A stretch of DNA of 35,471 bases, taken from Lachnospiraceae bacterium (GTDB taxonomy: Bacteria > Bacillota > Clostridia > Lachnospirales > Lachnospiraceae). The position numbers and the translations under genes are program-made. The DNA lies in contig JAFSHK010000013.1 of assembly GCA_017440375.1 (NCBI GenBank), forward strand, positions 1-35,471. Reading direction: 5' to 3'. Positions 1 to 35,471 of this stretch are shown in pieces; the stretch's first letter is position 1, and the number at the start of each line of letters is the position of its first letter. The notes below the pieces were generated by a model. It was not told the origin of the DNA, searched no databases, and saw only the letters and a program-made list of their open reading frames with translations.

Positions 1-21
1 CTCATTCTGCTTATAATTCAT
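1..21 (-). CDS. Start of a leftward gene cut by the window edge
   Basis: Reading leftwards, an ATG at 21-19 opens a frame of seven codons (MNYKQNE) that runs off the window. An AAAGGAG Shine-Dalgarno lies about 10 nt upstream, and a good promoter lies further upstream near 205-233. The product cannot be identified from seven residues. The leader of about 180 nt with an operator-like palindrome suggests a regulated gene. Confidence 0.45.
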
Positions 22-171
22 TTGTGGGTGTCTCCTTTGAACAATGATTTTTATTAACCGCCAAGTTAACAATCATTATTCTATGGTAGGCACTCATTTT
101 TTGCAAACCGGTTATTTGTTACTTAACAGGAATGCTCCTAAAAATAAAATATATCAGCATAAATACTAAAT

Positions 172-189
172 ATTAGTATAAATACTAAT
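172..189. promoter_or_regulatory. Palindromic operator-like site
   Basis: ATTAGTAT-AA-ATACTAAT is a perfect inverted repeat with 8-bp arms. It lies just downstream of the -10 box at 205-210, roughly +9 to +26 of the leftward transcript. An overlapping second repeat (TACTAA..TTAGTA, 164-178) shares sequence with it. The position suits a repressor operator; the regulator is unknown. Confidence 0.4.
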
Positions 190-204
190 ACGAAATACGT
201 TATC

Positions 205-233
205 ATATTAGCAGTTTACTAAAGCAAAGTCAA
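205..233 (-). promoter_or_regulatory. Promoter of the leftward gene at the left edge
   Basis: On the minus strand TTGACT (228-233) and TAATAT (205-210) are separated by exactly 17 nt, a good sigma-A promoter. Its -35 box overlaps the stop codon of the SGNH hydrolase gene (230-232), so the two genes are packed tightly. It would drive the gene beginning at position 21. Confidence 0.55.
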
Positions 234-1399
234 TTCTTGAAATGCTTATTTATTATAGTCTTAAACGCCGTATCAGCCATAGCCTGATAAGCAGACGCAC
301 TTGGATGCAGATGGTCGCCACTGTCATAGCCATCTGCAAAAGCAACAGGATTTTTTTCATCCCGCAAGGTTTTATCGAAGTCGATACAACCGTCAACCAA
401 ATCAGTATGACGAATCCAGTCATTTACTTCGTTTTTCATATCTTCTCTAAATGGGGCATAAGTACGCCAACCATAAATTGGAAGTAAGGTTCCTATATAA
501 ACGGAAAGTCCCAGTTTTCGTGCCTGTTCTACATACCATGCAAGTCCGTCTGTTAATTCCTGTACAGTAGGTAAATCACTCATCGGACGGAATGGATTCA
601 CGTCGGTGCCAACCGGATGAATGATGTCATTGATTCCCTGTTGAATAATAACTGTATCAGCACCCGCAACCTGTAACTCTCTTGGTACACGATGATTGCC
701 TTGTAAGCCATAGGATTCGTAAGTAATGCAGCTATATTCCCGGAGAATTCTGGTTCCGCTTGCTGCGCGGCGGATAATGGAAGCATTGGTAATTCCTTCT
801 TTTTCCAACTGCAAGGTAAGGTAATCCGGCCAGTCCTGAGCAGTGATGGAATCCCCATAGCAGACAATTGCATGATTCTTTTCTTCGGTCAGAATTTCAA
901 CGGTACTTAGGAAATAGAACCAGTTGGTCTTGCGGGTAGTGTCTAATGGCAATGTTTCGATATCGCATACATTGCCCACCGAGTAAAAGCCTTTGGAAAG
1001 CGGACCTGTTATAAGTACGGCGGAACGCATCTGGGTAAAATCTGCCAGATAGAAACTGACGGATAAAGTTTGCCCTGCCTGCACCGGAAAAGAAACCGCA
1101 TCACTGGTGAGGGTTTCACCTGCTGAAATAGTACAGGTATTCTGTCCGCCAAAAGTAATTGTAGTAGTAGTGTTAGTATCTACACTTTTTTCATCGGTAG
1201 AAACCGAAACAACAGCACGTGAAATCGTGATAGCTTCTGTGCCACAGAAATTATCGAAGGTGAAACGAAGGGCACTGCCGTTAAAAGGTGCATAAATCGG
1301 GTAACGCAAGGTTAAATTTTTACTATATTCTTCTGCTTTGTGCTCGGCAATGGACATGGCATTGCCCCACATGGCAGTCCATTTTGTATAAGTCTGCAT
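230..1399 (-). CDS. SGNH/GDSL-family hydrolase (esterase-like)
   Basis: The 389-residue protein has an N-terminal beta-rich region (about 1-170) and a C-terminal SGNH hydrolase domain. The nucleophile motif is CYGDSIT near residue 180, followed by a GxND-type block (QGINDI) and a C-terminal DGDHLHPS-like block (DSGDHLHPSASAY) supplying the catalytic Asp and His. This family deacylates lipids, acetylated sugars or cell-wall polymers; the substrate here cannot be told. There is no clear signal peptide, so an intracellular role is likely. The start at 1399 has AAAGGAG seven nt upstream. It is divergent from the phosphopantetheinyl transferase gene and looks monocistronic. Confidence 0.85.
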   Translation of the reverse strand: MQTYTKWTAMWGNAMSIAEHKAEEYSKNLTLRYPIYAPFNGSALRFTFDNFCGTEAITISRAVVSVSTDEKSVDTNTTTTITFGGQNTCTISAGETLTSDAVSFPVQAGQTLSVSFYLADFTQMRSAVLITGPLSKGFYSVGNVCDIETLPLDTTRKTNWFYFLSTVEILTEEKNHAIVCYGDSITAQDWPDYLTLQLEKEGITNASIIRRAASGTRILREYSCITYESYGLQGNHRVPRELQVAGADTVIIQQGINDIIHPVGTDVNPFRPMSDLPTVQELTDGLAWYVEQARKLGLSVYIGTLLPIYGWRTYAPFREDMKNEVNDWIRHTDLVDGCIDFDKTLRDEKNPVAFADGYDSGDHLHPSASAYQAMADTAFKTIINKHFKN

Positions 1400-1549
1400 G
1401 AAACTCTCCTTTATTGTAATAGTTTATATTATATCAAAAATTGTATCGTGAATTGCATTTTTTGCTTTTTTATGTTGTAATGATACCATAAGCGGCAATT
1501 GTGCCAGACACTATTATAGCAGAGAATTGGGAAGAGAAAAGAAAAAATT

Positions 1550-2272
1550 ATGATAAAAACATATTTAATAGATGTCAGACAATTACAGAATGAAGCGGTT
1601 TATGAAAAAACACTTTCGTTTGTGTCGCCTTACAGAAGACAGAAGATTGCTTTACTCAAGCACCAGAGAGATAAAGAAAGAAGTCTTGGAGCAGCACTTG
1701 CCCTAAATCAGGCACTTTTAGGATATGGGCTGGAAGAGCGGATGATGGAATATGATGTCGGCGTGCAGGGAAAACCCTATTTTCGGTATTATCCGGAACT
1801 TTACTTCTCCTTGTCACATTCCGGCGATTATGCGATTTGTAGCATGGGAGAGTGTGAGATAGGAAATGATATAGAAAAAGTAAAAAGTGGCAGATTGCGT
1901 GTGGCAGAGCGCTTTTTTGCAGCGGAAGAACTTGTATGGATGCAACAGGTGGATTCGGTAGAGAAAATGGAGGATAGGATGTTCCGTATCTGGACTATGA
2001 AAGAAAGTTTTCTGAAAGTGACAGGACTTGGAATGTCTCTTCCGTTAAAAGATTTTACGGTTACTATGTCGGAAAATACAGAAATTCTGGTGCGACAACA
2101 GGTCAATGAAAAAAAATATTTTATGAAAGAATATAAAATGCAGATGGAGGATACAATGCTGACAGAAAATGCAATGCAATATAAGATTGCTGTCTGCAGT
2201 GAGTGTAATGATTTTGCAGCAGAATTGGAACTGGTTTCTCTGGAATGGCTGGAAAAAGCAGTACGTGTTTAG
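1550..2272 (+). CDS. 4'-phosphopantetheinyl transferase, Sfp type
   Basis: The 240-residue protein fits the Sfp superfamily, which transfers phosphopantetheine from coenzyme A to a serine of carrier proteins. Visible motifs are FSLSHSGDY (about 86-94), the metal-binding IGNDIEK (D107, E109) and the WTMKESFLK block (K151, E152) followed by GLGMSL. The length matches Sfp-type rather than AcpS-type enzymes. No carrier-protein, NRPS or PKS gene is in the window, so its target is elsewhere. The start codon has only a weak purine-rich ribosome site. The gene is followed after 95 bp by spoVAD on the same strand. Confidence 0.88.
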   Translation: MIKTYLIDVRQLQNEAVYEKTLSFVSPYRRQKIALLKHQRDKERSLGAALALNQALLGYGLEERMMEYDVGVQGKPYFRYYPELYFSLSHSGDYAICSMGECEIGNDIEKVKSGRLRVAERFFAAEELVWMQQVDSVEKMEDRMFRIWTMKESFLKVTGLGMSLPLKDFTVTMSENTEILVRQQVNEKKYFMKEYKMQMEDTMLTENAMQYKIAVCSECNDFAAELELVSLEWLEKAVRV

Positions 2273-2367
2273 TTGCCAATTTACAGAATGTGCATAGATT
2301 CAAATTATTTGCAGATACTACTTTCAAAATAGGTAAAATGACCGAAAAGTGGAAGGAGAATTTGCAG

Positions 2368-3384
2368 ATGCTGGGAAAACAAAGTATTCGATTTGAGAAT
2401 CCGCCATATCTCATAAATAGTGGCTCTATCGTAGGAAGCAAAGAAGGACAGGGACCATTAGGGAAACTGTTTGACAAAGTTGGACAGGATGATATGTTTG
2501 GTGCAAAGACCTGGGAAGAGGCAGAAAGTACATTGCAAAAAGAGGCAATACAGATCGTATTAGATAAGGAAAATATGAAAAAAGAAGATTTGGACCTGCT
2601 TTTTGCAGGAGATTTATTGGGACAGTCTATTGCCAGCAGCTTTGGGATATCTTCTTTTCATACACCACATGTAGGCTTGTACGGTGCCTGTTCTACTTGT
2701 GGTCTTTCTATAGCCATAGGAAGTCTGGTGGTAGCAGGCGGATATGCCGATAAAGTAGTCTGTGTTACATCCAGTCATTTTGCCAGTGCCGAAAAAGAAT
2801 TTCGTTTTCCGCTTGCTTATGGAAATCAGAGACCACTTTCTTCTACTTGGACGGTGACCGGCAGTGCGGCTTTTTTGTTGGCATCCAAAACAGACAGAAA
2901 GGCAAGGGCTGTAGTTAATAGTGTAACGTTTGGAAAAATTATGGATTATGGTGTGAAGGATTCTATGAATATGGGTGCCTGTATGGCTCCGGCGGCAGCA
3001 GATACGATCAAACAGCATTTGCAGGATTTTGGCAGGAAACCGGAAGATTATGACAAAATTATTACCGGAGATTTGGGCGCAGTCGGGCAGAAGCTTTTGT
3101 TTGAATTGTTGAATGAATCGGGAATTGATATTCAGAAACAGCATATGGACTGTGGTATGGAGATTTTTGACAGTGAGAAGCAGAATACGAATGCAGGCGG
3201 CTCGGGTTGTGGATGTGCAGCAGTAACTTTATCGGCTTATGTCTTAAAAAAGCTGGAAGAAGGTGTCTGGAAACGTGTGCTTTTTTTGCCAACAGGGGCT
3301 CTTCTCAGTAAAACAAGTTTTAATGAAGGACAAAGTATTCCGGGAATTGCGCATGCGGTGGAACTGGTGAGCTACCATGGGTAG
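2368..3384 (+). CDS. spoVAD: Stage V sporulation protein AD
   Basis: This is a thiolase-fold SpoVA protein of 338 residues, the usual family length. SpoVAD binds dipicolinic acid and takes part in moving it into the forespore and out at germination. Family-typical blocks are GSIVGSKEGQGPLG near the N-terminus, GACSTCGLSIAIGSLVVAGG and NAGGSGCGCAAVTL. An in-frame ATG at 2245 overlaps the previous gene, but the ATG at 2368 is preceded by AAGGAG at a good distance and gives the standard N-terminus. Its usual partners spoVAC and spoVAE are not adjacent: a spoVAE lies about 8.4 kb downstream and no spoVAC is in the window. Confidence 0.93.
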   Translation: MLGKQSIRFENPPYLINSGSIVGSKEGQGPLGKLFDKVGQDDMFGAKTWEEAESTLQKEAIQIVLDKENMKKEDLDLLFAGDLLGQSIASSFGISSFHTPHVGLYGACSTCGLSIAIGSLVVAGGYADKVVCVTSSHFASAEKEFRFPLAYGNQRPLSSTWTVTGSAAFLLASKTDRKARAVVNSVTFGKIMDYGVKDSMNMGACMAPAAADTIKQHLQDFGRKPEDYDKIITGDLGAVGQKLLFELLNESGIDIQKQHMDCGMEIFDSEKQNTNAGGSGCGCAAVTLSAYVLKKLEEGVWKRVLFLPTGALLSKTSFNEGQSIPGIAHAVELVSYHG

Positions 3385-3395
3385 CAATCCACCGG

Positions 3396-3638
3396 ATGTC
3401 ACTTTTTTTGGAAAAATTGCGCATTATGCAGGGAATATTGCCATTTGGTAATTCCGTTGCAACTTTTGAGCATAAGGGAGGTGAACAGCAATATACACTT
3501 GAAATGGTTTACTATAAGTATGGTTCGTCTGAACATCCGGAAGGAGGCTGTGAATGGTATGGTCCTCTTAAATTAAATGCGATGTTTGGCAGAACCATGA
3601 TAGATAAGAATGAATTAGATGCTGTGATAGGTAAGTAG
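3396..3638 (+). CDS. Small hypothetical protein
   Basis: An 80-codon frame starts 11 bp after spoVAD and ends 32 bp before the next lipoprotein gene, on the same strand. No family is recognised. The sequence is mixed and globular-looking (YTLEMVYYKYGSSEHP, GGCEWYGPLKLNAMFG), with no signal peptide or membrane segment. Neither the ATG at 3396 nor the internal one at 3426 has a convincing ribosome site, so the start is uncertain and the frame could be a decayed gene. Its fit between two co-directional genes is the main argument for it being real. Confidence 0.35.
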   Translation: MSLFLEKLRIMQGILPFGNSVATFEHKGGEQQYTLEMVYYKYGSSEHPEGGCEWYGPLKLNAMFGRTMIDKNELDAVIGK

Positions 3639-3670
3639 AGCAACAAAGTAAAAAAGGGAGATATATACAG

Positions 3671-4549
3671 ATGAAAAAAATACTTAGTTTATGTTTGGTG
3701 TTATGCCTTGTAATAGGTATGATAACCGCATGTGCGAAAGAACCGGCAAAAAGTGCAGAGGATACTGCGCAAGGTGTGTTGCCGCTTAAGACGGGCATAC
3801 TTTCAAGAAGTGCGGTTAGTGAGGAAGAAAGTGAAAAGTTGATAGGTGAGCACACCGCAGCACATCATACAGGGCCTATGAAGTTCGAACTTACATATTA
3901 TGATAATATGTCGTCCATGCTTATGGCACTTCAGGCAAAGGATATTTATGTAATGATTCTGGCAGACAGTGTTGCGGAATATATCGTAGCTCAGAATGAC
4001 TCTTTAATGATTGCGGCAGAAATACAGGGAGACGGACTGAATCAGAATACGGCATCTTACCAGATGATGATGAAAGAGGATGCTACTGATATTCATCAGA
4101 AGTTTAATGATGCTATTTTGGAACTGAAGGAAGAAGGCGTAATCGATGAATTGATTGAGACACATATCAAGGGACATACAGATGGCTCCAATTCGCAGCC
4201 GGTAGAGATTCCTGTAACAGATGGCGCAGATACAATTAAAGTAGCGGTTACCGGAGACCTTCCACCACTTGATTTTGTTGCAGCGGACGGAACCCCTGCT
4301 GGATTTAATATGGCGTTGCTTGCAGAAATTGCAAAGAAAGCGAATGTGAATATTGAAGTAGTACAGGTAGACACCGGAGCAAGGGCTGCTGCTTTAACTT
4401 CGGGTCGGGCGGATGTTGTTTTTTGGGTAAATACCAACTCCTGTACTGTACATGGTGATATTGAAAAGGGTTCTGACATTCCGGAAGGAACAATTGTTAC
4501 AGAACCGTATTTTACCGAGCCGATTAGTTTTGTAACATTTAAACAGTAA
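3671..4549 (+). CDS. Substrate-binding lipoprotein with SBP_bac_3 halves in reversed order
   Basis: The 292-residue protein has a lipoprotein signal (MKKILSLCLV.., cleavage before C21 of ITAC). Residues about 38-168 resemble the second lobe and C-terminal tail of an amino-acid binding protein (ALQAKDIYVMILADSVAEYIV, then KFNDAILELKEEGVIDELI). Residues about 187-291 resemble the normal N-terminal lobe (IKVAVTGDLPPLDFVAADG, GFNMALLAEIAKKANV, ALTSGRADVVFW, TEPYFTEPISF). The order is therefore the reverse of a standard family 3 binding protein. It probably captures an amino acid or related solute outside the cell. A good AAAGGGAG site precedes the ATG. Likely transport partners are the permease and ATPase genes at 6663-8410 on the other strand. 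Confidence 0.8.
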   Translation: MKKILSLCLVLCLVIGMITACAKEPAKSAEDTAQGVLPLKTGILSRSAVSEEESEKLIGEHTAAHHTGPMKFELTYYDNMSSMLMALQAKDIYVMILADSVAEYIVAQNDSLMIAAEIQGDGLNQNTASYQMMMKEDATDIHQKFNDAILELKEEGVIDELIETHIKGHTDGSNSQPVEIPVTDGADTIKVAVTGDLPPLDFVAADGTPAGFNMALLAEIAKKANVNIEVVQVDTGARAAALTSGRADVVFWVNTNSCTVHGDIEKGSDIPEGTIVTEPYFTEPISFVTFKQ

Positions 4550-4559
4550 TATAGTCATG

Positions 4560-4597
4560 TCAAAAACACACGGTACGTTTGCACGGTGTGTTTTTGA
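4560..4597 (+). terminator. Terminator after the substrate-binding protein gene
   Basis: TCAAAAACACAC (4560-4571) pairs with GTGTGTTTTTGA (4586-4597) around a 14-nt loop. The right arm contains a T5 run. It begins 11 bp after the stop codon and separates this gene from the nucleotidase gene. Confidence 0.6.
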
Positions 4598-4687
4598 GGA
4601 TTATAATCAAAATGACTGAAGATATAGAGAACAACAATTTATTAGTCATATCAGATTCGATGAAGTAGGAGAAAGGGATAAACGAGA

Positions 4688-6571
4688 ATGAATAAGTACA
4701 AAAGAATTTTATTACTGTTTCTTGCAAATATGTTGGTATTGCTATTACTTATGGGGTGCGGTAATGCTGATGCAGGAGCGGTGACAACGGCAGAAGAAGT
4801 GGAAGAAGCTGTGGAAGCGACCACAGAAGAAACGGCAGATACGAATGTCAAAGCAGAAGAAAGTACCGCTGACGGTGATATTGTCATTTTATACACAAAT
4901 GATGTACATACCTATGTGGACGGACCTATCAGTTATGATGTAATTTCTGCCGTTAAAAAGGAACTTCAGAAAGAGTACGAGTATGTATATCTGGTTGATG
5001 CAGGCGACCATATTCAGGGAACAGCCTATGGTTCCATGGATAATGGTGAAACAATTATCGAAATGATGAATGCTGCAGAATATGATGTAGCGACTTTGGG
5101 AAATCATGAATTTGATTACGGTATGTTTGGATGCATGAAGGCAATTGATATGGCAGAATATCCGTATGTATCCTGCAATTTTCATCATGAAGCAGATGGC
5201 GTATGCGGCGAAAATGTATTAAACAGTTATGAACTTTTACCAGCAGGGGAAGAAACCATTGCAGTTATCGGGATTACCACACCTGAGACCTTTACGAAAA
5301 CTACACCGGCCTATTTTCAGGATGAAGAAGGAAACTTCATTTATGGTATTGCAGGAGGGGAGGATGGCAGTGAGCTTTATGCAGCGGTACAGAAAGCAAT
5401 TGATGAAGCAAAAGAAGCCGGAGCAACGAAAGTGATTGCCCTTGGGCACCTTGGAGATGATGCATCCTCAGAACCATGGACCAGTGAAAATACGATTTCA
5501 AACGTAACCGGTCTTAATGCATTTATTGACGGACATTCCCATAGTACGGTAGAGGGTAAGGAAGTTGCTGACAAGGAAGGAAATCAAGTTTTACTAACGC
5601 AGACAGGACAGTATTTTGACAGAATCGGAATGATGGTAATTGATAACGAAGATGGAAGCATTATCACAGATTTTATTGAATATGAAGAAATTTTGGCTGC
5701 AGATAATGAGACAGTGGAAGGCTATGAATTATGTTCTGACATTTATGAAAGAACAGAAATGATATATGACACAGATGTGCAGGTAATCAAGGATGCATGG
5801 ATTGAAGAAATTGATACTTTGCTTGGACAAAAAGTGGGAGAGATTGAAGTAGTTCTGGATAATTATGATGCGGAAGGAAACCGTATGGTCAGAGGACAGG
5901 AAACCAATACCGGTGATTTCTGTGCGGATGCATTGTATTATTTATTTGATGATATGGAAATGGATGTGGATATCAGCATTATGAATGGTGGCGGTATCCG
6001 TAATAAGGCAGTTACAGGAGATATTACTTATAAAACCTGTAAGGATATCCACACTTTCGGAAATGTGGCATGTTTGCAGACGGTTAGCGGGCAGCAGATT
6101 TTGGATGCACTTGAATGGGGAAGCAGACAGCTTGGCTCAGGAGAAGAGAGCGGTGGATTTTTACAGGTTTCCGGTTTGACTTATCACATTAATACTTCCA
6201 TCCCATGTACAGTACAAGAGGATGAAAACGGAATCTGGATTGGTGGACCTACCGGTGAATACCGTGTACATGAAGTGATGGTTTACAACAAAGAGACCAA
6301 TGAATGGGAAGACCTTAAACTTGAAGGTGAGTATAATCTTGCAGGCTATAATTATACACTTAGGGATTTAGGAGACGGATATGCTATGTTTGAAGGGGCA
6401 GTGAATGTCCTTGACTATGTGATGGAGGATTACATGGTGCTGGCGAATTATGTACAGGGATTTGAAAATGGCATAGTAGGTGCAGATAATTCTCCTCTTT
6501 TGAAAAAATATCCCGAATTTGTGACAGATTACAGTGATACGCCGGGAAGCGGACGAATCAAGGTAGAATAA
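4688..6571 (+). CDS. 5'-nucleotidase / UshA-like metallophosphoesterase lipoprotein
   Basis: The 627-residue protein has a lipoprotein signal (lipobox LMGC, C24) and a Glu/Thr/Ala-rich linker to about residue 60. The metallophosphoesterase domain follows: DIVILYTNDVHTYV, LVDAGDHIQG, TLGNHEFDYG and GHSHSTVEG carry the metal-binding Asp, Asn and His residues. The C-terminal 5'-nucleotidase domain starts near residue 380 and includes RGQETNTGDFCADAL and MNGGGIRN. These enzymes hydrolyse nucleotides or UDP-sugars at the cell surface, releasing nucleosides and phosphate for uptake. The gene stands between two terminators. A purine-rich site (GGAGAAAGGG) precedes the ATG. Confidence 0.92.
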   Translation: MNKYKRILLLFLANMLVLLLLMGCGNADAGAVTTAEEVEEAVEATTEETADTNVKAEESTADGDIVILYTNDVHTYVDGPISYDVISAVKKELQKEYEYVYLVDAGDHIQGTAYGSMDNGETIIEMMNAAEYDVATLGNHEFDYGMFGCMKAIDMAEYPYVSCNFHHEADGVCGENVLNSYELLPAGEETIAVIGITTPETFTKTTPAYFQDEEGNFIYGIAGGEDGSELYAAVQKAIDEAKEAGATKVIALGHLGDDASSEPWTSENTISNVTGLNAFIDGHSHSTVEGKEVADKEGNQVLLTQTGQYFDRIGMMVIDNEDGSIITDFIEYEEILAADNETVEGYELCSDIYERTEMIYDTDVQVIKDAWIEEIDTLLGQKVGEIEVVLDNYDAEGNRMVRGQETNTGDFCADALYYLFDDMEMDVDISIMNGGGIRNKAVTGDITYKTCKDIHTFGNVACLQTVSGQQILDALEWGSRQLGSGEESGGFLQVSGLTYHINTSIPCTVQEDENGIWIGGPTGEYRVHEVMVYNKETNEWEDLKLEGEYNLAGYNYTLRDLGDGYAMFEGAVNVLDYVMEDYMVLANYVQGFENGIVGADNSPLLKKYPEFVTDYSDTPGSGRIKVE

Positions 6572-6622
6572 GGGGAGAAAACTATTGTCAGGGTGAGAAA
6601 GTAAGGATAGACTCCGTAAAGA

Positions 6623-6664
6623 AAAACCAAAAGTGTAGTTGCATGCAACTACACTTTTGGTTTT
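6623..6664. terminator. Bidirectional terminator, perfect 42-bp palindrome
   Basis: The sequence is perfectly self-complementary, centred on GCATGC at 6641-6646, with A-rich left and T-rich right flanks. It lies between the converging nucleotidase and ABC ATPase genes and overlaps the ATPase stop codon (6663-6665). It can end transcription from both sides. Confidence 0.85.
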
Positions 6665-7763
6665 ATATTTCTATATGAAGTATATTTTTACCGTCTTTGT
6701 AGGAATGAGTATAGTGTTTGGTCATATTTTTAAGAATAGTAATACTCAGATTATCCTCAATGGAATCGTCTGTTTCGGATTCAAAAGGATTAAATGAGGC
6801 ACCTACGCTGGTGCAAATGAGCAGAATGGATTTATCGGCTTCGGAGTATTCAATGGAAATTTCGATATCAATATGATCGGCATTCTGTTCCATTATTGGA
6901 TAAATAAGTTCCTCTGTACAAAGTTGCAGACGGTTTGCAGTTTTATGACCAAGACCATAACGGTTCATAAAATCGTAAATGCCACCTTGAATAGCCATTA
7001 AGTCGAAATTCCTATCCGTTATGTGATAGTTGAAAAACTTCAGTTTCTTAATAAATGATATGGTTCTTTCTTTTTGGGGATTTTCAAAAATCTCTTGCGG
7101 TGTACCCTGTTCATAGATTCCCTTGTCTGCAAAAAACAGAACCCGGTCTGCGATTTCCTTTGCAAAATTCATTTCATGGGTCACAATCAGCATTGTCATT
7201 TCCTTTTTGGCAAGACCACGCATAGTTGCCAGAACCTCGCCAACCATGGTTGGGTCAAGAGCAGATGTGGGTTCATCAAAAAGCATGATTTTCGGATCCA
7301 TCATCAGACAACGGGCGATGGCGATTCGTTGCTTTTGTCCTCCGGAAAGATTTGCAGGCATGGCATTCTCTTTTTCCGATAATCCAACTTGATTTAACAA
7401 ATCGCGAGCCTTTTTTTCGGCATCTTCCCGATTCATTTTACGAAGGCGTACCGGCGCAAGGCATAAATTATCCATTACGTTCATATGGGTAAAAAGGTTG
7501 AAATTCTGGTATACCATTCCCATACTGCAACGGATTTTATCAATATCAGCACCTTTGGCGGTGATTTCCATTCCATCAATGATGATTTGTCCGGCATCCG
7601 GAGTTTCTAACAGCTCCATGCAACGTAAAGATACGCTTTTGCCACATCCGGAGCCACCGATAATAGCAATGACTTCGCCTTCTTCTACGGTTAAATTCAC
7701 ATCCTTCAGTACTTCCAAAGAACCGAAAGACTTGCATAATCCCTTGATTTCGATTAAACTCAT
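6663..7763 (-). CDS. Amino-acid ABC transporter ATPase fused to a degenerate RsbW-like GHKL domain
   Basis: Residues 1 to about 240 are a GlnQ/HisP-type ATPase: Walker A GGSGCGKS (36-43), Q-loop Q86, signature LSGGQ (139-143), Walker B LFDEP (161-165) and H-loop H196. It would energise import through the adjacent permease. Residues about 245-366 are extra; the family usually stops near 240-250. This tail resembles an RsbW/HATPase_c_2 fold: EELIYPIM matches the N-box, SVGASFNPFE the DxGxxFDP box, and NLSITILKNMTKHYTHSY..GKNILHIEI the C-terminal block. The N-box Asn (here P289) and the G1-box Asp (here S319) are replaced, so ATP binding there is doubtful. The start overlaps the permease stop by 4 bp, with AGGAGG upstream. 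Confidence 0.85.
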   Translation of the reverse strand: MSLIEIKGLCKSFGSLEVLKDVNLTVEEGEVIAIIGGSGCGKSVSLRCMELLETPDAGQIIIDGMEITAKGADIDKIRCSMGMVYQNFNLFTHMNVMDNLCLAPVRLRKMNREDAEKKARDLLNQVGLSEKENAMPANLSGGQKQRIAIARCLMMDPKIMLFDEPTSALDPTMVGEVLATMRGLAKKEMTMLIVTHEMNFAKEIADRVLFFADKGIYEQGTPQEIFENPQKERTISFIKKLKFFNYHITDRNFDLMAIQGGIYDFMNRYGLGHKTANRLQLCTEELIYPIMEQNADHIDIEISIEYSEADKSILLICTSVGASFNPFESETDDSIEDNLSITILKNMTKHYTHSYKDGKNILHIEI

Positions 7764-8410
7764 GCCTTTTTCCTCCTATGTTCTGTATAGAATCCATGTA
7801 AAGCGAACAGCCCATTTACAAGGTAAGCAACCGCAAGGTAAAGTATTACGCCAACAATAAGCATAAATATTGGCTTCATGGTACGGGCAGAAAAATTATT
7901 GATGACACGGGTAAGGTCCGTAATGGAAACATATCCCAGTACACTGGTCCATTGAATCAGATTGACAATGGTGGATTGATATACCGGTTTGGCAATAATA
8001 AGGGCCTGCGGAAGTGTAATCAGGCAGAATGCCTGCCATTTGGAAAATCCTAAGGTACGGGCTGCTTCAACTTGTCCTTTGTCTGTTGCATCCAAAGCGG
8101 CACGCATAAGCTCAGCAACATAAGCAGCGGTATTCAGTCCGAATGCAAGTATTGCTACAGTGGAAGCATCTAACGGACTTTGGGCAAAGATTCCATAATA
8201 AAAAAGCAATAACAGCATGGAAACAGGCGAACCGCGTAAAATAGCAATATATAGTTTGGCAAAATTGCGTAAAAAAGCAGATTTGCTTCTTCTCATACAG
8301 CAGATAAGAGCACCTGCCAGCGTTCCTAAAATCAGGGCAAAGAAAGAAATTTTTATGGTAATTCCAAGCCCTTTTAAAATGCTTAACCAAGCATCATCTT
8401 TGATAAGCAT
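7760..8410 (-). CDS. Amino-acid ABC transporter permease (HisM family)
   Basis: The 216-residue inner-membrane protein has several hydrophobic segments (FFALILGTLAGALICCM, VSMLLLLFYYGIFA, PIFMLIVGVILYLAVAYLV). It carries the permease EAA signature VEAARTLGFSKWQAFCLITLPQAL, which docks on the ATPase. It forms an ATGA-coupled pair with that ATPase. The annotated ATG has no well-placed ribosome site. The same frame continues upstream with NWETIYN, a family-like N-terminus, but meets no ATG, GTG or TTG before a stop, so the true start may be non-canonical or damaged. Confidence 0.88.
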   Translation of the reverse strand: MLIKDDAWLSILKGLGITIKISFFALILGTLAGALICCMRRSKSAFLRNFAKLYIAILRGSPVSMLLLLFYYGIFAQSPLDASTVAILAFGLNTAAYVAELMRAALDATDKGQVEAARTLGFSKWQAFCLITLPQALIIAKPVYQSTIVNLIQWTSVLGYVSITDLTRVINNFSARTMKPIFMLIVGVILYLAVAYLVNGLFALHGFYTEHRRKKA

Positions 8411-8458
8411 ATTGTATATTGTTTCCCAATTCGTTCACTCCTTTTTCATAATTCTGAA

Positions 8459-8566
8459 TCAGGACATTGCGCTTTTGCACCTATATGTATAAAACCGCTC
8501 CAGAGTCTCTGTAAAGTCATAATCCGCAAACGGCTTAATAAGATAGTGACAGGTATTGACATGCAA
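8459..8566 (-). pseudogene. Relic of a response-regulator receiver domain
   Basis: A 35-codon open stretch on the minus strand ends in a stop codon at 8459-8461 and reads HYLIKPFADYDFTETLERF in its middle. This matches the end of a receiver domain, where the conserved Lys-Pro-Phe follows beta-5 and helix alpha-5 comes next. Nothing receiver-like is found upstream in any frame and there is no start or ribosome site. I read it as the remaining tail of a lost LytTR/AgrA-type regulator. It sits in the 351-bp gap between the divergent permease and histidine kinase genes. Confidence 0.45.
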
Positions 8567-8702
8567 TGTTCATGAAATTCTCCATAAATGAGGTGTACAA
8601 TAATAAGTACATATATTGTAACACAAAAATACCTTGTTGGAGATCGATATTCTTAATTATAAAACGAAAAAATAATTGGAGCACTATCAAGGCTAAAAAC
8701 AG

Positions 8703-8731
8703 TTGAAAAAGCATATGGTCACATATATAAT
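8703..8731 (+). promoter_or_regulatory. Promoter of the hybrid histidine kinase gene
   Basis: TTGAAA (8703-8708) and TATAAT (8726-8731) are separated by exactly 17 nt. Transcription would start near 8738, giving a leader of only about 25 nt that holds the AAGGAG ribosome site. Confidence 0.7.
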
Positions 8732-8761
8732 GGAAATAATAAGGAGTAGAGGGAAAGAACA

Positions 8762-11041
8762 GTGAATTTATATATATCATTATTTCTAGTAGTCATTAGT
8801 TTTTTTATATTATACTGGGGCGTTCGGTCAGGAATGTTGCACAATGGTCGAAGTAGGCAGAATGATGCCTATTTTATCATGTGCATGTCCACATGGATTT
8901 GGGCAGGTTCACTTGCACTTATGATGATATGCCCCAAAGAGCATAGTGTTTTTTTGGCGGCGGCGAGTACATGGGGATCTGTCAATTTTACGTTGCAGGT
9001 TTTTCTCTTTATGCTTGTTATTTATAGAAATTCTTTGTTGTATAAAGTAATGTATGTTGTAGCTCCGCTTTTAGGTACAATTGTGTGGTTCTTTCGTGCT
9101 TTTGGACATGGATATGATTTGGTAGAAAGCAAATACGGCTTGTTTTATCGAGATAGGGCTTGTTTGGTAACATATCTTTATTATGGATATATTATTGTGG
9201 TTGTTGTTGGAGCTGTTCTTGCTTTGTGTTATTTCCGAAAAAAAGCAAAGCTCAAGCGAGAGAAAAAATGCTTCAATATTTGGATTGGAATGACGGTGGT
9301 CTTTGCAGCAGGCTTGCTTGGCAAGTGTTTTTATAATATTGTACAAGGAGTTCCGGTCAGTCCTTATGAAGGTATTAGCGGGTGTATAGCATGTATTGCT
9401 TTTTATTTCATTGCAGATTATGCCGATATGTTGGAAATGCCGACATCAAAAGTAGAATCCTATGTGACTTCATATCTGACAACACCTGTTGTATTTGTTG
9501 ATTATGCAGGAGATGTTACATATTATAATGAGGCATTTGAGAAGTTCTTTCATTTGGAAAATGAGCAGATTATCGGAACCAAGGTTTTTTATGAGAGTAT
9601 TCAGACAGAAGCAACATTGGAAGAAGGAATTGCGTTTGTTCGTCAGCAAGGTTTGAGCGAAGGTTCCTTTCAGGCAAAAACCAAGGATGGTAAGCGTGAG
9701 TTGGATATTAAGTATACGATTTTGTATGATCGATTCGGTGATACAAGATGTGTTATCAATATCGTCAATGATGTAACTCAGATGCAGGAGTTATTACATA
9801 ATCTTGAGAAGCAGAAAGCACTGGCAGAAGAACATCGATTAGAAGCAGTGCAGGCAAACAAGGCAAAGAGTGATTTTCTTGCACATATGAGCCATGAAAT
9901 CAGAACGCCGATGAATGCCATTATCGGTATGAATGAAATGGTTATGCGTGAAGAGATATCGGACAAGGTGGCAGCATATTCTCAGGATATTTACAATGCA
10001 GGGCAGACATTGCTTTCTCTTATCAATGATATTTTGGATTTATCCAAAATCGAATCCGGTAAAATGGAAATTGTATCGGTCACTTATGAATTGAGTACGT
10101 TATTAAATGATGTTTTGAATATGGTTGCCAAGAAAGTGCAGGATAAAGAATTGCACCTTATGACAGAGGTTGCATCAGATATTCCGTATCAATTATATGG
10201 TGATGAGGTAAGAATCAGACAGATTATTTTGAATCTCATTAACAATGCAGTGAAATATACGAAGGAAGGAACCGTAACATTAAAAGTTGATTGGGAACCG
10301 AAAGAGAATAATAGTCTGGAATTGAAGGTTGCAGTTATTGATACCGGTATTGGCATCAGAGAAGAAGATGTGGCAAAATTATTCCAGAGCTTCCAAAGAG
10401 TTGATTTGCGTGCAAACCGTAATATTGAAGGAACCGGACTTGGACTTTCTATTACAAGACAGTTGATAGACCAGATGAACGGAACGATTGGGGTAAAGAG
10501 TGAGTATGGAAAAGGTTCAACATTTTCATTCAGTATACCACAAGGAATCGTCAACTCTGCTCCCATGGGAGATTTTACAGCGGTATATAAGAAGATGCAC
10601 CGTGGCAGAAACAAGAAAGTGGAAGGTTTTACAGCACCAACAGCAAGAATATTGATTGTTGATGATAATAAAGTGAATTTAACGGTTGCCAAAGGATTAA
10701 TTAAACCAACGAAAATTCAGGTGGATACTGCATTAAGCGGATTAGAAGCTTTGGAAAAAGTCAAGAAAAATGAATATCAGATTATCCTTTTAGATCATAT
10801 GATGCCAGACATGGATGGTGTGGAAACATTGAAGGAGATGCAGCAACAGGAGGAAAATGCAAGCAGAAATGCCGTTGTAATAGCCATGACAGCAAATGCA
10901 ATCTCGGGTTCCAGAGAGAAATATCTTGAAGTTGGTTTTCAGGATTACTTATCCAAACCAATTGATGCCATGCGTTATGCAGACATGGTAAAGAAATATT
11001 TGCCCAAAGATATGATTCATATGATGGAAGAGAGGAATTAA
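8762..11041 (+). CDS. Hybrid sensor histidine kinase with 7TM N-terminus, PAS and receiver domains
   Basis: The 759-residue membrane sensor kinase starts at GTG, with AAGGAG upstream. Residues about 1-225 hold seven hydrophobic segments of the 7TM histidine-kinase N-terminal type. A PAS-like domain follows (about 229-340, VFVDYAGDVTYYNEAFEKFF), then a short coiled linker. HisKA has H378 in HMSHEIRTPMNAI; HATPase_c has an N-box (NLINNAVKYT), DTGIGI and GTGLGLSI. A C-terminal receiver (about 630-745) has the acceptor D678 in LLDHMMPDMDG. It should sense a signal at or in the membrane and pass phosphate internally to its receiver. There is no DNA-binding output domain and no partner regulator beside it, so the next step in the relay is unknown. 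Confidence 0.92.
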   Translation: MNLYISLFLVVISFFILYWGVRSGMLHNGRSRQNDAYFIMCMSTWIWAGSLALMMICPKEHSVFLAAASTWGSVNFTLQVFLFMLVIYRNSLLYKVMYVVAPLLGTIVWFFRAFGHGYDLVESKYGLFYRDRACLVTYLYYGYIIVVVVGAVLALCYFRKKAKLKREKKCFNIWIGMTVVFAAGLLGKCFYNIVQGVPVSPYEGISGCIACIAFYFIADYADMLEMPTSKVESYVTSYLTTPVVFVDYAGDVTYYNEAFEKFFHLENEQIIGTKVFYESIQTEATLEEGIAFVRQQGLSEGSFQAKTKDGKRELDIKYTILYDRFGDTRCVINIVNDVTQMQELLHNLEKQKALAEEHRLEAVQANKAKSDFLAHMSHEIRTPMNAIIGMNEMVMREEISDKVAAYSQDIYNAGQTLLSLINDILDLSKIESGKMEIVSVTYELSTLLNDVLNMVAKKVQDKELHLMTEVASDIPYQLYGDEVRIRQIILNLINNAVKYTKEGTVTLKVDWEPKENNSLELKVAVIDTGIGIREEDVAKLFQSFQRVDLRANRNIEGTGLGLSITRQLIDQMNGTIGVKSEYGKGSTFSFSIPQGIVNSAPMGDFTAVYKKMHRGRNKKVEGFTAPTARILIVDDNKVNLTVAKGLIKPTKIQVDTALSGLEALEKVKKNEYQIILLDHMMPDMDGVETLKEMQQQEENASRNAVVIAMTANAISGSREKYLEVGFQDYLSKPIDAMRYADMVKKYLPKDMIHMMEERN

Positions 11042-11042
11042 G

Positions 11043-11273
11043 ATGCGGGAAATGGAATTTAAAATGGAACGCCCCGGTTTGTTGAAGAAAGGGGATCGCA
11101 TTACCGTAACAGAAGGTGTATTGCCAAGTAACTATTATTATACAATTGATCCGTCTCTTGCGATGTCGGGAAATTATCCGTTTCGCGAAAGAATGTTAGA
11201 GCGAGAGGGAGAAGTTTTGGAAGTAATAGAAAATGCCAGAGGTTTTTATGTAAAGGCAAGGTTTGGCGAGTAA
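11043..11273 (+). CDS. Small conserved-looking hypothetical protein
   Basis: This 76-residue protein starts one base after the histidine kinase stop codon, with AGAGGA upstream, so it is translationally coupled. It is charged and soluble. The pattern GDRITVTEGVLPSNYYYTIDP, then EREGEVLEVIENARGFYVKARF suggests a small beta-barrel-like fold. No family is recognised with confidence. Co-transcription with the kinase hints at a linked role, but that is inference only. Confidence 0.7.
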   Translation: MREMEFKMERPGLLKKGDRITVTEGVLPSNYYYTIDPSLAMSGNYPFRERMLEREGEVLEVIENARGFYVKARFGE

Positions 11274-11299
11274 TATAAATAAGAAAAGAGGAGATAACT

Positions 11300-11677
11300 A
11301 TGTTAAAAAAAGTAGCAACAGACAAAGCACCGGCAGCGATTGGACCATATTCTCAAGGGATTATTGTAGATAAGATGTTATTTGCATCCGGGCAGATTCC
11401 GATTAATCCGGCAACCGGAGAAATTACAGGTACTAATATTACAGAACAGGCTGAGCAGGCAATCAAAAATGTAGGTGAGATTCTGAAGGAAGCAGGAACA
11501 GACTACACGAAGGTAGTAAAGACGACTTGTTTCTTAGCAGAAATGGCAGATTTTGCAGCATTTAATGCAGTATATGAAAAATATTTTACAGAGAAACCGG
11601 CAAGAAGCTGTGTTGCTGTAAAACAGCTTCCGAAGGATGTACTTTGTGAAGTTGAGGTGATTGCCTATTTGGGATAA
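11300..11677 (+). CDS. RidA family enamine/imine deaminase
   Basis: The 125-residue protein matches the RidA/YjgF family in length and motifs: AIGPYSQGI near the N-terminus, FASGQIPINPATGE, and KPARSCVAVKQLPKDVLCEVEVIAYLG at the end with the conserved Arg and Glu. RidA hydrolyses reactive 2-aminoacrylate and other enamines released by PLP enzymes, sparing those enzymes from damage. GAGGAG lies just upstream of the ATG. It sits 26 bp after the hypothetical gene and is followed by a strong terminator. Confidence 0.95.
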   Translation: MLKKVATDKAPAAIGPYSQGIIVDKMLFASGQIPINPATGEITGTNITEQAEQAIKNVGEILKEAGTDYTKVVKTTCFLAEMADFAAFNAVYEKYFTEKPARSCVAVKQLPKDVLCEVEVIAYLG

Positions 11678-11714
11678 TAAGAGTGGGAAATGAATAAATA
11701 AAAAAGTATTGCGG

Positions 11715-11746
11715 AAAATAACAGATAGAAATATCTGTTATTTTTT
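11715..11746 (+). terminator. Rho-independent terminator after the RidA gene
   Basis: AAAATAACAGATA (11715-11727) and TATCTGTTATTTT (11732-11744) form a perfect 13-bp stem with a GAAA tetraloop, ending in a T6 run. It closes the kinase/hypothetical/RidA transcript. Confidence 0.85.
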
Positions 11747-11777
11747 AATTATGTAAACTAAAAGGAGAGTTGTGTAT

Positions 11778-12134
11778 ATGGATTATGTGAATGCTTTCTG
11801 GGTAGGTGGTCTTATCTGCGCGTTGGCACAGATTTTGATGGAGAAAACAAAAATGATGCCGGGACGAATTATGGTATTATTGGTATGCCTTGGGGCGACT
11901 ATTAGTGCAATTGGCTGGTATGAGCCATTTCAGGAATTTGCTGGGGCGGGAGCAAGTGTTCCGTTGCTTGGTTATGGTAATATGTTGATGAAGGGTGTAA
12001 AAGAAGCGGTAGATAAGGATGGTTTTATTGGACTTTTTAAAGGTGGCTTTACAAACGGAGCGGTTGGTTGTAGTGCAGCACTTGTTTTTGCCTATCTCGC
12101 AAGTTTGTTTTTTCGCTCTAAAATGAAGAAGTAG
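11778..12134 (+). CDS. spoVAE: Stage V sporulation protein AE (SpoVAEb type)
   Basis: The 118-residue integral membrane protein matches SpoVAEb: VNAFWVGGLICALAQILMEKTKMMPGRIMVL, then EFAGAGASVPLLGYGNMLMKGVKEAV and GGFTNGAVGCSAALVFAYL. With SpoVAC and SpoVAD it forms the channel complex for dipicolinic acid in spores. A GTG at 11772 is also in frame, but it is only about 4 nt from AAGGAG, so the ATG at 11778 is preferred. The gene is separated from spoVAD by about 8.4 kb, unlike the usual spoVAC-AD-AE cluster. Confidence 0.9.
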   Translation: MDYVNAFWVGGLICALAQILMEKTKMMPGRIMVLLVCLGATISAIGWYEPFQEFAGAGASVPLLGYGNMLMKGVKEAVDKDGFIGLFKGGFTNGAVGCSAALVFAYLASLFFRSKMKK

Positions 12135-12263
12135 AGACTCAAAACAAATGGTTTAAAATGAAAAGTTTGAAATAAAGAATAAAAAATTAAAAAGTTGAAG
12201 ATATTTGGAAAAAATTCCGTTATATTTTATGAAGATGCAAAAATACAGAGGGAGGTGGGACAT

Positions 12264-12782
12264 ATTACAAGGGAAGAACAATTGACAGCGCTGATTGATT
12301 CTTATCAAAATCTTGTTTTTTCTATTTGCTATAAGATGACAGCAGATTATTTTGCAGCAGAAGATTTGGCCCAAGACACCTTCCTCTCGGCATACGAGCA
12401 TTTGAAAAGCTTTGATGGACAATATGCAAAGGCATGGATTTGTAGGATTGCAACAAACAAATGTATTGATTATATGTCCCATTCGGGAAGGAAGAGTATT
12501 CCGACCGAAGATGTTTATATGGAAAAAGACAAAGAAGCACAACCGAATGGAAAAACGCCGGAAAATATTTGTCTGGAACAGGAAACGAAGGAAATACTAC
12601 TGGCAAATTGTAGTCGGTTAAAGTCACCCTATAATGAAGTGGCAAAGGCATATTATTATGACGAAATGAATGCACAAGAGATTGCCATAAGACGCGGGCA
12701 GAATGTCAAGACAATACAAACACAGATTTACAGAGCCAGAGGTATGCTGCGCAAAATCTATAGAAAGGAGAACAGCGTGTGA
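12264..12782 (+). CDS. ECF-type RNA polymerase sigma factor
   Basis: The frame has sigma-70 region 2 (LIDSYQNLVFSICYKMT, AEDLAQDTFLSAYEHL, AWICRIATNKCIDY) and region 4 (YNEVAKAYYYDEMNAQEIAIRRGQNVKTIQTQIYRARGMLR), an ECF sigma that directs polymerase to a specific regulon. The start is unusual. A TTG at 12195 is open but has no ribosome site, and a GTG at 12255 lies inside the perfect GGAGGTG Shine-Dalgarno at 12250-12256. An ATT codon at 12264, seven nt after that site, gives a normal-length 172-residue ECF protein. The gene ends with a 4-bp overlap onto the putative anti-sigma gene. Confidence 0.88.
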   Translation: MTREEQLTALIDSYQNLVFSICYKMTADYFAAEDLAQDTFLSAYEHLKSFDGQYAKAWICRIATNKCIDYMSHSGRKSIPTEDVYMEKDKEAQPNGKTPENICLEQETKEILLANCSRLKSPYNEVAKAYYYDEMNAQEIAIRRGQNVKTIQTQIYRARGMLRKIYRKENSV

Positions 12783-13258
12783 GTGATAATATAAAGTACA
12801 TATTTAGGGAAAAAGAATATTTATCGGATGATGAATTGGAACAGCTTATCGCAGAGGTGGAAGCAGAACCGTTGCTTCATCCGCCACGGGAGTTTCAAAG
12901 TGAAATTTTGCAGACGATACGGCAGAAAAGAAAGCGGAAAAAGGATGCGCAGTTGTTTTTCTATAGTGTAAAGGTAATTGCAACATCGGCGGCAGCATTA
13001 TTAATTCTGATTACAGTACCGCATGATTTTCATTTACAGACGAATGTTATGCAGGAGAAAAATCTGCAGCAGGGTGTGGAAGAACAAGTCAGAGTCGAAG
13101 AAAGAAATGAGAAAATGTCCGGAATAGAGCGAGTCTTTGAGGAAGAGGTTACATATAAGCTGAATCGCAAAGTGAACGGATATTTTGGGGAACTAAACAA
13201 CAAATTGAATCAATTAATGAAAATGGAGGTTATTTACAATGAGAAAGAAGAAAAATAG
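12779..13258 (+). CDS. Putative membrane-anchored anti-sigma factor
   Basis: The 159-residue protein starts at GTG in a GTGA overlap with the sigma gene stop, with AAAGGAG upstream, so the two are coupled. It has a charged cytosolic N-terminus (about 1-60, with DDELEQLIAEVEAEPLLHPP), one transmembrane segment (about 65-82, VIATSAAALLILITV) and an external part rich in charged and coiled-coil-like sequence. Gene order and topology fit an anti-sigma factor holding the ECF sigma at the membrane, although no zinc-finger (ZAS) motif is visible. Function is inferred from context. Confidence 0.75.
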   Translation: MSDNIKYIFREKEYLSDDELEQLIAEVEAEPLLHPPREFQSEILQTIRQKRKRKKDAQLFFYSVKVIATSAAALLILITVPHDFHLQTNVMQEKNLQQGVEEQVRVEERNEKMSGIERVFEEEVTYKLNRKVNGYFGELNNKLNQLMKMEVIYNEKEEK

Positions 13259-13880
13259 ATTTCTGTTATTTATTGCGTCCTGTTTACCGGGATGTGGAGA
13301 AATGTATCTTGGATTTATGAAAAGGGGCGTTAGTTTGTTGACGCTTTTTGTTCTGGGGATGATGGTAGCCATGATTACCAATTTGGGTGTACTTGCTATG
13401 ATACCGGTGATTCTTTGGGCTTATAGCTTTTTTGAATCGAATAATCTGGGTGCATTGGATGATGAGCAGTTTTATACTGTGGAAGATAAATATATGTTTG
13501 GACTGGATGCAGTAGAGATAGATTCCATGAAAAATTCTATTATGGGAAAATATCGTAAAGTTGTTGCAATTGCTCTTGTTTTACTTGGGTTAAATTTATT
13601 ATGGAATGAGATTTGTGATATTCTATATAGTATTTTTAGAACATTTGGGGTATCTGATATTTTGTATCAGATGGTATATCATATTGGAAATAGTGTTACC
13701 AGAATTGCAATCGGTATAGCAATCATTTGGATTGGTATCAGACTGGTTAAAGGCAAAAAAGTGGAACTGGAAGAGTCTGAAAAAGCGGAATATGTGAACC
13801 CGGCAGAGGTTGTAATAGAAGCCAGAAGTATAGAAGTAAACAAAGAAGAAAAGGCAGAGGAAGTGGGAGATGGAAAATAA
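13239..13880 (+). CDS. Multi-pass membrane protein of the ECF operon
   Basis: The 213-residue protein overlaps the end of the anti-sigma gene by 20 bp. Its N-terminus (FLLFIASCLPGCGEMYLGFMKRGVSLLTLF) resembles TM2-domain proteins, with two adjacent hydrophobic helices and a turn. Further hydrophobic stretches lie near residues 110-130 and 150-167, and the tail (about 170-213) is acidic and cytosolic. No precise family can be named. Operon membership suggests a membrane or cell-envelope response role. Confidence 0.75.
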   Translation: MRKKKNRFLLFIASCLPGCGEMYLGFMKRGVSLLTLFVLGMMVAMITNLGVLAMIPVILWAYSFFESNNLGALDDEQFYTVEDKYMFGLDAVEIDSMKNSIMGKYRKVVAIALVLLGLNLLWNEICDILYSIFRTFGVSDILYQMVYHIGNSVTRIAIGIAIIWIGIRLVKGKKVELEESEKAEYVNPAEVVIEARSIEVNKEEKAEEVGDGK

Positions 13881-14190
13881 GGAAACGACGACAAGTATTC
13901 ATAGAGTCGGCACTATCACATGCGGAATTATTCTTGTATTATACGGTGTTTTATTCTTACTACATATGATTTTGCCAACTATGAATTATCAAAGGATTTT
14001 TGAATTCTGGCCAATTATTCTGATTGTACTTGGCATAGAAATTCTTGTGGGCTGTGTGAAAAAACAGAAGGATACACCGAAGTATGTTTATGACTTTCCG
14101 GCAATTTTATTGGTTATGCTGCTTGCTTTTTTTGCCATGCTGATGGCAGCCGTAGATTTCGGATTGAAACAGGGTGGCATCTGGATTTAA
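13870..14190 (+). CDS. Small membrane protein, LiaF/DUF5668-like transmembrane region
   Basis: The 106-residue protein overlaps the previous gene by 11 bp. It has three or four hydrophobic helices (TITCGIILVLYGVLFLLHMI, IFEFWPIILIVLGIEILVG, AILLVMLLAFFAMLMAAVDFG). The WPIILIVLGIEIL block resembles the transmembrane region of LiaI/LiaF-like envelope-stress proteins. It lacks a C-terminal soluble domain. It is the last gene of the ECF operon, and no terminator hairpin is visible before the converging DUF5721 gene 15 bp away. Confidence 0.72.
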   Translation: MENKETTTSIHRVGTITCGIILVLYGVLFLLHMILPTMNYQRIFEFWPIILIVLGIEILVGCVKKQKDTPKYVYDFPAILLVMLLAFFAMLMAAVDFGLKQGGIWI

Positions 14191-14205
14191 AACAAAAGAG
14201 GATAT

Positions 14206-14709
14206 TTATAATTCTTCGTAGGGAATTTCTCTTTTTGCAAGAAATTGTTTGATGGCATTATCCCACAGGTTATCGACTGTTTTGTCCATTACGAAAGTAT
14301 GGAAGGCAGTACCGGTAACCAGTGATAGGTTAGTGCCATCATATTTTATGGTAAGCACCAATGCCTTTATCTGCTCCGGAGTGATTGTGGTATCTTGGTC
14401 CTTCAGAATGGAAACCACATAATCCGGTATCAGATGTAGAATGAATTTAAATGACGTTGGTGTATGAGTGCCCTTAATTAACGAAAAACAGATAGGTCGA
14501 ATCTGTTTCCAGGTTGTGAAATCATAAGGACGAAGTTGTTTGTCTTCCCATTCTTCCGTGCTGTAAAAGTCACGGTTCTGGTGTCCGTCTATCATAAAAG
14601 TATTATAAGTACAGATAGAGGCTTCTTCTAATAAAAAGGAATCAAAACTTTCAGAAGTCAGAAGTTTTCCCATAAATTGTTTTACATTTGTTATTTTTAT
14701 AGCAATCAT
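14206..14709 (-). CDS. DUF5721 family protein
   Basis: The 167-residue protein begins MIAIKITNVKQFMGKLLTSESFDSFLLEEA and ends near TVDNLWDNAIKQFLAKREI, a pattern I associate with DUF5721 proteins of Lachnospiraceae; function unknown. It appears soluble, with no membrane segment. A longer frame begins at 14739 but has no ribosome site. The ATG at 14709 has AAAGGA upstream, although at a rather long distance of about 12 nt. It converges on the ECF operon. Confidence 0.75.
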   Translation of the reverse strand: MIAIKITNVKQFMGKLLTSESFDSFLLEEASICTYNTFMIDGHQNRDFYSTEEWEDKQLRPYDFTTWKQIRPICFSLIKGTHTPTSFKFILHLIPDYVVSILKDQDTTITPEQIKALVLTIKYDGTNLSLVTGTAFHTFVMDKTVDNLWDNAIKQFLAKREIPYEEL

Positions 14710-14902
14710 ATGATGTATAAATCCTTTCGTTTTATGCATTCTGATAATAGGATGATAACAGAATAAATTAGCTTTTACAATAAATGCAAATTAAAAAAGT
14801 AAGGAAAAAACAAGGAAAAGTGGAAAAGCTATTTACAAGGCAAAGTATGTCGTGTTATCATAAGTAGTAATCAAAACTACATGGAATAGTTGCGGAGGCT
14901 TT

Positions 14903-15739
14903 ATGAGTTATAAAATTGTAGTAGATAGTTGCTGTGAATTACCGGAGCAGTACAGAAAAGATGCGAGATTTCAATTCGTTCCGTTAGGGCTTGAGGTCGG
15001 TGAATATCAGATATTGGATGATGCAAACTTCAATCAGGCAGAGTTTCTTGCACAGGTTGCAGCTTGCCCACAGTGTCCGAAATCTTCTTGTCCGTCACCG
15101 GAAAAATATATGGAAGCATATCAGACAGAGGCTGAAAATGTTTTTGTTGTGACATTATCCTCTCATTTGAGCGGAAGCTATAACAGTGCGGTGGTAGGAG
15201 AAAAGTTGTACCATGAGCAGTTTGGGGAAAAGAATATTTATGTATTTGATTCAGAATCTGCAAGCAGTGGTGAAACCCAATATGCCTTGAAAGCAATGGA
15301 ATTACAAGAAAAAGGTCTATCTTTTGAGGAAACGGTGAAGGAGTTGGAAGCTTTTCGTGAGGAAATGAAAACCTATTTCATTTTGGATAATCTGGAAACG
15401 CTTCGAAAAAACGGAAGATTAACCGGTGTAAAAGCGATGGTAGTTTCAACCTTAAATATCAAGCCGATTATGATGGGTGATCATGGTGTGATTGCACAAA
15501 AGAGTCAGGCTATCGGAATTAAGAAGGCAATGGCAAAATTATCGGAAATTTTGGCAAAAGAAGTACCGAGTAGTAAGGACAGAACGCTTATGATATCACA
15601 TTGCAATTGTCCGGATAGAGCAGAGTACATGAAAAAACTTCTGCTCCAGAAAATGGAATTTAAGGATGTTATCATTATGGATACAGCCGGTATTAGCAGT
15701 ATGTATGCGAACGATGGCGGGATTATTGTGACGGTATAG
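14903..15739 (+). CDS. DegV family fatty-acid-binding protein
   Basis: The 278-residue protein matches the DegV (FakB) family: YKIVVDSCCELPEQY at the N-terminus, TLSSHLSGSYNSAVVGEKL in the middle, and NLETLRKNGRLTGVKA before the C-terminal part. These proteins bind one fatty acid and can present it to a FakA-type kinase; no fakA is in the window. The start has GCGGAGG just upstream. The gene is monocistronic, with terminators shared with the converging LytTR regulator. Confidence 0.93.
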   Translation: MSYKIVVDSCCELPEQYRKDARFQFVPLGLEVGEYQILDDANFNQAEFLAQVAACPQCPKSSCPSPEKYMEAYQTEAENVFVVTLSSHLSGSYNSAVVGEKLYHEQFGEKNIYVFDSESASSGETQYALKAMELQEKGLSFEETVKELEAFREEMKTYFILDNLETLRKNGRLTGVKAMVVSTLNIKPIMMGDHGVIAQKSQAIGIKKAMAKLSEILAKEVPSSKDRTLMISHCNCPDRAEYMKKLLLQKMEFKDVIIMDTAGISSMYANDGGIIVTV

Positions 15740-15753
15740 ATGACGAAATTGTG

Positions 15754-15786
15754 ATAAAGCAGAACGTTGTTACGATTCTGCTTTAT
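15754..15786. terminator. Shared terminator of degV and the LytTR regulator
   Basis: ATAAAGCAGAA (15754-15764) and TTCTGCTTTAT (15776-15786) form an 11-bp perfect stem with an 11-nt loop; a T5 run follows nearby on the plus strand. The stop codon of the leftward regulator gene (15770-15772) lies in the loop. Confidence 0.7.
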
Positions 15787-16549
15787 ATTTTTCATAAGCA
15801 CTTTTTATATAGGAAAGTTCAAAAGGAGAAACGGCAAACGTGTATCCGTTTTTCATAAAAAGTTTAAATAAAGATATTTTCTCTATAAAAGCAACATTTA
15901 CAAGTGCCTGTTCGGAAATGGGAACAAAATGAGAAAATCCCTTTAGCTGAGCATATAAATTATTCATGGTTGAAAGGATGTCAAGTTCTCTGTCATCAGT
16001 TAGAGTGACATGAGCATACTGGGCATTTTTCTTTGCATACATAATTTCATCTTCATGCACATAGTAAGTTTCTTGTTCACCGCGAAGCTCAATTGTCGGA
16101 ACCATAGCAGCTTTACAAGCAATGGCATGATCTAACATCTGGTCAAGCTCTGCTACTTTAATCGGTTTATTCAAATATAAAATCTGGGATTGTAATTGCT
16201 TACGCAAAATAGAGTGATTGGACAATTCCATAGCATCATCAGGAACTTCTGCCAGAGCAGCATCTATAATAGCACGATAGTTAATCGTAGAGATACAAAG
16301 AATAATTGGCGCAGTAGAACCTGCATCAATCAATTTTCGGGCAAGCTGAAAACCATTGACAGGACCGGAGGTCATATCAATGAAAAAAGCATCATAAAGC
16401 ATAGGAGAGCGCATAACTGCATCAACATTTCCGTAGGAATCAATATATAAAACTCCTGTAGTATGAATCCGTCTGTCAGAAGCTCGTTCTAACAAACGTT
16501 CCATTTGTTTTCTATCTGCAATATTATCATCACAAACAGCAATATGCAT
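15770..16549 (-). CDS. LytTR-family response regulator
   Basis: The 259-residue protein has an N-terminal receiver domain (acidic pair D7/D8, probable acceptor D58 in AFFIDMTSG, then GFQLARKL) and a C-terminal LytTR DNA-binding domain (about 150-255, YYVHEDEIMYAKKNAQYAHVTL and FVPISEQALVNVAFI). Such AgrA/LytR-like regulators bind promoters of peptide-quorum, bacteriocin or envelope genes. No histidine kinase lies beside it, so it is an orphan here. The DUF1294 gene is 30 bp upstream on the same strand. Confidence 0.88.
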   Translation of the reverse strand: MHIAVCDDNIADRKQMERLLERASDRRIHTTGVLYIDSYGNVDAVMRSPMLYDAFFIDMTSGPVNGFQLARKLIDAGSTAPIILCISTINYRAIIDAALAEVPDDAMELSNHSILRKQLQSQILYLNKPIKVAELDQMLDHAIACKAAMVPTIELRGEQETYYVHEDEIMYAKKNAQYAHVTLTDDRELDILSTMNNLYAQLKGFSHFVPISEQALVNVAFIEKISLFKLFMKNGYTFAVSPFELSYIKSAYEKYKAES

Positions 16550-16579
16550 GACACCCTCCCAAACTTATGAAAGTTCAAA

Positions 16580-16873
16580 TTAAAGAAATGTAAATTCAAT
16601 CGGTAAATACATTAACAAGACAACAAGAGCAATTTGCATAAGCAAAATGGCAGGCATTCCGTATAAGAAATACCAATGTCTTGTTTTATGATGAAAAATG
16701 TGCATACCGATTGTAGTACCCAGACTGCCACCAATGATGGCAATGACAAACAGGGTGGATTCAGGAATCCGCCAAGCCCTTTTCTTGGCTTTCAGCTTGT
16801 CAATGCCCATAATGGCAAATCCTATCAGATTTATAATCGCTAAATAAATAACAAGGTAGGAGATAACACTCAT
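16580..16873 (-). CDS. DUF1294 membrane protein
   Basis: The 97-residue protein has the DUF1294 signature: GIDKLKAKKRAWRIPESTLFVIAIIGGSLGTTIGMHIFHHKTRHWYF, with three hydrophobic segments around it. The function of this family is unknown. It lies between argG and the LytTR regulator, all leftward with short gaps, so read-through from argG is possible. Confidence 0.9.
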   Translation of the reverse strand: MSVISYLVIYLAIINLIGFAIMGIDKLKAKKRAWRIPESTLFVIAIIGGSLGTTIGMHIFHHKTRHWYFLYGMPAILLMQIALVVLLMYLPIEFTFL

Positions 16874-16893
16874 AATATCCCTCTTACTATTTT

Positions 16894-18111
16894 CTATTTA
16901 CCTTCTACTTCCTGCATTTTCATTGCACGAACCTTGCTTGCAAGACCGAAAAGATTGATAAATCCTTCTGCATCATGGTGGTCATATAATTCACCTGTTG
17001 TAAAGGAAGCAATGCTTTCGTTGTACAGAGAGTATGGAGAAGTAGTTCCGGCTTTGATAATGTTTCCTTTATAGAGTTTGAATTTTACTTCACCTGTAAC
17101 GTATTGCTGTGTAGATTCGATGAATGCCTGTACTGCTTCACGAAGCGGTGTAAACCATTTTCCTTCGTATACGATCTGGGAGAATTTGTTGCCCATATCT
17201 TCTTTTAATGCATAAGTATCGCGGTCGAGAATCAATTCTTCTAACTGCTGATGTGCTTCGTACAAGATTGTTCCGCCAGGTGTTTCATATACACCACGGG
17301 ATTTCATGCCAACAACACGATTTTCTACGATATCAACGATACCGATACCATGTTTTCCACCCAACTCATTTAAAGTAGTGATGATTTCAGATACTTTCAT
17401 TTTCTTGCCGTTTACGGAAGTAGGTACACCTTTTTCAAAAGTCATAGTAACATATTCCCCTTCATCAGGAGCTTTCTCGGGTGTTGTACCAAGAACTAAT
17501 AAGTGCTCATAATTTGGCTCATTAGCAGGATCTTCCAATTCAAGACCTTCATGGCTGATGTGCCATAAGTTACGGTCACGGCTGTAGCTGTTGTCAGCGG
17601 AAAATGGTAAGTTGATACCATGTTTGCGACAGTATTCGATTTCTTCTTCACGGGAGTTCATATCCCATTTCTCATTTCTCCATGCTGCAATGATTTTTAA
17701 ATCAGGAGCAAGAGCTTTGATACCAAGTTCAAAACGAATCTGGTCATTTCCTTTACCGGTTGCACCGTGGCAGATAGCAGTTGCACCTTCTTTACGAGCG
17801 ATTTCAACTAATTTCTTAGCGATAACCGGTCTAGCCATGGAAGTACCGAGTAAATATTTGTTCTCATAAACTGCATGAGCCTGTACACAAGGAACGATGA
17901 AATCATCACAGAATTCATCTGTTAAATCTTCAATATATAATTTAGAAGCGCCGCTGGATAATGCTCTTTCTTCCAGACCGTCCAATTCGTCGGCCTGACC
18001 GCAGTTACCACAAACGCAGATAACCTCGTAATCAAAATTTTCTTTTAACCAGGGAATGATAACAGTAGTATCAAGACCACCGGAGTAAGCAAGAATAACT
18101 TTTTCTTTCAT
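16894..18111 (-). CDS. argG: Argininosuccinate synthase
   Basis: The 405-residue enzyme joins citrulline and aspartate with ATP to make argininosuccinate, the penultimate step of arginine synthesis. The ATP-pyrophosphatase motif [11 protein letters not shown] is at the N-terminus, [13 protein letters not shown] follows near residue 120, and the length is standard. A GGAGG ribosome site precedes the ATG. No argH follows in the window. The promoter region carries several ARG-box-like sites, so repression by ArgR with arginine is expected. Confidence 0.97.
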
Positions 18112-18199
18112 GATAAGTCCTCCATTATAATATGTATGTTTTTTTCTAATATGCGTTTTTTTCTATATAATAATTTTTCTATAAAAACGCTCTGAAATC

Positions 18200-18228
18200 A
18201 ATATACAACAATCAAATGAATAATGCAA
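18200..18228 (-). promoter_or_regulatory. argG promoter
   Basis: On the minus strand TTGCAT (18223-18228) and TATATT (18200-18205) are spaced by 17 nt. The -35 box overlaps ARG box A (18217-18227), so a bound ArgR would block polymerase. The leader to argG is about 80 nt. Confidence 0.6.
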
Positions 18229-18326
18229 GTGTAATTTTATGCATAAAACAATGAATAATTCACGAAAATAATGAATATTATCAAAAAAATATTGCATATT
18301 ATGCAAAGAAGGTGTATTATTATGCA
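18217..18326. promoter_or_regulatory. Cluster of five ARG-box-like ArgR sites
   Basis: Five sites fit a TGNAT..AT(T/G)CA pattern: 18217-18227, 18252-18262 (perfect TGAAT-A-ATTCA), 18272-18283, 18292-18306 (TTGCATA-T-TATGCAA) and 18313-18326. Centres of the last four are about 21 bp apart, two helix turns, as in paired ARG boxes bound by hexameric ArgR. The first covers the argG -35 box. Confidence 0.6.
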
Positions 18327-18330
18327 AACG

Positions 18331-18439
18331 AAAGAGGTTTTGTGAAGTCTAAAATAAAACTGTCAAAGAACTGTCAAAGAATGACATAAATTTTCTATAC
18401 TATATGAAAATAGTGTGTTAAAATAGAAAGAGTTGGTTT
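18331..18439. other. Spacer between the ARG boxes and the inverted-repeat element
   Basis: No gene is seen in this part of the 567-bp argG-ispG gap. It holds a short direct repeat (CTGTCAAAGA twice, 18360-18380) and AT-rich stretches such as TATACT at 18396-18401 that could be part of a weak ispG promoter, without a clear -35 partner. Confidence 0.4.
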
Positions 18440-18650
18440 TAGGTAATTGCGAAACTCCTATTTACTTTGTAGAAATTGTACATAATTAACAAACCATCGC
18501 AGGCACGCTCTCGCTGCGGTTTTGTCCGTAGCGGTACATAAGATGCTAAGATACAGCATCTAAGTACCGACGGACACACAGCACCTGCTTATGGTAATTG
18601 TTAATCATGCACAATATACTCAGAGTAATTTGTAGTTTCGCAATTACCTA
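18440..18650. repeat. 211-bp imperfect inverted-repeat element (MITE-like)
   Basis: The ends are a perfect 17-bp inverted repeat, TAGGTAATTGCGAAACT (18440-18456) and its complement (18634-18650). The symmetry continues inwards imperfectly over most of the element, and a small hairpin (GATGCT/AGCATC, 18542-18560) sits at the centre. There is no ORF. TA flanks GGTAATTGC at both ends, consistent with a TA target duplication as made by IS630/Tc1-type transposases. It lies just upstream of ispG and could also form a long RNA hairpin in that leader. Confidence 0.6.
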
Positions 18651-18678
18651 GGATAACTAAAAAGAAAAGAGGATTCAT

Positions 18679-19734
18679 ATGTATCGAAATCAAACTAAGG
18701 TTGTAAAAATTGGAGATAAAGTAATCGGTGGGGGAAATCCCGTTCTAATGCAGTCTATGACGAATACCAGAACAGAAGATGTAGAGGCCACGGTAGCGCA
18801 GATTCTGCGTCTGGAGAAGGCCGGATGCGAGATTATCCGTTGTACGGTACCGACTTTGGAGGCGGCAGAAGCAATTAGAGAAATTAAGCAGCAGATTCAT
18901 ATTCCGCTTGTAGCAGATATTCATTTTGACTATAAAATGGCGATTGCTGCGATGGAAAACGGAGCAGACAAAATTCGTATCAATCCGGGTAATATCGGGG
19001 ATAGAGAGAAAGTGGCAGCAGTTGTTGAGGTTGCGAAAGAGAGAAATATTCCCATTCGTGTCGGGGTAAACAGTGGTTCACTGGAAAAAGAGCTAGTGGA
19101 AAAATATCACGGTGTAACAGCAGAAGGTATCGTAGAAAGTGCGCTTGATAAAGTAAGAATTATCGAAGAACTTGGCTATGACAATCTGGTAATCAGTATC
19201 AAATCTTCTGATGTTATGATGTGCGTCAAGGCTCATGAGATTTTGGCGCAGAAGACAAATTATCCGTTGCATGTTGGTATTACGGAATCCGGTACAGTGC
19301 AAAGTGGTAATATTAAGTCCGCAATTGGATTAGGAATCATTCTGAATCAGGGAATCGGTGATACAATTCGAGTTTCTCTGACAGGAGATCCGGTAGAAGA
19401 AATCAAATCGGCAAAGTTGATTCTCAGAACATTGGGACTGCGTAAGGGTGGAATTGAGGTAGTTTCCTGTCCGACCTGTGGAAGAACCAGAATTGATTTA
19501 ATCGGTCTGGCAAATCAGGTAGAAGCTATGGTTGCGGATATTCCATTAGATATAAAAGTAGCCGTTATGGGATGTGCGGTAAACGGACCGGGAGAAGCCA
19601 AAGAAGCCGATATCGGAATTGCAGGCGGTGTTGGAGAAGGTCTATTGATTAAAAAAGGCGAAATTGTAAAAAAAGTTCCAGAAGAGGAACTCCTCAATAC
19701 TTTGCGTGAAGAATTGCTTCATTGGGAAGGCTGA
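18679..19734 (+). CDS. ispG: 4-hydroxy-3-methylbut-2-enyl diphosphate synthase
   Basis: The 351-residue IspG (GcpE) enzyme carries out the penultimate step of the MEP isoprenoid pathway, converting MEcPP to HMBPP with a [4Fe-4S] cluster. Conserved blocks are [16 protein letters not shown] at the N-terminus, [16 protein letters not shown], and cluster-binding cysteines in [12 protein letters not shown] and [12 protein letters not shown]. The ribosome site AAAGAGG is close upstream. polC follows after 45 bp on the same strand and is probably co-transcribed. The inverted-repeat element lies immediately upstream. Confidence 0.97.
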
Positions 19735-19779
19735 TGCGCAGAGGTTTTAATGAATTTTAACTAAGAAAGGCAAGATAAG

Positions 19780-22700
19780 ATGTCAAAGAAATTTTTCGAT
19801 GTATTTCCGACTTTAAAACTGGATACAGGAATTGGTGATTTGTTTGAACAAGTTATGGTAGAGAAGGTTTCTGCGACGAAGCGAAAGGACTTTCTTAGAA
19901 TCTATATATCTTCCGAACGTCTGATTCAGAAAGAAGATGTGTTTCGGGTGGAACGTGAGATTAAGAAACAGTTTTTTCCAAATGCATCAATGACAATCCG
20001 TATTTATGAAAGATATCATCTTTCTTCCCAGTACAATCCGGAGAAATTTATGAATATTTACCGTGATAGTATTTTGTTGGAACTACGAGAATACTCACCG
20101 ATAGAATATAATCTTTTCAAAAATGCAGATATTATGTATCCGTCTGAAAGAAAAGTTATGTTAACCGTAGAGGATAGCGTTCTCGGCAAAGGAAAGGCAG
20201 AAGAACTGGTTCGCATTTTGGATAAGATTCTGAACGAACGTTGTAGTTTTGCGGTAGAAGTAGGTATTGGCTATAAAGAGCGTCAAACCGGAAAATACAA
20301 AGAAGAAGATGACCAGAAGCTGGCAATGCAGGTAGCAGAAATTTCTGCGAGAGCAGGCTATGGAAAAGGTGCGGAAGAGGCAAACGGAGCGGGGACAGAA
20401 GCAGATCCGGAAAGCAGTGCGCAGGGAGCGGGAAGTGGTACAACTGGCAAAACAGACAGTGGTGCTGCAAATGGAGCGAAAGCGGTGGCTGATACAGCGC
20501 CGAAAGCAGATGCAAGGCGTGCTGTGAAACGTTCTGACAATCCGGATGTTTTATATGGAAGAGATTTCGAAGAAGAAGCGATGCATATGGAAGAAATCGT
20601 TGGAGAAATCGGAGAAGTTGTCATTCGTGGTAAGATTTTGAACTTTGATAAACGAGAAATTCGTAATGAACGAACCATATTAATTTATGATATTACAGAT
20701 TTTACGGACACAATGACAATCAAAATGTTTGCTCACAATGATCAAGTGGCAGAGATTACCTCCGGTATGAAACCGGGAGTTTTTGTGAAAATCAAAGGTA
20801 TGACGATGGTGGATAAGTTCGACAGTGAGTTAACGATTGGTTCTATTTTTGGTGTTAAGAAAATTCCGGATTTTACCACTTCACGTTCTGATAATAGTGT
20901 TCGTAAGAGAGTGGAGCTTCATTGTCATACCAAAATGAGTGATATGGATGGTGTTTCCGAAGCAAAAGCTATTGTAAAAAGAGCTTACAAATGGGGACAT
21001 CCGGCGGTAGCTATTACCGATCACGGAGTGGTGCAGTCATTTCCGGATGCAAACCATGTCTGGGAAGATTTGTGGAAAGAAGAGAAGAATAGACGCAAAG
21101 AAGCCGGAGAAGCAGAACCGGATAAACAGGATTTTTTTAAAGTTATCTATGGTGTAGAGGCATATTTGGTCGATGACTTGAAGGAGATAGTAACAAACGA
21201 TAAAGGACAGAATTTACAAGAAACATTTGTTGTATTTGATATTGAAACAACAGGTTTTTCACCGGTTAATAACCGAATTATTGAGATTGGTGCGGTGAAA
21301 GTAAAAGAAGGTAAGATTATAGACCGATTTTCTACGTTTGTAAATCCGGATGTACCGATACCTTTCGAAATTGAAAAATTAACAGGCATTAATGATGAGA
21401 TGGTGATGGGGGCACCGCAAATTGATGTGATTATGCCTCAGTTTATGGAGTTTTGCCAAGGGGCAGTTTTAGTGGCACATAATGCGAACTTTGATATGAG
21501 TTTTATTATGGAAAACTGCGACCGGTTAGAAATTGAACATGATTTTACGTATATAGATACTGTGGGCATTGCCAGAGTCTTGTTGCCGGGGCAGGCAAAG
21601 CATACTCTGGATGCAGTAGCCAAAACATTAGGTATTTCTTTGGAAAACCATCATCGTGCAGTAGACGATGCCGAAGCAACGGCAGAGATTTTTGTGAAAT
21701 TCATTCCTATGTTGGAAAAAGACGGTGCGGATACGTTGGCCAAAGTAAATTCGATGGGTAAATCAAGCCCTGAGATTATCCGAAGACTGCCTACTTATCA
21801 TGCAATTATTTTAGCAAAAAACAATGTGGGACGTATGAACTTATATCGTTTGGTTTCTCAGTCACATTTAACTTATTTTGCCAGAAGACCAAGAATTCCG
21901 AAAAGCCTGCTTTTGCAGTACAGGGAAGGATTGATTCTGGGAAGTGCTTGTGAAGCGGGGGAATTATATCGTGCTCTATTAGAAGGAAAATCAAATGCAG
22001 AAATTGCCCGACTGGTAAATTTCTATGATTATCTGGAAATTCAGCCATGCGGAAACAACCGATTTATGATTGAATCTGAGAAAGTACCGAATATTAATTC
22101 TATGGAAGATATCATGGATATGAACCGGAAGATTGTGAAGCTTGGAGAAGAGTTTCATAAGCCGGTAGTTGCAACCTGTGATGTTCATTTCCTTGATCCG
22201 GAAGATGAAATTTATCGTCGCATTATTATGGCAGGACAAGGTTTTGCTGATGCGGACAATCAGGCACCGCTTTATTTTCGAACAACGGAAGAAATGCTGG
22301 AAGAGTTTGCATATCTAGGCAGTGACAAAGCGCAGGAGGTTGTTATTACCAACACCAACCTGATTGCAGATATGGTGGAATCCATGTCTCCGGTTCGACC
22401 GGATAAGTGTCCTCCTGTTATCGAGAACAGTGACCAACAGCTTACCGATATCTGTTATAATCAGGCGCATGCATTGTACGGAGAAATATTGCCGGATGTG
22501 GTTGAAGCTCGTTTGCAGAAAGAATTAAATTCCATCATATCTAATGGATTTGCCGTTATGTACATTATTGCGCAGAAACTTGTGTGGAAGTCCGTAGAGG
22601 ACGGGTATCTGGTGGGTTCCAGAGGTTCTGTGGGTTCCTCTTTCGTCGCCAATATGGCGGGAATTACAGAGGTTAACTCACTCAGTCCACATTATCTGTG

Positions 22701-24306
22701 CCCCAATTGCCATTATTATGATTTTGATTCCGAGGAAGTAAAATCGTATGGTGGTGGTGCCGGATGCGATATGCCGGATAAAGATTGTCCGGTTTGTGGA
22801 ACACCTTTGCGCAAAGAAGGATTTGATATTCCGTTCGAAACCTTCTTGGGATTTAAAGGTGACAAGGAGCCGGATATTGACTTGAATTTCTCTGGTGAAT
22901 ATCAGAGTAAGGCACATAAATATACAGAAGTTATTTTTGGTTATGGACAAACCTTCCGTGCAGGTACGATTGGTACGCTTGCAGATAAAACGGCATTTGG
23001 TTATGTGAAGAACTATTATGAAGAACGTGGAAAACATAAGAGAACCTGTGAAATCAACCGAATTGTTACAGGTTGTACCGGTGTAAGAAGAAGTACAGGA
23101 CAGCATCCTGGTGGTATTGTTGTGTTGCCGGTAGGAGAGGATATTAACTCTTTCACTCCGGTACAGCATCCGGCGAACGATATGACAACAGAAACGATTA
23201 CTACTCACTTTGATTATCATTCGATTGATCATAACTTGTTGAAACTGGATATTCTTGGTCACGATGATCCTACCATGATTCGTATGTTGCAGGATATGAC
23301 AGGGATTGATCCGGTTACGATTCCGCTCGATGATCAACAGGTAATGTCACTATTCCGTTCTACCGAAGCACTTGGTATTACTCCTGACCAGATTGGTGGT
23401 TGTAAAGTAGGATGTCTTGGTATTCCGGAATTTGGTACGGATTTCGTTATTCAGATGGTGATTGATGCGAAGCCGAAATGCTTTACCGATTTGGTTCGTA
23501 TTTCAGGTCTGTCGCATGGAACCGATGTATGGTTAGGCAATGCCCAAACCTTGATTGAAGAAGGTAAAGCAACGATTTCTACGGCAATCTGTTGTCGAGA
23601 TGATATCATGATTTATCTGATTCAGACTGGTGTAGAGCCGAGTCTTTCTTTTACCATCATGGAAAGTGTACGAAAAGGAAAAGGCTTGAAGCCGGAGTGG
23701 GAGCAGGCAATGACAGAGGCCGGAGTGCCGGATTGGTATATCTGGTCTTGTAAAAAGATTAAATATATGTTCCCGAAAGCGCATGCGGCAGCATATGTTA
23801 TGATGGCATGGAGAATTGCTTACTGTAAAGTGAACTACCCTCTTGCTTATTATGCTGCTTATTTCAGTATCAGAGCCTCTGCTTTTTCCTATGAGCTGAT
23901 GTGTCAAGGTCAAAGACATCTGGAAAATGTCATGGCAGATTATAAACGCAGAAGTGATACACTTTCCAAAAAAGAGCAGGATTCTTACAAAGATATGAAG
24001 ATTGTGCAGGAAATGTATGCAAGAGGTTTTGAGTTTGTACCGATTGATATTTTCTCAGCACAGTCCAGATTATTTCAAGTGGTTGATGGTAAGTTAATGC
24101 CTTCGCTAAACAGTATTGATGGGCTTGGTGAAAAAGCGGCAGATGCAATTGTCGAAGCAGCGAAAGACGGTCCATTTTTATCCAAAGACGATTTCCGACA
24201 ACGAACCAAAGCGTCGAAAACGATTGTAGAGTTGATGGATACACTGGGATTGCTTGGCAACTTACCGGAGTCTAATCAGATTAGTTTGTTTGATTTTGCG
24301 ATGTAG
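19780..24306 (+). CDS. polC: DNA polymerase III PolC-type alpha subunit
   Basis: This is the 1508-residue replicative polymerase of low-GC Firmicutes. The order is: N-terminal domain (1-180), Ala/Gly/Thr-rich linker (about 190-255), OB fold (about 270-345), PHP domain from about 379 (ELHCHTKMSDMDG) interrupted by a DEDD 3'-5' exonuclease (from about 482, VFDIETTGFSPVNNRIIEIGAVK; AHNANFDMSF; NHHRAVDDAEATAE), a zinc-binding segment (about 970-1005, CPNCH..CPVCG) and the palm (from about 1030, EPDIDLNFSGEYQ). The C-terminus has GLGEKAADAIVEAAKDG and ends ISLFDFAM. The linker makes it somewhat longer than typical PolC. No clear terminator follows it. Confidence 0.97.
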   Translation: MSKKFFDVFPTLKLDTGIGDLFEQVMVEKVSATKRKDFLRIYISSERLIQKEDVFRVEREIKKQFFPNASMTIRIYERYHLSSQYNPEKFMNIYRDSILLELREYSPIEYNLFKNADIMYPSERKVMLTVEDSVLGKGKAEELVRILDKILNERCSFAVEVGIGYKERQTGKYKEEDDQKLAMQVAEISARAGYGKGAEEANGAGTEADPESSAQGAGSGTTGKTDSGAANGAKAVADTAPKADARRAVKRSDNPDVLYGRDFEEEAMHMEEIVGEIGEVVIRGKILNFDKREIRNERTILIYDITDFTDTMTIKMFAHNDQVAEITSGMKPGVFVKIKGMTMVDKFDSELTIGSIFGVKKIPDFTTSRSDNSVRKRVELHCHTKMSDMDGVSEAKAIVKRAYKWGHPAVAITDHGVVQSFPDANHVWEDLWKEEKNRRKEAGEAEPDKQDFFKVIYGVEAYLVDDLKEIVTNDKGQNLQETFVVFDIETTGFSPVNNRIIEIGAVKVKEGKIIDRFSTFVNPDVPIPFEIEKLTGINDEMVMGAPQIDVIMPQFMEFCQGAVLVAHNANFDMSFIMENCDRLEIEHDFTYIDTVGIARVLLPGQAKHTLDAVAKTLGISLENHHRAVDDAEATAEIFVKFIPMLEKDGADTLAKVNSMGKSSPEIIRRLPTYHAIILAKNNVGRMNLYRLVSQSHLTYFARRPRIPKSLLLQYREGLILGSACEAGELYRALLEGKSNAEIARLVNFYDYLEIQPCGNNRFMIESEKVPNINSMEDIMDMNRKIVKLGEEFHKPVVATCDVHFLDPEDEIYRRIIMAGQGFADADNQAPLYFRTTEEMLEEFAYLGSDKAQEVVITNTNLIADMVESMSPVRPDKCPPVIENSDQQLTDICYNQAHALYGEILPDVVEARLQKELNSIISNGFAVMYIIAQKLVWKSVEDGYLVGSRGSVGSSFVANMAGITEVNSLSPHYLCPNCHYYDFDSEEVKSYGGGAGCDMPDKDCPVCGTPLRKEGFDIPFETFLGFKGDKEPDIDLNFSGEYQSKAHKYTEVIFGYGQTFRAGTIGTLADKTAFGYVKNYYEERGKHKRTCEINRIVTGCTGVRRSTGQHPGGIVVLPVGEDINSFTPVQHPANDMTTETITTHFDYHSIDHNLLKLDILGHDDPTMIRMLQDMTGIDPVTIPLDDQQVMSLFRSTEALGITPDQIGGCKVGCLGIPEFGTDFVIQMVIDAKPKCFTDLVRISGLSHGTDVWLGNAQTLIEEGKATISTAICCRDDIMIYLIQTGVEPSLSFTIMESVRKGKGLKPEWEQAMTEAGVPDWYIWSCKKIKYMFPKAHAAAYVMMAWRIAYCKVNYPLAYYAAYFSIRASAFSYELMCQGQRHLENVMADYKRRSDTLSKKEQDSYKDMKIVQEMYARGFEFVPIDIFSAQSRLFQVVDGKLMPSLNSIDGLGEKAADAIVEAAKDGPFLSKDDFRQRTKASKTIVELMDTLGLLGNLPESNQISLFDFAM

Positions 24307-24400
24307 GAGACATGCAGAAGGATTTCAAAAAACTAAAAAACGAGAAAAGACATAACCTCAAAATAAGAAAAATAATAGGTAAAATAATAAATATAAAGTG
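24307..24400. other. AT-rich spacer after polC
   Basis: The stretch is A-rich with no gene, no convincing hairpin and no repeat. The type III toxin-antitoxin promoter begins at 24401. Confidence 0.5.
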
Positions 24401-24429
24401 TTGTAGAAACTAGTATTTTCGTATATAAT
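24401..24429 (+). promoter_or_regulatory. Promoter of the type III antitoxin RNA
   Basis: TTGTAG (24401-24406) and a consensus TATAAT (24424-24429) are spaced by 17 nt. The start of transcription would be near 24436, about 25 nt before the first RNA repeat. This is where a type III toxin-antitoxin operon needs its promoter. Confidence 0.75.
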
Positions 24430-24460
24430 ACAAGTGAAAGCAGAATAGTTTTCCTTCATC

Positions 24461-24572
24461 AATGATGAGTCCTGTGACGGTTCTGACAGGACGGTAAAAT
24501 AAAAAGTGACCGAATGATGAGTCCTGTGACGGTTCCGACAGGACGGTAAAATAAAAAGTGACCGAATGATGA
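24461..24572 (+). ncRNA. Type III antitoxin RNA: two 52-nt tandem repeats plus a partial third
   Basis: Units at 24461-24512 and 24513-24564 differ at a single base (T at 24484, C at 24536), and AATGATGA at 24565-24572 begins a third. Each has a 7-bp stem GTCCTGT/ACAGGAC (24469-24475 with 24486-24492; 24521-24527 with 24538-24544). A loop CGGT can pair with ACCG at the unit end, which would make an H-type pseudoknot, the fold known for type III antitoxins. An A-rich linker (AAAATAAAAA) gives a plausible toxin cleavage site. The repeats lie between a strong promoter and a terminator, upstream of the toxin gene. Confidence 0.8.
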
Positions 24573-24579
24573 AGTATTT

Positions 24580-24607
24580 AACGAGAGGTTTCGACCTCTC
24601 GTTTTTG
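24580..24607 (+). terminator. Terminator between antitoxin RNA and toxin gene
   Basis: ACGAGAGG (24581-24588) pairs with CCTCTCGT (24595-24602) around TTTCGA, followed by T-rich sequence. In type III systems such a leaky terminator makes the antitoxin RNA more abundant than the toxin message. Confidence 0.85.
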
Positions 24608-24662
24608 TTATATTGGAGAGTTTGCAAGTGACCTCTTTTTGATTGGAATAAAGGAAGTGAGT

Positions 24663-25145
24663 ATGAGATTACCGGAAAATGATTTTCAAATATTAAGATT
24701 AACAGATGCTTTTTATAGGGAATATCCAAATCCACCGTATGTAGAAATATTAAAGAAAATGAAAAGGGCATATAATTGTATTCTTTTTCAAACTAATTAT
24801 GATTACTATATTTGTGTTCCGTACAGAACAGAGATATCGCATACATATTCGTATTGTTTTAAAAATTCGGCTCGTTCAAGGGAACATAAGTCAGGCGTGG
24901 ATTATACAAAGAGTGTGATTATAAACAATGGTGATTACATTGATAATAAGGACGCGTTGATAGATCAGGATGAGTACAAAGAAACAATGATTAATTTGAA
25001 ACGAATAAATCGCGAAGCGTTACTGTTTGTAGAAGATTATGTATTGCACATGAAAGGCGTAAAATTTTTGCATGCTAAAGAGTTTGCAAGAAGATATCAA
25101 TACTCTCCGTTAAAGTATTTTCATAAGGAGCTAGGTATAGCATAA
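24663..25145 (+). CDS. Type III toxin-antitoxin endoribonuclease toxin (CptN/TenpN, ToxN/AbiQ superfamily)
   Basis: The 160-residue protein resembles TenpN/CptN toxins. Key blocks are AYNCILFQTNYDYYICVPYRT, then YCFKNSARS, then SGVDYTKSVIIN, and a C-terminal helical part (TMINLKRINREALLFVEDYV). These toxins are sequence-specific RNases that cut their own antitoxin RNA repeats and, when freed, cellular mRNA; known roles are abortive infection against phage and plasmid maintenance. The start at 24663 has AAGGA seven nt upstream; the frame is open from a TTG at 24639 that lacks a ribosome site. Promoter, RNA repeats and terminator lie just upstream in the expected order. The C-terminus may be altered (see 25122-25185). 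Confidence 0.85.
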   Translation: MRLPENDFQILRLTDAFYREYPNPPYVEILKKMKRAYNCILFQTNYDYYICVPYRTEISHTYSYCFKNSARSREHKSGVDYTKSVIINNGDYIDNKDALIDQDEYKETMINLKRINREALLFVEDYVLHMKGVKFLHAKEFARRYQYSPLKYFHKELGIA

Positions 25146-25185
25146 GGAGTATCAGGACAAGTTGTTTAAAGAGCTGGGATTATAA
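25122..25185 (+). pseudogene. Shifted relic of the toxin's C-terminal codons
   Basis: The 9-bp word CATAAGGAG occurs at 25122-25130, inside the toxin's last codons (HKELGIA), and again at 25141-25149 just after the stop. From the second copy a shifted frame reads HKEYQDKLFKELGL and then stops at 25183-25185. This looks like the former C-terminus, displaced by a 19-bp insertion or duplication that ends the present gene early. Confidence 0.4.
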
Positions 25186-25217
25186 TATTTTTATTTCAAG
25201 GAGGAGCGAAGAGCACA

Positions 25218-26021
25218 ATGGAACAATTAAAAGTAACAAAGTTACACGACAACGTGTATAGAATACAAGAAGATAGTAGTTTTATGAATGTAGATGCTTA
25301 TTTAGTGTGTGGTGAAAAGGCAGCTACTATAATTGATGGATTGGGTATCGCAGAAGGGCTGTTAGAATGTGTACGGAAGATAACAGCACAACCGTTATCT
25401 ATGATAGTAACACATGGACACCCGGATCATGCCGGTAAGGGAATGCAGGAATTTATGGAGGCAGGATATGACATATATATTTCTTTTGAGGATTTGTATA
25501 TGTTAGAAGAGATGTATGGGAAGGAATTTAAAATGGAACGATTCCATGATTTGAAAAACGGGATGTGTTTTGATTTAGGTGATATTTTGCTGGAAGTGAA
25601 AGCATTACCGGGGCATACAAGGGGAAGCATGATTTTATACATGGAAAAAGAAAAGATTCTGTTTAGTTCAGATGCAATCGGTTCCGGTGGATTATGGATG
25701 CAACTTAAGGAAAGCCGACCGTTAACGGAGTATATCGAATCGTTGCATAAATTGGAAACATTTCTTGAGAAGGAAAAAATACAAAAGATATATCCGGGAC
25801 ATTCGTGGCAGATAGTGCCATATAAGGAAGAAAATCAGGACTATCTCGATATGGAATATGTACAGGAACTTATTGATTTAACCAATGCAATTATTGAGGG
25901 AAAACTTGTGGGTGAAAAAATAGAGATTCAAATAGACATTATGAAAGGCATTGATATCCATAGTGTAAAAGGGAAGAGGGTTGTTGACTATTGCTATGAT
26001 GCGGAGTGCATTCATGGATGA
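25218..26021 (+). CDS. MBL-fold metallo-hydrolase
   Basis: The 267-residue protein has the zinc-binding THGHPDH motif (H66, H68, D70, H71) with later metal ligands in LPGHTRGSM and YPGHSW and an Asp in FSSDAIG. It belongs to the glyoxalase-II/beta-lactamase-like fold. The substrate cannot be inferred, but thioesters, lactones and phosphodiesters are common. AAGGAGGAG lies about 11 nt before the ATG. It is followed by the promoter of the tetR gene, so it may be part of the regulator's neighbourhood. Confidence 0.9.
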   Translation: MEQLKVTKLHDNVYRIQEDSSFMNVDAYLVCGEKAATIIDGLGIAEGLLECVRKITAQPLSMIVTHGHPDHAGKGMQEFMEAGYDIYISFEDLYMLEEMYGKEFKMERFHDLKNGMCFDLGDILLEVKALPGHTRGSMILYMEKEKILFSSDAIGSGGLWMQLKESRPLTEYIESLHKLETFLEKEKIQKIYPGHSWQIVPYKEENQDYLDMEYVQELIDLTNAIIEGKLVGEKIEIQIDIMKGIDIHSVKGKRVVDYCYDAECIHG

Positions 26022-26085
26022 GATGAACAAAGTGCAAAATATCCCTGTAATTGTCAACAGAACAATTATAAGGATATTTTTTTGG

Positions 26086-26114
26086 TTGACAAAACTACCG
26101 AACGGTAGTAAAGT
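26086..26114 (+). promoter_or_regulatory. Promoter of the TetR-family gene with embedded operator
   Basis: A consensus TTGACA (26086-26091) and TAAAGT (26109-26114) are spaced by 17 nt. The inverted repeat ACTACCG-AA-CGGTAGT (26094-26109) fills the spacer, an arrangement typical of a TetR-family repressor controlling its own gene. Confidence 0.7.
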
Positions 26115-26136
26115 GAAAAACGAAAGGTGGTTTGTG

Positions 26137-26742
26137 ATGACAACAAAAGAAAGAATATTGGAAGCAACTTTAGAATTAGCTTCAGAAAAGGGACTGGGAA
26201 GCATTTCTTTATCTCAAATTGCAGAGAAAGTCGGAATACAAAAGGCATCGTTATATAGTCACTATACCGCTAAGGAAGAAATAATTTCTTCCCTGTATGA
26301 ATATTTGCGTGAGAAAACAGTAACAGCACATACTCAAACGCCGATTGATTACGGAGAGTTAGTGAAAGGGAAGAGTGCAAAAGAGGTGCTACATTTTGTA
26401 ATTTCATCATATTCTGAAATTACTAATGATAGTGGGATGTCTGTTATTTACAAATTTGTTGTTTCAGAAAGAGTATTTCGTAAGGAAGCAGCTCAGATAA
26501 TGGTTTGGGAAACGGAAAAAATGATTCTTGCAACGAAGAATTTATTTTATGCTATGCAAGTCCATAATCTTATGGATTTCACGAATATAGATATGGCAGC
26601 AACTTCATTTGCATTGACGATTAATTCGTTGCTTAATTATTGTTTGGATAAAAAGCTTGCAGAAAGTGTAGATATTAGCGGTATGGTAGAGGATTATGTG
26701 GAGGATTTTTGCAGATTATATGATGCGCGTAATGAAAAATAG
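26137..26742 (+). CDS. TetR/AcrR-family transcriptional regulator
   Basis: The 201-residue protein has an N-terminal TetR helix-turn-helix (about 5-50, ILEATLELASEKGLGSISLSQIAEKVGIQKASLYSHYTAKEEI) and an all-helical ligand-binding C-terminal part. A frame open from 25981 overlaps the MBL gene, but the ATG at 26137 has AAAGGTGG six nt upstream and gives the normal N-terminus. The operator in its own promoter suggests autorepression. Likely targets are the adjacent hydrolases. The inducer is unknown. Confidence 0.92.
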   Translation: MTTKERILEATLELASEKGLGSISLSQIAEKVGIQKASLYSHYTAKEEIISSLYEYLREKTVTAHTQTPIDYGELVKGKSAKEVLHFVISSYSEITNDSGMSVIYKFVVSERVFRKEAAQIMVWETEKMILATKNLFYAMQVHNLMDFTNIDMAATSFALTINSLLNYCLDKKLAESVDISGMVEDYVEDFCRLYDARNEK

Positions 26743-27964
26743 TATTTGTGTTGGAAGGGTGATAGGATGTATTATGTTAACCTTTTTGGTGTTAATTCTT
26801 TTGTTAGTAACGTTAACCGCATACATATGCTGGAAACCACCAATGAGCGTAGTATTGGTTCCGTTTCGAATGATTCTACAGATTGCGCTTAAGTATTTGA
26901 TTATTGTTCTGTGTATAGTAGGTATATTATATTTCTATTTTGGAATATTAAAAAGACAATACTCCTATTATGGAATGGTTTTGTATTTCGTGAGTATGTT
27001 GTGCTTAATATTAAATATAATATCGGCTATGAGGGTAGTTACGGCAAAATCAGAACAAGTGGGTATAAGTTACACAGCTATAAAAGCGGGAACGGAGCGG
27101 GAAGATTATTCTTTGGTAGAAAAAGAAGATTATGCAAAACAATTAGGGATAAAACTGTGCAAAGTGTTTTGGGATAGTGATAGTCCATATAAAAATACTT
27201 GTATTATTTATTTAAATTATGGTGGTTGGTCTGTTCAAGATGAATCATTTGGCGCGCAGGTTATGAAATTCTGTCAGAAGGAAGGGTATAGTTTTGTAAG
27301 ACTGGCGGCAGAAAAAATGGAGCAAGAAAGTGTACTGGAATTAACACAAAAGACAGATAAAGCAATCAATGAGTTGTTAGAAATAGAAGAATTTGAATAT
27401 ATATATCTTTGCGGAGGCTCGGCCGGTGGACATATGAGTCTATTGTGCGCTAATAAAGAGGCGGGGGATGAGAATTTTCCGGTAGAGGGCATAGATAAGA
27501 TAGAGGGTATTATTGCCTTATATCCATGCGTAGACCCCGGTTATTCGTATGATTATTTTGTAGATAATGATGCGCAGAAACAGGGATTGCTTGGCAAAAT
27601 GGGAGACAAAATTTATTGTAGCTTATATCAAGGTGATACAGGAACATTTGCAGGAGAAACCAGAAAACTGAATGAGAGTATTTTCGGTGTCCGTACAGAC
27701 GCCGAATCATATTATGAGAGTACAGCAATTATTAATTGCTTAAATTCGACGGATATACCCATTCTTATTGTTCAGGGAAGCTATGATAGTATGACGTTGG
27801 TACAAGCAGTAAGAGATTTTGTTGATGAGTTATACAAAAGAGGGCGAACCGTATCTTATTTAGAATTACCCGGTGTGGAACATGTTTTTGATATGTTGCC
27901 TACTGTTGCATGGGAGAGATGTGAATCGGAGATGGCAGGTTTTGTCCGTGCCAATTCTTTTTAA
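26732..27964 (+). CDS. Membrane-anchored alpha/beta hydrolase
   Basis: About 410 residues: an N-terminal part with three hydrophobic helices (about 10-100, e.g. LTFLVLILLLVTLTAYICW) followed by an alpha/beta hydrolase domain. The nucleophile is S230 in CGGSAGGHMSLL, an oxyanion region is suggested by YLNYGGWS, and Asp (QGSYDS) and His (GVEHVFDML) complete a triad. It resembles hormone-sensitive-lipase or prolyl-peptidase-like esterases. The frame overlaps the end of the tetR gene by 11 bp if it starts at 26732; an ATG at 26774 with AGGA upstream is an alternative, and 26696 is open too. A strong terminator follows. Confidence 0.82.
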   Translation: MKNSICVGRVIGCIMLTFLVLILLLVTLTAYICWKPPMSVVLVPFRMILQIALKYLIIVLCIVGILYFYFGILKRQYSYYGMVLYFVSMLCLILNIISAMRVVTAKSEQVGISYTAIKAGTEREDYSLVEKEDYAKQLGIKLCKVFWDSDSPYKNTCIIYLNYGGWSVQDESFGAQVMKFCQKEGYSFVRLAAEKMEQESVLELTQKTDKAINELLEIEEFEYIYLCGGSAGGHMSLLCANKEAGDENFPVEGIDKIEGIIALYPCVDPGYSYDYFVDNDAQKQGLLGKMGDKIYCSLYQGDTGTFAGETRKLNESIFGVRTDAESYYESTAIINCLNSTDIPILIVQGSYDSMTLVQAVRDFVDELYKRGRTVSYLELPGVEHVFDMLPTVAWERCESEMAGFVRANSF

Positions 27965-27973
27965 GAATTCTTG

Positions 27974-28003
27974 GAAGGTTCGCTGACATGCGAACCTTCT
28001 TTC
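27974..28003 (+). terminator. Terminator after the alpha/beta hydrolase gene
   Basis: GAAGGTTCGC (27974-27983) and GCGAACCTTC (27990-27999) form a perfect 10-bp stem with a TGACAT loop, followed by a short T-rich tract. It also faces the end of the converging AraC gene. Confidence 0.8.
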
Positions 28004-28040
28004 TTAAGGTATGCCAATGGCGTACTTTTCAAGGCTTGTT

Positions 28041-28940
28041 CTAGCCGTTAATCATGATAGAAGTAGTCTCAGGGGGAGAACTGGAAATTTCTTTTGGCAA
28101 TGGAGGAATTCGATCGTCTGGACAGGAGAAATTTCTTTTCGCATGGCGGAATTCTCGAGGTGTAGTTTGGTTGAGTTCCTGAAAAGCGCGGTTGAAACTT
28201 TGCTGGTTGTTAAAACCGCATTCATACGCGATATTTGTGATGTCCTCGTCGGTATTGGTTAATAAAAATTCTGCCGCATTGATTCGCTGCTTCTTTAAAT
28301 AATCAGGAAAAGAAGAGTGAATTGTATTTGAAAAAATTCTTGATAGTTTATATTTGCTGATGCCAAAGTGCTTAGAAAGAGTGTCGAGATTGATATTTTC
28401 TAAGTAGTGTTGAGAGACATAGGAAACTATTTCTGTGATGAGGTTTTCTGCTTTTTCAGTTTCATTCGGGACTAATTTCAAGGTTGGATAGGTGTGGCAC
28501 AGTATCATGGAAAAAAGCGCACTTACAAAAATGGCATTATCTTCTAAAGGGTTCACCCGAAAAAGGCGATCTTCAATCCATTTCATGTCAGGATGGAGAG
28601 CATCAGATGATATGATAGGGGACGTTGGGTGATTATTCAAAAGAATCATTTTATGCATCGGCAATAGATGAAGGCCGCAGTTTGAAATCCTTAGGCTGGT
28701 GTGTTGATTGTCGGAAAGAGTATGGTAGCTATGCGGCACATTTGGAAAGACAATGGTAAAGTCACCGGAATTTAATTTATATAATTCTGAGGAAATCTGC
28801 ATTTCAAGAGTGCCCTTATGCACATGCACTATCTCGATATAGGAATGTACATGAAGAGGAAATTGCAAGGAAGTTTCTTCTTGTGCGATAAAATAATTTA
28901 TCAATTTGTCTTCAAATAGTGGAACGGAATTTCTGGCCAT
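28041..28940 (-). CDS. AraC-family transcriptional regulator
   Basis: The 299-residue protein has an N-terminal cupin-like sensing domain (about 15-100, FPLHVHSYIEIVHVHKGTLEM, LNSGDFTIVFPNVPHSYHT) and a C-terminal double helix-turn-helix AraC domain (about 175-275, DTLSKHFGISKYKLSRIFSN; ITNIAYECGFNNQQSFNRAFQELN). It is divergent from the sugar transporter operon across 155 bp, so it most likely activates that operon in response to the transported sugar. Its ribosome site AAAGGAG is close to the ATG. Confidence 0.92.
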   Translation of the reverse strand: MARNSVPLFEDKLINYFIAQEETSLQFPLHVHSYIEIVHVHKGTLEMQISSELYKLNSGDFTIVFPNVPHSYHTLSDNQHTSLRISNCGLHLLPMHKMILLNNHPTSPIISSDALHPDMKWIEDRLFRVNPLEDNAIFVSALFSMILCHTYPTLKLVPNETEKAENLITEIVSYVSQHYLENINLDTLSKHFGISKYKLSRIFSNTIHSSFPDYLKKQRINAAEFLLTNTDEDITNIAYECGFNNQQSFNRAFQELNQTTPREFRHAKRNFSCPDDRIPPLPKEISSSPPETTSIMING

Positions 28941-28986
28941 TTGTTTTTTCTCCTTTGCAATAATTGTGTGGTTTTAAAAGCTATCT

Positions 28987-29015
28987 TTGTAGCATTTCAT
29001 TATTCATTATACTAT
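28987..29015 (+). promoter_or_regulatory. Possible promoter of the sugar transporter operon
   Basis: TTGTAG (28987-28992) and TACTAT (29010-29015) are spaced by 17 nt. The match is moderate, as expected for a promoter that needs an AraC-type activator. The leader to the binding protein gene is about 75 nt. Confidence 0.4.
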
Positions 29016-29045
29016 ACTCAAAATCACATAACAACAGAAAAAAAG

Positions 29046-29075
29046 GAAATGCAGGAAGTGCAAAAACTGCATTTC
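29046..29075 (+). promoter_or_regulatory. Inverted repeat in the transporter operon leader
   Basis: GAAATGCAG (29046-29054) and CTGCATTTC (29067-29075) form a perfect 9-bp inverted repeat with a 12-nt spacer, just before the GGGAGG ribosome site. It may be a regulator site or an RNA hairpin affecting translation. Confidence 0.4.
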
Positions 29076-29095
29076 TGGGGAAAGGGAGGTTCATC

Positions 29096-30493
29096 ATGAA
29101 CAAAAAAATGATTAGTGTGTTATTGGCTGGAACGATGGCGTTGTCTATGGTTGCGTGTGGAGGCGGCTCAGACACAGCGGAAAACACAACGAAGGATGTG
29201 GCAACGGAGGAAACAACTGAAACGGAGCAAACTGTGGAAACTAGTGCTGATGAGACAGAAGCATCTGACACGACGATTGAAACGACGGGAGTCACTGGTG
29301 CTACTATCGAATTGGAATATGGAATAACTGGCGCGCAGTTAGAAGCATTTCAAGAAATAGTGCAGAAATTTACTGATGAGACAGGGATTGGGGTTGTTAT
29401 TACACAGCCTGGTAATGTATATGAAGATGCGATGAAAACAAGAATGGCTTCGGGAGACTTACCCGATGTATGGGTAACTCACGGTTGGAGCGTTCTTCGT
29501 TATAGTGAATATATGATGCCACTTGAAGATCAGGAATGGTTTGCTAAAATTGATGATTCTTTGCTGCCTTCTATCACAGATGAAGATGGACATATATATA
29601 TCCTTCCGATTACGGAGGCTGTTTGTGGTGTTATCTACAATAAAGATGTATTAGCAGAGGCAGGTATAGATCCAACTACAATACGTACGTGGGATGATTT
29701 TACAGAAGCATGTCAGACGATTAAGGATAATTTGCAAGATATTACGCCAATTGAAATGAGCTGTAATACTTCTGGCGTAAACAACTATATGTTGGAATGT
29801 ATGTTTCCGACCTTCCTGACGAATGAAGATGCTCCGAATAATAAAAAAGAGGAATTGATTAATGGAAGCTTTGATTTTATGGTTGATGGTGTAGATACAT
29901 TCAATTACATTGCAGATTGGGCAGAAAAAGGCTTTTTCAATGAGGATGCGTTAACGGCTGATTTAACGACTGCACAAAAGGCTGTCGGTGAAGGAAGAGC
30001 AGCATTTATCATATACTCAACCGAATGTATTCCGGCTATGTTGACTTATTCTCCTGATGCTAATCTTGGAGTAATGCCATCTCCGGCAGCATCTGAGAGC
30101 GGCATGAGTTATTATGGTGTTGGCGAAGGAAATGCAAGCTGTTTTGGTATTTGGAAAGATACAGAATACGAAGAGGAATGTAAACAGTTTTTGAATTTCT
30201 TGGCAAGACCGGAGAATGCGGATAAGATTGCGACGGATGTCGATGGAGGTATTCCTTGCTTGAGCGATACTGGTATTACAGATGCTTACATTTTGAATGC
30301 GTTTAAGGAATCACAAGAACAATTTAAGGATGATTTGACTTATGACAATTTCTTCGATCGTTCGTATCAACCAAGTGGTATGTGGGGAGTGTTTGATGAC
30401 TCTATGGATATTCTTTTAGACGGAGATGCCAAGTCAAATATTGATGCTGCTTTGCAAAATATGCAGACAAATTATTTTGACCTTCATGAATAA
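29096..30493 (+). CDS. Carbohydrate ABC transporter substrate-binding lipoprotein
   Basis: The 465-residue protein has a lipoprotein signal (cleavage before C21, MVAC) and a Thr/Glu-rich linker to about residue 70, then an extracellular sugar-binding domain of family 1 (ELEYGITGAQLEAFQEIVQKFTDETGI, DLPDVWVTHG, GVIYNKDVLAEAGI, GRAAFIIYSTECIPAM). It captures the sugar outside the cell and passes it to the two permeases downstream. A longer frame opens at 28964, but the ATG at 29096 has GGGAGG seven nt upstream. A hairpin separates it from the permease genes. Confidence 0.92.
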   Translation: MNKKMISVLLAGTMALSMVACGGGSDTAENTTKDVATEETTETEQTVETSADETEASDTTIETTGVTGATIELEYGITGAQLEAFQEIVQKFTDETGIGVVITQPGNVYEDAMKTRMASGDLPDVWVTHGWSVLRYSEYMMPLEDQEWFAKIDDSLLPSITDEDGHIYILPITEAVCGVIYNKDVLAEAGIDPTTIRTWDDFTEACQTIKDNLQDITPIEMSCNTSGVNNYMLECMFPTFLTNEDAPNNKKEELINGSFDFMVDGVDTFNYIADWAEKGFFNEDALTADLTTAQKAVGEGRAAFIIYSTECIPAMLTYSPDANLGVMPSPAASESGMSYYGVGEGNASCFGIWKDTEYEEECKQFLNFLARPENADKIATDVDGGIPCLSDTGITDAYILNAFKESQEQFKDDLTYDNFFDRSYQPSGMWGVFDDSMDILLDGDAKSNIDAALQNMQTNYFDLHE

Positions 30494-30520
30494 GAAAGTT
30501 AACTTTTGGGTGTAATTATT

Positions 30521-30555
30521 AGCAAGGTCGTTCTGTTTATCTGAGCGACCTTGCT
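30521..30555 (+). terminator. Intra-operon hairpin after the binding-protein gene
   Basis: AGCAAGGTCG (30521-30530) pairs with CGACCTTGCT (30546-30555) around a 15-nt loop, with no good T-tract after it. Such a hairpin commonly stabilises or partly terminates the message so that the binding protein outnumbers the permeases. Confidence 0.6.
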
Positions 30556-30601
30556 TAAAAGGAAAACGTTCGGCATGAAGGTGAAGCAGGAGGTGACAAA
30601 C

Positions 30602-31474
30602 ATGCAAAAAATGCATAAACGCATGAACTGGTTTTATGTGCCGGCGCTGATGCTTTTGGTTTTATTTGTAGCCTATCCGCTGGGAAATGCATTCTTCGTA
30701 TCTTTAACAAAATGGAATGGATATTCTTCGCATAAAACATTTATTGGTATTAATAATTACATTAGGATGACAAAGGATCCTGCATTCTGGACTTCCTTCC
30801 GGAATACTATTTTATATGGTTTTGGCTCAACTATCCTGCAACAGATTTTGGGACTTGCACTTGCTATCTTTGTGAATTCAGAGTTTAAAGGAAGAAATCT
30901 GGTAAGGACGATTGTTTATCTTCCGGCAATGATGTCAGGACTTGTTATGGGCTATGTTCTGTACTTCTTTTTTCAGTACGATCAAGGTGTCGTAAACGAA
31001 GTGCTTTCTTGGTTTGGGTACGCACCGGTAGATTGGATGGGAGAAGGAATTCGTGCGGTTCTTATTATCACTTTTGTGAATGTATGGCAGTTTACAGGAT
31101 TGAGTATGATTATTTATTTGGCAGGGTTACAGGGCGTTTCGCAAACTTATTATGAAGCAGCTCAAATTGATGGTGCGAATAAATGGAGACTTTTTATTCA
31201 TATTACATTACCATCCATTTATCCGTCTATCGTTTCGTCCACGATGTTTAACTTAATTGGAGGTTTGAAACTATTTGATGCGATTCAAGCGATGACTGGT
31301 GGAGGACCGGGAAATGCGTCTCATTCTTTATCATCTTATCTTACGAGGGAATATTTTGGCGCGGAGAAAGCAGGATATGCAGGGGCTATTGGTGTATTTA
31401 TTTTTGCTTTTATTATGCTGGTTTCCTATGTCTTGAATTCGGCATTTCGAAAAGGAGGGGAAAGGTTAAGTTAG
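30602..31474 (+). CDS. Sugar ABC transporter permease (MalF/UgpA type)
   Basis: The 290-residue inner-membrane protein has six hydrophobic segments (e.g. VPALMLLVLFVAYPLGNAFF, TIVYLPAMMSGLVMGYVLYFF). The ATPase-docking EAA motif is YYEAAQIDGANKWRLFIHITLPSI near residue 195. It pairs with the next gene to form the membrane channel. The ATG at 30602 is preceded by AGGAGGTG at ideal spacing; the frame is open from 30551 without a ribosome site. The downstream gene begins one base after its stop. Confidence 0.93.
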   Translation: MQKMHKRMNWFYVPALMLLVLFVAYPLGNAFFVSLTKWNGYSSHKTFIGINNYIRMTKDPAFWTSFRNTILYGFGSTILQQILGLALAIFVNSEFKGRNLVRTIVYLPAMMSGLVMGYVLYFFFQYDQGVVNEVLSWFGYAPVDWMGEGIRAVLIITFVNVWQFTGLSMIIYLAGLQGVSQTYYEAAQIDGANKWRLFIHITLPSIYPSIVSSTMFNLIGGLKLFDAIQAMTGGGPGNASHSLSSYLTREYFGAEKAGYAGAIGVFIFAFIMLVSYVLNSAFRKGGERLS

Positions 31475-31475
31475 T

Positions 31476-32309
31476 ATGGAGAAGGCGAAGAAGAGTTATT
31501 TTCAGAAAAATTGGTGGAAGCATATTTTACAGGTGTTTATTATAGGAATATATTTGGTGCCGTTTTATGTAATTATTGTAATGTCATTAAAGTCAATTTC
31601 TGATAAATCATCTAGATTATCATTGCCGGAACGATTATATTTGGACAACTACGCAAGTGTATTTCAAAGCGGAATGATGCAAGCAATTTTAAACTCAATA
31701 ATCATAACGGTGTCCGTTGTGTTAATTGAAATTATTGTTGGATGTATGGCAGCATATCCGCTTGCGCGTAACCAGAGTAAAGGAAATAGAGCTATTGGGA
31801 ATATTTTTCTTGGAGTTATGATGATTCCGGGCTTGGCGGTATTGGTAGGTGTATACTCCCTTCTTGCAGAAGTAGGTGGAATTAATACTTATTGGGGCAT
31901 TATTCTTTCCAATGTTGGTTTTGGATTACCAACAGCAATTTATTTATACCAGAACTTTATTGTAAGTATTCCAAAGGAATTAGATGAAGCAGCGTGTATT
32001 GATGGTGCAGGGGCATTTCGAACCTTCTGGCATATCATACTGCCTCAGTTAAAGCCGGTAACGGTTACCGTTATTATTTTGAATGGAATTGGTATCTGGA
32101 ATGAATATATGTACAGTCTTTATATTTTGCAACGTTCTGAGATGTTTACAGTTACCTTGAAGATCAATGCTTATTTCTCGGCAGCAAAGCAGGACTATGG
32201 TGGGGCAGCAGCAGCGGCAGTAGTTGGTATGCTTCCAATTGTTATAATGTATTTGTTTTTACAAAAATATTTTATCAAAGGTGTTGTTGATAGTGCCGTA
32301 AAAGGCTAA
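31476..32309 (+). CDS. Sugar ABC transporter permease (MalG/UgpE type)
   Basis: The 277-residue inner-membrane protein has six hydrophobic segments (IFLGVMMIPGLAVLVGVYSLL, VVGMLPIVIMYLFL) and the EAA motif LDEAACIDGAGAFRTFWHIILPQL near residue 170. It starts one base after the other permease gene and is clearly co-expressed. No ATPase gene is in the cluster, so a shared MsmX-type ATPase from elsewhere is likely. Confidence 0.93.
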   Translation: MEKAKKSYFQKNWWKHILQVFIIGIYLVPFYVIIVMSLKSISDKSSRLSLPERLYLDNYASVFQSGMMQAILNSIIITVSVVLIEIIVGCMAAYPLARNQSKGNRAIGNIFLGVMMIPGLAVLVGVYSLLAEVGGINTYWGIILSNVGFGLPTAIYLYQNFIVSIPKELDEAACIDGAGAFRTFWHIILPQLKPVTVTVIILNGIGIWNEYMYSLYILQRSEMFTVTLKINAYFSAAKQDYGGAAAAAVVGMLPIVIMYLFLQKYFIKGVVDSAVKG

Positions 32310-32377
32310 ATTGATTGAAGATTAATAAGTGATTAAAGAAAAATAGGAAAATAAAAATATGTATGGAGGTCAATAAG

Positions 32378-33889
32378 ATGTCTTTTAAAATTGCTTTTAT
32401 TGGTGCTGGAAGCGTTGGTTTCACACGCACACTTTTTTCGGATTTGATGACAGTTCCGGAATTTCACAATATTGAGGTAGCCTTTACAGATGTTAATGAG
32501 CACAATCTGGAAATGGTGACAGCGCTTTGTCAGCGTGACCTTGAGGAAAATGGAATTGATATTAAAATTCATGCGACAACGGATAGACGCGAAGCGTTTA
32601 GGGGGGCTCGCTATATTGTCAACTGTGTACGTATTGGCATGTTGGAAGCCTTTGAAATGGATGTGGATATTCCGTTAAAATATGGTGTAGACCAATGTGT
32701 GGGAGATACGCTTTGTACTGGTGGGATTTTTTATGGACAACGTGGAATAAATGCTATTTTGGATTTCTGTAGTGATATTCGGGAGGTGGCAGAGCCGGAT
32801 GTTCTTATGCTGAATTATGCAAATCCGAATGCTATGCTTACTTGGGCAGCTAATAAATATGGTAAAGTAAATACGATTGGTCTTTGTCATGGTGTGCAGG
32901 GGGGACATAAACAGATTGCGGAAGCACTTGGCTATAAGCAGGAAGAAGTAGATATTATCTGTGCCGGAATTAATCATCAGACATGGTATATTTCAGCGAA
33001 GTATAACGGCGAAGATTTGTTGGACAAAATTCTTCCAGCGTATGAGGCAAACGAGGAATTGGCTAAGACAGAAAAAGTACGCATCGATGTGTTGAAAAAT
33101 TTTGGTTATTACTCTACGGAATCTAATGGTCATTTATCGGAATACGTTTCTTGGTACAGAAAACGCCCGGAAGAGGTGGAGAAGTGGATTGATCTTGGCG
33201 TGTGGATTAACGGAGAAACAGGTGGTTATTTGCGTGTCTGTAGAGAGGGGCGCAATTGGTTCGAGGAAGATTTTCCGAATTGGATGAAAGAACCTGCGAA
33301 AAAGTATCTCCCTGAAAATCGTAGCCATGAGCATGGTTCCTATATTATTGAGGGATTGGAAACGGGACGTGTTTACCGTGGACATTTCAATGTAATGAAT
33401 AATGGTTGTATTACGAATCTTCCTGACGAATGTGTTGTAGAGGTTCCGGGATATATTGATGCCAATGGAGTGAATATTCCAAAAGTGGGTGATTTGCCAT
33501 TAGGTTGTGCGGCTGTATGTTCACAGAGTATCTGGGTTCAAAGACTTTCTGTGGAAGCTGCTGTTGCTGGGGATATTAAACTTTTACGTCAGGCATTGCT
33601 CTTGGATCCGCTTACTGGTGCTGTTTGTACACCGGCTGAGATTTATCAGATGGCAGATGAAATGCTGATTGCAGAGAGTAGATGGCTTCCGCAATACGAA
33701 GAGGAAGTGGAATGTGCGAAGAAGCGTATGGAACAGAGAAGAGCGGATGGTACATATATTGCGCCGAGAGATTATAAGGGCATTCGTTTGCAGGAAAAAA
33801 CAATCGAAGAAATGCGTCAGAACAAAGAAGCGGCAAGAAGCAATGCGGCAGAAACGGATAAAGCCAAAGAACGTCCTGCGGCAGAATAA
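32378..33889 (+). CDS. GH4 family alpha-galactosidase (NAD-dependent)
   Basis: The 503-residue enzyme has the GH4 layout: NAD-binding start FIGAGSVGFTRTLFSDL, the PLKYGVDQCVGDTL block typical of MelA-like alpha-galactosidases, MLNYANPNAML, and metal ligands C170 (GLCHGVQGG) and H200 (CAGINHQTWYI). GH4 enzymes cleave alpha- and beta-glycosides by an oxidation/elimination route with NAD and a divalent metal. Alpha-glucosides cannot be excluded. The ATG at 32378 has GGAGGT eight nt upstream. The last 30 or so residues are a charged, Ala/Lys/Glu-rich tail. The transported sugar is presumably its substrate. Confidence 0.92.
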   Translation: MSFKIAFIGAGSVGFTRTLFSDLMTVPEFHNIEVAFTDVNEHNLEMVTALCQRDLEENGIDIKIHATTDRREAFRGARYIVNCVRIGMLEAFEMDVDIPLKYGVDQCVGDTLCTGGIFYGQRGINAILDFCSDIREVAEPDVLMLNYANPNAMLTWAANKYGKVNTIGLCHGVQGGHKQIAEALGYKQEEVDIICAGINHQTWYISAKYNGEDLLDKILPAYEANEELAKTEKVRIDVLKNFGYYSTESNGHLSEYVSWYRKRPEEVEKWIDLGVWINGETGGYLRVCREGRNWFEEDFPNWMKEPAKKYLPENRSHEHGSYIIEGLETGRVYRGHFNVMNNGCITNLPDECVVEVPGYIDANGVNIPKVGDLPLGCAAVCSQSIWVQRLSVEAAVAGDIKLLRQALLLDPLTGAVCTPAEIYQMADEMLIAESRWLPQYEEEVECAKKRMEQRRADGTYIAPRDYKGIRLQEKTIEEMRQNKEAARSNAAETDKAKERPAAE

Positions 33890-33929
33890 GTATATGTCAA
33901 GTGGACAATACTGACAGGGAAATGTTATA

Positions 33930-33971
33930 TATATTAGGAAATTTCTCCTTTTAGAGAAATTTCCTAATATA
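33930..33971. terminator. Long hairpin after the GH4 gene
   Basis: An 18-bp perfect stem (33930-33947 with 33954-33971, core TTAGGAAATTTCTC) has a 6-nt loop CTTTTA. There is no T-tract after it on the plus strand, so it may protect the 3' end more than terminate. It lies about 40 bp after the GH4 stop and before the IS element. Confidence 0.6.
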
Positions 33972-34056
33972 AAAGTTCACAAGATATTTTAAAGGTATGG
34001 AGAAGCATACAACATCAGAAACAAAATCTTGGGAGGGAGTATCCCAAAGTTTGTGT

Positions 34057-34102
34057 AAACCTTCAAACTGATGTAAGATAAAATTACTCAGTTTGGAGGT
34101 TT
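34057..34102 (+). promoter_or_regulatory. Fold-back hairpin covering the transposase ribosome site
   Basis: AAACCTTCAAACTG (34057-34070) pairs with CAGTTTGGAGGTTT (34089-34102) over 14 bp including one G-U pair, with an 18-nt loop. The right arm contains the GGAGG ribosome site (34095-34099). Transcripts entering from outside would fold and hide the site. Confidence 0.6.
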
Positions 34103-34107
34103 TATTT

Positions 34108-35361
34108 ATGGCAAGAAGAAAAGACAGCCCACAAAAAGCAGCAATGCGAGAAATGATGCGTGATTATCTCAAGAGTAACGATATCAGCATCAAAAGCGGA
34201 ACCGATGTGAATTCCGTCATGCGAGACATGATGTCCATCCTTTTGGAAGGAGCACTCGACGAGGAACTTGACGAAGAACTCGGTTATTCCAAGTACGATT
34301 ATCGAAACAAGGAAACGGACAACAGCCGCAATGGCCATTCTCAAAAGACCATACATACCAGTTACGGAGATATGGAACTGTCCATTCCCCGTGACCGAAA
34401 CGGCGAATACGAGCCACAGCTTATTAAAAAATACCAGAACACTATTACTCAGGACATGGAAGAAAAAATACTGTCCATGTATGCAAAAGGAATGACGACC
34501 GGAGATATTGAATCCCACATGAAAGAACTCTACGACATAGATATTTCCGACAGTACCATCAGCCGGATTACTGACAAGATACTTCCCATCGTGAAGGAAT
34601 GGCAGGAACGTCCGTTAGAAGAGGTTTATGCCGTTGTCTTCATGGATGCTATTCATTACCATGTACGAAGCGAAGGACGTATTGTAAAACGCGCTGTCTA
34701 CATCGCACTGGGTATTGATATGAACGGTAAAAAAGACGTCCTTGGAATGTATGTCGGAGAGAATGAAAGTGCCAAGTTCTGGCTTTCCATTATGAATGGA
34801 TTAAAGAACCGTGGCGTGGAAGATATCCTGATTGCATGCGTGGATGGACTTTCCGGATTTCCACAGGCAATTGAGGCCGTGTATCCACAGACTGAAATTC
34901 AGCAGTGTATTATCCATCAGATTAGAAACACCACAAAATTCGTATCCTACAAAGATATCAAAAAACTAATGGCAGATTTAAAACGTGTTTACGCTGCTCC
35001 GACGGAAGAAGGTGCTTTAAACGAACTGGAACTGTTTAAAGATAAATGGGATTCCAAATATCCTAAAATTTATAAATCCTGGCATGACAACTGGGCAACG
35101 CTTTCAACCTACTTTAAGTATCCGGAAGCTGTCCGTCGCCTGATTTATACCACAAATGCCATCGAAGGATTTAATCGTCAGCTTCGGAAAGTAACAAAAT
35201 CAAAAACTGTGTTTCCATCGGATGACAGTCTTTTAAAAATGCTGTATCTGGCAACTATGGATATCACGAAAAAATGGACCGGACACCGACAGGATTGGGG
35301 ACAGATCCGCTCCCAACTTGAAATCTATTTTGAAGAACGCTTAGACGGAAGAAATCTGTAA
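34108..35361 (+). CDS. IS256-family transposase
   Basis: The 417-residue DDE transposase appears intact. The catalytic core shows VVFMDAIHYHVR (first Asp), ACVDGLSGFPQAI (second Asp), the C..H block QQCIIHQIRNT and the TTNAIEGFNRQLRK block with the catalytic Glu. IS256-type elements move by a copy-out-paste-in circle intermediate. The ATG at 34108 has GGAGG eight nt upstream; an earlier in-frame ATG at 34093 lacks a ribosome site. It is likely functional. Confidence 0.95.
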   Translation: MARRKDSPQKAAMREMMRDYLKSNDISIKSGTDVNSVMRDMMSILLEGALDEELDEELGYSKYDYRNKETDNSRNGHSQKTIHTSYGDMELSIPRDRNGEYEPQLIKKYQNTITQDMEEKILSMYAKGMTTGDIESHMKELYDIDISDSTISRITDKILPIVKEWQERPLEEVYAVVFMDAIHYHVRSEGRIVKRAVYIALGIDMNGKKDVLGMYVGENESAKFWLSIMNGLKNRGVEDILIACVDGLSGFPQAIEAVYPQTEIQQCIIHQIRNTTKFVSYKDIKKLMADLKRVYAAPTEEGALNELELFKDKWDSKYPKIYKSWHDNWATLSTYFKYPEAVRRLIYTTNAIEGFNRQLRKVTKSKTVFPSDDSLLKMLYLATMDITKKWTGHRQDWGQIRSQLEIYFEERLDGRNL

Positions 35362-35421
35362 AAATCACCTGATATGGGCAGGTTTTATTGACATGCCCGA
35401 AATTCTTTGTATAATGCAGAT

Positions 35422-35454
35422 AAGGGCAGAACCATCAAAAACGGCTCTGCCCTT
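35422..35454 (+). terminator. Hairpin near the right end of the IS element
   Basis: AAGGGCAGA (35422-35430) pairs with TCTGCCCTT (35446-35454) around a 15-nt loop. It lies about 60 bp after the transposase stop and has no long T-tract. It may terminate the transposase message or be part of the IS end structure. Confidence 0.45.
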
Positions 35455-35471
35455 ACGTAACTATTCACATA

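What the first reader, a model, noticed from the sequence alone, without database searches (positions are those of the whole stretch)
24401..25145. Complete type III toxin-antitoxin locus with a two-repeat, 52-nt RNA antitoxin
Seen: a 17-nt-spaced promoter (24401-24429), two 52-nt tandem repeats differing at one base, a stem-loop terminator (24580-24607) and a 160-residue protein with CptN/TenpN-like blocks (PYRT, YCFKNS, SGVDYTKSV). This order defines type III systems, where an RNA pseudoknot holds an RNase toxin. Each repeat can fold as an H-type pseudoknot (stem GTCCTGT/ACAGGAC, loop CGGT with ACCG). The repeat sequence seems unlike the antitoxins I know and may be a new RNA variant. Such loci often defend against phage.
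Basis: partly seen in the sequence, partly recalled or inferred. Interest (0 to 1): 0.82.

Follow-up and report, generated by a model that had tools for sequence, protein, structure and literature searches.

The report
Bacterial suicide toxin with RNA antidote
The stretch is a complete example of a known bacterial self-poisoning system (type III toxin-antitoxin, TenpIN family), in which a repeated, knotted RNA is expected to hold an RNA-cutting protein in check; relatives support the knot and show that toxin genes that look intact nearly always sit beside two RNA repeats.

Summary
The 160-residue ORF (24663-25145) is a TenpIN-family toxin (NCBIfam NF047358, 154.7 bits, cut-off 90). Upstream lie two 52-nt repeats differing at one base and an intrinsic terminator. 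Close relatives carry the same RNA upstream of the toxin. In 24 distinct repeat units the 7-bp stem and the 4-bp pseudoknot stem are always paired; four stem-1 pairs and one pseudoknot pair have changed on both sides, while the competing hairpin shows no covariation. Rfam has no match.

Searching for the RNA alone found it in 45 genomes. Of 43 classifiable loci, 16 of 22 with two repeats have a full-length toxin frame, but at most 1 of 21 with one repeat does (Fisher 5e-6, uncorrected for relatedness). Toxin loss goes with array collapse, in three loci apparently by recombination between repeats that mispairs the stems. At this site next to polC the closest relative keeps only a remnant.

It is a new member of a known kind with clean comparative support for its antitoxin fold. 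RNase activity, RNA processing and phage defence remain untested.

The parts
24401..24429 (+). promoter: TTGTAG, 17-nt spacer, TATAAT
   Evidence: sequence; a similar element at the same place in relatives, read by eye; not listed by the strict consensus scan
24436..24453 (+). 5' leader hairpin of the inferred transcript
   Evidence: fold of 24436-24610, z -4.48 against shuffles for the whole stretch; transcription start inferred from the -10 box
24454..24461 (+). 5' arm (CTTCATCA) of a helix that would close the array
24468..24514 (+). TenpI repeat 1, pseudoknot unit: S1a 24469-24475, S2a 24478-24481, S1b 24486-24492, A-rich loop 24493-24508, S2b 24509-24512
   Evidence: RNA model R1, 75 bits (the unit is one of those the model was built from); pair counts
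24520..24566 (+). TenpI repeat 2, pseudoknot unit: S1a 24521-24527, S2a 24530-24533, S1b 24538-24544, A-rich loop 24545-24560, S2b 24561-24564
   Evidence: RNA model R1, 73.6 bits (likewise in the model); pair counts
24461..24572 (+). tandem array, period 52, 2.2 copies
24567..24574 (+). 3' arm (TGATGAAG) of the closing helix
24580..24607 (+). intrinsic terminator between antitoxin and toxin
24651..24656 (+). ribosome-binding site AAGGAA
   Evidence: sequence
24663..25145 (+). tenpN, TenpIN-family toxin, 160 aa, predicted endoribonuclease
   Evidence: NCBIfam NF047358, 154.7 bits, cut-off 90; 13 of 13 aligned proteins, the window's included, match the same model

Best explanation
A complete type III toxin-antitoxin locus of the TenpIN family. 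One promoter makes a short RNA of about 175 nt holding two pseudoknot repeats; most transcripts stop at the terminator, and a minority read through into the toxin gene. TenpN, an endoribonuclease, is expected to cut the precursor into single 52-nt repeats and to be held inactive by them in a closed complex. If antitoxin supply fails, for example when a phage shuts off host transcription, the RNA is lost first and free TenpN cuts cellular RNA and stops growth. Shown here: the gene order, the family of the toxin, and the two stems of the pseudoknot by compensatory change. Inferred from studied type III systems: transcript length, read-through, processing, complex formation, RNase activity, and the role (phage abortion or maintenance of the DNA that carries it).
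For: Toxin in the TenpIN equivalog family, 154.7 bits against a cut-off of 90; 13 of 13 aligned proteins, the window's included, match it. Two 52-nt repeats and a terminator. Of 43 loci with a toxin match to the window protein, 26 carry the same RNA unit upstream by pattern, the complete toxins among them about 42-76% identical to the window's; the other 17 are fragments or more distant toxins. 24 distinct units: 264 of 264 pair cells standard, 5 of 11 pairs with changes on both sides; the alternative hairpin shows no covariation and fails in 2 of 24 rows. Units beside full-length toxin frames have both stems intact in 33 of 33, beside broken or absent toxins in 24 of 32 (p 0.002). Two repeats go with toxin frames: 16 of 22 against 1 of 21 (p 4.9e-6; relatedness not corrected).
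Against: No direct evidence of expression, RNase activity, processing or phage defence. The -35 box is weak. Five loci have two repeats but no TenpN within the flank held (G017, G128, G175, G254, G429). The minimum-energy fold of the isolated window RNA pairs stem arms across the two identical repeats instead of within each (that program cannot show pseudoknots). Two of the covariation measures, the number of pairs changed on both sides and the number of further pair types, are reached by 51 and 48 of 500 shuffles.
Confidence: 0.95

Rival explanations
1. A decayed locus: the RNA and reading frame remain but the toxin no longer works, as in many relatives of the same clade.
For: 26 of 43 classifiable loci with this RNA lack an intact toxin; the closest relative by polC keeps only a remnant at the same site, and of the 30 polC neighbourhoods examined only the window's holds a whole copy within the up to 1.5 kb looked at.
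Against: The window has two repeats with both stems intact, a terminator, a ribosome-binding site, an ATG start and a full-length frame without stops that keeps the residues invariant in the 13-protein alignment.
Confidence: 0.05
2. The upstream RNA folds as simple hairpins (second CGGT with ACCG) rather than as an H-type pseudoknot.
For: The pairing is possible in 22 of 24 distinct units and 29 of 33 units beside toxin frames.
Against: No compensatory change in that helix. Where ACCG became ACAG, the loop CGGT became CTGT and restores the pseudoknot while the hairpin breaks; this change is shared by related loci and may be a single event. The hairpin would also compete with the outermost stem-1 pair.
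Confidence: 0.06
3. The repeats act as a cis regulator (attenuator or riboswitch-like leader) of the downstream gene and do not bind the toxin.
For: The terminator lies between the repeats and the gene, so the array is also a leader.
Against: TenpIN is a curated type III family; the link between repeat number and toxin integrity is expected of an antitoxin. A regulator would not be excluded by that link alone.
Confidence: 0.03

Closest known systems
TenpIN of Photorhabdus luminescens (type III; passages seen in PMC5377504 and PMC5086642)
   Same: Same toxin family by name, repeats - terminator - toxin order, chromosomal
   Different: Its sequence was not fetched, so neither RNA nor toxin was compared directly; that system aborts phages in E. 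coli and Pectobacterium, untested here
CptIN of Eubacterium rectale (type III; passages seen in PMC4627078 and PMC5086642)
   Same: Two genetic repeats, adenine-rich long loop, H-type pseudoknot; forms a 2:2 heterotetramer
   Different: 45-nt unit, loop 1 of one base, a different toxin family (NF047359, not matched by this protein)
ToxIN of Pectobacterium atrosepticum and Bacillus thuringiensis, AbiQ-antiQ of Lactococcus lactis (type III; passages seen in PMC5086642 and PMC5772629)
   Same: Tandem-repeat RNA antitoxin upstream of an RNase toxin, terminator between
   Different: 34-36-nt repeats in 2.8-5.5 copies, triangular 3:3 complexes for the two ToxIN, different toxin family
TenpIN-like toxins on plasmids of Exiguobacterium (L106) and Leptotrichia (L105)
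   Same: Toxin 31-33% identical; upstream units with a 7-8-bp stem, 4-bp stem 2 from its loop and an A-rich linker
   Different: Unrelated repeat sequences; listed in PLSDB as hypothetical proteins

Membership tests
Type III toxin-antitoxin, TenpIN family | Toxin homologous to TenpN | tested here: met
   NF047358 equivalog, 154.7 bits, cut-off 90
Type III toxin-antitoxin, TenpIN family | Tandem RNA repeats directly upstream, same strand | tested here: met
   two 52-nt copies, 98%
Type III toxin-antitoxin, TenpIN family | Intrinsic terminator between antitoxin and toxin | tested here: met
   24580-24607
Type III toxin-antitoxin, TenpIN family | Antitoxin repeat folds as a pseudoknot | tested here: met
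   by covariation only: stem 1 with four and stem 2 with one pair changed on both sides, 264 of 264 cells paired; no three-dimensional evidence
Type III toxin-antitoxin, TenpIN family | Toxin is an endoribonuclease that processes the repeats and is inhibited by them | not testable with these tools
   needs bench work
Type III toxin-antitoxin, TenpIN family | Abortive infection of phages (reported for some members, not required) | not testable with these tools
   needs phage plating
CptIN family | Match to NF047359 | tested here: not met
   absent from the NCBIfam list asked for up to E 10 (HMMER's filters drop most matches above 0.1); the model works, it hits another protein
ToxIN / AbiQ family | Sequence match to a ToxN/AbiQ model or solved structure | tested here: not met
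   no Pfam family up to E 1, no PADLOC family up to E 10, no ToxN or AbiQ among PDB sequences up to E 10; that Pfam and PADLOC hold a ToxN model is recalled, not checked; a fold comparison could not be run

The most novel reading that the evidence does not exclude
Many orphan copies of this RNA (26 of 43 loci lack an intact toxin; 24 of the 32 units in them keep both stems) are not just fossils: some are kept by selection as immunity RNAs that neutralise TenpN toxins arriving on mobile DNA, and two contigs of the IMG/VR collection carry the same RNA-toxin pair (L107, L108).
Probability: 0.1. Interest if true: 0.6.

Novelty: new member of a known kind. Interest (0 to 1): 0.36.

Why it matters
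Structures of ToxIN and CptIN complexes are described in the passages I saw; those passages mention none for TenpIN, and the PDB sequence search found no relative of this toxin. [quoted passage not shown] The comparative data give concrete predictions: a 7-bp and a 4-bp stem, an A-rich 15-16-nt linker, two repeats as the working minimum, and a leader-trailer helix that closes the array. Two repeats would be the number needed for a 2:2 complex of the CptIN sort made from one transcript (inference). These predictions can be tested in E. coli with the two genes alone.

Tried and rejected
CptIN or ToxIN membership: no match. Known Rfam family: none at gathering score; the sub-threshold matches are microRNA, snoRNA-type and lncRNA models and are taken as chance. 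Phage origin: the toxin finds no record in the phage collection; the single-sequence IMG/VR scan gave no relative, the alignment scan gave two contigs. In those two I looked for a terminase and a portal with two Pfam models and found neither, so their viral nature is not confirmed here. A different toxin sharing the RNA: five two-repeat loci have no TenpN downstream in the flank held; I looked at about 500 bases after the RNA by eye and saw no gene that recurs, but I did not scan those flanks with family models; L086 has a gene some 200 bases on that looks, from memory, like a Panacea-domain antitoxin. Orphan RNAs as selected immunity RNAs: kept only as the novel case, because stems decay (24 of 32 units intact against 33 of 33) and several have lost the promoter by eye. 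The pseudoknot search in distant TenpI used criteria chosen after seeing the data and found a fitting unit in the repeat region of 8 of 15 non-window loci (L009, L010, L012, L027, L047, L050, L105, L106); it found none in L011, L013, L014, L016, L046, L104, and in L015 only hits outside the repeats. The RNA-first searches of over 40 genomes used stricter filters that lose weak matches (notes), so decayed copies are undercounted.

Full report
What is there. The -35 box is poor (3 of 6), so the strict scan does not list the promoter; relatives have a similar one at the same place (by eye).

The toxin. NCBIfam assigns it to TenpIN (NF047358, equivalog, 154.7 bits, cut-off 90, residues 13-157). 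Pfam, PADLOC and the PDB sequences give nothing useful; PHROGs gives one family of unknown function (phrog_8049, E 7e-14). The alignment of 13 proteins shows invariant R35, Y37, C39, P53, R55, H60, F66, R71, D80, Y81, K83 among others. That the block around P53-R55-S/T56 corresponds to the catalytic T/S-S-K/R region of ToxN and CptN (passages of PMC8860590 and PMC4627078) is my inference, not tested.

The antitoxin RNA. Of 43 loci with a tblastn match to the window toxin (7 further loci had none), 26 carry the repeat unit by pattern: 43 units, 30 distinct (L028 is a second view of L018). The other 17 are toxin fragments or more distant toxins, most with other repeats. I aligned 24 distinct units, leaving out six from single-repeat loci. 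In the structure S1 (7 bp) - GA - S2a - loop - S1b - A-rich linker of 15-16 nt - S2b, 264 of 264 cells are standard pairs; 38 cells carry a change on both sides against 13.3 in shuffles and the covariation score is 0.381 against 0.097 (0 of 500 shuffles reach either), and sliding the partners by 1-3 columns destroys the signal. Against this: the number of pairs with such changes (5 of 11) and of further pair types (7) are reached by 51 and 48 of 500 shuffles, so the strength lies in cells and score. The stem-2 evidence rests on one pair in two distinct rows from related loci (L003, L004, L005, L017). The competing hairpin has no covariation. The IMG/VR contig L107 adds a further compensated stem 1, GACGAAT/ATTCGTC (by eye). 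Rfam has no match.

RNA-first survey. A covariance model of the unit was run over 77 genomes of the genus (14 positive), 397 of the family (29) and 392 of the order (9), with overlaps: 45 distinct positive genomes. I classed one locus per genome (toxin status set by me). Two lie at contig ends and were dropped (G033, G052); a third match in G175 was not classed; G041 counts as one repeat though only part of it remains. Of 43: two repeats with full-length toxin frame 15, plus one (G171) whose frame lacks a standard start codon; two repeats without intact toxin 6; one repeat with an intact toxin 0, plus one (G424) with a full frame but only a weak possible start; one repeat without intact toxin 20. 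Fisher p = 1.5e-6 (doubtful ones as broken) or 4.9e-6 (as intact). One 'intact' locus (G104) has altered last residues. Relatedness is not corrected (for example G306 and G392 have nearly identical flanks), so the p-values are too small. Both stems are complete in 33 of 33 units beside toxin frames and 24 of 32 beside broken or absent toxins (p 0.002); units here are not made distinct.

How arrays die. Three single-repeat loci look like deletions between repeat 1 and repeat 2, because the 5' half matches one repeat type and the 3' half the other, leaving mispaired stems: G010 and G015 (stem 2, 3 of 4 pairs) and G280 (stem 1, 5 of 7). All three have broken or absent toxins. This is what one expects if the toxin must be lost before, or with, the antitoxin's second repeat. 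PMC5086642 (passages) reports that at least 1.8 of the 2.8 antiQ repeats were essential and that clones with 0.8 were inviable, which agrees.

A closing helix. CTTCATCA (24454-24461) before the array can pair with TGATGAAG (24567-24574) after it; the fold of the whole RNA uses it. Across 16 two-repeat loci the best leader-trailer helix scores 7.16 on average against 6.22 (sd 0.28) when trailers are exchanged between loci, 0 of 2000 exchanges reaching it; G619 shows only a 4-bp match. Relatedness can inflate this. I made no search aimed at whether such a helix is in print.

Site and spread. In the genus 25 of 77 genomes have a TenpIN match, 17 over the cut-off; in a family sample 20 of 397 match the window protein. 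PolC's tail matched in 71 of 77 genomes; the 30 loci returned were examined, up to 1.5 kb downstream. The window has the whole locus after polC, its closest relative G041 (polC tail 98% identical) has a remnant of one repeat and the terminator there, and the other 28 show nothing similar to the window by blastn. Several of these have what I recognise from memory as a tRNA gene just after polC. This fits gain and decay at a variable site. Plasmids hold five distant relatives, 29-33% identical; two IMG/VR contigs hold relatives with the same RNA (62% and 43%).

Mechanism. From studied systems (passages of PMC5086642, PMC4627078, PMC5772629): the terminator keeps antitoxin in excess, the toxin trims the precursor to single repeats and is locked by them, and loss of antitoxin frees an RNase. 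TenpIN of Photorhabdus aborts some phages (PMC5377504, passages). None of this was tested for the present locus.

Verdict. An ordinary but complete and well-supported TenpIN locus; the RNA family is not in Rfam and could be added. Paper searches, listings only unless passages are named above; passages of PMC10853763 and PMC12804078 were also seen and add nothing on this RNA. The founding paper on TenpIN (recalled: Blower et al. 2012) is not held, so I cannot say that this RNA variety was not listed there.

Noticed in passing
L108 2150-4582 (IMG/VR contig IMGVR_UViG_3300031867_000008, 141 kb): Three type III-like loci in a row: a TenpIN-like toxin below cut-off (35.6 bits) after a 54-nt tandem array, a CptIN toxin (124.6 bits, cut-off 90) after what look by eye like repeats, and a TenpIN toxin (152.2 bits) after the same RNA as the window. 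No terminase or portal found with two Pfam models.
   Followed up: partly
window 24454-24461 with 24567-24574: Leader and trailer of the repeat array form an 8-bp helix that covaries between loci.
   Followed up: partly
L059, L082, L086, L095, L097: Two-repeat copies of the RNA with no TenpN gene downstream in the flank held: orphan antitoxins.
   Followed up: partly
L065 (G041), just after polC: Remnant of one repeat and terminator at the same chromosomal site as the window locus, toxin gone.
   Followed up: yes
L009, L010, L012, L027, L047, L050, L105, L106: More distant TenpIN loci have unrelated repeat sequences but a similar stem, loop and A-rich linker layout; stem 2 is GAGC/GCTC in L009 and L050 and GAAC/GTTC in L010.
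   Followed up: partly
window 34093-35361: Mutator-family transposase near the end of the contig.
   Followed up: no
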